Source of the DNA: Phytohabitans maris
GTDB taxonomy: Bacteria > Actinomycetota > Actinomycetes > Mycobacteriales > Micromonosporaceae
Length of the DNA: 64,000 nucleotides
Reading direction: 5' to 3'
NCBI RefSeq assembly: GCF_031085175.1
Contig: NZ_JAVHUY010000050.1
Location: forward strand, 1-64,000
The translations under genes were made by a program, and so were the position numbers. Shown piece after piece: positions 1 through 64,000 of the stretch. Under the pieces are notes generated by a model that saw only the letters and a list, made by a program, of their open reading frames with translations, made no database searches and was not told the origin of the DNA. Each line of letters begins with the position of its first letter. Position 1 is the stretch's first letter.

Positions 1-867
1 GAGGCCGAGAGCATCTTCATCATGCGTGAGGTGGTCGCTGAGTTGGAGCGGCCGGTGTTGTTGTTTTCGGGTGGTAAAGACTCGATCGTGATGCTGCGGT
101 TGGCGGAGAAGGCGTTCGCGCCGGCGCGGGTTCCGTTTCCGGTGATGCATGTGGATACCGGTCACAATTTTCCGGAGGTGATCGCGTTCCGGGATGCGCG
201 GGTGGCTGGGTTGGGCTTGCAGTTGGTGGTGGCCAGCGTCCCGGAGGCCCTGGAGGCGGGGTTGGTGCGGGAGTCGGGGGATGGTTCGCGTAACCGGATC
301 CAGACGCCGGTGTTGCTGGCGGCGGTGGAAAAGTACCGGTTTGATGCGTTGTTTGGTGGGGCGCGGCGGGACGAGGAGAAGGCTCGGGCCAAGGAGCGGG
401 TGTTCTCGTTCCGGGATGATTTCGGGCAGTGGGATCCGAAGAACCAGCGGCCGGAGTTGTGGTCGTTGTACAACGGTCGGCACCATCCGGGTGAGTCGAT
501 CCGGGTGTTCCCGTTGTCGAACTGGACCGAGTTGGACGTGTGGCACTACATCGCCGCCGAGGGGTTGGCGTTGCCGGAGATCTACTACGCGCATGAGCGT
601 GAGGTGGTGGATCGGGCCGGGATGTTGTACGCGGTCAACGAGTTCTTGGCGGCCCGCCCCGGCGAGATCGTGTTCACCGAGACGGTCCGGTACCGCACGG
701 TCGGTGACGCCTCCTGCACGGCGGCGGTCCGTTCGCGGGCGGACACGGTGGCCGCGGTGATCGAGGAGGTCGCCGCCACGCGGATCACCGAACGCGGCGC
801 GACCCGCGGCGACGACCGGGTCAGCGAGGCGGCGATGGAAGACCGTAAGCGGGAAGGCTACTTCTGA
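1..867 (+). CDS. cysD: Sulfate adenylyltransferase subunit 2 (CysD), 5' end cut by window
   Basis: Small subunit of ATP sulfurylase. With CysN it makes adenosine 5'-phosphosulfate from ATP and sulfate in the cytoplasm, the first step of sulfate assimilation. The reading frame is open from base 1, and the residues before the first internal ATG (EAESIFI) match the usual CysD N-terminus, so the true start lies upstream of the window. The PP-loop motif SGGKDS follows at about bases 67-84, and the FRDDFGQWDPK segment of the family is present. The stop TGA (865-867) overlaps the cysN start by one base, implying translational coupling. Third codon positions are rich in G and T, unlike the C-rich second half of cysN. 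Assignment is secure. Confidence 0.97.
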   Translation, partial: EAESIFIMREVVAELERPVLLFSGGKDSIVMLRLAEKAFAPARVPFPVMHVDTGHNFPEVIAFRDARVAGLGLQLVVASVPEALEAGLVRESGDGSRNRIQTPVLLAAVEKYRFDALFGGARRDEEKARAKERVFSFRDDFGQWDPKNQRPELWSLYNGRHHPGESIRVFPLSNWTELDVWHYIAAEGLALPEIYYAHEREVVDRAGMLYAVNEFLAARPGEIVFTETVRYRTVGDASCTAAVRSRADTVAAVIEEVAATRITERGATRGDDRVSEAAMEDRKREGYF

Positions 868-2150
868 TGAGCGTGCCCGTGCTGGAGACCCGCACGATGG
901 ACCTGCTGCGGTTCGCGACCGCCGGTAGCGTCGATGACGGCAAGTCGACGTTGATCGGTCGGCTGCTGTACGACACCAAGTCGCTGTTCACCGACCAGTT
1001 GGAGGCGGTCGAGGCGGTCAGCGCCGCCCGCGGGGACGAGTACACCAACCTGGCCCTGCTCACCGACGGGCTCCGCGCCGAACGCGAACAGGGCATCACC
1101 ATCGACGTGGCCTACCGCTACTTCGCCACCCCGCGGCGCAAGTTCATCATCGCCGACACCCCCGGCCACATCCAGTACACCCGCAACATGGTCACCGGCG
1201 CCTCCACCGCCGACCTGGCCCTGATCCTGGTCGACGCCCGTAAAGGCCTGGTCGAACAATCCCGCCGGCACGCGTTCCTGTGCTCGCTGCTACGCGTGCC
1301 CCACCTCGTGCTGTGCGTCAACAAAATGGACCTGGTCGACTGGTCCCAACAGGTCTACGAACGCATCGCCGACGAGTTCACCTCCTTCGCCGCCAAACTC
1401 GAAGCCCCCGACCTGACCGTCATCCCCATCTCCGCCCTACACGGCGACAACATCGTCACCCGCTCCGAGCACAGCCCCTGGTACGAAGGCCCCTCCCTGC
1501 TACACCACCTCGAACACGTCCACATCGCCTCCGACCGCAACCTGGTCGACGTCCGCTTCCCCGTCCAATACGTCATCCGCCCCCAATCCACCACCATCAC
1601 CGACTACCGCGGCTACGCCGGCCAGGTCGCCTCCGGCGTCCTCAAACCCGGCGACGAGATCATGGTCCTACCCTCCGGCTTCACCAGCCGCATCACCAGC
1701 ATCGACACCGCCGACGGCCCCGTCACCGAGGCCTACCCACCCATGTCCGTCACCATCCGCCTCCAAGACGAAATCGACATCTCCCGCGGCGACCTCATCT
1801 GCCGCCCCCACAACGCCCCCACCACCACCCAAGACATCGACGCCATGATCTGCTGGATGGACGAAACCCGCCCCCTCACCGTCGGCGGCAAATACACCGT
1901 CAAACACACCACCCGCACCGCCCGCGCCATCATCCGCAGCCTCCAGTACCGCCTCGACGTCAACACCCTCCACCGCGACGAAACCGCCACCCAACTCGGC
2001 CTCAACGAAATCGGCCGCATCCGCCTACGCACCACCATCCCCCTACTCGCCGACCCATACCGCCGCAACCGCACCACCGGCGGCCTCATCCTCATCGACG
2101 AAACCACCAACCGCACCGCCGCCGCCGCCATGATCACCGAAACCACCTAA
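867..2150 (+). CDS. cysN: Sulfate adenylyltransferase subunit 1 (CysN), GTPase
   Basis: GTP-hydrolysing large subunit of ATP sulfurylase, 427 aa; GTP hydrolysis drives sulfate adenylylation by CysD. The EF-Tu-type GTPase motifs are visible: P-loop GSVDDGKST at residues 20-28, DTPGH at about 97-101 and NKMD at about 152-155. Beta-barrel domains II and III follow. There is no C-terminal APS kinase (CysC) domain, so this is the stand-alone form. It overlaps cysD by one base (TGATG). From roughly base 1280 to the stop the coding strand becomes extremely C-rich and G-poor at third positions, which also opens long spurious frames rich in Arg, His and Pro. Confidence 0.97.
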   Translation: MSVPVLETRTMDLLRFATAGSVDDGKSTLIGRLLYDTKSLFTDQLEAVEAVSAARGDEYTNLALLTDGLRAEREQGITIDVAYRYFATPRRKFIIADTPGHIQYTRNMVTGASTADLALILVDARKGLVEQSRRHAFLCSLLRVPHLVLCVNKMDLVDWSQQVYERIADEFTSFAAKLEAPDLTVIPISALHGDNIVTRSEHSPWYEGPSLLHHLEHVHIASDRNLVDVRFPVQYVIRPQSTTITDYRGYAGQVASGVLKPGDEIMVLPSGFTSRITSIDTADGPVTEAYPPMSVTIRLQDEIDISRGDLICRPHNAPTTTQDIDAMICWMDETRPLTVGGKYTVKHTTRTARAIIRSLQYRLDVNTLHRDETATQLGLNEIGRIRLRTTIPLLADPYRRNRTTGGLILIDETTNRTAAAAMITETT

Positions 2151-2421
2151 CCCCCACACCACAACCCCGCAGCCGCACCCCATCCGACAGCCCTACCAGC
2201 GGCGATCAGCCGAACGGCCCCCTCCGACAGCGACCGCCGGTCGTCAATCCAGAAAGCTCTCAACCTGCACGCACAAACAGGGCAACTCCAGAGCCGCTTC
2301 AGACAACCACCCGGCCGGCCCCGGGACCGGCGCCCGAGCCCCGGCCGCCCGGACCTGGTGGGTCGCCGCGGGTGGGTTCGCGACGGCTAGTGGGAGCCGG
2401 GTGGGCGGAGGGGCGGGCGGG

Positions 2422-3521
<1,100 letters not shown>

Positions 3522-3525
<4 letters not shown>

Positions 3526-4496
3526 GACACGTGCTCGCGGTAGAAGGCCCACGCGTCGGAGACCATGTCGTGCAGCGTCGGCTTGGCCGGCACCCAGCCG
3601 AGCTCCTGGCGGGCCAGCTCGGACGAGGCCACCAGCGCGGCCGGGTCGCCAGAGCGGCGGGGCGCGATCTCGACCGGGAGCGGGTGGTCGGTGACCTCGC
3701 GGACCACGTCGACCACCTGCCGGTTGGAGAAGCCGGCGCCGTTGCCCAGGTTGTAGATCTTGTGCTCGCTGGGCGTGGCCACGTCCAGCGCCAGCAGGTG
3801 GGCGCGGGCGAGGTCTTCGACGTGGATGTAGTCGCGCACGCAGGTGCCGTCGTCGGTGGGGTAGTCGTCGCCGAAGAGCTGCAGCTTGTCGCGCTTGCCG
3901 GCGGCGACCCGCAGCGCGATCGGGATCAGGTGGGTCTCCGGCTCATGCCGCTCACCGATCGACACGCCGGGGCGCAGGTAGGCGCCGGCCACGTTGAAGT
4001 AGCGCAGCGACACCGCGGCCAGCTCGTGCGCGAACGCCTCCGAGGTCAGCGCCAGGTCGAAGGCGAGCTTCGTCGACCCGTACGTGCTCGTGGGGTGCTT
4101 GACCGCCGTCTCCCGGATGGGCAGCTCGGTCGGGTTGCCGTAGACGGCGGCGGTGGAGGAGAAGACGAACCGGCGCACGCCGGCCGCGCGCACCGCGTCG
4201 AGCAGGGCGAGCGAGCCGACCACGTTGGCGTCCCAGTACAGCTCGGGCTTGACCATCGACTCGCCGGCGGCGATCAGCCCGGCGAAGTGGAGCACGCCGT
4301 CGAAGCCGGCCTCCGGGGTGAGCACCCGCGCCGCGTCGTGGATCGACGCGCGCACGAACGTGGCCTCGGGCGCGATCGCGACCGCGTGACCGGTGCGCAG
4401 GTCGTCGAGGACGACCACCTCGTGGCCGGCGTCGAGGAGCATCCGGCTGACGACGCTGCCGACGTATCCGGCGCCGCCGGTGACGAGCAGTTTCAC
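3522..4496 (-). CDS. galE: UDP-glucose 4-epimerase (GalE)
   Basis: Interconverts UDP-galactose and UDP-glucose with bound NAD+. Short-chain dehydrogenase fold of 324 aa: the Rossmann motif TGGAGYVG is at residues 6-13 and the catalytic YxxxK (Tyr139, Lys143) lies in STYGSTK. The GTG start at 4496 has GAGAGG about 6 nt upstream. First gene of a two-gene operon with galK, overlapping it by 4 bases; divergent from the CBS-domain gene. Length and motifs are normal for the family. Confidence 0.95.
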
Positions 4497-4625
4497 TGGT
4501 GGCCTCTCAACTCTCTTGATGTGCTGCCGTGGGCAACGCTACGGCCTCCACTATTCCACCAGATTCGCCCAAGAGTAAACAAGTTCGAACACTGGCTGGG
4601 AAAGCACACGGTGCCCGCGCCTGTC

Positions 4626-4631
4626 TACCAT
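4626..4631 (+). promoter_or_regulatory. Candidate -10 box (TACCAT), leaderless start
   Basis: TACCAT is followed by 6 nt (TTCCCC) and the ATG at 4638, so transcription would begin at or next to the start codon. No Shine-Dalgarno sequence is visible. No convincing -35 box was found. Confidence 0.4.
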
Positions 4632-4637
4632 TTCCCC

Positions 4638-5633
4638 ATGCAGGACACGGGCGGCGGAAACGCCGGGCCCCGACGACATACCAGGACGTCGGGGCGTCCC
4701 CGACGAGAGCCCGGTCCGGTCAGGCGAGCCGCCGCCCGGATCGTGATCCGGCTGGCCGACGCGGTCGCCGGAGTGCTCGGCGCCGGCCGCACGGCCGGCC
4801 GCGAGCGGATCAGCGAGGCCGAGCTGCGTGACCTGATCGCGGCCAACACCCTGCTCGACCCGGTGGAGCGCCGGATCATCGACGAGGTGCTCACCGCGGG
4901 CGCCAGCCTGGTCCGCGAGGTGATGATGCCACGCACCGACGTAACCTTTCTCGACGCCGGGCTCACCCTTGACGAGGCGGCCCAGATGGTACGGGCGGAG
5001 ACACACACCCGTTACCCGGTAATCGATGGCACACACGATGACGTCGTGGGTTTCGTCCACCTGCGTGACCTGCTCATCCGGCCCCCGGGCGACGGGCGGG
5101 GTACGGTGCGGGAGCTGACCCGCGAGGTCAAGCGGCTGCCCGGCAGCAAGCGGGTGCTCGCCGCCCTCTCCGAGATGCGCCGGGAGCGGCACCACCTGGC
5201 GGTGGTCGTCGACGAGTACGGCGGGACGGCCGGCATCGTCACCCTCGAAGACCTCATCGAGGAGCTGGTCGGCGAGATCCACGACGAGTACGACGCCGCG
5301 CCCGACCCGGCCGCCGCGGGCGCCGAGGTCGACGGCCGCCTCAACCTCGCCGACTTCGCCGAGCGCGCCGGCTTCCCGCTGCCCACCGGCCCGTACGAGA
5401 CGGTGGGCGGCTTCGTGATGGCGCGGCTGGGCCGGCTCCCGCTGGTGGGCGACGAGGTGACCGCCGTGGTGCCCGAAGACGACGACGGCGAGCCGGCCGC
5501 GTGGCGCCTGCGCGTGCTGGAGCTCGACGGCCGCCGGGTCGCCCGGGTGGCGATCGCCGCCCACGCGCCGCTCGCCGCGCCCGTACCGGCGACCCGCGTC
5601 CCGATCGAGGTCACGATCACCGAAAACGCGTAG
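4638..5633 (+). CDS. CBS-domain protein with CorC/HlyC C-terminal domain
   Basis: Cytoplasmic accessory module of the hemolysin/CorC family associated with Mg2+/Co2+ efflux or ribosome-linked functions; its exact role here is unknown. 331 aa. An N-terminal basic tail and a weakly hydrophobic stretch (residues ~25-45) precede two CBS repeats (about 90-205, with MMPRTDV and a VVDEYGGTAGIVTLEDL motif). A transporter-associated (CorC_HlyC) domain occupies about 235-315. The integral-membrane DUF21 domain of larger family members is absent. The ATG at 4638 was chosen because the conserved part begins shortly after it, although the frame is open further upstream across galE. No partner gene is adjacent. 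Confidence 0.85.
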   Translation: MQDTGGGNAGPRRHTRTSGRPRREPGPVRRAAARIVIRLADAVAGVLGAGRTAGRERISEAELRDLIAANTLLDPVERRIIDEVLTAGASLVREVMMPRTDVTFLDAGLTLDEAAQMVRAETHTRYPVIDGTHDDVVGFVHLRDLLIRPPGDGRGTVRELTREVKRLPGSKRVLAALSEMRRERHHLAVVVDEYGGTAGIVTLEDLIEELVGEIHDEYDAAPDPAAAGAEVDGRLNLADFAERAGFPLPTGPYETVGGFVMARLGRLPLVGDEVTAVVPEDDDGEPAAWRLRVLELDGRRVARVAIAAHAPLAAPVPATRVPIEVTITENA

Positions 5634-8496
<2,863 letters not shown>

Positions 8497-8499
8497 CAG

Positions 8500-9033
8500 G
8501 TGTCCGCCGATGACCGGGTCACCCGGATCGGGGTGGCCATCGACATCCCGGAGCCGTGGGGGAGCCTCCTCACCCGCCGCCGCGCCGATGCGGGTGACCC
8601 GCAGGCCGCGTACGTACCGGCGCATCTGACCCTCCTCGGGCCGACCGAGATCGAGCCCGACCGGCTGCCCGCGATCGAGGAGCACCTCGCCGCGGTGGCA
8701 GCCACGCAGCCGCCGTTCGCGCTGCATCTGCGCGGCACCGGCACGTTCCGGCCGCTCACCGAGGTGGTCTTCGTCGTCGTGGCGGCCGGCATCAGCGAGT
8801 GCGAGCTGCTCGCCGCCGCGATCGGCAAGACCGGCGACATCCACCGGGAGCTGCGCTTTCCGTACCACCCGCACGTCACCGTCGCGCAGGACGTGTCGCC
8901 CGAGGCCCTCGACGCGGTGTACGAGGACCTGGCCGGCTTCTCGGCACTGTTCACCGTGGACGCATTCACCCTCTTCTCGCACACCGGCGAGGCGCGGTGG
9001 CGGCCCCGGAGGGACTTTCGTCTGGGCAGGTGA
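8500..9033 (+). CDS. 2'-5' RNA ligase family protein (2H phosphoesterase)
   Basis: 177 aa. Two HxT motifs define the 2H superfamily active site: HLTLLG with His42 and HVTVAQ with His125. Such enzymes act on 2',3'-cyclic phosphates or 2'-5' linkages in RNA or small nucleotides; the substrate here is not known. The start is GTG at 8500, three bases after the trpS stop, so the two genes are very likely co-transcribed. The link to a tRNA synthetase hints at a role in tRNA end healing or turnover, but that is inference. Confidence 0.85.
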   Translation: MSADDRVTRIGVAIDIPEPWGSLLTRRRADAGDPQAAYVPAHLTLLGPTEIEPDRLPAIEEHLAAVAATQPPFALHLRGTGTFRPLTEVVFVVVAAGISECELLAAAIGKTGDIHRELRFPYHPHVTVAQDVSPEALDAVYEDLAGFSALFTVDAFTLFSHTGEARWRPRRDFRLGR

Positions 9034-9069
9034 CGGGCGCGTCGTGCGCGCATCCGTCAGGATGTCGGC

Positions 9070-9990
9070 GTGAACATCGTCGCCCGGGTGGAAGCGGGCA
9101 TCAACGGGCGGCTCGACGCCGCCCGCCGCCGTTCCCGGGCGTTCGACCACGTGTACCGGGCGCTCGACCGGTACGGCGCGGTGCTGGGCGGTCGGCTGGC
9201 GGCGGCGATCGCCTACTACGGGTTCTTCGCGGTCTTCGCGCTCGGCCTGGTGGCGTACTGGGCCTTCGGCTTCGTGCTCAACCGGAGTGAGCCGCTGCGG
9301 GACGCGGTCGACGACTTCCTCAGCCAAAACCTGCCGTTCCTGCAGCTCCAGCAGATCCAGGAGAGCAGCGGCACGATCGGCGCCGTCGGCCTGCTCACTC
9401 TGGTGTTCACCGGGATCGGCTGGGTGGAGGCGATCCGCTCCTCGCAGCGCGCCCTGTACGGGGTGCCGCAGCAGCCGGGCAACCTCGTGGTCCGGCGGGT
9501 CCTCGACCTGGCCGTGCTGATCGTGGTGTTCCTGCTCCTGGCGATCTCGGTGGCCGCCGCCGACGCGGTCGAGGCGCTGCTGCGGTGGCTGGTCGGCCAG
9601 GACGGGCTCCTGCTCACCATCGTCGGCTGGGTGCTGACCGTGGCGTTCAACGTGGTGCTGGCGACCGCGCTGCTCGTGGTGATCCCGCGGCTGCGCATGC
9701 CGCTGCGGCGGCTCTACCCGTCGGTGCTCGTGGTCGCGGTCGGCATCACGGTCCTCAACAGCGCCGGCCGGGAGTACGTGATCCGGGTCGACCGCAACCC
9801 CGCGTACACAGTGGTCACCGGCGCGGTCGGCCTGCTGCTCTACCTGTACCTGCTCAACCAGCTGCTGCTGCTCGGTGCCGCCCTGGCCGCCACCAGCGGC
9901 CACGGCGAGGTGACCGACCTCGCGGCTGGTGGCCCGACTGGCACTGATTTGTCCGAAAACGAGGATCCGCGGCGCCCAGACACCTCATGA
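9070..9990 (+). CDS. YihY/BrkB-family inner-membrane protein
   Basis: 306 aa integral membrane protein of the YihY/virulence factor BrkB family (formerly misnamed RNase BN). The family's AAAIAYYGFFAVFAL segment is at about residues 44-58, followed by about five further hydrophobic segments (AVGLLTLVFTGIGW, LDLAVLIVVFLLLAISVA, IVGWVLTVAFNVVLATALLVV, VVTGAVGLLLYLYLLNQLLLLGA). Start GTG 9070. The stop overlaps the start of the next gene by 4 bases. The transport or structural role of the family is not established. Confidence 0.85.
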   Translation: MNIVARVEAGINGRLDAARRRSRAFDHVYRALDRYGAVLGGRLAAAIAYYGFFAVFALGLVAYWAFGFVLNRSEPLRDAVDDFLSQNLPFLQLQQIQESSGTIGAVGLLTLVFTGIGWVEAIRSSQRALYGVPQQPGNLVVRRVLDLAVLIVVFLLLAISVAAADAVEALLRWLVGQDGLLLTIVGWVLTVAFNVVLATALLVVIPRLRMPLRRLYPSVLVVAVGITVLNSAGREYVIRVDRNPAYTVVTGAVGLLLYLYLLNQLLLLGAALAATSGHGEVTDLAAGGPTGTDLSENEDPRRPDTS

Positions 9991-10430
9991 TGACTGGAAT
10001 GGGGGCGCTGGTGACATTGGAGCTGCCGGAGGACTCGCCGGCACTTGAGCTGCCGTGGATCGTGACGTTCGGCCCGCTCGGCGACGCCGAGGAGTGGGAG
10101 CCGGTGGTCTGCGGCCCGTACGAGCGCCCGCACGCGCTCGCCCTGGCCGAGTCGGTGGTCGCGGACGAAGACCTGATGGCGGTCGTGGAGCCACTGCTGC
10201 CACACGTGACCGTCGAGGAGATCCAGGGCGAGATCGCCGCGGCCCGGATGGCGGCCGAGGACGAACGCGCCACGGCCGACGACGCCGCGGACTTCGAGGA
10301 CTACGACGAGCTCACCCTGAACGGCGCCGACGCCGTGGACGAGGACCAGATGGTCGAGGCCTCCCCACCGCCGCCCCCGGAGGAGGTACGGGCCGGCATG
10401 ACACGCATAGCCGCCCGGCTAGCGGGGTAG
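9987..10430 (+). CDS. Small acidic conserved protein, unknown function
   Basis: 147 aa with no recognised domain. It is acidic (about a third Asp/Glu in the C-terminal half, e.g. DFEDYDELTLNGADAVDED), has no signal peptide or membrane helix, and ends with a Pro-rich stretch before a short Ala/Arg helix. Residues 20-70 look like a compact fold (PWIVTFGPLGDAEEWEPVVCGPYERPHALALAE). The ATG at 9987 overlaps the YihY stop (ATGA), so it is translationally coupled to that membrane protein. A second in-frame ATG lies three bases on. Confidence 0.7.
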   Translation: MMTGMGALVTLELPEDSPALELPWIVTFGPLGDAEEWEPVVCGPYERPHALALAESVVADEDLMAVVEPLLPHVTVEEIQGEIAAARMAAEDERATADDAADFEDYDELTLNGADAVDEDQMVEASPPPPPEEVRAGMTRIAARLAG

Positions 10431-10487
10431 GACCAAACAAGCCCGGTCGTTCGTCGCGCTCCGCGCCGGCGGGCGGCTGAGGAAAAG

Positions 10488-10523
10488 GTGGCTCCCGGGC
10501 CGCCACGGGCCACCGGGAGCCAC
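10488..10523 (-). terminator. Rho-independent terminator for the LacI gene
   Basis: Perfect 11-bp stem (GTGGCTCCCGG paired with CCGGGAGCCAC) with a 14-nt loop. Read on the minus strand it is followed by CCTTTTCC, a short U-tract, so it suits the minus-strand LacI gene ending at 10587. It could also stop plus-strand transcription from the gene ending at 10430. Confidence 0.75.
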
Positions 10524-10537
10524 GTTCCTCCCCGCAA

Positions 10538-10571
10538 GTGGGCCGACCTGCCGAAAGGCGGGCCGGTCCAC
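10538..10571. terminator. Second hairpin with GAAA tetraloop downstream of lacI-type gene
   Basis: Arms at 10538-10552 and 10557-10571 pair over 15 positions with G-U wobbles and one mismatch, closed by a GAAA tetraloop. It lies between the LacI stop and the stronger terminator, giving two stacked hairpins. Confidence 0.5.
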
Positions 10572-10586
10572 TGCCATGTGGGCGGG

Positions 10587-11615
10587 CTAGGCGGGCACCG
10601 GCAGCGGAGCCGCGCCGGTCGAGGAGCGGACCACGAGCTCGGGGCGGAAGACGTACTCGGAGCGGTGGGTGCCGTGGCCGTTGATCTCGTCGATCAGCGC
10701 CCGTACGGCCGCCACCGCCATCGCGGTCACCGGCTGGCGCACGGTCGTCAGCGGCGGGTCGGTGAACGCGATCAGCGGCGAGTCGTCGTACCCGACCACG
10801 GAGACGTCTCCCGGGATGGCGAGTCCACGCTGGCGGGCGGCCCGGATCGCGCCGAGCGCCATCAGGTCGGAGCCGCAGACGACGCCGGTCACGCCCTGGT
10901 CGAAGAGGCGCCCGGCGGCGGCCTGGCCACCCTCGACGCCGAAGAGCGAGAGCGAGATCAGCTCGTCGATCGCCGCGTCGTCGAGCCCGGCGAGCTTCTT
11001 CACCGTCGCGCGGTACCCGGCGATCTTGCGCTGTACCGGCACGAAGCGGCGCGGGCCGGAGATCAGGCCGATCCGCTTGTGGCCCAGCGCGACGAGGTGC
11101 GCCACCCCGAGCTCGCCGGCCGCGCCGTCGTCGCACGAGACGAACGGCGCGTCGATCCCCGCGGCGTACCCGTTGACCAGCACGATCGGCAGCGGCCGGG
11201 CGAGCAGCCGGCGGTAGCGCTCGTGGTCGGCGCTGGTGTCCGCGTGCAGGCCGGAGACGAAGACGATGCCGGAGACCTGGCGGTCGAGCAGCATCTCCAC
11301 GTACTCGTCCTCGGTCACCCCGCCCGGCGTCTGCGTGCACAGCACCGGTGTGTAGCCGCTCTGGGCCAGGTTGGACTCGATGATCTGGGCGAACGCCGGG
11401 AAGATCGGGTTGTCCAGCTCGGGCACGACCAGGCCCACCAGGCCGGCGCTGCGCTTGCGCAGCCGGGCCGGACGCTCGTAGCCGAGGACGTCCAGCGCCG
11501 TCAGCACCGCCTGGCGGGTTTCGGTCGACACGCCCGGCCGGTCGTTGAGGACGCGGGACACGGTGGCCTCGCTGACCCCGGCCTGCTGGGCGATGTCGAG
11601 CAGTCGTGCCGCCAT
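10587..11615 (-). CDS. LacI-family transcriptional regulator
   Basis: 342 aa sugar-type repressor. The N-terminal LacI helix-turn-helix is at residues 4-23 (LLDIAQQAGVSEATVSRVLN), followed by the hinge (VLGYERPARLRKRSAGLVGLVVP) and a periplasmic-binding-protein-like effector domain with the usual PVTAMA and VVGYDDSPL segments. Start ATG 11615 lies 6 nt after a TAGCGT hexamer, suggesting a leaderless message. No transporter or glycosidase gene is adjacent, so the effector and targets cannot be read from context; autoregulation through the dyad at 11643-11659 is possible. Confidence 0.93.
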   Translation of the reverse strand: MAARLLDIAQQAGVSEATVSRVLNDRPGVSTETRQAVLTALDVLGYERPARLRKRSAGLVGLVVPELDNPIFPAFAQIIESNLAQSGYTPVLCTQTPGGVTEDEYVEMLLDRQVSGIVFVSGLHADTSADHERYRRLLARPLPIVLVNGYAAGIDAPFVSCDDGAAGELGVAHLVALGHKRIGLISGPRRFVPVQRKIAGYRATVKKLAGLDDAAIDELISLSLFGVEGGQAAAGRLFDQGVTGVVCGSDLMALGAIRAARQRGLAIPGDVSVVGYDDSPLIAFTDPPLTTVRQPVTAMAVAAVRALIDEINGHGTHRSEYVFRPELVVRSSTGAAPLPVPA

Positions 11616-11642
11616 GCGAACACGCTAGCGCAACGGCAACTT

Positions 11643-11659
11643 CTTACGCTGCGCGCAAG
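11643..11659. promoter_or_regulatory. Candidate LacI-type operator
   Basis: A 17-bp imperfect palindrome, CTTACGCTGCGCGCAAG, with matching CTT/AAG ends and a CG-rich centre, lies 28 bases upstream of the LacI gene. LacI-family operators commonly have this size and form. No experimental support. Confidence 0.35.
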
Positions 11660-11665
11660 AGCTTG

Positions 11666-12580
11666 CTACGCCACCGCCACCCGCAGGGCGTCCCGCAGCC
11701 AGACGTAGAGCGGCGTCTGGGTCGGGATCGGCGGCCAGCCGTTGATGATCCCCATGAGCTGCCAGTACCGCTCCGGGCGGGGATCGGTCGAGGATTCGAG
11801 TGCGGCGAGCACTTCCCGACGGTACTCGGGCAGGTCGGAACGGCCGGACGCGCCGGCCATCGCGGCGAGGAGGTCGTCCACGACGGGCGCCGCCGCCGCG
11901 GAGGCCGGGTCGATGCCGGCCGTGACCGCCGCACCCACCTTCTCCGTGATCAGCTCGGCGGTCTGCGCCCCGACGGCCGGGGGCGCCGGTGCCGCGCCGC
12001 CGAACGTCCCCTCGCTCATCCGCCGCAGCAGCGCCCGGAAGTCCGGGTCGCTGACCAGCTCGTGCAGCTCCAGCCAGGCGTCGACCTGCTCGTCCGTGGG
12101 CTCGTCGGGCAGCTCGGGCGCCACCGAGCGCATCCGCCCCTCGAACTCGGGGTCCACCGGTATGCCTTCGAAGACGCTGTCGAAGAACTCGGCGATGATG
12201 CGGCGGCGCTCCTCGGCCGTGGCGCGCGCGATGCGGTTCATCCGGTCCACCTCCTGTGGTGTGGGCTCATGCCTGGCCAGCGCGCGCAGCACCGCTCGCT
12301 GTACGCGCAGCACCCGGATCTGCGCCCCGATCGCCTCCGCGTGGCGGGCCGCGACGCTGCGCAGGTCGGCCTCCCGGTCCAGCAGGCGGCGGATGGTCGC
12401 CAGGTCGAGGCCGAGCTCGCGCAGCGTGCGGACGAAGTCGAGGCGCAGCGCGCTCTCCGCGTCGTACCGCCGGTGTCCGGTCCGGGTCCGCGCCGCCTCG
12501 GGAACCAGCCCGAGGTCGGAGTAGTACCGGACGGTCTTCACCGACAGGCCGGTGCGGCGAGCGAGCTCTCCGATGTGCAT
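11666..12580 (-). CDS. MerR-family transcriptional regulator
   Basis: About 304 aa. The winged HTH is at the very N-terminus (HIGELARRTGLSVKTVRYYSDLGL, then RTRTGHRRYD), followed by a coiled dimerisation helix (about 60-105) and a long C-terminal domain of about 200 residues that resembles no MerR effector domain I can name. There is no Cys cluster for metal or redox sensing. I chose the ATG at 12580 because the HTH starts directly after it; a GTG at 12607 in frame is possible and a GGAGG lies between the two. The TetR gene ends just upstream, so TetR-MerR co-transcription is likely. Confidence 0.85.
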   Translation of the reverse strand: MHIGELARRTGLSVKTVRYYSDLGLVPEAARTRTGHRRYDAESALRLDFVRTLRELGLDLATIRRLLDREADLRSVAARHAEAIGAQIRVLRVQRAVLRALARHEPTPQEVDRMNRIARATAEERRRIIAEFFDSVFEGIPVDPEFEGRMRSVAPELPDEPTDEQVDAWLELHELVSDPDFRALLRRMSEGTFGGAAPAPPAVGAQTAELITEKVGAAVTAGIDPASAAAAPVVDDLLAAMAGASGRSDLPEYRREVLAALESSTDPRPERYWQLMGIINGWPPIPTQTPLYVWLRDALRVAVA

Positions 12581-12614
12581 GAGACCGATCGTGGGACCTC
12601 CAGCCACGGGAGAT

Positions 12615-13205
12615 TCAACCCTTTAAGAGCACCCGCAGCGCGTCCGCGTACGTCTTGCGGTCCGGGCCGTTGGCGAGGATGCGCTGGAGCGCGAAGCCGG
12701 GGATCATGCCGAAGAGCGCGGCGCCGATCGCCTCGGTGTCGGCGTCGGGCGGCAGCTCGCCGGCCTCCTGCGCGCGGCGGGCCAGCGTGGCGAAGAGCCC
12801 GCGGAAGCGCCCGTACTTCTCCGCCACGAACCCCGCCAGCGCCGGGTCGCGCAAGGACTCGGCCCACACCTGGATCGCGATCCGCAGCGCGCCCCGCGGC
12901 CCGGTCTGCGAGTCGGCGAAGCCCAGCGCGCGGTCCATCGCCTCGGCCAGCGGCAGCGGCGGCTCGTGTGCCGCGAGCTCGGCGAACACCTCCCCGGCGC
13001 CCTCCAGCGCGCCTTCCGCGATCGCGGTGATCAGGTCGTTCTTGCTCTTGAAGTAGCGGTAGACGGCACCGACCGACAGCCCGGCCTCGGCGATCACGTC
13101 CTGCATCGAGGTGTTGTGGAAGCCGTTGCGGCTGAAGCAGGCGTGGGCGGCGTCGAGGATCTGCTGCCGCCGCGCGGCCAGGTGTTCGTCCGAGACTCGG
13201 GGCAT
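12615..13205 (-). CDS. TetR-family transcriptional regulator
   Basis: 196 aa. TetR HTH at about residues 12-58 (QQILDAAHACFSRNGFHNTSMQDVIAEAGLSVGAVYRYFKSK), then an all-helical ligand-binding domain. Start ATG 13205 (MPRVSDEH) was preferred over the open frame to 13256 because a -10 box (TATACT) lies 6 nt before it and the operator palindrome lies upstream. Divergent from a small membrane protein gene, which it probably represses along with itself. The ligand is unknown. Confidence 0.92.
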   Translation of the reverse strand: MPRVSDEHLAARRQQILDAAHACFSRNGFHNTSMQDVIAEAGLSVGAVYRYFKSKNDLITAIAEGALEGAGEVFAELAAHEPPLPLAEAMDRALGFADSQTGPRGALRIAIQVWAESLRDPALAGFVAEKYGRFRGLFATLARRAQEAGELPPDADTEAIGAALFGMIPGFALQRILANGPDRKTYADALRVLLKG

Positions 13206-13211
13206 GCCGCC

Positions 13212-13217
13212 AGTATA
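13212..13217 (-). promoter_or_regulatory. -10 box (TATACT) of the TetR gene, leaderless
   Basis: TATACT on the minus strand is separated by 6 nt from the ATG at 13205. The operator palindrome at 13221-13234 would sit in the -10/-35 spacer, so bound repressor would block RNA polymerase. Confidence 0.6.
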
Positions 13218-13220
13218 AAA

Positions 13221-13234
13221 CGAATGCTCATTCG
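13221..13234. promoter_or_regulatory. TetR operator, perfect palindrome CGAATG-CT-CATTCG
   Basis: 14-bp perfect palindrome in the 56-base divergent region between tetR and the small membrane protein gene. The size and GAATG/CATTC half-sites suit TetR-family operators. Confidence 0.65.
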
Positions 13235-13261
13235 GAGAATGGCACGGTATGCTCACCGGCC

Positions 13262-13606
13262 GTGGAGGCTCTGCGACTCATCCTGCTGTACGCCCACCTG
13301 ATCGGCTTCGCGCTGCTGCTCGGTGGCGTGGTGGTCCAGTACCTCTCGGGGCCGATCCGGATCAACCCCCCGATCCTCTGGGGCGCGATCATCCAGCTCG
13401 TCACCGGCATCGGGCTCGCCGCCCCGCTGCGCGGCGAGGGCGAGGAGCCGGCACCGGCCAAGCTCGCGGTCAAGCTCGTCATCGCGCTGATGATCTTCGT
13501 AATGGTCTTCTTCGCCCGCAAGCGCGAGGTGGTCAACAAGGGCCACTTCCTCGCGATCGGCGGACTCACGCTGGTCAACGCGGCGGTGGCTGTCTTCTGG
13601 CGCTGA
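13262..13606 (+). CDS. Small four-helix membrane protein, unknown function
   Basis: 114 aa with four predicted membrane helices: LILLYAHLIGFALLLGGVVV (residues ~6-25), LWGAIIQLVTGIGLAAPL (~39-56), LAVKLVIALMIFVMVFFA (~68-85) and FLAIGGLTLVNAAVAVFW (~95-113). Start is GTG at 13262. Divergent from tetR across a shared operator, so it is probably induced by the TetR ligand. No catalytic motif seen; the layout is like small heme-binding or CopD-like proteins, but nothing specific supports that. Confidence 0.75.
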   Translation: MEALRLILLYAHLIGFALLLGGVVVQYLSGPIRINPPILWGAIIQLVTGIGLAAPLRGEGEEPAPAKLAVKLVIALMIFVMVFFARKREVVNKGHFLAIGGLTLVNAAVAVFWR

Positions 13607-13639
13607 TCCCCTCGGAGAAGCCCTGACCCCACCTTGGAG

Positions 13640-13673
13640 AAACCTACGACCCGGCGGGAACGCCGGAGGGTTT
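13640..13673 (+). terminator. Terminator after small membrane protein gene
   Basis: Inner stem CCGGCG/CGCCGG with GGAA loop (13651-13666) and an outer AAACC/GGTTT stem (13640-13644, 13669-13673), followed by TCCTTTGG. It lies 34 bases after the stop codon. Confidence 0.6.
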
Positions 13674-13818
13674 CCTTTGGACGGTCCAGGCATTACCGGT
13701 CGCTCGGGCGCCTGTTCTACTACCCGGAACGCCGCTCACCTCCGGCTGGTGATCTCTGAACCTGCCGGTCACAGGCGGGTAACAGGGGTTCAACAACCGT
13801 GCACGAATCTCAGCCGTC

Positions 13819-13840
13819 GAGCGTACGGAAGCGTACGCTC
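13819..13840. promoter_or_regulatory. 22-bp perfect palindrome upstream of the BMP lipoprotein gene
   Basis: Arms GAGCGTACG (13819-13827) and CGTACGCTC (13832-13840) are perfect complements around GAAG. It lies 55 bases before the start codon, a suitable place for an operator of a nucleoside-responsive repressor. The regulator is not identified. Confidence 0.55.
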
Positions 13841-13853
13841 CCGACCGTGGAAG

Positions 13854-13872
13854 CACCGCAAACTTTGCGGTG
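13854..13872. promoter_or_regulatory. 19-bp perfect palindrome in the leader of the BMP gene
   Basis: CACCGCAAA, one C, then TTTGCGGTG form a perfect palindrome ending 10 bases before the ribosome-binding site AAGGAG (13883-13888). It may be an operator or a 5'-UTR hairpin affecting translation. Confidence 0.5.
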
Positions 13873-13894
13873 AGCTTTGGGGAAGGAGACCGTC

Positions 13895-14983
13895 TTGCGC
13901 TCAGCGCGTGGGATGCGGGTCGTCTCGTTGTTTGCGGTGGGCGGGCTCGCGCTGAGCGCCGCCGCGTGTGGAGACGCGCCCGACGAGGGTGGCAGTGGCT
14001 CGAGCCCTGCCGCTCAGAAGTACACCGCCTGCATGGTTACCGACGTCGGCGGCATCGACGACCGTTCGTTCAACACCTCCGCCTGGAAGGGCGTCCAAGC
14101 CGCCGCCAGCGAAAATAACAACATCGATCCGAAGTACGTCGCGTCCAGCGCCGAGGCGGACTACGAGCCCAACCTGACCGGCTTCGTGACGCAGAAGTGC
14201 AACTTCATCCTGGCGGTCGGCGGCCTCATGTCCGATGCCACGAAGAAGGTGGCCCAGGCCAACACGACCCAGCAGTTCGGCATCGTCGACTCCAACCCGG
14301 GCGTGTCCAACATCTACCCGATGCAGTTCGACACCGCGCAGGCCGCGTTCCTCGCCGGTTACCTGGCCGCGGGCTACTCGAAGACGGGCAAGGTCGGCAC
14401 GTACGGCGGCCTGCCGATCCCGCCGGTGACCATCTTCATGGACGGCTTCGTCGACGGCGTCGCGCACTACAACCAGGCCAAGAGCAAGAACGTCCAGGTG
14501 CTCGGCTGGAACAAGGGCACCCAGAAGGGCAACTTCACCAACGACTTCGTCAAGCAGGACGAGGGCAAGAAGGTCAGCGACACGCTGGTCGCCCAGGGCG
14601 CCGACATCGTCTTCCCGGTCGCCGGTGGCGCCGGTCTGGGTACCGCCGCGGCCGCGCAGGCCTCCAACGGCAAGTACAGCGTGATCTGGGTCGACGTCGA
14701 CGGATGCGAGAGCGCGCAGCAGTACTGCTCGACGTTCCTGACCACCGTCGTCAAGAACATCCCGGACGCCGTGAAGGACGCCGTCTCCAAGGGCGCCAAG
14801 GGCGAGGCCCTGCCCAGCTCGCCGGGCTTCCTCGGCACGCTGGCCAACAACGGCGTCTCGCTCGCCCCGTACCACGAGTTCGACAGCAAGGTGCCGGCCG
14901 AGCTCAAGGCCGAGGTCGACAAGCTCAAGCAGGACATCATCGCGGGCACCATCAAGGTCACCTCGGCGGCCCAGCCCAAGTAA
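13895..14983 (+). CDS. BMP-family substrate-binding lipoprotein, nucleoside ABC transporter
   Basis: 362 aa extracytoplasmic lipoprotein of the BmpA/PnrA family that binds purine or other nucleosides. Signal peptide with a hydrophobic core ([14 protein letters not shown]) and lipobox LSAAAC, so Cys is lipidated; then the binding domain with [11 protein letters not shown] and [17 protein letters not shown], typical of the family. I chose TTG 13895 because AAGGAG lies 6 nt upstream; ATG 13913 is an alternative. It heads the operon with the ATPase and two permeases. A strong hairpin follows the stop and probably raises the level of this protein over the rest. Confidence 0.93.
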
Positions 14984-14996
14984 CCGTCCCTTCGCG

Positions 14997-15030
14997 ATCA
15001 GGGCGTCCTCCAAAAGGGGGACGCCCTGAT
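14997..15030 (+). terminator. Intercistronic hairpin between binding protein and ATPase genes
   Basis: ATCAGGGCGTCC (14997-15008) pairs perfectly with GGACGCCCTGAT (15019-15030); three further pairs inside leave an AAAA loop, giving a 15-bp stem. No U-tract follows, so it is more likely an mRNA 3'-end stabiliser or partial terminator than a full stop. Confidence 0.7.
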
Positions 15031-15048
15031 TACCACCCGGAGGTTCCG

Positions 15049-16559
<1,511 letters not shown>

Positions 16560-16563
<4 letters not shown>

Positions 16564-17819
16564 GCACCGCGACCGAGGAGAAAGCCCCGCAGCAGCGCAA
16601 GGAGTCCTTCGCGGAGGCCTTCCTGCACGGGCTCTGGGCGGCCAACACGGTCACCGTCACGATCCTGGCGGTGGTGCTCGCACTGGTCATCGGCGGGATC
16701 CTGATCATCGTCTCCGACCCCGACGTGATGGCGCAGTACGGCTACTTCACCGCCCGCCCCGGCGACGCGCTGCAGGCGAGCTGGGACGTGGTGAGCAACG
16801 CGTACGCCAGCCTCTTCAAGGGCTCGGTCGTCGACCCGGCGGCGGTCAGCGACTGGATCAGCGGCGACGGCAGCTGGGAACGGGTGTTCGCGCCGATCTC
16901 GGAGACGCTGACGTACACGACGCCGCTGGTCTTCACCGGCCTCTCGGTGGCGCTGGCCTTCCGCGGCGGCCTCTTCAACATCGGCGCGCAGGGCCAGGCG
17001 ATCGTCGGCGTGATCCTGGCCGCGCTGGCCGGCTTCCTGATCCCGCTGCCGCCGGTCATCCACCTGATCGTGGCCCTGCTCGCGGGCGCGCTGGGCGGCG
17101 CGATCTGGGGGTTCATCCCGGGCTTCCTCAAGGCGCGCACAGGCGCCCACGAGGTGATCAACACGATCATGCTCAACTACGTCGCGCTCTACTTCCTCAC
17201 CTGGATCATCGTCCAAAAGGGAATCCAGAACCCGGACCGCACCGACGCGATCAGCAAGCCGGTCGACTCCTCCGCCCAGCTGCCCCGGCTGCTCGGCGAC
17301 AACCTGCGGGTGCACGCCGGCATCATCCTCGCGGTGCTGGTCACCTGGGGCGTGGCCTGGCTGCTCAACCGCTCGACGCTCGGCTTCGAGCTGCGCGCGG
17401 TGGGCAACAACCCGGACGCCTCCCGTACGGCCGGCATCAGCGTCACCGCCACGTACGTCTCGGTCATGGTCATCGCCGGCGCACTGGCCGGCCTCGGCGG
17501 CGCCAACATGGTCGTCGGCTCCACCGCCGACGCGCTGACCCCGCTGGTCGTGGCCCAGATCGGCTTCGACGGCATTCTGGTCGCACTGCTCGGCCGGGTC
17601 AGACCCTGGGGCGTCGCGCTCGCCGCGCTGCTCTTCGGCGCGCTGCGGGCCGGCGGCAACACCATGCAGTCGGTATCGAGCATCTCGCTGGAGCTGGTCA
17701 CCGTGCTCCAGGCGCTGATCGTCATCTTCATCGCGGCACCCGCACTGGTAAAGGCGATCTTCCGGTTGCGCGCCGCCCGGGCCGCGCGCCTCTCGACGAG
17801 CTTGGCGAAGGGCTGGTGA
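16560..17819 (+). CDS. BMP-type nucleoside ABC transporter permease 1
   Basis: 419 aa integral membrane permease of the branched-chain-like/BMP class. About eight to ten membrane helices, starting with [20 protein letters not shown] at residues ~33-52. An extracytoplasmic insert of about 60 residues precedes the second helix. Family motifs include [16 protein letters not shown] and the coupling region [17 protein letters not shown]. The ATG overlaps the ATPase stop by 4 bases and its stop overlaps the second permease start, so the three are translationally coupled. Confidence 0.92.
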
Positions 17820-19096
17820 CCGGGGTGTCCACGATCACCGCGGAGGAGATTGCCGTCGCGCCGGTCGAGACCGGCTTCTGGACCCGTTCCCGGAAGGTCG
17901 GTGTCGGGCTCGCCGCCGCCGGTGTGCTGGCCGCGATCGTGTTCGGGGCGCTGGCCACCTCGCAGACCGCGCGCTTCACGCTGAGCGAAGACGCGCAGGG
18001 CGCCGCGCTCTCGATCGACGGCACCTTCGGCGCGATCCTGTTCGGCCTGATCGCCGCCGTCGCGGGCGCCGCGATGTTCACCGACCGGTGGTTTCCGTGG
18101 CTGCTCGGCGTGGGGATCGTCGGCTTCGTCCTGTCGTTCCTGTGCTGGCAGATCTCCGACGCGCCGGCCGGGCAAAACTTCATGCCCCTGGTCAACATGG
18201 TGCGCGGCACGTTCCTGCTGGCCGTACCACTGATCTTCGGCGCCCTCGCCGGCGTGCTCTGCGAGCGCTCCGGCGTGGTCAACGTGGCGATCGAGGGCCA
18301 GCTGCTGATGGGCGCGTTCGCCGGGGCGCTGGTCGGCACGATGGCGGCGAGCGCCTGGATCGGGCTGATCGCGGCGGCGATCGGCGGCGCGTTCGTCTCG
18401 CTGCTGCTGGCGATCTTCACGATCCGCTACCTGGTCGACCAGGTCGTCATGGGCATCGTGCTCAACCTGCTCGCGCTCGGCCTCACCGGCTTCCTCTACG
18501 AGCGGCTGATGCAGACCGACCAGGCCAAGTACAACCAGCCACCGCACTTCGGCAGCTGGGAGATCCCGCTGCTCAAGGACATCCCGGTACTGGGGCCGGC
18601 GCTCTTCCGCAGCAACCTGTTCCTGTACCTGGCGCTGATCCTCGTGCTCGTCGTCCACATCGCGCTCTTCCGCACCCGCTGGGGGCTGCGCACCCGCTCG
18701 GTCGGCGAGCACCCGACGGCCGCCGACACGCTGGGCGTGCGCGTGCTCGGCCTGCGCTACCGCAACGTGCTGCTGGCCGGCGTCGTGGCCGGTATCGGCG
18801 GGGCGTCGTACACGCTGCTGCTCTACTCGTTCACCAAGAACATGATCGGCGGCAAGGGCTTCATCGCGCTGGCCGCGCTGATCTTCGGCCGCTGGAGCCC
18901 GACCGGGGCGCTGCTCGCCGCGCTCTTCTTCGGCTTCGCCGACCAGCTCGGCGTCTACCTCGGCGCGATCAACAGCATCATCCCCAGCCAGTTCCTCGCG
19001 ATGCTGCCGTACCTGGCGACGATCCTCGCGGTCGCCGGTCTGGTCGGCCGGGTGCGGGCCCCCGCGGCTGACGGCAAGCCGTACATAAAGGGGTGA
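17816..19096 (+). CDS. BMP-type nucleoside ABC transporter permease 2
   Basis: 426 aa permease, the heterodimer partner of the upstream permease. It has an N-terminal pair of helices (about 35-55 and 65-85) beyond the usual core, then the family core with RSGVVNVAIEGQLLMGAFAGAL and the coupling loop DQVVMGIVLNLLALGLTGF. The C-terminal part includes GGKGFIALAALIFGRWSP, conserved in these permeases. Start GTG 17816 overlaps the previous stop (GTGA). A 50-base gap follows before the deaminase gene. Confidence 0.92.
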   Translation: MTGVSTITAEEIAVAPVETGFWTRSRKVGVGLAAAGVLAAIVFGALATSQTARFTLSEDAQGAALSIDGTFGAILFGLIAAVAGAAMFTDRWFPWLLGVGIVGFVLSFLCWQISDAPAGQNFMPLVNMVRGTFLLAVPLIFGALAGVLCERSGVVNVAIEGQLLMGAFAGALVGTMAASAWIGLIAAAIGGAFVSLLLAIFTIRYLVDQVVMGIVLNLLALGLTGFLYERLMQTDQAKYNQPPHFGSWEIPLLKDIPVLGPALFRSNLFLYLALILVLVVHIALFRTRWGLRTRSVGEHPTAADTLGVRVLGLRYRNVLLAGVVAGIGGASYTLLLYSFTKNMIGGKGFIALAALIFGRWSPTGALLAALFFGFADQLGVYLGAINSIIPSQFLAMLPYLATILAVAGLVGRVRAPAADGKPYIKG

Positions 19097-19146
19097 CAAC
19101 CGCGCTGGGAAGGAGCTTCGCTCGCGGGGGAGGGTAAGAAAGACAC

Positions 19147-19827
19147 GTGGAGATCGATTGGGAACGGCTGCGCGCGGCGGCCGTGGAAGCCATGCGCAAC
19201 GCGTACGCGCCGTACTCGAACTTCCCGGTCGGCGTGGCCGGGCTCGTCGACGACGGGCGGATGGTCGTCGGCTGCAACGTGGAGAATGCCTCGTACGGCG
19301 TGACGCTCTGCGCCGAGTGTGGACTGGTCTCGTCGCTGCACGCGACCGGCGGGGGACGGCTGGTCGCGGTCTCCTGCGTCGGTGGCGACGGCGAGCCGCT
19401 GATGCCCTGCGGCCGCTGCCGCCAGCTGCTGTACGAGCACGGCGGCGCCGAATGCCTGGTCGAGGCGGTACCCCGGCCGCTGCGCGTCGCCGAGCTGCTG
19501 CCGTTCGCGTTCGGCCCGGAAGACCTGGTGGCGGCCGAGGCGTCCAAGGAGCCGAAGGTGCCCAGCCGGCTGCTGCGCTGGCGCGGTCGCGGCACCGTCT
19601 TCGTACACCCCGACCTGGCCGCCGGGCAGCGGGTCTGGACCGGGTACTGGGACCGGTCCACCGGCACCGACGGCAAGGAGACCGGCATCCTGGAGGAGGC
19701 CCCCTCCTGGGGCAACGTCGATGACGCGATCGCCTGGGGACGGGTACGCACACCCCGGGTCGTGCTGATCGACGAAGAGGGCAAGATGCGCTGGGTCGGC
19801 GAGGGCGATCCGCCTCCCAGCGAGTGA
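19147..19827 (+). CDS. cdd: Cytidine deaminase with an extra C-terminal domain
   Basis: Deaminates cytidine and deoxycytidine to uridine and deoxyuridine. 226 aa against a usual 125-140. The N-terminal 130 residues are a complete tetrameric-type deaminase: substrate motif NVENASYG (44-51), catalytic centre CAE (Cys55, Glu57) and zinc ligands in PCGRC (Cys88, Cys91). Residues ~131-226 are extra, with a Trp-rich segment (RVWTGYWDRSTG, then WGNVDDAIAWGRVRTPRVVLIDE) and no recognised catalytic residues. Start GTG 19147. It follows the transporter and precedes deoA, so it acts on imported nucleosides. The extension's role is unknown. Confidence 0.92.
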   Translation: MEIDWERLRAAAVEAMRNAYAPYSNFPVGVAGLVDDGRMVVGCNVENASYGVTLCAECGLVSSLHATGGGRLVAVSCVGGDGEPLMPCGRCRQLLYEHGGAECLVEAVPRPLRVAELLPFAFGPEDLVAAEASKEPKVPSRLLRWRGRGTVFVHPDLAAGQRVWTGYWDRSTGTDGKETGILEEAPSWGNVDDAIAWGRVRTPRVVLIDEEGKMRWVGEGDPPPSE

Positions 19828-19873
19828 GCGCCGCCGCCCGGCGGCGTGACCGGGGCCAGAAAGCAGGGCGGCG

Positions 19874-21148
19874 ATGACGTTCGCGGCGGTTGACGTGATC
19901 CGGACCAAGCGCGACGGCGGGGTGCTCTCCGACGCGCAGATCGACTGGGTGGTCGACGCGTACACCCGGAGCGAGGTCGCCGACGAGCAGATGGCCGCGC
20001 TGGCCATGGCGATCCTGCTGCGCGGCATGACGCCGGCCGAGATCGCCCGGTGGACCGCGGCGATGATCGCCAGCGGGGAGCGGCTGGACCTCTCCGCGGT
20101 GTCCCGCCCGACCGTCGACAAGCACTCCACCGGAGGCGTGGGCGACAAGATCACGCTGCCGCTGACGCCGCTCGTGGCCGCCTGCGGTGCCGCGGTGCCG
20201 CAGCTGTCCGGGCGCGGGCTCGGCCACACCGGCGGCACGCTCGACAAGCTGGAGTCCATCCCCGGGTGGCGGGCGGCGCTGACCAACGAGGAGTTCGTGG
20301 CCCAGCTCCGGGACGTGGGCGCGGTCGTCTGCGCGGCCGGCGAGGGCCTGGCGCCCGCCGACCGCAAGCTGTACGCCCTGCGCGACGTCACCGGCACGGT
20401 CGAGGCGATCCCGCTCATCGCCAGCTCGATCATGAGCAAGAAGATCGCCGAGGGTACCGGGGCGCTCGTGCTGGACGTCAAGGTCGGCTCCGGCGCGTTC
20501 ATGAAGTCGGCGGCCGACGCCCGCGAGCTCGCCCGCACGATGGTGGACCTGGGCAAGGCGCACGGCGTGGCGACGGTCGCGCTGCTCACCGACATGTCCA
20601 CGCCGCTCGGCCGCGCGGTCGGCAACGCGGTGGAGGTGGCCGAGTCGGTCGAGGTGCTGGCCGGCGGCGGACCCGCCGACGTGGTCGAGCTGACGCTGGC
20701 GCTGGCCGACGAGATGGTCGCGGCGGCCGGGCTGCACGCCGACCCGGCGCGGGTGCTGGGCAGCGGCAAGGCGATGGACTCGTGGCGCGCCATGATCCGC
20801 GCGCAGGGCGGCAACCCCGAGGCGCCGCTGCCGGTCGCCCGGGAGACCGAGACGGTACGCGCCGAGCGCGACGGGTACGTCTCCACAGTGGACGCGTTCG
20901 GGATCGGGGTGGCCGCCTGGCGGCTCGGGGCCGGCCGGGCGCGCAAGGAAGACCCGGTCAGCGCCGCCGCCGGCGTGGTGCTGCACAAGAAGCCCGGCGA
21001 CCCCGTGCGGGCCGGCGAGCCGCTGTTCGAGCTGCGTACCGACGATGCCAGCCGGATGCCCGCGGCGCTGGCGGAGGCCGTCGGCGCGGTGCTGGTGGCG
21101 GAGGTCGCGCCGGGTCCTCGTGCCCTGGTCATGGAGCGCATCGCCTAG
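19874..21148 (+). CDS. deoA: Thymidine phosphorylase
   Basis: Phosphorolyses thymidine or deoxyuridine to the base and 2-deoxyribose 1-phosphate. 424 aa, normal length. The pyrimidine-nucleoside phosphorylase signature SGRGLGHTGGTLDKLE is at about residues 114-129, the phosphate/substrate segment DKHSTGGVGDK at about 83-93, and SSIMSKK appears around 181-187. The C-terminal glycine-rich domain is complete. ATG 19874 is supported by a nearby purine-rich GGGCGGCG. Product feeds the phospho-sugar mutase and DeoC further along. Confidence 0.96.
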   Translation: MTFAAVDVIRTKRDGGVLSDAQIDWVVDAYTRSEVADEQMAALAMAILLRGMTPAEIARWTAAMIASGERLDLSAVSRPTVDKHSTGGVGDKITLPLTPLVAACGAAVPQLSGRGLGHTGGTLDKLESIPGWRAALTNEEFVAQLRDVGAVVCAAGEGLAPADRKLYALRDVTGTVEAIPLIASSIMSKKIAEGTGALVLDVKVGSGAFMKSAADARELARTMVDLGKAHGVATVALLTDMSTPLGRAVGNAVEVAESVEVLAGGGPADVVELTLALADEMVAAAGLHADPARVLGSGKAMDSWRAMIRAQGGNPEAPLPVARETETVRAERDGYVSTVDAFGIGVAAWRLGAGRARKEDPVSAAAGVVLHKKPGDPVRAGEPLFELRTDDASRMPAALAEAVGAVLVAEVAPGPRALVMERIA

Positions 21149-21240
21149 AGCCTGCGGGAGGGGCGTGGTGCGGACCGGCCGGAAGAGCTATTCTCCCTGG
21201 CCAGGGGGCGCAGCAGCGACGATTGGCAGGACGAGGACCA

Positions 21241-21921
21241 GTGGCTGTTCCGGCTCCCGACCCGCGGCACGTGCGCCTGGCCAGCGTGGAAGAGATGCGC
21301 CGCCTGGGGCTACCCCTGCCGCCGCCGCAGTTTCCGCTGGTCTGGGAGCCGGGTGACGAGGTCGAGCTGCGGCCGACCGCCGAGATCGAGGCCCGCGCGG
21401 CGATCCTCCACGTGGTGCTCGCCCGCTGCTTCGGCATGCCGGCCCAGGCGGCGATGAGCTGGCTGCTCGGCTCGCGCCTGGTCGAGCAGGTGACCCCGCC
21501 GGAGTGGCAGTTCGTCATGGGCGGGCGGGGCGACCACCGTTCGTTCGTGCTGCACCACGACGCCGTGTACGCGCTGGCCTGGCTCCTCGGCCTCTCCAAG
21601 CATCTCGACCCGGAGCAGGTCGCCGACGACCGGCTGGTGGAGTTGCTGCCCAACCTGCCGGCGGGGGAGACGTTCGCCGAGTGGCGCTCGCGCAGCCTCG
21701 CCGCGCCCCGCTCGGCCGTCGACGCCGCCACCGTGCTCGACTTCTACTACTGCCTCGACTGGGGATACCTGGAGGCTGAGCGGATCGGCGCGCCGCTGCC
21801 CGGCGAGATCGACGCCAACGCGATCGGCCAGCGGCGGTGGGCCCTGGAGTGGGCCGTGGTCTTCCGCGGGCCGTATCACGACCCGCCGGCAGGCTGGGAA
21901 GAGGTCGACCTCTCCACGTAG
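21241..21921 (+). CDS. DUF4272-domain protein
   Basis: 226 aa soluble protein of the DUF4272 family, function unknown. The family's pattern is seen: an N-terminal RLASVEEMRRLGLPLP helix, EVELRPTAEIEARAAILHVVLARCFGM, a core FVLHHDAVYALAWLLGLS, then LVELLPNLP and a C-terminal LDFYYCLDWGYLEAER segment with ERI/RRWALEW. Start GTG 21241 was chosen because it has GAGGACCA just before it and the upstream frame is shadow of deoA. It sits between deoA and the divergent methyltransferase, on the same strand as the salvage operon. Confidence 0.8.
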   Translation: MAVPAPDPRHVRLASVEEMRRLGLPLPPPQFPLVWEPGDEVELRPTAEIEARAAILHVVLARCFGMPAQAAMSWLLGSRLVEQVTPPEWQFVMGGRGDHRSFVLHHDAVYALAWLLGLSKHLDPEQVADDRLVELLPNLPAGETFAEWRSRSLAAPRSAVDAATVLDFYYCLDWGYLEAERIGAPLPGEIDANAIGQRRWALEWAVVFRGPYHDPPAGWEEVDLST

Positions 21922-22730
21922 ACGCCGAGCCGCACCGACGCGGTCACCGTGACCGGGCTCGCTCCGCTCCGGAGGGCGGCGGTCGCCGGGACGGTGTGCC
22001 AGGCGCTCGGGCCCATCCCCACCAGGGTGGCCGCCTCCCGCGGGCTGAGCGTCAGCGTGCGGGTGAGCGAGGTCTCCTCGGCGAGCCGGAAGTGCCCCTC
22101 CAGGCTGGCCGCCACCCGCTCGGCCTTCTCCGGGTCGACCTGGAGCAGCGATAGCCGCTCGACAAGCTCCGCCAGGTGGTCGGCGGCGGGTGTCACCACC
22201 AGCAGCACGCCGCCCGGCCGCAGCACCCGGCGAAACTCCGTGCCGTTGCGCGGCGCGAACACGTCCAGCACCACCCCGGCCGACCCGTCCGCCACCGGCA
22301 GCCGGCCCCACGTGTCGCAGAGGGCGGCGCCGGCCCGCGGGTGGGCGCGCGCCGCGCGGCGCAGCGCCGGCTTCGAGACGTCCAGCGCCAGACCGGGCGC
22401 GGCCGGGAGGGCGTCGAGCACCGCGGCCAGGTGCCGGCCGGTGCCAGCGCCGGCGTCCAGGACCAGACCGCCCGGGTACGCGGCACGCGCGGCAGCCGCC
22501 AGGGCGGTCGAGATGAAGTCGTAATGCCCGGCAGCCAGGAACTCGGCCCGCGCCGCGACCATCTCCGCGGTGTCGCCGGTGTGCGGGGAGCGGCCGGTGC
22601 TCAGGTTGACGTACCCCTGGCGGGCGATGTCGAAGCTGTGGCCGCGCGGGCAGCGGAGCACTCCCGGCGCGGCGCCGAGCGGCTCGCCACAAACCGGGCA
22701 CCGCATGTTTGCGAGTACCGGAGCGTCCAT
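21876..22730 (-). CDS. 23S rRNA (guanine-N1)-methyltransferase, RlmA-type
   Basis: 284 aa. An N-terminal zinc finger (RCPVCG, then RCPRGHSFD) precedes the family's GYVNLS motif and a SAM-dependent Rossmann domain with [11 protein letters not shown] at about residues 88-98. These features match RlmA(I)/(II)-TlrB enzymes, which methylate G745 or G748 of 23S rRNA; TlrB-type members confer tylosin resistance, but which base is modified cannot be read here. Start ATG 22730 (alternative 22706, MRCPVC). The start codon lies inside the -10 box of the divergent add gene. Its 3' end overlaps the 3' end of the DUF4272 gene by 46 bases, an unusual tail-to-tail overlap. Confidence 0.85.
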
Positions 22731-22733
22731 AAT
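22728..22733 (+). promoter_or_regulatory. Candidate -10 box (CATAAT) of add, leaderless
   Basis: CATAAT, one mismatch from TATAAT, is followed by 7 nt and the add ATG at 22741. The first three bases are also the reverse complement of the methyltransferase start codon. No Shine-Dalgarno sequence precedes add. Confidence 0.55.
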
Positions 22734-22740
22734 CTTTCCC

Positions 22741-23805
22741 ATGGTCGCAATCGCGTACGAGGACATCGTCAAGGCCCCGAAGGCTCTGTTGCACGACCAC
22801 CTCGACGGCGGGCTCCGCCCGGCGACGATCATCGAGCTGGCGGCCGAGGTCGGCCATCCCCTCCCGGCGACAGAGCCGGACGAACTGGCCAGATGGTTCG
22901 TCAGCGCGTGCGACTCCGGCTCGCTGGAGCGGTACATCGCGACGTTCGAGCACACCGTGGCGGTGATGCAGACCGAGTCGGCGCTGCGGCGGGTGGCCGC
23001 CGAGTGCGCGCTCGACCTGGCCGACGACGGCGTCGTGTACGCGGAGGTCCGCTTCGCCCCCGAGCAGCACCTCAACCGCGGGCTCACGCTGGAGCAGGTG
23101 GTGGAGGCGGTGCTCGCCGGGTTCGCCGAGGGCGCGGAGCGGGCGGCGGCGGCCGGCCGGCCGATCCGGATCGGGACGCTGCTCACCGCGATGCGGCACG
23201 CGGCCCGCTCGATGGAGATCGCCGAGCTGGCGGTCCGCTTCCGGGACACCGGCGTGGTCGGCTTCGACATCGCCGGCGCGGAGGCCGGCTTTCCGCCCAC
23301 CCGGCACCTGGACGCGTTCGAGTACCTCCAGCGGGAGAACTTCCACTTCACCATCCACGCCGGCGAGGCGTTCGGGTTGCCGTCGATCTGGCAGGCGATC
23401 CAGTGGTGCGGCGCCGACCGGCTCGGCCACGGCGTACGGATCGTCGACGACATCACCGGCGGCGTGCTGGGGCGGCTCGCGGCGTACGTGCGGGACAAGC
23501 GGATCCCGCTGGAGCTCTGCCCCTCCTCCAACGTGCAGACCGGCGCGGCTCCCTCGATCGCCGAGCACCCGATCGGCCTGCTGCGCGACCTGCGCTTCCG
23601 GGTCACGGTCAACACCGACAACCGGCTGATGAGCGGCACCTCGATGTCCCGCGAGATGGCGCTGCTGGTGGAGGCGTTCGGATATGGCTGGGCTGAATTG
23701 CAGTGGTTTACGATCAATGCGATGAAGAGCGCTTTTATCCCGTTTGACGAGCGGCTCTCGATCATCAACGAAGTGATCAAGCCGGCGTACGCGAAGTTGT
23801 TGTAA
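22741..23805 (+). CDS. add: Adenosine deaminase
   Basis: Converts adenosine and deoxyadenosine to inosine and deoxyinosine. 354 aa. Zinc-site motif HDHLDGG (His18, His20), the TIHAGEAFG motif with the third zinc His and catalytic Glu, HGVRI with the His that polarises water, and NTDNRLMS carrying the last zinc ligand. All expected residues are present. Start ATG 22741, only 10 bases from the divergent methyltransferase start. Belongs functionally with the transporter, cdd and deoA, though it has its own promoter. Confidence 0.95.
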
Positions 23806-24223
23806 TTCCGTGTCGCTGGCCGTACGGGCAACTGTGGCGATACGGTCAGTCAGGCCGCACCGAGTGGTTACCCGGCGGTATGCACGCAGCGCGTAAACCG
23901 GCACTTCGGCCTTGCCGTCGATGGCCGGTCGGGCAATGGTCGGCACTGCCGCGGCGTCGCCATCCTTGGCGAGGTACTCATCACGGCCCAGGCCTAGCGA
24001 GCAGGACAAGTTGGACAGCGGGTGCGCTCACAATCAGTAGTTGATCGCAGACGCATTGCTATCAATGCTACTTTCGTCCAAATGCGGGGATGGTTAGGGC
24101 GAACCTGGCCTTTCTCTTTGACACGGGTCGTGATGGAATCTCGGGGGTTCGACCCGACCGGGTCGGTCGATGAGCGGTGCCCAGTTTGACGGGCCGGGCG
24201 CCGGAGCTGGAGAGGGCGGTGAC
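23806..24223. other. Non-coding stretch between add and the conservon
   Basis: No supported gene. The 3' two-thirds are relatively AT-rich for this genome (about 24040-24140), as expected for a promoter: TTGATC at 24042-24047 could be a -35 box, with AT-rich sequence (ATCAATGCTACTTT) about 18 nt on. A 16-bp perfect palindrome lies at 24150-24165. The upstream part reads like degraded coding sequence, but no frame is convincing. Confidence 0.5.
24150..24165. promoter_or_regulatory. Palindrome CGACCCG-AC-CGGGTCG before the conservon kinase
   Basis: Perfect 7-bp arms around AC, 58 bases before the preferred GTG start at 24224. It may be an operator or a hairpin in the leader of the conservon mRNA. 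Confidence 0.4.
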
Positions 24224-27200
24224 GTGAGTAAGCAGCCGAAGACGGCGGACTCTGTCATGTCGCGTCTCCGCCGGCCGCTGGGCCGGCTTCGAGATCTTCC
24301 GATCTGGTCCAAGCTTGGCCTGATCATGATCGTGCCCACGCTCGCCACGATCGGCGTCGGCACCAACGGCCTGATCGAGCACCTCGGCACCGCAAACGAC
24401 GCTGACCGCGCGCGCACCCTGTCGCAGCTGTCGGAGGCGTCCGGCGCTCTGGTGCACAACCTGCAAAACGAGCGGGCCGCGGCGGCGATGCTGCTCGGCG
24501 TCCGGGCGAGCGACACCGCCGCCAAGCAGAAGTACAACGAGGCGTACACGAAGGTGCAGCCGACGGTCGACGAGACCAAGCGGCCGTACCAGCAGGAGCG
24601 CAACGCGCTCAACGCCGACGACCTCCCGGTCAACTTCCGTGACGCGCTCACCACGATCGACCAGCGCCTCGCCGACCTGCCCGCGATCCGCAGCCAGGTC
24701 ACCAACGCCAAGCTCCAGCTCAGCCAGGCCAGCAGCAACTACACGACGCTGCTCACCAGCCTGATCTCGGTGCGTGACTCGGCCGCGCAGCTCGCCGGTG
24801 ACACGACGCTCGGTGACCAGATGCGCGCCACGGCGGCGCTCGCCCGCTTCAAGGAGTTCATCTCCCAGGAGCGGATCGTCGGCCTCAACATCATCAGCAC
24901 CGGCACGTTCACGCCCAACCTGCGGACGCAGTACATCGAGACGCAGACCGGGCAGGACCAGGCCGTGCAGGCGTTCAAGGCGGTCGCCACCCGGACCGAC
25001 GCCGAGCTGTTCGACCAGACGGTCGCCGGCTCCGACCTGCGCAAGGTCGAGGGATACGCGGGTTACCTGCAGAGCCGCGACGGCCCCAACATCAGCGACC
25101 GCCCGTTCGACGCGGCGAGCTGGGACAGCGCCCTGCTGGCCAAGGCCGAGCTGGTCCGCAGGGTCGAGACCGCCGTCGACGGCGAGGTCGTTGACCGCGC
25201 CACCACACTGCGTGACCAGGAGTACGAGCAGCTGCTCATCGAGGCCGGCGTGCTGCTCGGCGTCCTCCTGCTCGCCATCCTCTTCGCCTGGGCGGTCGCC
25301 CGCTCGATGGCCCGGTCGCTGCGCGAGCTGCGGCACGGCGCCCTCTCCGTCGCGCAGTACGGGCTGCCCCAGGCGGTCTCCCGGCTCCGTGACCCGGCCC
25401 TGTCCAGCCAGCTCTCGCCGGTGCAGGTGGCCAACCAGATCGCCGAGCCGCTGCCGGTCCGGAGCAAGGACGAGTTCGGGCAGGTGACCGAGGCGTTCAA
25501 CGCGGTCCACCTGGAAGCCGTCCGCACCGCCGCCGAGCAGGCCGCGCTCCGCGCCTCCGTCGCGACGATGTTCGTCAACCTGGCCCGCCGCTCGCAGATC
25601 CTGGTCGACCGGCTGATCGGCCACCTCGACCGGCTGGAGCGCGGCGAGGAAGACCCGGACCGGCTGGCCGAGCTCTTCCAGCTCGACCACCTGGCCACCC
25701 GGATGCGCCGCAACGACGAAAACCTCCTGGTCCTCGCCGGCGCGGACTCCACCCGCGTGCAGCGCGAGCCGGCGGCGCTCATCGACGTGCTGCGCGCGGC
25801 CCAGTCCGAGGTCGAGCACTACACGCGCATCGAGTTCGGCGTGATCGACCGCGACATCGAGGTCGCCTCCAGCGCCGTCAACGACCTGGTCCACCTGGTC
25901 GCCGAGCTGTTCGACAACGCCACCGCGTTCTCGCCGCCCGACTCGCACGTCATGGTCGAGGCGCGCCGCGTCGGCGACCGCGCCGTGCTGTACGTCGAGG
26001 ACCGCGGCATCGGCATCACCCCCGACCAGCTGCACGACCTCAACGAGCGGCTCGCCACGCCGCCCATGGTCGACGTCGCCGTCTCCCGGATGATGGGCCT
26101 GGTCGTGGTCGCGCGGCTGGCCGCACGGCATGGCGTCAAGGTCGAGTTGCGGCCGGCCAGCGAGCGGGGCACCGTCGCCGATGTGACGCTGCCGACGTCG
26201 GTCCTCGTGCCCCGGGCCCTGTCCGGGCGCAACGAGCCGGGCGCGGCTCCGTTCCAGCCCACGATGGTGCCGCCGGCCGGGCAGCCGCCGCTACCGCCAC
26301 CGCCGGTGCAGCGCCCACCGGTCGGCGCGACGCCGCTGGCCCTGGAGAGCGGCCCGACCTCGGCACCCCCGGGACGCCCGTTCGACCCCGCACCGCTCAA
26401 CGGCGGTCGTATGGTCGGGCCGTCGGGTCAGCCGCAGCGGTCGATGCCGGCCTGGTCCGACCTCACCGGCGCCGCCTCGGCGGCCAACGGCGGCACCAAC
26501 GGCGCGGGCGGCACGTTCAGCCCGCGTACGCCGACCAACGGCCAGTCGAGCGACCCGCTGCCGCAGCGGCGGGGCACCGACCACTGGACCGTCGACGGCG
26601 AGGTGACCGGCGGCACTCCGGCGCCCGGCATCCCGCGGCAGATCCCGGCCAACCCGGAGACCCAGACGCGTGGCGGCGGCTTCCCGCCGGTTCCCCCGGT
26701 GTCCGCGCCGCCCGTACCGCCGGTCTCCGCCCCGCCGATCCCGCCGCAGGCGCAGGTGCCGCCACCCGCTTCGGCCCCGCCGGCGCCGCCCGTGGCCCCA
26801 CCCGGCCCGGCCGTTCCGCCCTCTTCGGCACCGCCGGTGTGGCCGCCGGTCAGCGCGCCGGAGACCGGACCGACCACGACGCCGCCGGTCCCGGAGACGC
26901 TCGCCGCCGCGCTCGACATGACCGCCGAGCTGCCCAAGGTCAACAATCGCAACGAGTCCGGCGCCAAGCCGCCGGCCGCGACCACTCCACAAGCGACCGC
27001 CCCGCCCGAGGCCACGCCGGCCCCGGCCGCGGCGACCGGGCCCACGACCGCTGCGACGGCCGGAGCGGCCGGCCAGCCGCGGTTCGCCGACGAGACCATG
27101 GAACTGCCGATCTTCCGCGAGCTGGAGTCGGCCTGGTTCCGCACCCGGCGTGCTGTGCCAGAGGAGCCGCGCACGCCCGCACCAAACGGTGACTTCGTCA

Positions 27201-27676
27201 CCGTGGACGCCGCACGACCGGCCAGCCCAGCCCCGCAGGGCGCCCCGACGGCCAGCGCGACCACCGCCACACCGGTGCCCGCCGCGGCCACCCGCCCCTC
27301 CGTTCCGCCACCCTCCGGCGGCAACGGCAACGGAGCGGCGCGCAGGGAGCCCGTGGGCGGCTGGCAGACCGCCGCCGACGACGGCTGGCGCGCGGCCACC
27401 GCCGCTGCCGAGCGGCCGGCATCCGAGACCACCCAGGCCGGGCTCCCCAAGCGGGTGCCGATGGCTCAGCTTGTGCCCGGTGGGGTGGAGAAGGGCGCCG
27501 CTGCTGTGCAGCGTCGTACACCAGAGGCGGTGCGCGGTCTGCTGTCCGCGTACCACCGCGGGGTGCAGCGCGGTCGCACGCACCCCAAGGACGACCAGCC
27601 GGCGACGTCGGGGGAGACCTCGCAGACCGGTTTGGGCCCCGCGGCCGGGAGCGGCCAGAAGGAGCATGAGGGATGA
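24224..27676 (+). CDS. cvnA: Conservon sensor kinase (CvnA-type, NIT + HATPase)
   Basis: Membrane sensor of about 1150 aa. TM1 near residues 30-47 ([16 protein letters not shown]), an extracytoplasmic nitrate/nitrite-sensing (NIT-like) helical domain (~50-335), TM2 (~337-360, [17 protein letters not shown]), then an HATPase_c domain with N-box [12 protein letters not shown] (~561-572) and G-box EDRGIGIT (~590). A dimerisation His is not obvious, as is usual in this family. About 430 Pro/Ala-rich residues lead to a conserved tail with SAWF, GLPKRVP and [12 protein letters not shown] 24224 is preferred for its GGAGAGGG site; ATG 24170 is possible. Stop overlaps cvnB by 4 bases. It probably signals through the downstream GTPase. 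Confidence 0.9.
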
Positions 27677-28077
27677 CAACAACGCAGGATCTCGGCTGGC
27701 TACTCGCCAACTTCGCCGATCGGGTGCCGGGCGTCGCGCACGCGGTCGCGGTGTCCGCCGACGGTCTGCTGCTGGCAGCGTCGCGTGATCTCCCGCGCGA
27801 CCGGGCAGACCAGCTCGCGGCGATCGCGTCGGGGCTCGTCAGCCTCACCCAGGGGGCCGCGCGGTGCTTCGAAGGCGGCGCGGTGCTCCAGACAGTGGTC
27901 GAGATGGACAACGGCTTCCTGTTCCTGATGTCGATCTCGGACGGCTCCTCCTTCGCCGTGCTGGCGGCGCGCAGCTGCGACGTCGGCCAGGTCGGCTACG
28001 AGATGGCGCTGCTCGTCGACCGGGTAGGCGACGCGCTGACGCCAGCTCCGCGCACGACCGCAGGCATGTTGGGTTGA
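27673..28077 (+). CDS. cvnB: Conservon roadblock/LC7 protein (CvnB-type)
   Basis: 134 aa Roadblock/LC7-domain protein, like the regulators of small Ras-type GTPases. The fold begins at [29 protein letters not shown] and ends in the [12 protein letters not shown] helix. Start ATG 27673 overlaps the kinase stop (ATGA) and has GGAGCATGAGGG upstream. In conservons the kinase, roadblock protein, DUF742 protein and GTPase are thought to form a membrane-associated complex resembling eukaryotic G-protein signalling (known from Streptomyces cvn9); here that is inferred from gene order. Confidence 0.92.
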
Positions 28078-28163
28078 GCGCACAAGCGGTCCGACATAGG
28101 GGGCCGCAGGTGCACGGATTCTGTTCGAGATTTGTTCGGGTCGACAGGAGGGGGTGAACGGCG

Positions 28164-28544
28164 ATGATGGCGGAACGCGACGAGCCGACCGGTGCGCTGG
28201 TCCGACCGTACGCCGTTACCCGCGGCCGGACCCGTCCCAGGCTCGAGATCGCGCTCGAGGCGCTCGTGGAGACCACCGTAAGGGGCCGGTCCGCGGGCGC
28301 TACCAAGGGCGGTCAGGGCCGGGAGCATCAATACATCGCCGCGCTCTGTGACGGGCGGCTGCAATCGCTTGCGGAGATCGCCGCGCGGATGCAGCTTCCG
28401 CTCGGGGTGGCCCGGGTCCTCATCGCCGACATGGCCGCCGACGGCCTGCTCGCGGTGTACGAGCCGACCTCCCTCGACGACGCCAACGACGCGGTGGGCA
28501 CTGAACTGCTGGAGAGGGTGCTGAGTGGACTTCGCAGGCTCTGA
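28164..28544 (+). CDS. cvnC: Conservon DUF742 protein (CvnC-type)
   Basis: 126 aa DUF742 protein with a winged-helix-like core. It has the usual RPYAVTRGRTRP start, followed by LEIALEALVETT, then CDGRLQSLAEIAARMQLPLGVARVLIADMAADGLLAVYEP. The ATG at 28164 (or 28167) has a strong AGGAGGGGG at 28147-28155. It overlaps the GTPase gene by 20 bases. The 86-base gap after cvnB is the longest in this operon. Cellular role is unknown beyond membership of the conservon complex. Confidence 0.92.
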   Translation: MMAERDEPTGALVRPYAVTRGRTRPRLEIALEALVETTVRGRSAGATKGGQGREHQYIAALCDGRLQSLAEIAARMQLPLGVARVLIADMAADGLLAVYEPTSLDDANDAVGTELLERVLSGLRRL

Positions 28545-29136
28545 CATGTCGCATCGCCCGCCGCTGACGGGGCGCGTGACGTCGGCGAAGATCGTCATCG
28601 CCGGTGGGTTCGGCGTTGGTAAGACGACGCTGGTCGGCTCGGTTTCGGAGATCACGCCGCTGACCACCGAGGCGATCATGACGTCGGCCGGTGTCGGCGT
28701 CGGCGACACCCGGCAGGTGCCGGGTAAGACGACCACCACCGTGGCCATGGACTTCGGCCGCATTTCGATCGACCGCGACCTGATCCTGTACCTGTTCGGC
28801 ACACCCGGCCAGACCCGGTTCTGGTTCATGTGGGACGAGCTGGTGCGGGGAGCCATCGGCGCGGTCGTGCTCGTAGACACGCGCCGACTCGCCGACTGCT
28901 TCGCGGCGATCGACTTCTTCGAGCACCGCCGGCTGCCATACCTGGTGGCCATCAACTGCTTCGATGGCATGCAGTACCACGACCCGCAGGATGTGCGCGA
29001 CGCGCTCGCCATCTCCAGCGAGATCCCCGTGGTCAGCTGCGACGCCCGCAACCGCGAGTCCACAAAGCACGTTCTCATCTCCCTTGTGGAGTACGTGCTG
29101 AGCATGCGCCGCTCCCGCGCGGTCGCACCCGCCTGA
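28525..29136 (+). CDS. cvnD: Conservon small GTPase (CvnD-type)
   Basis: 203 aa ATP/GTP-binding protein of the conservon/MglA-like group. P-loop GGFGVGKTT at residues 27-35, switch region with KTTTTVAMDFGRI, the LFGTPGQTRFWFMWDELVRG segment in place of the Ras DTAGQ, and a base-recognition loop NCFDG in place of NKxD. Start GTG 28525 is favoured by GGAGAGG 7 nt upstream and overlaps cvnC; ATG 28546 just after the cvnC stop is an alternative. Last gene of the operon. Confidence 0.93.
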   Translation: MDFAGSDMSHRPPLTGRVTSAKIVIAGGFGVGKTTLVGSVSEITPLTTEAIMTSAGVGVGDTRQVPGKTTTTVAMDFGRISIDRDLILYLFGTPGQTRFWFMWDELVRGAIGAVVLVDTRRLADCFAAIDFFEHRRLPYLVAINCFDGMQYHDPQDVRDALAISSEIPVVSCDARNRESTKHVLISLVEYVLSMRRSRAVAPA

Positions 29137-29752
29137 CGGACTCGCGCCACCTCGCCGCCGGCGGGCCAACGCCCGTCGGCGGCCGTGTGCTGCCCAGACT
29201 CCGCAACGTCCACTGTGGGCAATGCGCGACGCGGCATCGTTGCTCCGCGGCCTCACCCTCCGCGGTAGGCAACCCACTCCACGCGTTCGACCCGCTGATC
29301 GTCAGGCTGCGCCCGCTGTAGGCGCCTGCGCACGAGGGCTGAACGTCGCGGAGCAAGATCCCGACAAAGTCCCTGACTTTGCTGCCTCGCCCGCGGCCCG
29401 TAGCACCAAAGTCAGGGATTTTGCTGCCACCCCGGCCAAACCCGGCCCGGCGGCGGCTGCCCTGGAGTTGGTGACGCGAAAGCGTAGGTGCGGCGCGGAA
29501 ACCGTGACGGGCCCGCCTTCCAGGGACCAGCGGCCGAAGGCCGGTGAGCGTTGGTGGCCACCGGAACTAGCGAGGGGCGATGGGTGACCACGAAGCACGG
29601 CGTGCGGCGATGTCGACCTGAGCCTTCGGGACAGGCCATCGGCTCTGCCTCCCGGACGTTCGGACCGGTGGTGAAGCTCGCCGAGCGGCATCGACCCGGG
29701 TGCCGACCACCATCCTGGCGGCGCCGCCGACCATGCTGGCGGGGCGGCAGCG
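29137..29752. other. Non-coding stretch between conservon and the facing gene
   Basis: About 615 bases between convergent genes with no supported coding frame. It holds two related 17-bp dyads at 29365-29423. The open frame at 29222-29587 looks like repeat-derived translation. No tRNA or IS end was found. Confidence 0.55.
29365..29423. repeat. Two tandem copies of a 22-bp palindromic repeat, 42 bp apart
   Basis: Copy 1 is CAAAGTC-CCT-GACTTTG (29365-29381) and copy 2 is CAAAGTC-AGG-GATTTTG (29407-29423); both are followed by CTGCC. The core is a perfect dyad in copy 1 and one mismatch away in copy 2. The start-to-start spacing is 42 bp, about four helical turns. Confidence 0.75.
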
Positions 29753-29785
29753 AAAAGGCGCCGGACCGTGCGGGTCCGGCGCCTT
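29753..29785 (-). terminator. Rho-independent terminator of the 919-residue protein gene
   Basis: AAGGCGCCGGACC (29755-29767) pairs perfectly with GGTCCGGCGCCTT (29773-29785), a 13-bp stem with a 5-nt loop. On the minus strand it is followed by TTTTCG. It lies 11 bases past the stop codon. Confidence 0.8.
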
Positions 29786-29796
29786 CCGACGATGGG

Positions 29797-32556
29797 TCAG
29801 GAGCGGTAGCCCGCCGAGCGGTACTCGTCTTCGCGGCCCACGGAGTCGCGGCTGAAGTCCCAGCCGCCGGCCGACTCGCGGCCCGGGCGGCCGCCGACCG
29901 CGTACCCGCCGATCTCCTGACCGCGACGCCAGCCGCGGAAGTAGCCGGTGGTGTGGGCGGCGATGCTCTGCGCGTCGCGGACGATGCGCAGCGGGCGCTC
30001 CTCGCGGGGCGGGAGGGCGGAGCCCGGCACCAGGTTGGCCTGGGGGACGCGGCGGGGGAGCCCCGAATTCGTCTCGGCGCCCACGGAGGGCGTCGCGGCC
30101 TGGGACGCGGCCTGCCAGCCGGTGTCGGCGGAGGAGGTCCAGTCGAGCTGGTTTTCTTCGTCCGGGTGGCCGACGAACCAGGCGGAACGGGTCTGGGCGA
30201 AGATCAGCAGGTCGCCGTCGCCCTCCTCGGCCACCGGCACGGCACTGCGCTCCACGGCGCGGCGAGACCGGGCCGTACGGGCACCGCGGTCGCTCGTGTC
30301 GGTGTCGACCAGGCGCAGCGACGGCGCGTCCAGCGCGGTCGTGCCGCTGAGCGGGCGGTCGTCGAGCGCGCGGTCGGACAGCGGCGGCGGCTCCACCAGG
30401 CGCAGCATCGGCGGCTCCTGGGGCAGGTCGTCCGCCTGCCACGGCGGCTTTATGCGGCCGTCCGTGGCGGCCGGCTGAGCGGGCCGGTCGAGCTCGCTGT
30501 AGCCCGAGTAGGGGCGGTCGCCGTTTGCCCGCTGAGGCAAGCCCGGCCGGGCCGCCGGCTCGGCCTCGCGACGCGACCGGGCGGCTGGCTCAGCGTCGAC
30601 GCGCGGCCGGGCAGGGGGCTCGGCGTCGAGGCGGGGGCGCGAGGGCTCGGCGTCCGCGCGGGAACGGTCGCTGTCGGACGAGTTGACCAGGGGCCAAGCG
30701 GCGCGCGAGCCGGGCTCGGGCGCGTGTCGGGGCAAGGGCACGCTCAAATCCGTAGCACCAAAACCACCCTGAGTGGGCGCGCCACTCTGGTCGGGTGACG
30801 GGCCGTCGTGCCGGGTGCTGGGGCGCGGCGGGATCGGCGTGGGGCGCTGGCGCTCGGCACGGGCGCTGTTGATCGCGGCCGTCGTGAGCGTGGCGCGGAA
30901 CGGCTCGCCGCTGTCGGCCGGTGCCAGGCCGCGCTGGCTCGGCACCACGGCGGCGGGCGCGATCGGCGTGATGCCGGGCGGCGGGGGCGGCGGCGCGGAG
31001 ACCGGCCGGTTGCTCACCGGCTCGGGGGCGCGTGGCGGCTCCACGCGGGGCGGCTGCGGCGTGCGAGGCGGCTCCGGCCGGGACAGCGGCATCGCGATCT
31101 GGGCGGTGTCGGACATGCCACCGCCGCCGTACACCGTAGGGGTTGCGGGCCGGGCCGGCGGTGCCGACGAGCGGATCGGCAGCGGGGTCGGTGCGCTGAT
31201 CGCGGCCGGCGCGACCGGCGGTCGGCTCGCCGGGGGTGGCGCGACCGGCGGGCGCACGGCCGGTCCGGCCGAAGCGGCCGGGGCCAGCGGCGGTGCCGAA
31301 GCCGGCGCGACCGGCGGTGCCGAGGCCGGCGTGGCCACTGGCGCCGGGTGGGTGGCCGGCTCGGCGTGGCGGCGGCCGGTGTCTCCGCCACGCGCGGCGG
31401 CGGGGCGGCTGACCGGCGGGGGCGCGACCGGTGGGCGGGTAACCGGGGAGGGGGCCACCGGCGGCGTCGTCACGGCGTGCGGGATCGCGGGAGCGGCGCT
31501 GGCAGCCGCGGGCTCCGGGCGGGCCCGGCGCCCGACGCGGGTCGGCGCGGGCTCCTCGGCCGGCGGGCGGACCGCGTGCAGGCCGGCACCGGCCGGGGTG
31601 GCCTGTGGCGCGCTGGTGGCGCCGGCCCGGCGCAACGTGCTGCGCCGCCCGGTGCTCGCCGGAGGAGCGGTCAGGCGGGCGCTGAGCGTGGAGATGAGGG
31701 CGTCGCAGCCGAGGTCGCAGGCGCGCACGGCGGCGACCGCCTGCCGCACGGTCTCGGAGATCGCCGGCACCAGCGCCTTGCTCGTGCTGCCGCGGCGCGG
31801 GGTCTCGGCGATCGCCACGCGCAGTGCGGTGATCTTTTCGGAGACCGTCTCGGCGTCGGCCACGCCTTCGGCCGCGAGCTGGCCGATCACCGCGTCGGCG
31901 GCGGAGGTGGACTCGCGCCCCCGCCCGCCGGCCGTGCCGTTGAGCAGGCTCGGCTCGGGCAGCGCGTCGAGCACCGCGAGCGACACCGGCTCGGCCGGGT
32001 CGGGGTAGGCCCGCAGGGCCGCCGGGTAGAGCTCGCGAAGCACCTCGCGCAGCGCGACAGCGGCGGAGAGCCGGCCGTTGCAGAGTGCGGCGTGCGCGGC
32101 GAGCACCGGCTTGTACGACAAGAGGTCGCGCGGCACGGGGAGGGCGACCGCGGAGAGGGCACCGGCCTGGAGGGCACGCGCGAGGCCGACCGCACGCCGC
32201 TCGGCGGCGGGAGACTCCATCTCCTCTACCGATTCGTCATCGGCAAAGCGCTCTGCGTAATCGTCGACCGCGTCGTCATCCGCGACGGCGAGCAGGCGTC
32301 CAGCTGCGGTGAGGAGCGACGTGACCAGGTGATCATCGCTGTCCGCGGCGATCGCGACCCCGGTCGGCCCGCTGGAACGCTCCACGAGCAGCGCACCCAG
32401 CTGGGCATAGCCCGCCGGGTCGTCGCTGACCTCGCAGACGTCGAGCAGCCGCCCCGCGTCGTCGACCACGGCGACCGTCAGGCGCGACTCAGCCGAAGCC
32501 GCTCGCGCTGTCGGATCCGCCGACGCCAGACCGCAGTACACGCGCACGAGCGCCAC
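29797..32556 (-). CDS. Large Pro-rich protein with IS110-like N-terminus and conservon-kinase-like tail
   Basis: 919 aa, function unknown. Residues 1-310 form a conserved Ala/Leu-rich region starting MALVRVYCGLASADP that loosely resembles the RuvC-like part of IS110 (DEDD) transposases (GRLLDVCEVSDDPAGYAQL; GVAIAAD), but the catalytic acidic residues are not in place and no insertion-element ends are seen. Residues ~320-770 are low-complexity Pro/Ala/Arg. The last ~130 residues carry IFAQTRSAWF, then SADTGWQAA, GLPRRVPQANLVPG and YFRGWRRGQ, in the same order as the tail of the adjacent conservon kinase. It is convergent with the conservon and followed by a good terminator. Confidence 0.75.
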   Translation of the reverse strand: MALVRVYCGLASADPTARAASAESRLTVAVVDDAGRLLDVCEVSDDPAGYAQLGALLVERSSGPTGVAIAADSDDHLVTSLLTAAGRLLAVADDDAVDDYAERFADDESVEEMESPAAERRAVGLARALQAGALSAVALPVPRDLLSYKPVLAAHAALCNGRLSAAVALREVLRELYPAALRAYPDPAEPVSLAVLDALPEPSLLNGTAGGRGRESTSAADAVIGQLAAEGVADAETVSEKITALRVAIAETPRRGSTSKALVPAISETVRQAVAAVRACDLGCDALISTLSARLTAPPASTGRRSTLRRAGATSAPQATPAGAGLHAVRPPAEEPAPTRVGRRARPEPAAASAAPAIPHAVTTPPVAPSPVTRPPVAPPPVSRPAAARGGDTGRRHAEPATHPAPVATPASAPPVAPASAPPLAPAASAGPAVRPPVAPPPASRPPVAPAAISAPTPLPIRSSAPPARPATPTVYGGGGMSDTAQIAMPLSRPEPPRTPQPPRVEPPRAPEPVSNRPVSAPPPPPPGITPIAPAAVVPSQRGLAPADSGEPFRATLTTAAINSARAERQRPTPIPPRPSTRHDGPSPDQSGAPTQGGFGATDLSVPLPRHAPEPGSRAAWPLVNSSDSDRSRADAEPSRPRLDAEPPARPRVDAEPAARSRREAEPAARPGLPQRANGDRPYSGYSELDRPAQPAATDGRIKPPWQADDLPQEPPMLRLVEPPPLSDRALDDRPLSGTTALDAPSLRLVDTDTSDRGARTARSRRAVERSAVPVAEEGDGDLLIFAQTRSAWFVGHPDEENQLDWTSSADTGWQAASQAATPSVGAETNSGLPRRVPQANLVPGSALPPREERPLRIVRDAQSIAAHTTGYFRGWRRGQEIGGYAVGGRPGRESAGGWDFSRDSVGREDEYRSAGYRS

Positions 32557-32617
32557 GGCGTCGTCCTCCTCCCCGGACTTGAGCGTGTGCCAAGGACTGA
32601 TGCTCCCTGGTAAGGGG

Positions 32618-33646
32618 TCAGTCGCGCCAGTCCACAGCGGCAGAGATCTTGCCGATAATCGTGCGCCAGCCGAGACTTGCCTGTTGTGCCCCGATTTTCT
32701 TCAGCCGCCGGCGACCCCGGAAAGCGCCGATTCCACCACCGGCGGCGGAACGAAGTGCCTCGTCAAGGTCATCGAGCGGGGATCCGGGGGACAGGGCGGT
32801 AAGGACTGGTGTGAGGCGCAGGGCATACGACAGGTCGCGTGCCGCCTCACCGGCTTCGATCAGCAGGTTGAAGTCCCAGGTGTCGTGCCCGCCGCGCAGG
32901 TTTTCCACGACCAGGTCGAGCTCGTACGAGTCGTCGTCCGAGGGAGCCACGTCGGCCGGCTGGATCCGCTCGACCACCTCGGCCCAGCCGTCCACCTGGG
33001 CGAGGTCGTTGGGAGCGCCGGAGCGCACGAAGGTCACCAGCGACTCGGGGCTCTTGAAGAGCAGCAGCTTGCCCCGGTGGCTCAGGAAGACCGGCACCTC
33101 TTCGGCCGGCGCTTCCTCCTCCTCTTCTTCCTCGTCTTCGAAGTCTTCGGCCGAGGGCTCGTCAGCCTCGTCCGAGTCCGAGTCCGAGTCCGAGTCGTCC
33201 GAGTCCGAGTCCGAGTCCGAGTCGTCCGAGTCCGAGCCGGAGTCGTCGCGGGCGTGCCGGCCGCGCCGCTTGGCCTCCTCGGCGTCCTCCTCGTCCTCGT
33301 CGCCCGGGAAGTCGTCGTCGAGGATCACCACGGTGTCGTCGTCGTCATCCAGCATCGCGTGCCTGGCCTTCGCGGCGAACGGGTCGTCTTCGTCGCGGTC
33401 GCCGATGTCGGTCGGGGTCAGCGAGGTGGAGAGCCGGTACGCCCGGAGCGTGTAGCCGACGCCGGACGGGAGCGCGATCTCGACCGGATCGATCCTGGTG
33501 TCGGCCCACAGCGACGACGGGCCGCCCGACGAGGCATCCTCTGCCTCTGCCTCTTCCTCTTCGTCGACCTCCTCGAGATCCTCGTCGATCTCGAGGTCGG
33601 GCTCGGGCTTGTCGGCGTCCGGCCGGTTGGGCGACTGGCGGGCCAC
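32618..33646 (-). CDS. Very acidic conserved protein with Ser-Asp repeats (primosomal-protein-like)
   Basis: 342 aa, cytoplasmic. Residues ~15-40 and ~95-195 are strongly acidic; the second stretch includes an (SD)n tract and a Glu run. The C-terminal 150 residues form a conserved basic-ended domain (VPVFLSHRGKLLLFKSPESLVTFVRSGAPNDL, then ELDLVVENLRGGHDTWD and GFRGRRRLKKIGAQ, ending WRTIIGKISAAVDWRD). I recall relatives annotated as primosomal proteins, but see no primase or helicase motif, so the function is open. The SD tract is encoded by a hexanucleotide tandem repeat. It is 61 bases upstream of the 919-residue protein gene on the same strand, so the two may be co-transcribed. Confidence 0.75.
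   Translation of the reverse strand: MARQSPNRPDADKPEPDLEIDEDLEEVDEEEEAEAEDASSGGPSSLWADTRIDPVEIALPSGVGYTLRAYRLSTSLTPTDIGDRDEDDPFAAKARHAMLDDDDDTVVILDDDFPGDEDEEDAEEAKRRGRHARDDSGSDSDDSDSDSDSDDSDSDSDSDEADEPSAEDFEDEEEEEEEAPAEEVPVFLSHRGKLLLFKSPESLVTFVRSGAPNDLAQVDGWAEVVERIQPADVAPSDDDSYELDLVVENLRGGHDTWDFNLLIEAGEAARDLSYALRLTPVLTALSPGSPLDDLDEALRSAAGGGIGAFRGRRRLKKIGAQQASLGWRTIIGKISAAVDWRD
33169..33240. repeat. Hexanucleotide tandem repeat (GTCCGA)n in the acidic protein gene
   Basis: About 12 near-perfect units of GTCCGA, interrupted twice by GTC, encode the Ser-Asp tract on the minus strand. All units keep the reading frame. Confidence 0.8.
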
Positions 33647-33775
33647 GCTGACCTCCGTGTGGGCTCAGGTCTGGCACCGGCCCGATGGCTGTCGGGTCGG
33701 CGACTCTGCGCACACAGTAGTAGCCCATGCTGCGCGGTGAACGCCCGCACCCCGTTGGAGAAGCCCGCCCACATC

Positions 33776-33790
33776 GGTAGCCTTACTACC
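33776..33790. promoter_or_regulatory. PadR operator/promoter dyad GGTAG-N5-CTACC
   Basis: GGTAG (33776-33780) and CTACC (33786-33790) form a dyad ending one base before the padR ATG. TAGCCT (33778-33783), 8 nt before the ATG, could be the -10 box, so bound repressor would block a leaderless promoter. Confidence 0.45.
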
Positions 33791-33791
33791 T

Positions 33792-34133
33792 ATGAAGTCG
33801 CAGGCCCTGCACGGACACCTGGATGCGCTGCTGCTTTCCGTGCTGGAGGGCGGCGCACTGCATGGCTACGCGATCATCGAAGCGCTCAAGTCCCGCAGCG
33901 GCGGCACGCTCAATCTGCCCACCGGCACCATCTATCCGGCGCTGCGCCGGCTCGAGCGGGCCGGGTATGTGGAGAGCGAGTGGAGCACGGTCAATGGGCG
34001 CGAGCGCCGCACCTACCGGCTCACCGCCCCGGGCCACCGCGCCCTCGCCGGGGAGCGGGCAAGCTGGCAGGAGCTCAGCTCGACGGTCGGCCGCTTCCTG
34101 GGGACCGAGCCGCCGCCGGCCGCTGCGACCTGA
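33792..34133 (+). CDS. PadR-family transcriptional regulator
   Basis: 113 aa winged-helix regulator. PadR core: QALHGHLDALLLSVLEGGALHGYAIIEALKSRSGG, then LPTGTIYPALRRLERAGYVESEW and the wing GRERRTYRLTAPG. Start ATG 33792, no Shine-Dalgarno, dyad immediately upstream. PadR genes of this size are usually paired with a permease-prefix (HAAS) membrane protein; here that partner is the next gene but on the opposite strand. The last 28 bases are part of a tandem repeat that also covers the partner's 3' end. Confidence 0.92.
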   Translation: MKSQALHGHLDALLLSVLEGGALHGYAIIEALKSRSGGTLNLPTGTIYPALRRLERAGYVESEWSTVNGRERRTYRLTAPGHRALAGERASWQELSSTVGRFLGTEPPPAAAT

Positions 34134-34324
34134 CCGCACCGCCGCCGGCCGGCACGCGACGACCCGCTATAAACCTGGACGAGCCGCCGCTGGTCGCTGC
34201 GACTGACCGCACCGCCGGCCGGCCGGCACGCGGCGACCCGCCAAAAGCGGCGACCCGCTATAAACCCGGCCGAGCCGCCGCCTCCCGCTACGACCTGACC
34301 GGCTCGCCGGCCGGCACGCGGCGA
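34106..34324. repeat. Three tandem repeat units spanning the 3' ends of two convergent genes
   Basis: Units begin with CGAGCCGCCGC at 34106, 34180 and 34271. Each continues with a CTGCGACCTGACCG-like and a CGGCCGGCACGCG segment; the first two also share GACCCGCTATAAACC. The first unit holds the padR stop codon and the third the stop codon of the membrane protein gene. Confidence 0.75.
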
Positions 34325-34989
34325 GGGGCCGCGACCAGGCAGGTCACCGCCGAGTGCGCCAGCCAGGTGACCGCCGCTCCCACCAGCAGCCCGCCCGCCA
34401 CCATCGGCGGCCAGGTGAGCGCGGCGTCCCACAGCGAGAGCGACCAGACGTAGATGACCGTGCCGGCCAGCCAGGTCAGCCCGACGATCGAGAGCGCGCC
34501 GGCGCCGATCGCCCGCACCGTAACCCGCCCGGTCGGGCGGCCGCGCCGGGCGGACCAGGTCAGCCACAGGTAGGCGGCCAGCGCCAGCCCGGCCCAGACG
34601 TACCCGAGGTAGTCCTGGGCCTGCGAGATCATCAGGTATCCCGCCGGCGGCCGCTCCGCGGTCGTCGAGGTCGACCATGGCGAGCCGCGCCACATGAAGT
34701 CGGCCAGCGTGGTGAAGAGCGCCGGCACCAGCACCATCTTGAGCGCCAGCCGCCGGGCCGCGCCGAGGCCCAGCTCCGCCTGGTAGGCCGGGGCCAGCGC
34801 CCGCACCTCGCCAAACTCGGCCACCGCGAGCCGTTCCGCCTCCGCGCGAGGCAGACCCTCCTCCTGGTACGCCTCCGCCGCGTCCGCCAGGCCGTGCCGC
34901 GCCTCGCGCAGCATGTCGCCCTTGAGCCGGCCCGGGCCGCTGAGTGCGCGGTCCAGGGTCCGGACGTACTCGTCGATCGGGGCCGGCAT
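34288..34989 (-). CDS. Permease-prefix (HAAS-type) membrane protein, PadR partner
   Basis: 233 aa. The N-terminal cytoplasmic helical domain (residues ~1-75: IDEYVRTLDRALSGPGRLKGDMLREARHGLADAAEAYQEEGLPRAEAERLAVAEFG) is the permease-prefix/HAAS signalling domain. Four or so membrane helices follow (MVLVPALFTTLADFM, YLGYVWAGLALAAYLWLTW, AIGAGALSIVGLTWLAGTVIYVW, MVAGGLLVGAAVTWLAHSAV). ATG 34989 was chosen because the domain starts right after it; the frame extends to 35025. Convergent with padR. Specific function unknown. Confidence 0.8.
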   Translation of the reverse strand: MPAPIDEYVRTLDRALSGPGRLKGDMLREARHGLADAAEAYQEEGLPRAEAERLAVAEFGEVRALAPAYQAELGLGAARRLALKMVLVPALFTTLADFMWRGSPWSTSTTAERPPAGYLMISQAQDYLGYVWAGLALAAYLWLTWSARRGRPTGRVTVRAIGAGALSIVGLTWLAGTVIYVWSLSLWDAALTWPPMVAGGLLVGAAVTWLAHSAVTCLVAAPRRVPAGEPVRS

Positions 34990-35037
34990 GGCCCGAGCCT
35001 GCCACGCACCCGCCACGCGCCACATCCGGGAGCGGCC

Positions 35038-36777
35038 CTAAGGGCGGGTGATCAGGTATCCGCGCTCGGCCGCTTCCTGGGCGAGCCACTGGTCGCGGTA
35101 CCAGCCCGGGGCCTCGACCAGCTCGGCGTGCGTGCCCCGGGCCACCACCCGGCCGGCGTCCAGCACCATCACCTCGTCCATGCCCTCCAGCCCGCGCAGC
35201 CGGTGCGTCACCAGTACCACCGCGCCGCGGGCCGTGCTGGTTGCGCTCGCTTCGCTCGCTGAGAGGCCCGGGAGGCCGGCGCCATCCGGTCTCGTCGCTG
35301 CGCTCCTCGGGCCGGATCCCGCCAGCCCCCGGGCCGCCCCGAGCACACCGGCCAGCACCTGGTCGGCCGCCGCCGGGTCGAGTCCCTCGGTGGGCTCGTC
35401 GAGCAGGAGTACGGCCGGGTCGAGCAACACCGCGCGGGCCAGCGCCAGCCGCTGCCGCTGCCCGCCGGAGAGCTGCGCGCCGTCCTCGCCGACCACGGTG
35501 TCCCAGCCGTCCGGCTGCTCCCGTACCCAGTCCAGGAGGCCGGCCGCCGCGCAGGCCGCGGTGAGGTCGTCGTCGGTGGCGTCCGGGCGCCCGAGGAGGA
35601 GGTTTTCCCGCACGCTGGCGTGGAAGACGTACGCCTCGGCGAGCAGCCCGCCCACCTCCCGCGGCGACCCGCCCCACTCGGCGAGCGTCGCCAGCAGCGT
35701 GCTCTTGCCCGCTCCGCTGGGACCGACCACGCCGAGCCGGCGGCCGGGCGGCAGGTCGACGCGGACACCGTCGAGCGCGGGCGGGCCGCCGGGCCGGTAC
35801 CGCACGGTGATGCTGGCGATGTCCACGGTGGACGTCGCCGGCGAAGGCGACGGGGCCTCCAGGAGCGCGGAGACCCGGGCGAGCGGCGCCCGCAGCTCGG
35901 TCAGCTGCCGGGCGGCGGCGACCAGCGCGAGGCAGGTCTCCACGGCCGCGAGCGTGCCGACCGCCAGCACCCCGACGAGCACCCCGTCGACGCCGGCCCG
36001 CAGCGCGATCGCCGCCACCGCGCCCGCCGTGGCTCCGGAGACGAGTACACCGGCCGCGTCCACCGCCCAGCCCGCCGTGGCGAGCCGGCGCTCCAGCCCG
36101 GCCAGCTCACCGGCCCGGCGCCGGGCGGCGTCGAGCGCGGCACCGGTCGCGCCGTACGCGGCGAGGTCGGCGGCGCCGTGGGTCAGGTCGACCGCGTCGT
36201 TCGCGAGCATGCCGCGCAGCGGGGCGACCCGCTCGGCGGTACGCCGGGTCAGTGCGGTGGCCGCCGCGGGCAGGCCGATGCCGGCCACCAGCAGCCCCAC
36301 CGCCAGCGCGGTCGCGGCGGCCGGGGAGATCAGGGCCGCACCACCCACCGCGAGTACGCCTACTGCGGCCGCCGCCGCGCCGGGCACCAGCACCCGCAGC
36401 AGCAGATCCTGTACCGCGTCCACATCGGACACCACGCGGCTGAGCGCGTCGCCGGAGCGGGTCTCCACCGAGGGCGAGCGCCGCGCGGCGAGCGTGGCGA
36501 AGACGCGGGCGCGTACCTCCGTCAGGATCCGCAGCACCGCGTCGTGCCCGGTGAGCCGCTCGGTGTACCGCAGGACGCCCCGCCCGATCGCCAGCGCCCG
36601 CACCGACACGATGGCGACCGTGAGCGCGCTGATCGGCGGCTGGCCCGCGGCCGTCATCAGCAGCCAGGTCGCGGTGGCCATCAGCGCCACGCCGGCGGCC
36701 TCGGTGCCGGCGGCGAGCAACCCCGCGCCGATCAACTGGCTGAGGTAGGGGCGGGCGAGCCGCAGCACGGAGGTCAT
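35038..36777 (-). CDS. cydC: CydC, thiol-exporting ABC transporter subunit
   Basis: 579 aa ABC exporter half-transporter. With CydD it exports cysteine/glutathione-type reductants needed to assemble cytochrome bd. Six membrane helices in the first ~310 residues, then an ATPase domain with GPSGAGKST, signature LSGGQRQR, Walker B LLLDEPTEGLD and switch His in VTHRL. Between the D-loop and switch His, where the family has a few residues, there is an insert of about 34 residues (GPRSAATRPDGAG ... SASEASATS) made of interspersed-repeat DNA. ATG 36777 overlaps the cydD stop by 4 bases. Last gene of cydABDC. Confidence 0.92.
   Translation of the reverse strand: MTSVLRLARPYLSQLIGAGLLAAGTEAAGVALMATATWLLMTAAGQPPISALTVAIVSVRALAIGRGVLRYTERLTGHDAVLRILTEVRARVFATLAARRSPSVETRSGDALSRVVSDVDAVQDLLLRVLVPGAAAAAVGVLAVGGAALISPAAATALAVGLLVAGIGLPAAATALTRRTAERVAPLRGMLANDAVDLTHGAADLAAYGATGAALDAARRRAGELAGLERRLATAGWAVDAAGVLVSGATAGAVAAIALRAGVDGVLVGVLAVGTLAAVETCLALVAAARQLTELRAPLARVSALLEAPSPSPATSTVDIASITVRYRPGGPPALDGVRVDLPPGRRLGVVGPSGAGKSTLLATLAEWGGSPREVGGLLAEAYVFHASVRENLLLGRPDATDDDLTAACAAAGLLDWVREQPDGWDTVVGEDGAQLSGGQRQRLALARAVLLDPAVLLLDEPTEGLDPAAADQVLAGVLGAARGLAGSGPRSAATRPDGAGLPGLSASEASATSTARGAVVLVTHRLRGLEGMDEVMVLDAGRVVARGTHAELVEAPGWYRDQWLAQEAAERGYLITRP
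35226..35328. repeat. Interspersed repeat inserted in frame in cydC
   Basis: Holds GCTCGCTTCGCTCGCT (35246-35261) and a 45-bp block (35275-35319) that matches 63095-63139 at 37 of 45 positions by eye. It adds about 34 residues to CydC without breaking the frame. Confidence 0.75.
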
Positions 36778-38426
36778 GCCGCCGCCGCCTCGAGCGAGAC
36801 CACGTGCCCGTCGGTCACCCGGATCACCCGGTCGGCCTCGGCGAGCAGGGCCGGGCGGTGGGCCACCATCAGGGCGGTACGCCCGGCCACCAGCCGCCGG
36901 GTCGCGTCGAGCACCGCCGCCTCCGAGCCGCCGTCGAGCCGTGCGGTGGGCTCGTCGAGCAGCAGGATCGGCGCGTCCCGTACGAACGCGCGGGCCAGCG
37001 CCACCCGCTGCCGCTGCCCGCTGGAGAGCCCGTGGCCGCGCTCGCCGAGCGGCGTGTCGAGCCCGTCGGGCAGCGCCTCGACCACGTCGTCCAGTGCGGC
37101 CGCCTTGACCGCCGCCCGTACCGCGTCGTCGGAGGCGGTGGGCGCGCCGAGCCGGATGTTGTCGGCGAGCGAGGCGGCGAAGAGGTGCGCCCGCTGCGGC
37201 ACCCAGGCCAGCCGTGCCCGCCACGCGTCGAGGTCGAGCGTGGCCAGGTCGACGCCGTCGACGAGCACCCGCCCCGCCGTCGGCTGTACGAAGCCGAGCA
37301 GCAGGCCGAGGAGCGTGCTCTTGCCCGCCCCGCTCGGCCCGATGATCGCCACCCGCTCGCCGGCCCGGATGGTCAGCGACACGTCCCGGAGCGCGACCGT
37401 GCGGTCGTACTCGACGGTGACCGACTCCAGCCGGATCTCCCGTACCGCCCCGGGCAGGGCATCCGCCCGCTCGGGAGCTTCCACAGTGGAGAGCGACAGC
37501 GCGGCGTCCAGCGCGGTCAGCCCTTCCATGCTCGCGTGGAAGCGGGCGCCGGCCGCGCGCAGCGGCAGGTACGCCTCGGGGGCGAGCAGCAGCACCAGCA
37601 GCGCGGTCTGCAGGCTCACACCGCCTTCCAGCAGCCGCAGGCCGATCGGCACCGCGACGAGCGCCACCGAGAGCGTGGCGACGAGCTCGAGCACCATCCC
37701 GGAGAGGAACGCGATCCGCAGCGTCCGCATCGTCGCCAGGCGGTGCTCGTCGGCCATCCGCCGCACCGCGCCGACCTGAGCCCGCTCCCGCCCGAACGCC
37801 CGGAGCGTGGGCAGCCCGGACACCATGTCGAGGAAGTGGCCGCCGAGCATCGAGAGCCGCCGCCACTGGCGCTTGGTCGCCGCCTCGGTGTGCCAGCCCA
37901 GCAGCGCCCCGAAGACCGGGATGAGCGGGAGCGTCACCGCCACGATCAGCGCCGAGCTCCAGTCGGCGAGGACCATCCGGGCGAGCACCGCGACCGGCAC
38001 GGTCACGCCGAGCACGAGCTGCGGGAGGTAACCGGTGAAGTAGGCGTCCAGCGCGTCCAGGCCGCGCCCGGCCAGCGTGGCGATCTCGCCGGCCCGCTGC
38101 CCGGCCACCCACTCCGGACCGCGCCGCCCGACCGCGCCGAGCAACTCGCCGCGGAGCGCCGCCTTGACCGTGGCCGCCGCCCGGGCCGCCACGACACCCT
38201 GCCCCCACACCACGCCCGCCCGGGCGGCCACCGCGGCCACGAACCCGGCCAGCGCGGCCCGGTCGAGCCGCCCGCCGGCCGCGCCGGCGAGTAGCGCCGC
38301 CAGCGTCGTGGCCTGGGCGATCACGACGAACGCGGCGGCCACGCCGAGGAGCCCGAGCGCGGCGAACTGGCGCCGGGTCGCGGGGACCCGGCGCAGCAGG
38401 CGTGGATCGAAGGGGCGGCGGTTCAC
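36774..38426 (-). CDS. cydD: CydD, thiol-exporting ABC transporter subunit
   Basis: 550 aa, partner of CydC. Membrane domain with six helices (residues ~25-310, including ALGLLGVAAAFVVIAQATTLAALLAG). The ATPase domain has GPSGAGKST, signature LSSGQRQR, Walker B LLLDEPTARLD and switch His in VAHRP. GTG 38426 was chosen because it overlaps the cydB stop (GTGA). The stop overlaps cydC. Order cydA-cydB-cydD-cydC supports the assignment over other exporters. Confidence 0.93.
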   Translation of the reverse strand: MNRRPFDPRLLRRVPATRRQFAALGLLGVAAAFVVIAQATTLAALLAGAAGGRLDRAALAGFVAAVAARAGVVWGQGVVAARAAATVKAALRGELLGAVGRRGPEWVAGQRAGEIATLAGRGLDALDAYFTGYLPQLVLGVTVPVAVLARMVLADWSSALIVAVTLPLIPVFGALLGWHTEAATKRQWRRLSMLGGHFLDMVSGLPTLRAFGRERAQVGAVRRMADEHRLATMRTLRIAFLSGMVLELVATLSVALVAVPIGLRLLEGGVSLQTALLVLLLAPEAYLPLRAAGARFHASMEGLTALDAALSLSTVEAPERADALPGAVREIRLESVTVEYDRTVALRDVSLTIRAGERVAIIGPSGAGKSTLLGLLLGFVQPTAGRVLVDGVDLATLDLDAWRARLAWVPQRAHLFAASLADNIRLGAPTASDDAVRAAVKAAALDDVVEALPDGLDTPLGERGHGLSSGQRQRVALARAFVRDAPILLLDEPTARLDGGSEAAVLDATRRLVAGRTALMVAHRPALLAEADRVIRVTDGHVVSLEAAAA

Positions 38427-39409
38427 CAGTACACCGGCGCCCGGCCGTCGATCCGTCCGCGGAAGACCCACCAGGACATCACCTGGAAGCTTAGTAATAC
38501 CGGAACGAGCGGCACCGCGAGCCAGGTCAGCAGCCGCAGCGTGGGACCGCTCGCGGCCGCGTCCACGACGGCGAGGCTGGCGCCCGGGTCGGCGGTGGAG
38601 ACCAGCGCGTAGGGCCACGTGGCCGCGCCGACCAGCGCGACCGGCACGGCCAGCGCCACCGACGTCGCGGCGAAACCCAGGCCCGGCCGCCCCCGGGCGA
38701 GCGCGCCGCCGGCGACCACCAGCGCCGCCACCAGCAGGCACAACAGGGGTACGGCGGCGGCTGGGCGCTGCACCGCGTCGCGTACCCGGGCAGAGAGAAG
38801 GCCCACGACGGTGGTGGCGGCGACCGCGGCGAGCGCCCACGGGACCAGCCGGCGTCCGGTCTGCGCGTGCCCGCTCCCGGGCAGCCGGAGCGCGAGGAAC
38901 GCGGCGCCGTGCACCGCCGCGAGCGTGAGCAGTGTCACGGCGCAGGCGGCCGCGAACGGCGTGACGACGTGCCCCACGCCCTCGACGTGGCCGTCCGCGT
39001 GCAGCGGTACGCCCTGCAGGAGCCCGCCGAGGACCGCGCCCCAACCCAGCACGGCGAGCGCGCTGCCCCCGATGATCGCGCGGTCCCAGGCGGGTCGTCC
39101 GGCGAGCGACCGGCTGCGCAGCTGCACGGCGGCGGTGACGGTGAGCACGCCGGCCAGCGCCAGCGCCACCGCCGGGTAGAGGCCGGCGAGGAGTTCGCCC
39201 TCCAGCATCGGAAACGCTCCGAAGAGGATGCCGGCCGCCGCCACCAGCCACACCTCGTTGCCGAGGAAGAAGGGGCCGACGGCGGTGAGCACCACCCGCC
39301 GGTCGGTGCCGCCCCGGGCGAGCAGGAGACCGGAGCCGTAGTCGTAGCCGCCGAGCACGAGGTAGGCGGCGAAGAAGAGGCCGAGCAGGCCGTACCAGAT
39401 GGTCACCAC
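38423..39409 (-). CDS. cydB: Cytochrome bd oxidase subunit II
   Basis: 328 aa membrane subunit of the quinol:O2 oxidoreductase. Family segments near the N-terminus (WYGLLGLFFAAYLVLGGYDYGSGLLL, then GPFFLGNEVWLVAAAGILFGAFP) and nine or so helices. The C-terminus VMSWWVFRGRIDGRAPVYW is typical. Start GTG 39409 (or GTG 39406). It follows cydA by 13 bases and overlaps cydD by 4. Confidence 0.95.
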   Translation of the reverse strand: MVTIWYGLLGLFFAAYLVLGGYDYGSGLLLARGGTDRRVVLTAVGPFFLGNEVWLVAAAGILFGAFPMLEGELLAGLYPAVALALAGVLTVTAAVQLRSRSLAGRPAWDRAIIGGSALAVLGWGAVLGGLLQGVPLHADGHVEGVGHVVTPFAAACAVTLLTLAAVHGAAFLALRLPGSGHAQTGRRLVPWALAAVAATTVVGLLSARVRDAVQRPAAAVPLLCLLVAALVVAGGALARGRPGLGFAATSVALAVPVALVGAATWPYALVSTADPGASLAVVDAAASGPTLRLLTWLAVPLVPVLLSFQVMSWWVFRGRIDGRAPVYW

Positions 39410-39422
39410 GATGTGCCTCCCG

Positions 39423-40685
39423 TCAGGCCAGGACCGGGTCGGGCCGGTCTGCGGGTTGGGGTACCGGCTCGTCCGGCCGGCGGCCGAGCGCCGGGTCGGC
39501 CGTGCCGCGGTGGGCGACGCGCGCGAGCAGCAGCCAGTCGGCGACGGCGAGCCCGAGCAGCAGCACGGTGAAGCCGACGAACGAGGTGAGCAGCACCGCG
39601 CCGCTCGTCTGGGTGACCGCGTCTTCGGTGGGTAGCAGGCCGTAGACGGTCCAGGGCTGGCGGCCGATCTCGCGGAAGAGCCAGCCGAAGATCGCCGCGA
39701 CGAACGGCAGCGGGGTCGCGGCCAGGAGCAGGTAGAGCGGCGCCTTCAGCCTGATGATCCAGTCACGGAAGAAGAAAGGGATCAAGACCCAGACCCACAT
39801 CAGCGTGAACGCGATGAGGATCATGAAGCCGAGCGGCGCTCCGACCCAGGTCGGCGGCAGGTAGTCGGCCGGGCTGCCACCGAAGCGGGCGGCGAAGTCG
39901 GCGGCTGCCGCGGCCTTGTCCCCGTCGTCGCCAAACTTCGTGGGCTGGATCCGGCCGAGGTAGCCGAACTGGGCGAAGCCGAAGCCCATCACCAGCGTGA
40001 CGCCCACGCTGGCCGTGACGACGCCGATCCGCAGCGACCGGCGGAACGCCTCGTAGTCCGGGGTGCGGCGGATTAGTTGCCACGAGCTGATCCCGGCCAC
40101 GAGGAAGCCGCCGCAGGTCAGGGCGGCCGACACCACGTGCCCGAACGCGTTGCCGAACGCCGGGTTGCGCAGCAGCGCCCCGAAGTCGGTGAGGTGCGCG
40201 ATGCCGCCGGCCTCCTCGTACCCCACGGGGTGCTGGAGCCACGAGTTGGCCACCATGATCCAGAAGGCCGACGCGTAGGCGGTGATGGCGACGCCGTAGA
40301 TGAGCGCGAGGTGTACCCCGCGCCGCAGCCGCTGCCACCCGAAGATCCACATGCCGAGCAGCGTGGACTCCAGGAAGAACGCCCCCAGCGTCTCGATCGC
40401 GAGCGGGGCGCCGAAGACGTTGCCGGCGTACTGGGACAGGCCGCTCCAGTTCAGCCCGAACTGGAACTCCATGACGATGCCGGTGGTGATGCCGAGCGCG
40501 TAGTTGACCAGGTAAAACGTGCCCCAGAAGCGGGTCAGCCGCTCGTAGACCGGCTTGCGGGTGACGACCCACGCGGTCTGCAGGTAGACCAGCAGCGTGA
40601 CGAGGCCGAGCGTGACGAGCACGAAGAGGAAGTGGATCGAGGTGGTGGTCGCGAACTGAAGGCGCGCGAGGAGAAGCGGGTCCAT
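39423..40685 (-). CDS. cydA: Cytochrome bd oxidase subunit I
   Basis: 420 aa heme-bearing subunit of the bd-type terminal oxidase, which lets cells respire at low O2. N-terminal LLARLQFATTTSIHFLFV contains the heme b595 His (His18); GRQPWTVYGLL is the conserved quinol-site region. The Q-loop is of the short type given the length. ATG 40685 has GGGAGGG 3-4 nt upstream. First gene of cydABDC, behind a promoter region full of GTAG/CTAC dyads. Confidence 0.95.
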   Translation of the reverse strand: MDPLLLARLQFATTTSIHFLFVLVTLGLVTLLVYLQTAWVVTRKPVYERLTRFWGTFYLVNYALGITTGIVMEFQFGLNWSGLSQYAGNVFGAPLAIETLGAFFLESTLLGMWIFGWQRLRRGVHLALIYGVAITAYASAFWIMVANSWLQHPVGYEEAGGIAHLTDFGALLRNPAFGNAFGHVVSAALTCGGFLVAGISSWQLIRRTPDYEAFRRSLRIGVVTASVGVTLVMGFGFAQFGYLGRIQPTKFGDDGDKAAAAADFAARFGGSPADYLPPTWVGAPLGFMILIAFTLMWVWVLIPFFFRDWIIRLKAPLYLLLAATPLPFVAAIFGWLFREIGRQPWTVYGLLPTEDAVTQTSGAVLLTSFVGFTVLLLGLAVADWLLLARVAHRGTADPALGRRPDEPVPQPADRPDPVLA

Positions 40686-40717
40686 GGGCCCTCCCGGGTC
40701 GGCTCTCTTCAGTCAGC

Positions 40718-40772
40718 CTACATGTAGAACAACTACCTATAACTACGACACTTTGTAGTAGATGACTCTACA
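40718..40772. promoter_or_regulatory. cydA promoter region with three GTAG/CTAC dyads
   Basis: CTACATGTAG (40718-40727) is a perfect palindrome. ACTAC-N8-GTAGT (40742-40759) and TGTAG-N9-CTACA (40754-40772) overlap. TTATAG in the minus-strand reading near 40735-40740 could be the -10 box. Half-sites of this kind are expected for BlaI/MecI-type repressors, one of which is encoded nearby; no Rex-type TGTGA site is seen. Confidence 0.45.
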
Positions 40773-40802
40773 GTGCTGCCCCACCCGGTGTGTGCCGCGG
40801 GT

Positions 40803-41741
40803 TTATCCGACGAAGAGGGCGACGGTCGTGACGACCAGGGTGGCGGTGATCCCGAGCGCGACCGCGCCCCGGATGCGCGGCGGGCGTCCGCTGGTGAGCA
40901 GCCGGCGCACGCGGGCGTCGAGATGGCTGTCGGCGACGCTGAGCGTGATCGGCAGCGGCCGGGTGGCCGGGCCCTCCGCGATGCCGAGCGCGCCCGCCGG
41001 CGTCACCCGTGAGGGAGCCGCGGCGAAGCGAAGCAGCGCGGCCGCGAGCGCGCCGTCCATGTGCAGCCGCCGCGCCCGGTCGTCGGCGCGCATCTCGACC
41101 AGCAGCGCCACGGTGTCGCGCGCGGCCCGCACCCACTCGACCCAGGGCAGCGCCCGGACCAGCGCGGTGAACGGCAGCAGCACCAGGTCGTGCCGCTCGT
41201 CGGCGTGCGCCCGCTCGTGGCTGAGCACCGCCGCGAGCTGGGCCCGGTCGAGCAGGCTGAGCGTGCCGGCGCTGACCACGACGGTCGGCCGCACGCCGGG
41301 CAGGCAGTACGCCGCGGCGCTCGGGTGGTCGAGCACCAGCGCACCCGGCGCGGCCGGGTCGTCGCGGGCGACGAGCGTGAGCAGGTCGCGGTGGCGGCGC
41401 TGGGCGCTCAGCGCGCGCAGTCCGCAGATGACGGTCGTGCCGATCAGCACCCCGCCCACGCCGAACCCGCCGGCGACCAGCGCCGCGTGCGCCAGCCCGA
41501 AGCCCGGCGCCAGCTCACCGGAGGCGAGCCGGATCAGCGCGTCGCCCACGCCGTCCTCGTACGGCGCGAGGCCGACCGCGAGCGGCAGCCCGATCGCCGC
41601 CAACCCCAGTGCGAGCCCCACCGCCTGCCAGCAGATGATCGCCACGCGGGGCGAGTCGTAGGTCCACGTGGACCGGGTGAGCACCTGGGCGATGAGGTAG
41701 CACGCCAGCACGGCGACGGCGAAATGCACCGCATACACCAT
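40803..41741 (-). CDS. M56-family (BlaR1-type) membrane metallopeptidase
   Basis: 312 aa. Membrane helices at the N-terminus (~1-20, ~33-55, ~85-108) and C-terminus (~290-312) surround a zinc-peptidase domain with HERAH (HExxH) around residue 190 and a downstream EMRADD Glu. There is no penicillin-binding sensor domain, so the signal is not obviously a beta-lactam. It lies 5 bases after the BlaI-type repressor gene, the normal BlaI-BlaR order; it would be expected to inactivate that repressor by proteolysis. Start GTG/ATG at 41741 fits the first helix. Confidence 0.88.
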   Translation of the reverse strand: MVYAVHFAVAVLACYLIAQVLTRSTWTYDSPRVAIICWQAVGLALGLAAIGLPLAVGLAPYEDGVGDALIRLASGELAPGFGLAHAALVAGGFGVGGVLIGTTVICGLRALSAQRRHRDLLTLVARDDPAAPGALVLDHPSAAAYCLPGVRPTVVVSAGTLSLLDRAQLAAVLSHERAHADERHDLVLLPFTALVRALPWVEWVRAARDTVALLVEMRADDRARRLHMDGALAAALLRFAAAPSRVTPAGALGIAEGPATRPLPITLSVADSHLDARVRRLLTSGRPPRIRGAVALGITATLVVTTVALFVG

Positions 41742-41746
41742 GGCGG

Positions 41747-42148
41747 TCAGTCTTTCCCGTCCGCGGCTTCCTCGCCGGACGTGGTGCCCTTACCGCCGGC
41801 GGCTTCCTCGGCGAGGGCGGCCCGCAGCACCTCGGCCTCGGTGCCGCTCACCGAACGGGCGAAGCGCACGAGCGCCGCGTCGCGGCTGCTGGAGAGGTCG
41901 AGGGCGTCGAGCATCAGCTGGGCGATATACGCCTCGCGGCTGGCCGCCGGCCGGTAGCTCCACGCCCGCCCGGCCCGCTCCCGCTCCACCATCTCCTTGC
42001 CGGCCAGCCGGTCCAGCACGGTCATGACAGTCGTGTACGCCAGCTCCCGGTTGCGCAGGGCCTCGGCGACCTCCCGCACGGTCAACGGCGTGCCGCGATC
42101 CCACAGCACGTCCATCACCGCACGCTCCAACTCACCCAGCCGCATCAC
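41747..42148 (-). CDS. BlaI/MecI/CopY-family repressor
   Basis: 133 aa. Winged helix at residues ~3-75 (LGELERAVMDVLWDRGTPLTVREVAEAL, then YTTVMTVLDRLAGKEMVERER) and a C-terminal dimerisation helix pair ending in a Lys/Glu-rich tail. ATG 42148 (second ATG next). Forms an operon with the M56 peptidase. The genes lie just upstream of cydABDC on the same strand, and the cydA promoter holds GTAG/CTAC dyads, so control of cyd by this repressor is plausible but not shown. Confidence 0.9.
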   Translation of the reverse strand: MMRLGELERAVMDVLWDRGTPLTVREVAEALRNRELAYTTVMTVLDRLAGKEMVERERAGRAWSYRPAASREAYIAQLMLDALDLSSSRDAALVRFARSVSGTEAEVLRAALAEEAAGGKGTTSGEEAADGKD

Positions 42149-42337
42149 GCCCCGAATCCTACCGACCCTTCGGGACCAGCCGCCCCTCTCGCTGTGCTCG
42201 CTTCTCGATGCTCACTTCTCGATCGAGGGCCGACGGCTACTGTTCAGGCACGTGTCCTGCGGCTGGAGTCCTTGATCGACGCAAAAGCCCTTGATCGGGA
42301 CAAGCGGGGCGGACAGGAACACCCGTACGATGACAGC

Positions 42338-42895
42338 ATGAGCCGCGTGAGTGGAGTGGCAACCATGGTTGAGTTTCCGATCGACCTCATCCAAGAAGGG
42401 CTTTCCGAGGATGACCTCGACGAGCTCGGAGCCTCCCTCGCCCACACCGGGATCCGTTTCGAGTTGGACAACGGGAGGCTCATCTTGATGTCGCCGGTGA
42501 AGGCGTGGCACGCCGACATCGCCAGGCGGTTGTGCAACGCGTTGATCGCGCAGGGCAAGCGCGCCTACTTGGAGCAGGGCATCCGGATCAGCAAGCGGAA
42601 GGTTCGCTATCCAGATGTGGGTGTGTTCCGGGAGGAGCCCGACCTCGATCGATCCCGGCACGACCCGGCCGCTTTCGCACTCGTCGTCGAAGTCGTTTCG
42701 CCCGACTCGGCGGAGGAGGACCGCGTCGTCAAGCCGCGTGTCTACGCCGGCGCGGGCATTCCCGAGTACTGGATCGTCGACCGGCACCCGACCGATCGGC
42801 GAGACGCCAGCATCGAGTATTTCAAGCTCGGCGTCTCCGGCGCCTACGAGCGCACCGGCCAGGCCGTCCTGAGTGAGCTGGAGACGGGCGCCTAG
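42338..42895 (+). CDS. Uma2-family (DUF820) nuclease-like protein
   Basis: 185 aa PD-(D/E)XK-like fold. Family pattern: GIRFELDNGRLILMSPVKAWHADIARRL, then RYPDVGVF (the Asp of the active site), FALVVEVVSPDSAEEDRVVKPRVYAGAGIPEYWIVD (Glu and the xVK motif). Such proteins are common in actinobacteria and cyanobacteria, sometimes in many copies; the substrate is not known. ATG 42338 follows TACGAT by 6 nt, suggesting a leaderless start; ATG 42365 is an alternative. It stands alone, convergent with the half-length aldehyde dehydrogenase. Confidence 0.82.
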   Translation: MSRVSGVATMVEFPIDLIQEGLSEDDLDELGASLAHTGIRFELDNGRLILMSPVKAWHADIARRLCNALIAQGKRAYLEQGIRISKRKVRYPDVGVFREEPDLDRSRHDPAAFALVVEVVSPDSAEEDRVVKPRVYAGAGIPEYWIVDRHPTDRRDASIEYFKLGVSGAYERTGQAVLSELETGA

Positions 42896-42934
42896 AGACG
42901 GAGGCGCGTGAGCGTCAGCAGCGGGGTCTGGGGA

Positions 42935-43762
42935 TCAAGTGCCCTTGGGGTGCCAGACGGTCTTGGTCTCCAGAAATGCGGTCATCCGGCCCGTGCCCGG
43001 GTCGGCGGCCCAGTCCACCGGCGTCGCCGGCGGGCGCAGGACGCGCTTGAGGTTTTCGGCGGCGGCCTCCTCCAGCGACGTCGCCAGCGCCGCATCCCGG
43101 ACGCCGGCCAGGTCGAGCGCGTTGACGTCCATGTGGGCGGCCAGCCACGGCGCGGTCTCGGCCGGCTTGCCGGTCAGGATGTTGACCACGCCGCCGGGCA
43201 GGTCGGAGGTGGCCAGCACCTCGGCCAGGGTGACGGCGGCGAGCGGGCGCTCCTCGGCGGCGAGCACCACGACCGTGTTGCCCGTGACGATCGCCGGGGC
43301 GACCACGCTGACCAGGCCGAGCAGCGGCGACTCGGGCGGGGCGACCACGCCGACCACGCCGGTGGGCTCGGGCGAGGAGAGGTTGAAGTACGGGCCGGCG
43401 ACCGGGTTGGCGTTGCCGTACACCTGGGCGATCTTGTCGGACCAGCCGGCGTACCAGACCCAGCGGTCGATCGCGGCGTCCACCTCGGCCTCGGGCTCGC
43501 CCAGCGCCACGAACTGCTCGCGCCGCCCCTCCAGCATCTCGGCCGCCCGGTAGAGGATCTGCCCCCGGTTGTACGCGGTGGTGCCCGACCAGCCCTTCAC
43601 CGCCGCGCGGGCGGCGACCACCGCGTCGCGCACGTCCTTGCGCGAGGCCAGTGCCACGTTGGCGTCCTGCACGAGATACGACCGCCCTGACTCGCTGCGC
43701 GGAAACTTCCCGCCGATGAAGAGCTTGTACGTCTTACGGACGGCAAGGCGACTAGACGTCAA
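42935..43762 (-). CDS. Half-length aldehyde dehydrogenase-like protein lacking the catalytic Cys
   Basis: 275 aa against about 475 for the family. It matches the N-terminal, NAD-binding half of aldehyde dehydrogenases (KLFIGGKFPRSESGRSY, VGVVAPPESPLLGLVSVVAPAIVTGNTVVVLA, then LPGGVVNILTG) and stops before the segment with the catalytic Cys. The neighbouring full-length enzyme has NQGHVCCAGS there. TTG 43762 has GGAGG 6 nt upstream and overlaps the previous gene by 11 bases. The tight operon and intact frame suggest a retained partner or pseudoenzyme rather than a decaying gene. Confidence 0.8.
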   Translation of the reverse strand: MTSSRLAVRKTYKLFIGGKFPRSESGRSYLVQDANVALASRKDVRDAVVAARAAVKGWSGTTAYNRGQILYRAAEMLEGRREQFVALGEPEAEVDAAIDRWVWYAGWSDKIAQVYGNANPVAGPYFNLSSPEPTGVVGVVAPPESPLLGLVSVVAPAIVTGNTVVVLAAEERPLAAVTLAEVLATSDLPGGVVNILTGKPAETAPWLAAHMDVNALDLAGVRDAALATSLEEAAAENLKRVLRPPATPVDWAADPGTGRMTAFLETKTVWHPKGT

Positions 43763-45176
43763 GGTACGCCTCCAAACCGTGCCGGCCACCCTCGCGGCCG
43801 TAGCCGGACTCCTTGTACCCGCCGAACGGCGACGTCGGGTCGAACTTGTTGAACGTGTTGGCCCAGACCACCCCGGCGCGCAGCCGGTCGGCCATCCACA
43901 GGATGCGCGAGCCCTTGTCGGTCCAGACGCCGGCGGAGAGCCCGTACGGCGTGTTGTTGGCCTTTTCGACCGCCTCGGCGGGCGTGCGGAAGGTGAGCAC
44001 CGAGAGCACCGGCCCGAAGATCTCCTCGCGGGCGATGCGGTGCGCCTGGGTGACGCCGGTGAAGATCGTCGGCGCGAACCAGAAGCCGCGGTCGGGCAGC
44101 TCGCAGGGAGGAGACCAGCGCGAGGCGCCCTCCTCCGAGCCGATCTCGGAGAGCGTGCGGATGCGCTCCAGCTGGGCGGCGGAGTTGATGGCGCCGATGT
44201 CGGTGTTCTTGTCGAGCGGGTCGCCGACCCGCAGCAGCGCCATCCGCCGCTTGAGCGCGGCGAGCACCTCGTCGTACATGGACTCCTGCACCAGCAGCCG
44301 CGACCCGGCGCAGCAGACGTGGCCCTGGTTGAAGAAGATGCCGTTGACGATCCCCTCGACGGCCTGGTCGATCGGGGCGTCCTCGAAGACGATGTTGGCC
44401 GCCTTGCCACCGAGCTCCAGCGTGAGCTTCTTGCGGGTGCCGGCCACCGCGCGCGCGATCGCCCGCCCGACCTCGGTCGAACCGGTGAACGCGACCTTGT
44501 CCACGCCCGGGTGCGACACCAGCGCGTGGCCGGTCTCGCCGGCGCCGGTCACGATGTTGACGACGCCGGGCGGCAGTTCGGCCTCCTGGCAGATTTCCGC
44601 GAACACCAGCGCGGTCAGCGGCGTGGTCTCGGCCGGCTTGAGTACGACCGTGTTGCCGCAGGCCAGGGCGGGCGCGATCTTCCAGGCCAGCATGAGCAGC
44701 GGAAAGTTCCACGGGATGACCTGGCCGGCGACGCCGAGTGGGCGCGGATCGTCGCCGAAGCCCGCGTACCCGAGCTTGTCGGCCCACCCCGCGTAGTAGA
44801 AGAAGTGCGCGGCGACCAGCGGTACGTCGACGTCGCGCGACTCGCGGATCGGCTTGCCGTTGTCGAGCGACTCCAGTACGGCCAGCTCGCGGCCGCGCTC
44901 CTGGATGATGCGGGCGATGCGGAAGAGGTACTTGGCCCGCTCGCGGCCGGGCATCTTCGACCACACGTTCTCGTACGCCGCACGGGCCGCCCGCACCGCA
45001 CCGTCCACTTCGGACTCGGTGGCCCAGGCGACCTCGGCGAGCACCTCTTCGTTGGCCGGGTTGACGGTCTTGTCGCGTACCTCGCTGTCGACCCACTCGC
45101 CGTTTACGAAGAGGCCGTACGACGGCTTGATGTCTACAATGGAGCGTGATTCGGGTGCGGGAGCGTATTCGAACAT
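43752..45176 (-). CDS. Aldehyde dehydrogenase
   Basis: 474 aa NAD(P)+-dependent aldehyde dehydrogenase. PWNFPLLMLAWK for cofactor binding, FTGSTEVGR, catalytic Glu in LELGGKAANIV, catalytic Cys in NQGHVCCAGS, and EEIFGPVLSV. Second gene of the deoC operon (2 bases after deoC), so the likely substrate is acetaldehyde from deoxyribose phosphate. Start ATG 45176. Confidence 0.92.
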   Translation of the reverse strand: MFEYAPAPESRSIVDIKPSYGLFVNGEWVDSEVRDKTVNPANEEVLAEVAWATESEVDGAVRAARAAYENVWSKMPGRERAKYLFRIARIIQERGRELAVLESLDNGKPIRESRDVDVPLVAAHFFYYAGWADKLGYAGFGDDPRPLGVAGQVIPWNFPLLMLAWKIAPALACGNTVVLKPAETTPLTALVFAEICQEAELPPGVVNIVTGAGETGHALVSHPGVDKVAFTGSTEVGRAIARAVAGTRKKLTLELGGKAANIVFEDAPIDQAVEGIVNGIFFNQGHVCCAGSRLLVQESMYDEVLAALKRRMALLRVGDPLDKNTDIGAINSAAQLERIRTLSEIGSEEGASRWSPPCELPDRGFWFAPTIFTGVTQAHRIAREEIFGPVLSVLTFRTPAEAVEKANNTPYGLSAGVWTDKGSRILWMADRLRAGVVWANTFNKFDPTSPFGGYKESGYGREGGRHGLEAYLDV

Positions 45177-45178
45177 CG

Positions 45179-46132
45179 TCAGTCCACAGTGAAGTAGTCC
45201 GGACCGGAGTAGCGCCCGGTCTTCAGCTTGGTGCGCTGCATCAGCAGGTCGTTGAGGAGCGTGGAGGCGCCGAACCGGAACCAGTCCGGGTGCAGCCAGT
45301 CTTCGCCGGCGGTCTCGTTGACCACCACGAGGTACTTGATCGCGTCCTTGGTCGTGCGGATGCCGCCCGCCGGCTTCACCCCCACCTGGCGCCCCGACGC
45401 GGCCCGGAAGTCGCGGACCGCCTCGAGCATCACCAGTGTCACCGGTAGTGTCGCGGCGACCGGCACCTTGCCCGTCGAGGTCTTGACGAAGTCGCCGCCG
45501 GCCAGCATCGCGAGCCAGGAGGCGCGGCGCACGTTGTCGTACGTGGCGAGCTCACCGGTCTCCAGGATGACCTTGAGGTGCGCGCCGCCGCAGGCGTCCT
45601 TGACGGCGACGATCTCGTCGTACACCTCCTGGTAGCGCCCGGCCAGGAAGGCGCCCCGGTTGATCACCATGTCGATCTCGTCGGCCCCGGCGGCGACCGC
45701 GGCCTTGGTGTCGGCGAGCTTGACGTCGAGCGGCGCCTGCCCGGACGGGAACGCGGTCGCCACGCTGGCCAGGTGGACGCCGGAGCCGGCGAGCTCCGGC
45801 GCCGCCACCGGCACCATCGAGGGGTAGACGCACAGGGCGGCGACGGCGGGGCAGGACGGGTCGGCCGGGTCGGGACGGCGGGCCTTGGCCGAGAGCGCCC
45901 GCACCTTGCCGGGCGTGTCGGCTCCCTCCAGCGTCGTCAGGTCGACCATGCGGATCGCCAGGTCGATCGCCCACGCCTTGGCGGTCGTCTTGATCGAGCG
46001 GGTGGCGAGCATGGCGGCCCGCTGCTCGGCGCCGACCTGGTCCACGCCGGGCAGTCCGTGCAGGAAAGCGCGCAATGTCGCATCGGAGCGCCCTATGTCG
46101 GCCAGCGCCGCCGACGTCGCTGTCGCCGTCAT
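45179..46132 (-). CDS. deoC: Deoxyribose-phosphate aldolase
   Basis: Splits 2-deoxyribose 5-phosphate into acetaldehyde and glyceraldehyde 3-phosphate. 317 aa, TIM barrel. The Schiff-base Lys is in DFVKTSTGK, the second active-site Lys in [11 protein letters not shown], and the Asp in [15 protein letters not shown] 46132 was chosen because the TAGACT box lies 7 nt upstream and the homologous region begins there. First of three genes with the aldehyde dehydrogenases; divergent from upp. Confidence 0.95.
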
Positions 46133-46139
46133 ACCCGCG

Positions 46140-46149
46140 AGTCTAGACA
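46140..46149. promoter_or_regulatory. Overlapping divergent -10 boxes of deoC and upp
   Basis: AGTCTAGACA contains TAGACT on the minus strand (46145 to 46140), 7 nt before the deoC ATG, and TAGACA on the plus strand (46144-46149). The two boxes share bases and centre on the palindrome GTCTAGAC, so the promoters should exclude each other. Confidence 0.45.
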
Positions 46150-46171
46150 GGAGAGCGGTAGGTTGACCGCC

Positions 46172-46804
46172 GTGGACGTTCTCGTCGTTGACCACCCCCT
46201 GGCCCAGGCGCGCCTCACCGCCATGCGCGACGCCCGCACCGACTCGGCGGCGTTCCGCGCCGCGCTCCACGAGCTCACCACCATGCTCGTGTACGAGGCC
46301 GCCCGCACCCTGGCGGTCGAGCACTTCCCGATCCAGACGCCGGTGGCCCCGACCCAGGGCACCCGCCTGGCCGACCCGCCGCTGCTGGTACCGGTGCTCC
46401 GCGCCGGGCTGGGCATGGCCGACGCCGCGCTCGCCCTGCTGCCGGAGTCGTCGATGGGGTTCGTGGGGCTGGCCCGCGACGAGCACACGTTCGAGCCGCG
46501 GGCGTACATGGAGTCGCTGCCGGTGGACCTCGCCGGCCACCCGGTCTTCGTGCTCGACCCGATGCTCGCCACCGGCGGTTCGCTGGAGCACTGCTGCCGT
46601 CTGCTGGCCGACCGCGGCTGCACCGAGATCATCGTGCTCTGCGTGCTCGCCGCGCCCGCCGGCATCGAGCGGCTGGACCGTTCCGGGCTGCCGTTGCGCC
46701 TGGTCACGGCCTCGATCGACGAGGGCCTGAACGAGAAGGCGTTCATCGTGCCGGGGCTCGGTGACGCGGGTGACCGCCAGTTCGGCGGGATGCCCCGCTT
46801 CTGA
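46172..46804 (+). CDS. upp: Uracil phosphoribosyltransferase
   Basis: Makes UMP from uracil and PRPP. 210 aa. Family motifs [15 protein letters not shown], the PRPP loop [11 protein letters not shown] and the C-terminal uracil-binding [12 protein letters not shown] are present. Start GTG 46172 ([10 protein letters not shown]) matches the family N-terminus; TTG 46163 is possible. It reuses uracil released by thymidine phosphorylase acting on deoxyuridine and works with the salvage genes around it. Confidence 0.95.
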
Positions 46805-46867
46805 TCATGGAAAGCCCGCCGGAGAGGGTGAGTGCGTCGCTGGCGACAAGGGGATACCGTTCGGGCT

Positions 46868-46897
46868 CATGAGCGAGCGTAGCGAGCGAATCATCAG
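46868..46897. repeat. Short palindromic interspersed repeat (GAGCGAGCGTAGCGAGCG type)
   Basis: ATGA ... TCAT ends flank GCGAGCG-TA-GCGAGCG. The same type of sequence occurs inside cydC (35246-35261), in reverse orientation. It lies in the gap between upp and the GPP34 gene. Confidence 0.55.
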
Positions 46898-46948
46898 GCA
46901 CAGGGCGTCAAGTGGCTCATGGCCGCCCGCGGCGAAGCGAGGACGGCC

Positions 46949-47647
46949 GTGAGCTCCGTTGCCTTGGCCGAGGAACTGCTGCTACTCGCGTACGACAACG
47001 AGTCCGGCAAGGCCATCGGCTCCCGGATCGGTCTCGACCTGGGCATGGCCGCGGCCGTGCTGGTCGACTTGGCGCTCGCCGGCCGGATCGCGTACTCCGA
47101 CGGCACGATCATCGCCACCGACCCCAAGCCCACGGGCGAGCCGATCGCCGACGACGTCCTGGCCCGGATCGCCGCCGACACGCCGCACACGCCCGCGTCC
47201 TGGGTGCAGCGGCTGCGCCACGGGCTGCGCGCCCGCGTGCTGGCCGACCTCTGCGCCCGCGGGGTGATCTGCGACGTCGACGAGACCGCCATGGACGGCT
47301 ACGTCCACCTGCACCGCTACCCGACGATCGACGCGTCCGTGGAGACCGAGGTGCGGGAGCGGCTCGGCAAGGCGCTGACCGGCGAAGGGGTGCCCGCCGA
47401 GCGTACGGCGGCGCTGGCCACGCTGGTCGCCGCGGTCCGGATGGAGCCGACGCTGGGCCTGAGCGGCCCGGAGATCCAGGAGGCGCACAGCCAGCTGGAG
47501 AAGATCGGCGGCGGTGCCGGCTTCACCGGGAGCGTGGGCCTGGAGGAGTCCACGATCCGGCCGAGCGTCGCCCTGGTGATCGCTGCCCTGGCCAAGGCCA
47601 TCGACCAGGCGCTGGGCGCCCCCCGCCAGGCCCCTCAGCCCGGCTGA
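46949..47647 (+). CDS. GPP34/GOLPH3-family protein
   Basis: 232 aa, all-helical GOLPH3 (GPP34) fold, related to the eukaryotic phosphatidylinositol-4-phosphate-binding Golgi protein; bacterial function unknown. Typical start LAEELLLLAYDNESGK, GLDLGMAAAVLVDLALAGRI, then the HGLRARVLADLCARGVI helix and YPTIDASVE. GTG 46949 was chosen because conserved sequence begins there with AGGA just upstream; ATG 46919 is in frame but would add repeat-like sequence. Convergent with the phospho-sugar mutase gene. Confidence 0.85.
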   Translation: MSSVALAEELLLLAYDNESGKAIGSRIGLDLGMAAAVLVDLALAGRIAYSDGTIIATDPKPTGEPIADDVLARIAADTPHTPASWVQRLRHGLRARVLADLCARGVICDVDETAMDGYVHLHRYPTIDASVETEVRERLGKALTGEGVPAERTAALATLVAAVRMEPTLGLSGPEIQEAHSQLEKIGGGAGFTGSVGLEESTIRPSVALVIAALAKAIDQALGAPRQAPQPG

Positions 47648-47688
47648 CCCCTCCCACAGCCGCCCCCTCCCGCAGGTGACCCCGGCAG

Positions 47689-47748
47689 TTGATCAGGGAT
47701 TTCGTGGAGCGACACGCCGCGCGACACGCCCACCAGCTCCCTGATCAA
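47689..47748. terminator. Large hairpin between convergent genes
   Basis: TTGATCAGGGA (47689-47699) and TCCCTGATCAA (47738-47748) form a perfect 11-bp stem; GTGG/CCAC pairs extend it inside. It probably ends transcription from both sides. Confidence 0.6.
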
Positions 47749-47765
47749 TAGGGGGAGAGGGGTGG

Positions 47766-49445
47766 TTACCAGATGCCTAGCGCGGCGGCGGTCTCGGTGC
47801 GTAGCGCGCGGACGGAGGCGGCGGCGCGCTCGCGGGCGCCGGCCACGTCGTCGTCCACCACCTGCTCGACGACCTCCAGGTACGCCTTGAGCTTCGGCTC
47901 GGTCCCCGACGGGCGGACCACCACGCGGGCGGTCTCGGTGCGCAGGATGATCACGTCTGCATCCGGCAGCCGGTCCTCCACCGAGGCGATCGGCTCGTCC
48001 AGGAGCGCGTCGGGCGTCTTCTGCCGCAGGCGGGCCATGATCTCGAGGATCTCGTGCGGGGCGTCGACCCGCACCGAGAGCTGGTCGGTCACGTACACGC
48101 CGAACTCCGCGGCCAAGTCGTCCAGCCGGTCGCCGAGCGTACGCAGCTCCGCCTTCAGCCCGGCCGCGAGCTCGGCCACGGTCAGCGCGGCCGTGATGCC
48201 GTCCTTGTCGCGTACGTGCTCGGGCGCCACGCAGTAGCCGAGCGCCTCCTCGTAGCCGAAGACCAGCCCCTCGCCCGCCCGCACGATCCACTTGAAGCCG
48301 GTGAGCGTCTCCGCGTACGGCACGCCGCGCGCCGCGCACATCGCCTTGAGCAGCGAGGACGACACGATCGTCGTGGCGTACAGCCCGCGCTCGCCGCGCC
48401 GCATGAGATGGTCGGCGATCAGCACGCCCACCTCGTCGCCGCGGAGCATCCGCCAGCCCCGGACCGGGTCGGGGATCGCCACCGCGCACCGGTCCGCGTC
48501 CGGGTCGTTGGCGATCGCGATGTCGGCGCCGTTCGCCGTGGCGAGCGCGATGACCCGATCCATCGCCCCCGGCTCCTCCGGGTTTGGAAAAGCCACGGTC
48601 GGGAACGCCGGGTCGGGATCGGCCTGCTCCGGCACGATCGACGGCCGGTTGAACCCGGCGCGGGCGAACGCCGCCGCCAGGACCGTCGCGCCCACCCCGT
48701 GCAGCGGCGTGTACGCCACACCGAGGTCGCGCGGCGTGTCCGGGTCGAGCACCGCCACCGCCCCGTCCACATAGGAGGTGACCAGGTCTTCGCCGAGCAC
48801 CTCGCCCGCCGGGCCGAGGGGCACGTCCGCGATCCGCCCGACCGCCTGGATCGCCGCCTCGATCTCCCGGTCGGCCGGCGGCACGATCTGCGCGCCGTCG
48901 TCGAGGTACACCTTGTAGCCGTTGTCCTGGGGCGGGTTGTGGCTGGCCGTCACCATCACGCCGGCGGCCGCGCCGAGCCGGCGGATCGCGAAGGCGAGCA
49001 CGGGCGTCGGCAGCGGGCGGGGGAGCACCAGCGCGCTCCGGCCGGCCCCGGTGGCCACCCGCGCGGTCTGCTCGGCGAAGGACTTCGAGCCGTGCCGCGC
49101 GTCGTACCCGATGACGAGCGGACCCTGCGCCCCGCGGGCGGCGAGCCAGCCGACCAGGCCGGTCGCCGCCCTGGTGACGACGGCGAGGTTCATGCCGTTG
49201 GGGCCGGCGCGCAGCGGGCCCCGCAGCCCCGCCGTGCCGAACTCCAGCGTGCCGGCGAACCGGTCGGCCAGGTCGGCGGCGCTCGCCGGCAGCCGGTCCA
49301 GCACGGCGCGCAACTCGTCGCGGCTCGCCGGGTCCGGGTCGTCTTCGAGCCAGGCGAGGGCGCGCTCGCGTAGGACCTCAACGCCTGGCTGGGAGCTGCG
49401 GCCACCCGCGACCGCGCCGGCACCGAATTCCGCTGAGGTCTCCAT
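47766..49445 (-). CDS. Phospho-sugar mutase (phosphoglucomutase/phosphomannomutase/phosphopentomutase type)
   Basis: 559 aa alpha-D-phosphohexomutase family. Phospho-Ser loop TASHNPPQDNGYK at about residue 160, metal loop DPDADR, sugar-binding GEEALGY-like EEALGYCVAPEHVRDKDG, and phosphate-binding RPSGTEPKLK. The length and the RDKDG segment fit the PgmB/DeoB-like members that also isomerise ribose and deoxyribose 1-phosphate; the place among deoA, deoC and upp makes phosphopentomutase activity likely, but hexose specificity cannot be excluded. ATG 49445 was chosen over the longer frame to 49493. Confidence 0.88.
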   Translation of the reverse strand: METSAEFGAGAVAGGRSSQPGVEVLRERALAWLEDDPDPASRDELRAVLDRLPASAADLADRFAGTLEFGTAGLRGPLRAGPNGMNLAVVTRAATGLVGWLAARGAQGPLVIGYDARHGSKSFAEQTARVATGAGRSALVLPRPLPTPVLAFAIRRLGAAAGVMVTASHNPPQDNGYKVYLDDGAQIVPPADREIEAAIQAVGRIADVPLGPAGEVLGEDLVTSYVDGAVAVLDPDTPRDLGVAYTPLHGVGATVLAAAFARAGFNRPSIVPEQADPDPAFPTVAFPNPEEPGAMDRVIALATANGADIAIANDPDADRCAVAIPDPVRGWRMLRGDEVGVLIADHLMRRGERGLYATTIVSSSLLKAMCAARGVPYAETLTGFKWIVRAGEGLVFGYEEALGYCVAPEHVRDKDGITAALTVAELAAGLKAELRTLGDRLDDLAAEFGVYVTDQLSVRVDAPHEILEIMARLRQKTPDALLDEPIASVEDRLPDADVIILRTETARVVVRPSGTEPKLKAYLEVVEQVVDDDVAGARERAAASVRALRTETAAALGIW

Positions 49446-49508
49446 GCCGCTTTGATAGCACGTGTCCGTTACCGCCGCGCGACCGAGGGTCAAAGATCCC
49501 TGGCGCCG

Positions 49509-51416
<1,908 letters not shown>

Positions 51417-51585
51417 TGGTTATGCCACCGAGGGGGATCGAGGGGCCGGAAACCAACCCCCCTATCTTGCGGGGTAGTTCGCCCGGAGAAAAGCCGCGGG
51501 GCCCGGGTTTACTGCTTGTGGTTGGTCGAAGGCCTAGCGTACAAGTTGTGTCGTATCACTCACGGTACAGAGCCCGGTTCCGCCC

Positions 51586-51591
51586 TACTAT
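51586..51591 (+). promoter_or_regulatory. Candidate -10 box (TACTAT), leaderless acyl-CoA mutase mRNA
   Basis: TACTAT is followed by CCGGTA and the ATG at 51598. No ribosome-binding site is visible. Confidence 0.45.
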
Positions 51592-51597
51592 CCGGTA

Positions 51598-53166
<1,569 letters not shown>

Positions 53167-53562
53167 TCCTCGCGGGGTCTTCTGGGAGATCCCGCGAATG
53201 TGAGAGCTGCTCACGGGGTATCCCCGATCGACGGACGGGATGTGCGGGCGCCGGCCGTACGGCGTGCCACTGTTGACCATCCGCGAACGACACTCGCCCA
53301 GGCGGGTGGATTTGAGTAGATTTTCTGGTTTGTCGATTGGCTGACGTGACCGACGAGACCGTCACGCGTTGTAGGAGGTGTGGGACACTTGGGAGCGTTC
53401 GAGGGTGACGCAAACCGTGTTCCGCAGCTTGCCGAGCGCGTCTACCAGGGCTTTCGTAACGCTCCGCGAGCCCACCGCTACCAGAACGATGTTGCGCAGC
53501 GTCACCGTTCTGGGTCTAGGCTGTCCGAGTCCCATCCCATCCACAGTGATCGAGAATTCGAC
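53167..53562. other. Non-coding stretch upstream of the M20 amidohydrolase
   Basis: No supported gene. A strong TAGGAGG (53372-53378) is followed by open frames on the plus strand: one reaches the amidohydrolase in frame, the other (from 53378, 62 codons) ends TGA overlapping the GTG at 53563. TAGGCT at about 53517 could be a -10 box. Confidence 0.45.
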
Positions 53563-54828
53563 GTGACGAGTGCGTTGACGCTGTCCTCCAGTGGCAGCCC
53601 GCTGGCATCGTCCTGGCCCGAGACACCGCCCGGGGCCGACCCGCTGCCAGGCCAGCTAGACCGATGGCTCGCTTCCCGAGGCGCCGAGCTGGTAGCCGTA
53701 CGACGTCACATTCACGCTCATCCGGAGCTCTCCAACCAGGAGTTCGAGACCGCCGCGCTGGTGGCCCGCGAGCTCGCCGTGGCCGGCCTCTCGCCGCGCT
53801 TCCTGCCCAAGGGCAACGGCGTGATCTGCGACATCGGCGAGGGTGACCGGGTGATCGCGCTCCGCGCCGATCTCGACGCGCTCCCGCTGATGGACACAAA
53901 GGACGTTCCCTACCGGTCCACAGTGGATAACGCGGCGCACGCGTGCGGTCACGACGTGCACACGACGATCCTTCTGGGCGTCGGCCTCGCGCTGTCCCAG
54001 CTCGCCGAGCGCGGCGAGCTGCCCGGCCGGGTGCGGCTGCTGTTTCAGCCGGCCGAGGAGCAGATCCCGTCCGGCGCGCCCGAGGTGATCGCCGCTGGCG
54101 GCCTCAAGGACGTCTCCGGCATCTACGCCCTGCACTGCGCGCCGCAGCTCCCCACGGGGCTCGTGGGCGTGCGTTCCGGGCCGTTCACCGCCGCGGCCGA
54201 CACGGTCGAGGTCCGGCTCAGCGGGCGCGGCGGGCACACCGCCCGGCCGCACCTGACCGCCGACCTGGTGCACGCGCTCGGCCGGGTGATCGTCGACGTG
54301 CCGTCGCTGCTCGACCGGCGGGTCGACCCGCGCGCGGGTGTCTCGATGGTGTGGGGGCGGGTGCACGCCGGCGAGGCGTACAACGCGATCCCCGCCGAGG
54401 GCAGCCTCAAGGGCACCGTCCGGGTGCTCAACCGGGAGGCCTGGCGCGAGGCGCCCGAGCTGGTCAAGAAGCTCGTGCAGGACGTGGTCGCCGGCACCGG
54501 CGCCAGCGCGGAAGTGATCTACACGCGGGGCGTCCCGCCGGTGATCAACGACCGCATGGCCTCCGCGATCATCGCGGGTGCCGCCGGCGCCGCGCTCGGC
54601 CCCGACCGGGTGGTCGAGGCCGAGATCAGCATGGGCGGCGAAGACTTCGCCTTCTACCTGGAGCAGGTGCCGGGCGCGATGATCCGGCTCGGCACCGGCA
54701 TCCCGGGCGCCGCCTCGCCGCTCGACATCCACCAGGCCGGCTTCGACGTCGACGAGCGCTGCATCGGCTACGGCGTCCGGGTGATGGTCCACACCGCCCT
54801 GGCCGCCCTCTCGACCCCCATGCTGTAG
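53563..54828 (+). CDS. M20-family amidohydrolase
   Basis: 421 aa zinc-dependent amidohydrolase of the M20D type (hippurate/N-acyl amino acid hydrolase-like). Metal site residues in HIHAHPELSNQEFET, RADLDALPL, AHACGHDVHT, FQPAEEQ and the C-terminal GGEDFAFYL; the lid-domain His is in GGHTARPH. GTG 53563 is favoured because conserved sequence begins about 30 codons later and the upstream in-frame extension lacks similarity to the family; an upstream start near 53389 with the TAGGAGG site cannot be excluded. Substrate unknown. Confidence 0.88.
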   Translation: MTSALTLSSSGSPLASSWPETPPGADPLPGQLDRWLASRGAELVAVRRHIHAHPELSNQEFETAALVARELAVAGLSPRFLPKGNGVICDIGEGDRVIALRADLDALPLMDTKDVPYRSTVDNAAHACGHDVHTTILLGVGLALSQLAERGELPGRVRLLFQPAEEQIPSGAPEVIAAGGLKDVSGIYALHCAPQLPTGLVGVRSGPFTAAADTVEVRLSGRGGHTARPHLTADLVHALGRVIVDVPSLLDRRVDPRAGVSMVWGRVHAGEAYNAIPAEGSLKGTVRVLNREAWREAPELVKKLVQDVVAGTGASAEVIYTRGVPPVINDRMASAIIAGAAGAALGPDRVVEAEISMGGEDFAFYLEQVPGAMIRLGTGIPGAASPLDIHQAGFDVDERCIGYGVRVMVHTALAALSTPML

Positions 54829-54842
54829 CCCCTGCGGTCCAG

Positions 54843-54898
54843 CGTGATCGAAGCTCCTTTCAAGTCGCTAGAACGACTTGAAAGGAGCTTCGATCACG
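54843..54898. terminator. 25-bp perfect hairpin between convergent genes
   Basis: Arms 54843-54867 and 54874-54898 are perfectly complementary over 25 bp around the loop CTAGAA. The DUF4349 stop codon (54894-54896) lies inside the right arm. Terminates transcription from both sides, or folds the ends of both mRNAs. Confidence 0.8.
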
Positions 54899-55820
54899 GG
54901 TGGGGTTGTGTAACCGCGGAGGGTGAGGCCGGCACCGGCTGGATGCGCCGGCGGCGGAGGCGGCGGGCCAGCCACAGCGCGCCCACGACCGGCAGGCCCA
55001 GCGCGACCAGCCACGGCAGCAGCGCTCCGACGACCGTCAGCAGGACGACGAGGGCGCCGACCAGCGCGTTCCAGCCGCCCTTGAGCCCGGTGAGGAAGCC
55101 GATCTCGGTCTCCTCCTCTTCGACGGGCGCCTCGGCCTCCGGGCCGAGCAGCGTCACGGTGATCGTGGAGAGGGCGGTGAGGTTGTCCATCCGGCGCTTC
55201 TTGGCCTCCAGCGAGGCCAGGTCGGCCTCCCGCTTGGCCAGCTCACCCTCCAGCATCACGAGCTCGCTGAGCGTCTTGGCCTGGGCGAGCAGCCGCCGGC
55301 CGCTGTCCACCCGGGCGCGCTGGCTGCTGATCCGGGCGTCGAGGTCGAGCGCCTCCTCGGTCACGTCTTCGGTGCTGACGTCGCGCTGCTGCTGGTCGCC
55401 GAGCTTGGCGAGCTGGTCGACCACCGCGGTGAACTTGGGCGCCGGTACCCGCAGCACGATCGTGGCCTCGGCGTACGCGTCGGTGCTTGACCGCTTGTCG
55501 CCGCCGACGAAGCCGCCCGAGCCGGTGGCGATCGAGGTGGCCTCCGCGGCGGCGGCGCTCACGTCCTCCACCCGTACCGTGATCGAGCCGGTGTAGACGA
55601 TCGCCCGGTCGTCCAGGCGGTACTTGACCGGCGCACCCGCGTCGGGCGCTGCCGCCTCGGCTCCGGGCTTGTCGGCGGCCGGCGGAGCCCCCTGGGCCGG
55701 TGCCGCGTTTTCGACGGACGAGGCGCCCGAGTCCGATCCACCGCCGCTGCCGCAGCCGGCCGCGACGAGCGCCACGACGCCGGCTGCCAGCGCGACTCTC
55801 CACCACTTCCTGTACGCCAT
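54894..55820 (-). CDS. DUF4349-domain lipoprotein
   Basis: 308 aa. Signal peptide with lipobox ending VAAGC (lipid-Cys at about residue 23), an Ala/Pro-rich linker, a DUF4349 domain starting RAIVYTGSITVRVEDV and running through a coiled coil (residues ~140-225, DLDARISSQRARVDSGRRLLAQAKTLSELVMLEGELAKREADLASLEAKK), and one C-terminal membrane helix (~262-290) before a basic tail. So it may be anchored at both ends. Function unknown. Start ATG 55820. The stop codon is inside a perfect hairpin. Confidence 0.82.
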   Translation of the reverse strand: MAYRKWWRVALAAGVVALVAAGCGSGGGSDSGASSVENAAPAQGAPPAADKPGAEAAAPDAGAPVKYRLDDRAIVYTGSITVRVEDVSAAAAEATSIATGSGGFVGGDKRSSTDAYAEATIVLRVPAPKFTAVVDQLAKLGDQQQRDVSTEDVTEEALDLDARISSQRARVDSGRRLLAQAKTLSELVMLEGELAKREADLASLEAKKRRMDNLTALSTITVTLLGPEAEAPVEEEETEIGFLTGLKGGWNALVGALVVLLTVVGALLPWLVALGLPVVGALWLARRLRRRRIQPVPASPSAVTQPHP

Positions 55821-55938
55821 CTATCTGCCCCCTGACGGATCGTTGCCGTTGGTGTTTGCTGGGACGAGCCGCGGCCACCCGGCGGTTCCGGCAGACTGCG
55901 TTCCGGGGTAGTCACGGTTGGAAGACGAGGAGGTCACG

Positions 55939-56568
55939 ATGCGGTTGACCAAGTACGGCCACTCCTGCGTCCGGATCGAGCGCGACGGTGCGGTCCTGGT
56001 CGTCGACCCGGGTGAGTTCAGCGGGCGGGAGCCGCTCGACGGGGCGGACGCCGTGCTCGTCACGCACGAGCACCCCGACCACGTCGACGTCGACGCGGTG
56101 GCCGAGGCCTGCGAAAAGAACCCGTCCCTGCGGGTGTACGCGCACCCCGGCACCGCGTCCACTCTGGACCGGCTGGGCGCCGCGGTGACCACTGTGGAGT
56201 CGGGTGACTCGTTTCAGGCGGCCGGCTTCGAGGTGAGTGCCTGGGGCGGCCTGCACGCCGTCAACCACCCCGACATCCCCCGGGTGCCCAACCTCGGTTA
56301 CCTCGTCGAGGGTGAGATCTACCACCCCGGCGACTCGTTCGACCCGCCGTTCGGCGCCGAGGTGGGGACGCTCTTCGTGCCGATCTCCGCACCCTGGCTC
56401 AAGCTGGCCGAGGCGATCGAGTTCGCCCGCGCGGTCCGCCCCCGCCGGGCGTACGGGCTGCACGACGGGATCCTCAACGACCGCGGCCTCAAGATCGTCA
56501 ACACCCACCTGGCCCGGCTCTCCGGCACGGAGTACGCCTGGCTGCGGCCCGGGACTACGATCAACTGA
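55939..56568 (+). CDS. MBL-fold metallo-hydrolase (UlaG/YtnP-like)
   Basis: 209 aa metallo-beta-lactamase-fold protein. HxHxDH motif in THEHPDHVD (~residues 43-51), start MRLTKYGHSCVRIE and the later HPGDSFDPP typical of small UPF0173/UlaG-like hydrolases. Start ATG 55939 has GAGGAGG 6 nt upstream; the frame runs back to 55918. The stop overlaps the next gene by one base. Substrate unknown. Confidence 0.88.
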   Translation: MRLTKYGHSCVRIERDGAVLVVDPGEFSGREPLDGADAVLVTHEHPDHVDVDAVAEACEKNPSLRVYAHPGTASTLDRLGAAVTTVESGDSFQAAGFEVSAWGGLHAVNHPDIPRVPNLGYLVEGEIYHPGDSFDPPFGAEVGTLFVPISAPWLKLAEAIEFARAVRPRRAYGLHDGILNDRGLKIVNTHLARLSGTEYAWLRPGTTIN

Positions 56569-57422
56569 TGCGCGGCGACGTCGGCGAGCGCCTGTACAGC
56601 GCGCCTCCCGAGGGCTTCGTCGCCGCCCGGGACGAGGCGGTGGCGGCGGCCAAGGAGGCCGGTGACCTCGACGCCGCCCGCGAGATCGCCAAGCTGCGCA
56701 AGCCGACCGTGGCCGCCTGGCTGGTCAACCTGCTCGCGATCCAGCGCCCCGACCTGATGGGCGAGCTCGTCGAGCTGTCCCGCGCGCTGCGGGCGGCCCA
56801 GCGCGAGCTCAAGGGCGCGCAGCTGCGCGAGCTCTCCGCGCAGCGCCGGCAGGCGGTCGCCGGCCTGGTCGACGAGGCCCGCAAGCTCGCGCTCGCCGCC
56901 GACCCCGGGCTGTCCCGGGCCAAGCTGCCGCTGGGCGAGGTGGAAAACACGCTCACCGCCGCGCTGTCCGATGAGGACGTCGCCGCTCAGGTCCGCTCCG
57001 GCCGGCTGGTGCGCGCCGCGGCGTACGCGGGCTTCGGCGAGGTGCCCCGCCCCCAGCTGCGCCTGGTGACGGCCGAAGACACCGTGCCGGAGCGCCCCGC
57101 GCCCCGGGCCGAGGACCGGCGCGCTCCGCTGAAGAAGGAGCTGACCGCCGCGCGGGCCGCCCAGAAGCAGGCGGAGACCGACCTGGAAAAGGCCGTGACG
57201 GCCGAGCGCCGCGGCGCTGATGCCCTGGCCAGGGTCGAGGCCGAACTGGCCGAAGTGGAGCGACGGCGGGCCGCCGCCGAAGAGGAGCTCAGCCGGCGCA
57301 AGCTGGCCCGCAAGGCGGCCGAGCGGGGCGTGGCCACGGCGCGGCGCCACACCGGCGAAGTGGAGGGCGCGCTGGAAGCTCTCGACCGGGACCGCGCCGG
57401 GAAGGCACAATCTGGCGCGTGA
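56568..57422 (+). CDS. Coiled-coil protein of unknown function
   Basis: 284 aa, soluble, rich in Ala, Arg and Glu. The N-terminal 150 residues contain LYSAPPEGFVAARDEAVAAAKEAGD and LRKPTVAAWLVNLLA, a conserved actinobacterial pattern I recognise but cannot name. Residues ~185-275 are a long coiled coil. No catalytic motif or signal peptide. Translationally coupled to the MBL-fold gene (TGATG) and to the next gene (overlap of 4 bases, GTGA). Confidence 0.75.
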   Translation: MRGDVGERLYSAPPEGFVAARDEAVAAAKEAGDLDAAREIAKLRKPTVAAWLVNLLAIQRPDLMGELVELSRALRAAQRELKGAQLRELSAQRRQAVAGLVDEARKLALAADPGLSRAKLPLGEVENTLTAALSDEDVAAQVRSGRLVRAAAYAGFGEVPRPQLRLVTAEDTVPERPAPRAEDRRAPLKKELTAARAAQKQAETDLEKAVTAERRGADALARVEAELAEVERRRAAAEEELSRRKLARKAAERGVATARRHTGEVEGALEALDRDRAGKAQSGA

Positions 57423-58186
57423 CCCCAGAACAGGCCGCGGCCGCCGCGAAGGCGAGTGTGCTGGAGCTGGGTGGGGCGTTCAGCGAAGATCCGCGCACGC
57501 TGCGGCGGGCCCGCATGATGGGCCTGTCCGGCTGGGCCTTCTACGTGGCCGGGCGGGGCGGCGCGCTCGGCGACGTCCGCACCGACACCGTGGCGGCGGC
57601 GCTCGGCTTCATCGCGCCCGACGCGGTGACCGACGGCTGGGAGGCCGCCCGCCGGGTCGTACCGCCGATGGAGGTGGCCGCCAAGCGGCTCGCCGAGTGC
57701 TGCCGGTGGGGCGTCGAGCACCTGGAGGACTTTCCGCGCGTCGGGCGCATGGTGGAGCTGACCCAGCGGATCGTCGTCTCGGCCGACCCCGCGGGCATGC
57801 CGCTCTTCGCGGCGTGGCGCGCGATGCCCGTGCCAGAGGACGCGCCGGGGGCACGCGCGGCCGTCCTGCTCCACCTGCTCCGCGAGTACCGGGGCGGCGG
57901 CCACCTGCTGGCGGTGCGGGCGAGCGGCCTCACCCCACTCGAGGCGATCATCGCGGGACCGGATGGCGAGGCGGGCGCGGTGGCGTTCGGCTGGCAGCCG
58001 CCGTACCCGCCGATCGGCCCGCTCGTGCGCCGTCGCATGTGGGCGGAGGCGGTCACCGACCGGATCACGGCCGGCGCGTTCTCCGTGCTGGAGGCGGCCG
58101 AGCGGGTGGAGCTGGTCGGGCTGCTGGACAGCGCCCTCCACCTGGTCCGCACCGAGCCGGCGACGTCGACGAACGGCCTGCCCTGA
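57419..58186 (+). CDS. SCO6745-like helical protein, unknown function
   Basis: 255 aa. All-helical protein resembling the SCO6745/SalK-like family of actinobacteria: SVLELGGAFSEDPRTLRRARMMGLSGWAFYVAGRGGALGDV at the start, LRASGLTPLEAIIA later and RRMWAEAVTDRITAG near the C-terminus. Some relatives sit in antibiotic clusters, but there is no such context here. GTG 57419 overlaps the coiled-coil gene stop (GTGA). Last gene of the three-gene operon. Confidence 0.75.
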   Translation: MTPEQAAAAAKASVLELGGAFSEDPRTLRRARMMGLSGWAFYVAGRGGALGDVRTDTVAAALGFIAPDAVTDGWEAARRVVPPMEVAAKRLAECCRWGVEHLEDFPRVGRMVELTQRIVVSADPAGMPLFAAWRAMPVPEDAPGARAAVLLHLLREYRGGGHLLAVRASGLTPLEAIIAGPDGEAGAVAFGWQPPYPPIGPLVRRRMWAEAVTDRITAGAFSVLEAAERVELVGLLDSALHLVRTEPATSTNGLP

Positions 58187-58211
58187 CCCGACGGCCGATC
58201 ACACCAGCCGG

Positions 58212-58667
58212 CTAGGGCGACGCGGTGTTGGTGGGGCGGCCGCGCAGCTGGGCCACGTAGTCGTCGGGCGCGCCCGCCTTCTCCGCCGCGTTGGCGATCT
58301 CGGAGAGGTACCAGGCCGTGGGCAGCCCGCCCTCGTACCCGTCGAAGACGTACACCCAGGCGGTCATCTCACCGTCCAGGGTGACCACCCGGACGGTCAG
58401 CTTGCGGTAGGTCTCGGCGACGACGCCCTCGACCTCGTCGAGCTGCGCGGCGTCCCAGGGATGCACGTCGTAGAGCGCGACGAAGACCCGGTCACCCGGT
58501 GACTCGACGATCGTGGTGACCGCACCTTCCCAACCCAGCACCCCCTCGCCGGCGAAGGTGAGGCGCCAGCCTTCCAGCCAGCCGGTACCCACCATGGGCG
58601 AATGCGGACAGTAAGCGCGCATCCGTGCGGGATCGAGGTTTGAGCCGTACGCGGCGTAATGACGCAC
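58212..58667 (-). CDS. Gamma-glutamylcyclotransferase-like protein
   Basis: 151 aa, GGCT fold. The diagnostic YGSNL is at residues 7-11; LYDVHPWDAAQLDEVEGV carries the usual acidic residues. Members cleave gamma-glutamyl amines to 5-oxoproline or act in related pathways; the substrate is unknown. Start GTG 58667 (VRHYAAYGSNL). Divergent from the flavoprotein gene and convergent with the SCO6745-like gene. Confidence 0.85.
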   Translation of the reverse strand: MRHYAAYGSNLDPARMRAYCPHSPMVGTGWLEGWRLTFAGEGVLGWEGAVTTIVESPGDRVFVALYDVHPWDAAQLDEVEGVVAETYRKLTVRVVTLDGEMTAWVYVFDGYEGGLPTAWYLSEIANAAEKAGAPDDYVAQLRGRPTNTASP

Positions 58668-58739
58668 GGCGATGACGATAGCCCGGCGGACCCGTGGGGG
58701 AGAATACGACAGAGCGTGTCGGATCCTTCTGGGGGGAAA

Positions 58740-60143
58740 ATGAGTCGCATCGTGATCATCGGTGGCGGTCCGGCGGGGTACGAGGCCGCACTCGTCGCCG
58801 CCCAGCTCGACGCCGATGTCACCGTGGTCGAGGCCGACGGGGCGGGCGGGGCGTGCGTCCTCTCCGACTGCGTCCCATCGAAGACCTTTATCGCCAGCTC
58901 AGACGTGGTGACGGGCTACCGCGACACAGAGGAGTTCGGGGTCCACTCGGACGGCCTGGAGGCGGTCACGGTCGACGCCGAGGCGGTGCACACGCGGGTC
59001 AAGCGGCTCGCGCTGGCCCAGTCCGGCGACATCCACGCCAAGCTGATCAAGGCGGGCGTGACGTTCGTGTCCGGCCGGGCGCGTCTCGGTGACGACACGC
59101 TCGGTCACACCCATCAGGTGAGGATCGCGCCGGAGGGCAGTGACTCGGAGTATTCGGTCGACGCGTCCACCGTTCTCATCGCGACCGGCGCCACCCCGCG
59201 CGTGCTGCCCGACGCGGTGCCGGACGGAGAGCGGATCCTCACCTGGCGCCAGGTGTACGACCTGCCCGAGCTGCCCGACCACATCATCGTGATCGGTTCC
59301 GGTGTGACCGGCGCCGAGTTCGCCAGCGCCTACCTGGCCATGGGCGTCAAGGTCACACTCGTGTCCAGCCGCGACCGGGTCATGCCGCACGAAGACGCCG
59401 ACGCCGCCGCGGTCATCGAAGAGGTCTTCCGCGCCCGGGGCATGGCGGTGCTCGGCAACTCCCGGGCCTCGGCCGTCCGGCGTGACGGCGACGGCGTCCG
59501 GGTCGAGCTCGCCGACGGGCGGGTGGTCTCCGGCTCGCACGCGCTGATGGCGGTCGGCTCGGTGCCCAACACCGCCGACCTGGGCCTGGAGGCGTACGGC
59601 GTGGACGTGGCCAAGGGCGGCTACCTCGGCGTCGACCGCGTCTCCCGCACCAACGTGCCGGGCATCTACGCGGCCGGCGACTGCACCGGCGTGCTGCCGC
59701 TGGCCAGCGTCGCCGCCATGCAGGGCCGGATCGCGATGTGGCACGCGCTCGGCGAGGCGGTCCAGCCGCTGCGCCTCCGTACGGTCTCGGCCAACGTCTT
59801 CACCGACCCCGAGCTCGCCTCGGTCGGCGTCTCGCAGGGCGAGGTCGACTCCGGCAAGGTGCCGGCCCGCTCGGTGATGCTGCCGCTGTCCGGCAACGCC
59901 CGGGCCAAGATGCAAGACCTGCGAGACGGCTTCGTCAAGCTCTTCTGCCGCCCGGCGACCGGCACGGTGGTCGGCGGCGTGGTGGTGGCCCCGAAGGCAA
60001 GCGAGCTGATCCTGCCGATCACGATGGCGGTGGAAAACCACCTCACCGTCGACCAGCTCGCCCACACGATCACGATCTACCCGTCGCTCTCCGGCTCCAT
60101 CGCCGAGGCGGCGCGGCAGCTCATGCTGCACGAGGTGGATTAA
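58740..60143 (+). CDS. Flavoprotein NAD(P)H disulfide/quinone reductase (LpdA-like, not lipoamide dehydrogenase)
   Basis: 467 aa, two-dinucleotide-binding flavoprotein. FAD site GGGPAGYEAAL at residues ~9-19, redox CxxxxC in ACVLSDCVPSK, NAD site GSGVTGAEFA, and a dimerisation domain from ~345. The usual C-terminal HPTxxE catalytic His-Glu dyad is replaced by YPSLSGS, so lipoamide oxidation is unlikely; relatives such as mycobacterial LpdA reduce quinones. ATG 58740 has GGGGGG close upstream and the domain starts right after. Stands alone. Confidence 0.85.
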   Translation: MSRIVIIGGGPAGYEAALVAAQLDADVTVVEADGAGGACVLSDCVPSKTFIASSDVVTGYRDTEEFGVHSDGLEAVTVDAEAVHTRVKRLALAQSGDIHAKLIKAGVTFVSGRARLGDDTLGHTHQVRIAPEGSDSEYSVDASTVLIATGATPRVLPDAVPDGERILTWRQVYDLPELPDHIIVIGSGVTGAEFASAYLAMGVKVTLVSSRDRVMPHEDADAAAVIEEVFRARGMAVLGNSRASAVRRDGDGVRVELADGRVVSGSHALMAVGSVPNTADLGLEAYGVDVAKGGYLGVDRVSRTNVPGIYAAGDCTGVLPLASVAAMQGRIAMWHALGEAVQPLRLRTVSANVFTDPELASVGVSQGEVDSGKVPARSVMLPLSGNARAKMQDLRDGFVKLFCRPATGTVVGGVVVAPKASELILPITMAVENHLTVDQLAHTITIYPSLSGSIAEAARQLMLHEVD

Positions 60144-60148
60144 GGTCG

Positions 60149-60198
60149 AGATCGTGGTACGTAGGTGCCCCCAGAGGGGCACTGGATCACCACGATCT
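60149..60198. terminator. Composite hairpin after the flavoprotein gene
   Basis: Outer stem AGATCGTGGT/ACCACGATCT (60149-60158, 60189-60198) encloses an inner hairpin GTGCCCC-CAGA-GGGGCAC (60165-60182). It starts 6 bases past the stop codon. No U-tract. Confidence 0.55.
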
Positions 60199-60375
60199 GC
60201 CAGGCGCGCCATCGATCCAGGAGTTCGCCCGGCTCGGGTCGTGGAGCGCGGAGGGTGAGGCCGCGGGAATGCACCCCAAGAAAACGCTCCGCTGCGCTCC
60301 GCGTTTCCCCGGGGACCCCGCGCAACGGCCCGGACCACCGCGGACGTCGCGGTAGCTCAAGGTTGGCACTGACCG

Positions 60376-61002
60376 TCAGGCCTGGGTGGCGTCCGCCTGC
60401 TCGGTGGGGGTGGGTGCCGACCCGGCCAGGGCGAGGATCCAGCCGGCGGCGGCGAAGATCGCCGCGGCCACCGCGGCGACGGCGACCAGGCGCCAGGCGG
60501 ACTGGGTGAGCGCGGAGCCGCCGATGTGGCCGACCAGCCCGCCGTAGGCCGCCCAGAGCAGCGCGGCCGCGCCCTCGTAGGCCACGAAGAGGCGGACCGG
60601 GTAGCGCACGCGGCCGGCCTGGAAGCAGGCGGCCATCCGCCCACCGGGGACGAACCGGCACAACAGGATCACCATCGGACCCGGGCGGCGCAGCCCGCGG
60701 GTGAAGCGGATCGCCGCCTTGCGGGCGCGCCCGCGGGCCGGTGCCTCGGGCTGCGCGCCCGGCTCGCGCGCGGAGCGGCCCAGCAGGTAGCAGACCAGGT
60801 CGCCGCCGAACACGCCGAGCGCGCCGACCGCGATCGTGATCGGGAGGCTGAGGTCGCCGTAGACGGTGAGCGCGCCGACCGTGATCATCAGGGCCTGGGT
60901 GGGCACGACCGGGACGAAGGCGTCTACGGCCAGCAGGGCCATCAGCAACAGGTACGCGGTCAAGGGCGAGGCGACGCTGGTGAGCAGGTCTGCCACGGCC
61001 AC
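60376..61002 (-). CDS. DedA-family (VTT-domain) membrane protein
   Basis: 208 aa membrane protein of the DedA/VTT (SNARE-associated) family, lipid scramblase/undecaprenyl-phosphate recycling group. Helices LTAYLLLMALLAVDAFVPVVPTQALMITVG at ~14-43, ITIAVGALGVFGGDLVCYLLG, then the diagnostic RFVPGGRMAACFQAG and two C-terminal helices. Start GTG 61002. A basic/acidic cytoplasmic loop (RSAREPGAQPEAPARGRARKAA) precedes the motif. Stands alone. Confidence 0.85.
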   Translation of the reverse strand: MAVADLLTSVASPLTAYLLLMALLAVDAFVPVVPTQALMITVGALTVYGDLSLPITIAVGALGVFGGDLVCYLLGRSAREPGAQPEAPARGRARKAAIRFTRGLRRPGPMVILLCRFVPGGRMAACFQAGRVRYPVRLFVAYEGAAALLWAAYGGLVGHIGGSALTQSAWRLVAVAAVAAAIFAAAGWILALAGSAPTPTEQADATQA

Positions 61003-61286
61003 CCCCCTACGCTCCCCCTGCGCCAGGATAGTTTCCGGTACCCCCGTCCCGGGCGCGATTCGCTCTCAGCGAGATCTCAGCTAGGCCTACCGGATACTGG
61101 CCCTCGGTGGGCGTACCGTTGCTGGTGAGCGCAGAGCCCCGCCGGGTCCCCCGTTCCCGGCGCGCCGCGCTCATCGGTCCGGCGGCAGGTCCCGTGCCGC
61201 CGGACCGGCCAAGGAGCCGCTGGCGGGTGCGACCCCTCACAAGATCGTGTTACCCGGGCGCAACGAGATCGGCGTAGCGTCAGGCC

Positions 61287-62918
61287 ATGGCGGACTTGTT
61301 CGAGGACTACCGCCTCGGCCCGGGTTGGGACGAGATGTTCGGTGAGCCGAGCATGCCCCGCCCCACGTACGAGGCCTTGCATGCCACCCTCCAGCCACTG
61401 TCCAGCGCCGAGCTGGGCATCCGCGCGGAAGTGCTGGCGCGGGCGTTCCTCGACCAGGGCATCACGTTCGCCCTCAAGGGTGTCGAGCGCCCCTTTCCGC
61501 TCGACATCGTGCCGCGGATCATCGCCGCCGAGGAGTGGCGCACGGTCGAGGCCGGCGTGGCGCAGCGGATCCGGGCGCTGGAGGCGTTCCTCGACGACGT
61601 GTACGGCGCGGGTCAGGTGCTCGCCGACGGTGTGGTGCCCCGGCGGATCGTGGTCACCAGCGCCCACTTCCACCGCGAGGCGGCCGGCATCAACCCGCAC
61701 AACGGCGTGCGCATCCACGTCGCCGGCGTCGACCTGATCCGCGACGAGCAGGGCACGTTTCGGGTGCTGGAAGACAACGTGCGGGTGCCCTCCGGCGTCA
61801 GCTACGTGATGGAAAACCGGCGGGCGATGGCGCACGTGCTGCCCGAGGTGTTCGCCGCGACCCGGATCCAGCCCGTCGAGTCGTACCCGGGGCAGCTTTT
61901 GCGGGCCTTGCGCGCCGCGGCGCCGGTCGGTGTGCACGAGCCGACGGTGGTGGTCCTCACCCCCGGCGTGCACAACTCGGCGTATTTCGAGCACGCGCTC
62001 CTCGCCCGCGAGATGGGCGTCGAGCTGGTCGAGGGGCGTGACCTGGTCTGCGTCGGCAACGAGGTGGCCATGCGCACGACGGCCGGCGAGCAGCGGGTCG
62101 ACGTGATCTACCGGCGGATCGACGACGAGTTCCTCGACCCGGTGCACTTCCGGGCCGACTCGGTGATCGGCTGCGCGGGCCTGCTCAACGCCGCCCGCGC
62201 CGGCCGGGTCACGATCGCCAACGCGGTGGGCAACGGGGTGGCCGACGACAAGCTGCTGTACACGTACGTGCCGGACCTGATCCGCTACTTCCTCAACGAG
62301 GAGCCGATCCTGCCCAACGTGGAGACGTACCGGCTCGACGAAGATCCCGACGTCCTGAAGCACGTGCTCGACCACCTCGACGAGCTGGTGCTCAAGCCGG
62401 TCGACGGCTCCGGCGGGGCGGGCATCGTGATCGGCTCCCAGGCCACCGAGGAGCAGCTGGCCGCCGTGCGTTCGCGCATCGAGGTGGACCCGCGCGGCTG
62501 GATCGCGCAGCGCGAGGTGGCCCTCTCGATGGTGCCGACGCTGGTGGGCAACCGGCTGCGGGCCCGGCATGTCGACCTGCGGCCGTTCGCGGTCAACGAC
62601 GGGGAGAACGTCTGGGTCCTGCCCGGCGGGCTGACCCGGGTGGCGCTGCCCGAGGGCGCCCTCGTGGTCAACTCCAGCCAGGGCGGCGGCTCCAAGGACA
62701 CCTGGGTGCTCACCGAGACGCCGGGCGCGGTCGAGCCGGAGCCGCCCGAGGATGCGCCGGTGACGGTCGTGCCCAGTCCGCGCAGCCCCGACCCGGGTCC
62801 GGCGGCCGGGCCGGTCGCGGTCCAGCAGCAGCAACAGCAGCAGGCCGCGCGGGCTCCCCGCTCGCCGGCGGCCGCTGGCGAGCGCGCAGTGGCAGCCGCC
62901 CGGGAGCTGCCGTGCTGA
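61287..62918 (+). CDS. Circularly permuted type-2 ATP-grasp protein
   Basis: 543 aa. Circularly permuted ATP-grasp protein, expected to form amide or peptide-like bonds with ATP. Conserved segments: RPTYEALH, ERPFPLDIVPRIIAAEEWRTVEAGVAQRIRALEAFLDDVYG, RVLEDNVRVPSGVSYVMENR, KPVDGSGGAGIVIG and RPFAVNDGENVWVLPGGLTRVA. The last ~60 residues are low-complexity Pro/Ala with a Gln run. Overlaps the alpha-E gene by 7 bases. In many bacteria this protein, an alpha-E protein and a transglutaminase-like protease are encoded together; substrate unknown. Confidence 0.9.
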   Translation: MADLFEDYRLGPGWDEMFGEPSMPRPTYEALHATLQPLSSAELGIRAEVLARAFLDQGITFALKGVERPFPLDIVPRIIAAEEWRTVEAGVAQRIRALEAFLDDVYGAGQVLADGVVPRRIVVTSAHFHREAAGINPHNGVRIHVAGVDLIRDEQGTFRVLEDNVRVPSGVSYVMENRRAMAHVLPEVFAATRIQPVESYPGQLLRALRAAAPVGVHEPTVVVLTPGVHNSAYFEHALLAREMGVELVEGRDLVCVGNEVAMRTTAGEQRVDVIYRRIDDEFLDPVHFRADSVIGCAGLLNAARAGRVTIANAVGNGVADDKLLYTYVPDLIRYFLNEEPILPNVETYRLDEDPDVLKHVLDHLDELVLKPVDGSGGAGIVIGSQATEEQLAAVRSRIEVDPRGWIAQREVALSMVPTLVGNRLRARHVDLRPFAVNDGENVWVLPGGLTRVALPEGALVVNSSQGGGSKDTWVLTETPGAVEPEPPEDAPVTVVPSPRSPDPGPAAGPVAVQQQQQQQAARAPRSPAAAGERAVAAARELPC

Positions 62919-63940
62919 GCCGGATCGCGGAGTCGCTCTACTGGATCGGGCGGTACGTCGAGCGTGCCGAAGACACCGCCCGCATCCTCGACGTGCACCT
63001 GCACCGGATGCTCGCCGACCCGTGGGTCGACGAGCAGACCGCGTGCCGTTCGCTGCTCGGGGTGATGGGCTTCGCCTTGGCGGAGGCGGCGGGAGCGTCC
63101 GACCCGAGGAGCGGAGCGACGAGGACGGACGGCACCGGCGGCCAGGGCGCCCCGGCTGGCGGAGCGCCCATCGAGGGGCCGGTCTCGGCCGCCCGGGTGG
63201 TCGGCCTGCTCGGCCTCGACGAGCACAACCCGAGCTCGGTCGTTGGCGCGCTCGCCGCCGCCCGGGAAAACGCCCGCGGTGCCCGGGAGACCGTCTCATC
63301 CGAGATGTGGGAGACGCTCAACGCCACCTGGCACGGCCTGCCCGATGCCCGGCGCCGGGTGGAGCAGCAGGGCGTGCACGCGTTCTTCCGGTGGGTGCGC
63401 GAGCGCTGCTCGGTGCTCGCCGGCCTGACCGACGCCACGATGAGCCGCGACGAGGGCTGGCTCTTCCTGGTGCTGGGGCGCAGCGTGGAGCGGGTCGACA
63501 TGACCGCGCGGCTGCTCTCCACGCACGTCCGGGCCGGCGGCAGCATCCCCTCCTGGCTGACCCTGCTCCGCTCGTGCGGCGCCTGGGAGACCTATCTGCG
63601 CACCTACCGCGGCTCGCTCGACGACCGGCATGCCGCCGAGTTCCTGCTGCTCGACCGCCTCTTCCCGCGCTCGGTCTTCGCCGCGCTCTCCTCGGCCGAG
63701 TCGTGCCTGGCCGAGCTGGAGCCCGACCACAGCCGGGCCGGCGTCGCCACCGACGCCCAGCGGATCGTCGGCCGCTCCCGCACCAACCTGGAGTTTCGCG
63801 GCGCCGACGAGCTGATGGCCGACCTCGGCTCGGTGCTGGCCGGACTGGAGCGCACCTGCTCCCAGGTCAACGACGCGGTCTCCCGCCGCTACTTCCGCCA
63901 GACCTCGGCGGTGCTCTGGGTGCCGGAGGCGGTGGCCTGA
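62912..63940 (+). CDS. Alpha-E-domain protein
   Basis: 342 aa all-helical alpha-E (DUF403-type) protein found with circularly permuted ATP-grasp enzymes. Starts LSRIAESLYWIGRYVERAEDTARILDVHLHRM; later LFLVLGRSVERVDMTARLLSTHV and RRYFRQTSAVLWV. An insert of about 35 residues near residues 58-92 (SDPRSGATRTDGTG) is interspersed-repeat DNA in frame. GTG 62912 overlaps the ATP-grasp gene; the stop overlaps a 16-codon frame at 63940. Function unknown. Confidence 0.88.
   Translation: MLSRIAESLYWIGRYVERAEDTARILDVHLHRMLADPWVDEQTACRSLLGVMGFALAEAAGASDPRSGATRTDGTGGQGAPAGGAPIEGPVSAARVVGLLGLDEHNPSSVVGALAAARENARGARETVSSEMWETLNATWHGLPDARRRVEQQGVHAFFRWVRERCSVLAGLTDATMSRDEGWLFLVLGRSVERVDMTARLLSTHVRAGGSIPSWLTLLRSCGAWETYLRTYRGSLDDRHAAEFLLLDRLFPRSVFAALSSAESCLAELEPDHSRAGVATDAQRIVGRSRTNLEFRGADELMADLGSVLAGLERTCSQVNDAVSRRYFRQTSAVLWVPEAVA
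63085..63190. repeat. Interspersed repeat inserted in frame in the alpha-E gene
   Basis: Bases 63095-63139 match 35275-35319 (inside cydC, complement) at 37 of 45 positions by eye, in the same coding frame (DPRSGATRTDGTG against GPRSAATRPDGAG). Total addition is about 35 residues. Confidence 0.75.
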
Positions 63941-63990
63941 TGAGTGCTTCGAGCTGGCGGCCGCGGCCTTCGGGGATGGTGGCGCGGTGA
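63940..63990 (+). CDS. Possible 16-codon leader frame before the next gene
   Basis: ATG 63940 overlaps the alpha-E stop and encodes 16 residues ending TGA at 63988-63990. A GTG at 63987 overlapping this stop opens a frame to the window edge (VTSS...), where a transglutaminase-like gene would be expected from the usual order. Whether the leader is translated is unknown. Confidence 0.3.
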   Translation: MSASSWRPRPSGMVAR

Positions 63991-64000
63991 CGTCGTCGAG
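63987..64000 (+). CDS. Start of a third gene of the ATP-grasp cluster (cut by window)
   Basis: GTG ACG TCG TCG then the window ends. By the usual order ATP-grasp, alpha-E, transglutaminase-like protease, this would be the transglutaminase gene. Only four codons are visible, so the product is inference. Confidence 0.25.

Follow-up and report, generated by a model that had tools for sequence, protein, structure and literature searches.

Why does a protein that is not a kinase end in the same way as the sensor kinase of the signalling operon that it faces? The question is raised by a stretch of 64,000 nucleotides of Phytohabitans maris DNA (the window), in which a conservon, an actinobacterial G-protein system (AGPS), occupies the forward strand at 24170-29136. 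Using Pfam we find kinase, roadblock, DUF742 and GTPase genes on one strand and in the standard order: CvnA (24170..27676; 1168 residues with a Pro-rich C-terminal region) matches NIT at 6.3e-42 and HATPase_c at 2e-14, as well as HAMP at 1.5e-4, which is under HAMP's cut-off; CvnB (27673..28077) matches Robl_LC7 (roadblock/LC7) at 7.5e-23; CvnC (28164..28544) matches DUF742 at 5.4e-30; and CvnD (28525..29136), a small GTPase, matches ATP_bind_1 at 4.8e-33, with weaker matches to Ras and GTP_EFTU under their cut-offs. In the domains and order of these four genes the locus is like a standard CvnA-CvnB-CvnC-CvnD conservon; it differs in an extra convergent gene, which faces the CvnD side from the reverse strand (29797..32556). 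Its product of 919 residues, here called B, consists of a catalytically dead IS110 domain, a Pro-rich linker and a CvnA-type tail, as read from its translation and from profile searches. B is not a kinase (no Pfam match to HATPase, HAMP or NIT at E-values up to 1).

The likeness between the two C-termini had been described in an earlier note, made from the letters alone, as four motifs in the same order, and all four are found in the translations close to where they had been placed. In CvnA (forward strand) these islands are the SAWF segment of 12 residues (27104..27139; translation and profile), AADDGWRAA (27371..27397), the GLPxRVP segment of 14 residues (27440..27481) and YHRGVQRG (27551..27574); in B (reverse strand) they read LLIFAQTRSAWF (30175..30210; translation and profile), SADTGWQAA (30106..30132, a hand count on the translation), GLPRRVPQANLVPG (30022..30063) and YFRGWRRG (29920..29943). 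B carries every element of the CvnA tail as we define it here (SAWF / DxGW / GLPxRVP / YxRGxxRG), and the kinases have a long spacer of variable length between SAWF and the Trp-Ala island, B a short one. Alignment of CvnA residues 1061-1145 with B residues 796-890 yields a score of 126 (against a mean of 30 and a maximum of 61 for shuffled sequences, with 0/2000 reaching it), and the SAWF segments aligned alone score 38 against a shuffle maximum of 36 (again 0/2000). The Pro-rich linkers, which had been counted among the matching features, have to be dropped as evidence: they align by composition only. This composition, both C-termini being rich in Pro and Ala, is what would speak for a resemblance due to low-complexity sequence or chance. 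That reading is refuted by the shuffle tests and deserves practically no credence; a profile built from B tails only also finds none of 610 shuffled C-termini below an E-value of 1e-3. The tails of CvnA and B are homologous and form an ordered C-terminal module common to both proteins.

The same B-tail profile matches 39 of 42 CvnA kinases of the family at E<1e-5, at loci that were picked via the B N-terminus, that is, independently of the tail; L051, L084 and L097, where the kinase reading frame ends before the tail, are presumably the three left unmatched. Among the kinase reading frames from class-wide loci the profile matches 69 of 80, a count that is partly circular because those loci were selected with a profile including B tails. 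Tails could be extracted by motif from 52 of the 60 entries in the B list (consensus LLIFxxxxSAWF, W-x-x-x-D-x-GW-x-A, GLP[RK]RxPxANLVPG and YFRGWxR[GA]), and the same islands end the CvnA kinases. The eight entries without an extracted tail are fragments at contig ends (L053, L071, L073 and L078), a truncated frame (L084), an odd reading frame (L104) and two true transposases (L107 and L109). The frame at L104:4191-5588 joins an unrelated N-terminal part to a B-like middle and has no tail. In some assemblies reading frames are split (CvnA in L051/L097, L084, L158 and L191, and B also in L084), which could be due to sequencing errors in GC-rich repeats or to real breaks.

What the earlier note had missed about its two-protein module is the nature of the rest of B: ahead of its Pro-rich low-complexity linker (30211..31716, reverse strand) this protein carries a catalytically dead IS110 domain and is, as far as sampled, confined to one family. 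The first ~280 residues of B (31717..32556, reverse strand) are homologous to the DEDD, RuvC-like domain of IS110 transposases (PF01548), with the conserved segments in the same order. A profile of the B N-terminus finds four IS110 transposase reading frames at E-values between 2.5e-14 and 9.7e-36, against 0.03 for the best among 2000 shuffled sequences (hmmsearch), and profile-profile comparison of B N-termini with IS110 gives a probability of 99.4% over 242 columns (hhalign). The Pfam model PF01548 is weak on B itself (0.18 for the full length, 0.022 for the N-terminus); among its orthologs 5 of 11 are matched at E-values up to 1, the best at 1.2e-10. In an alignment of 52 B rows, in which 1 of 4 control transposases is misaligned at the first Asp, no row retains the first catalytic Asp and the third and fourth Asp are each retained in 4; the Glu column is uncertain (Asp in 44 rows, Glu in 2). 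IS110 transposases have a second transposase domain with a catalytic Ser. In B no Pfam match to such a domain is found, and the linker and tail stand there instead. Judged by these comparisons, B is a catalytically dead IS110 derivative, which differs from the transposases in its lost catalytic residues, the absence of the second domain, its near-single copy number and its fixed neighbourhood. Structure prediction of the IS110-like domain with AlphaFold2 (4-sequence input) resulted in a pLDDT of 45 and a pTM of 0.41; Foldseek with this model found no PDB match at E<=0.001, and sequence searches of solved structures with the B tail or the IS110-like domain returned nothing credible.

Given its descent from a nucleic-acid enzyme, and the observation that the domain is kept across the family even though catalysis is lost, it might be argued that B acts chiefly as an effector or sensor that binds nucleic acids: the IS110 domain would bind DNA or structured RNA and the tail would tether B to the G-protein complex. 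However, some genera have a highly divergent version of the domain (25-33% identity), and we consider this reading improbable. Slightly less probable again is a related version in which the exapted, dead transposase domain reads DNA or structured RNA and the tail passes this input to the roadblock and GTPase switch.

The conservation of B within its family is close to universal. Its first 290 residues are matched in 100 of 101 Micromonosporaceae genomes and in 43 of 44 genera, the single miss being an assembly of 780 contigs, and nearly all genomes hold one copy in a fixed neighbourhood. Additional weak matches in some genomes are reading frames of ~415-445 residues, namely IS110 transposases (with six identical-scoring copies in G091). 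The regions of the 53 best matches were fetched; the weakest unfetched ones include G069, which was confirmed by profile, and G097, a candidate only. A search with B yielded three named relatives, all of them Micromonosporaceae, with Phytohabitans suffuscus as the best (87% in the best segment, residues 1-919). In an order-wide search of 150 genomes, with 17 candidates scored in each, at least 33 match at 1e-8. The 19 genomes whose match reaches 3e-75 or better all belong to Micromonosporaceae. In other families the best match is at 1.3e-23, and most of the matching reading frames there have the size of a transposase, three being longer (533-629 residues). Within this sample no B ortholog was seen outside Micromonosporaceae, and B appears to be family-specific as far as sampled.

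For the analysis of the neighbourhood 53 rows were tabulated, after seven entries had been dropped (L053, L071, L073, L078, L104, L107 and L109). A SatS-like gene (32618..33646, reverse strand; NCBIfam SatS at 1.1e-9, with 37.8 bits against a cut-off of 700) is the conserved upstream neighbour of B: it adjoins B in 51 of the 53 rows (absent in L065 and L103), and the two genes likely belong to the same transcription unit. The SatS-like protein, whose gene immediately precedes B in the same orientation, is acidic and rich in Ser-Asp repeats. On the far side of the conservon lies what we take to be an adenosine-deaminase-like gene (22570-23805); going by mycobacterial gene order, the block of B and conservon seems to lie between satS and add.

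In 19 of the 53 rows B is directly followed, on its own strand, by a second roadblock gene (RB2), whose domain match begins between -21 and +101 bp relative to B's end; at these 19 loci a conservon is present in the fetched stretch in 11 and absent in 8. Nearly all of the 34 rows without RB2 face a convergent conservon, in which CvnD lies at a distance of 43-2180 bp (32 rows and 31 genomes, L051 and L097 being the same record). The remaining two are L052, whose contig stops 175 bp downstream, and L103, a second and divergent copy of B that has a tail, with no RB2 and no conservon in the 13.6 kb downstream. Four RB2 proteins that were compared share 56-63% mutual identity and are 37-44% identical to the CvnB of the window. 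The genome of P. maris itself has no RB2 ortholog: BLAST matches among its roadblock proteins are at most 44% identical (two weak ones are unmatched), and the window CvnB is the best own-genome match for three of the four RB2 queries.

The absence of RB2 goes along with a second character. In the window B ends with a conserved C-terminal extension (GGYAVGGRPGRESAGGWDFSRD...YRSAGYRS; 29800..29919, reverse strand), recognised by locus comparison and in the tree. This extension (GGYAVGGRPGRE...WDF...YRS) is found in 32 of the 34 rows without RB2 and in 1 of the 19 rows with RB2 (L080, which has both); the RB2-less rows that lack it are the truncated L084 and L103. In a tree built from 52 B N-termini a single change suffices for RB2, and a single change for the extension. 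The branch of the RB2 change has a modest support of 79, and the root is a midpoint root only; L091 was left out because its start went unrecognised, and L052 and L103 are unlabelled for RB2, as are L084 and L103 for the extension. The simplest history begins with B and RB2, followed by the gain of the extension and then by the loss of RB2 in the window lineage, always with a conservon beside it. B with RB2 is placed first because RB2 occurs on both sides of the midpoint root; RB2 would then be ancestral, which depends on that root.

Because B in distant relatives pairs with a roadblock protein of its own, the tail is probably a strap for docking on roadblock proteins, and the reading that we favour, with moderate confidence, is that B is a soluble, kinase-less 'pseudo-CvnA' docking on a roadblock dimer, with RB2 as the original partner and, in this genome, probably CvnB. 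B would be a conservon accessory in which a dead IS110 domain replaces the sensor and kinase while the CvnA tail is kept, and the tail would act as a strap: its four short conserved islands, carried by a disordered linker, would dock on the roadblock dimer. The ancestral partner would be RB2, the product of the abutting gene; in the window lineage, where RB2 is lost and B has the conserved extension, B probably uses the CvnB of the convergent conservon, so that CvnB is the proposed docking partner of both tails. B may then compete with the kinase or bridge to it, tuning the regulation of the GTPase CvnD by CvnB. The binding of the tail to roadblock proteins, the sharing of CvnB and the direction of any regulation are what we infer here from gene neighbourhood and conservation. 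A comparable arrangement is LAMTOR1/p18 of Ragulator, a disordered strap that wraps roadblock dimers; it is a works-like analogy to the tail only, one of function and not of sequence.

The earlier note had expected the module to turn up in further actinobacterial proteins near conservon genes, and this is borne out. The tail profile matches at least 76 of 197 genomes of the class at E<=1e-5 (25 candidates scored per genome), of which three are in Micromonosporaceae. Outside the family 75 of 123 match rows were fetched. In 70 of these carriers the tail and the kinase domain share a reading frame; in two more (L158 and L191) the kinase domain lies in an overlapping frame, and the last three (L155, L164 and L204) are fragments located at or close to the end of a contig. 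All 75 except L155 lie beside conservon genes. The tail is a general feature of CvnA, and no further non-kinase carrier was established among the 75 fetched outside the family (of 123 rows). Four candidate tail-only proteins beside roadblock genes (L149, L150, L152 and L153) were rejected, as each begins right at the border of the fetched stretch and is the end of an adjacent kinase.

As to the docking partner, the earlier note had named the roadblock or the GTPase protein. Its idea of a shared docking module is upheld in part, in that the comparisons favour a common partner, the roadblock protein being the first candidate: downstream of the 75 carriers outside the family a roadblock gene is found in 72. 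On the other hand CvnC is as frequent a neighbour (73 of 75) and CvnD is found in 66, several of the misses being contig or stretch ends. The roadblock exceptions are L170 and L221, where the tail kinase is followed by CvnC without a roadblock gene, and L155, a reading frame 50 bases from the contig start with nothing recognised downstream, neither roadblock nor CvnC. In both L170 and L221 CvnC follows the kinase directly, no roadblock or GTPase gene is present in the stretch, and the genomes have several clustered conservon kinases. These counts and the two exceptions are what one would expect if the tail docked on CvnC (DUF742) or on the GTPase CvnD rather than on the roadblock protein, with B recruiting those instead, and CvnA9 is reported to bind CvnC9 besides CvnB9 (PMC8510531, citing Komatsu et al.).

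The genome of P. maris itself argues otherwise. It holds 11 roadblock genes, 8 of which lie directly downstream of a tail kinase (7 at E<1e-3 and one at 0.03), and the roadblock gene is the constant companion of tail kinases in this genome. DUF742, by comparison, is found at only five places: in 5 of the 8 pairs CvnC and CvnD follow, whereas 3 of the 8 are without CvnC (C45, C4 and C18:124 kb), and at these three CvnD was not seen in the 1.4 kb downstream either. Together with the 8 of 19 loci where B and RB2 occur without a conservon in the fetched stretch, these pairs make docking on CvnC or CvnD an unlikely alternative, though the most likely of those considered. Docking on the roadblock protein, our preferred reading, has its own exceptions to account for: besides L170, L221, L155 and the equal constancy of CvnC outside the family, these are L103, the three of the 11 roadblock genes without an adjoining tail protein (the strong C17 and two weak ones), one conservon kinase with a weak tail only, and a protein on C31. 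The latter, of 152 residues (C31:19970-20143; L007, L216:4734-5192), ends in a segment 64% identical to B residues 830-888 (RPLRIVRDAQSIAVHLTGYFRGFRRGQEI), and no conservon or roadblock gene is present in the stretch of 10 kb fetched with it. The tail profile search of this genome found other conservon kinases and kinase-roadblock pairs. C51 and C23 (E-values of 0.13-0.14) were dismissed as chance matches, as the fetched loci L217 and L218 contain no tail match. A CvnA kinase on C13 (C13:127368-127559; L018) has part of the tail, GLRQRVPGAQL ... GVRRA, as two tandem copies, a hint that the docking unit can be repeated.

Coevolution does not single out a partner: by mutual information the tail is linked to the roadblock protein no more strongly than to CvnC, CvnD or the kinase core (91 operons, Neff 27). 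One might also consider a tail that is a localisation signal for the pole, septum or membrane and makes no direct contact with roadblock proteins, the neighbourhood reflecting shared regulation. Aromatic and Arg-rich islands in a disordered region could bind the membrane or cell-division proteins; yet roadblock genes accompany the tail in three contexts (in conservons, in pairs of kinase and roadblock only, and as B with RB2), which makes localisation an improbable explanation.

Among the points in favour of our preferred reading is also a published one: CvnA9 is stated to bind CvnB9 as well as CvnC9 (PMC8510531). A 2026 study (PMC13343842) describes the terminal regions of CvnA8 as unstructured and low in confidence. 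It also reports accessory genes, CvnE (P450) and CvnF (GAF), which were sought at a distance of four genes from cvnA. B is like these in being an extra protein tied to conservons, but differs in that it has no GAF or P450 match (Pfam), is convergent instead of following cvnD at the operon end, and accompanies a kinase with a NIT sensor domain. In the main text of PMC13343842 the words transposase, IS110, tail, C-terminal and disordered are absent, and in the open-licence literature we found no description of the CvnA tail or of B.

The tail offers a concrete, testable contact region between conservon kinases and their roadblock or GTPase partners, and B is a natural case of this tail separated from the kinase, with a roadblock protein of its own in part of the family. 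Micromonosporaceae are a family of natural-product makers. If the favoured reading is true, B would be a further kind of conservon partner, conserved across this one family, and would show how a transposase domain was co-opted into signalling; if the domain does read nucleic acids, the exapted transposase would constitute a nucleic-acid-sensing branch of the conservons in Micromonosporaceae.
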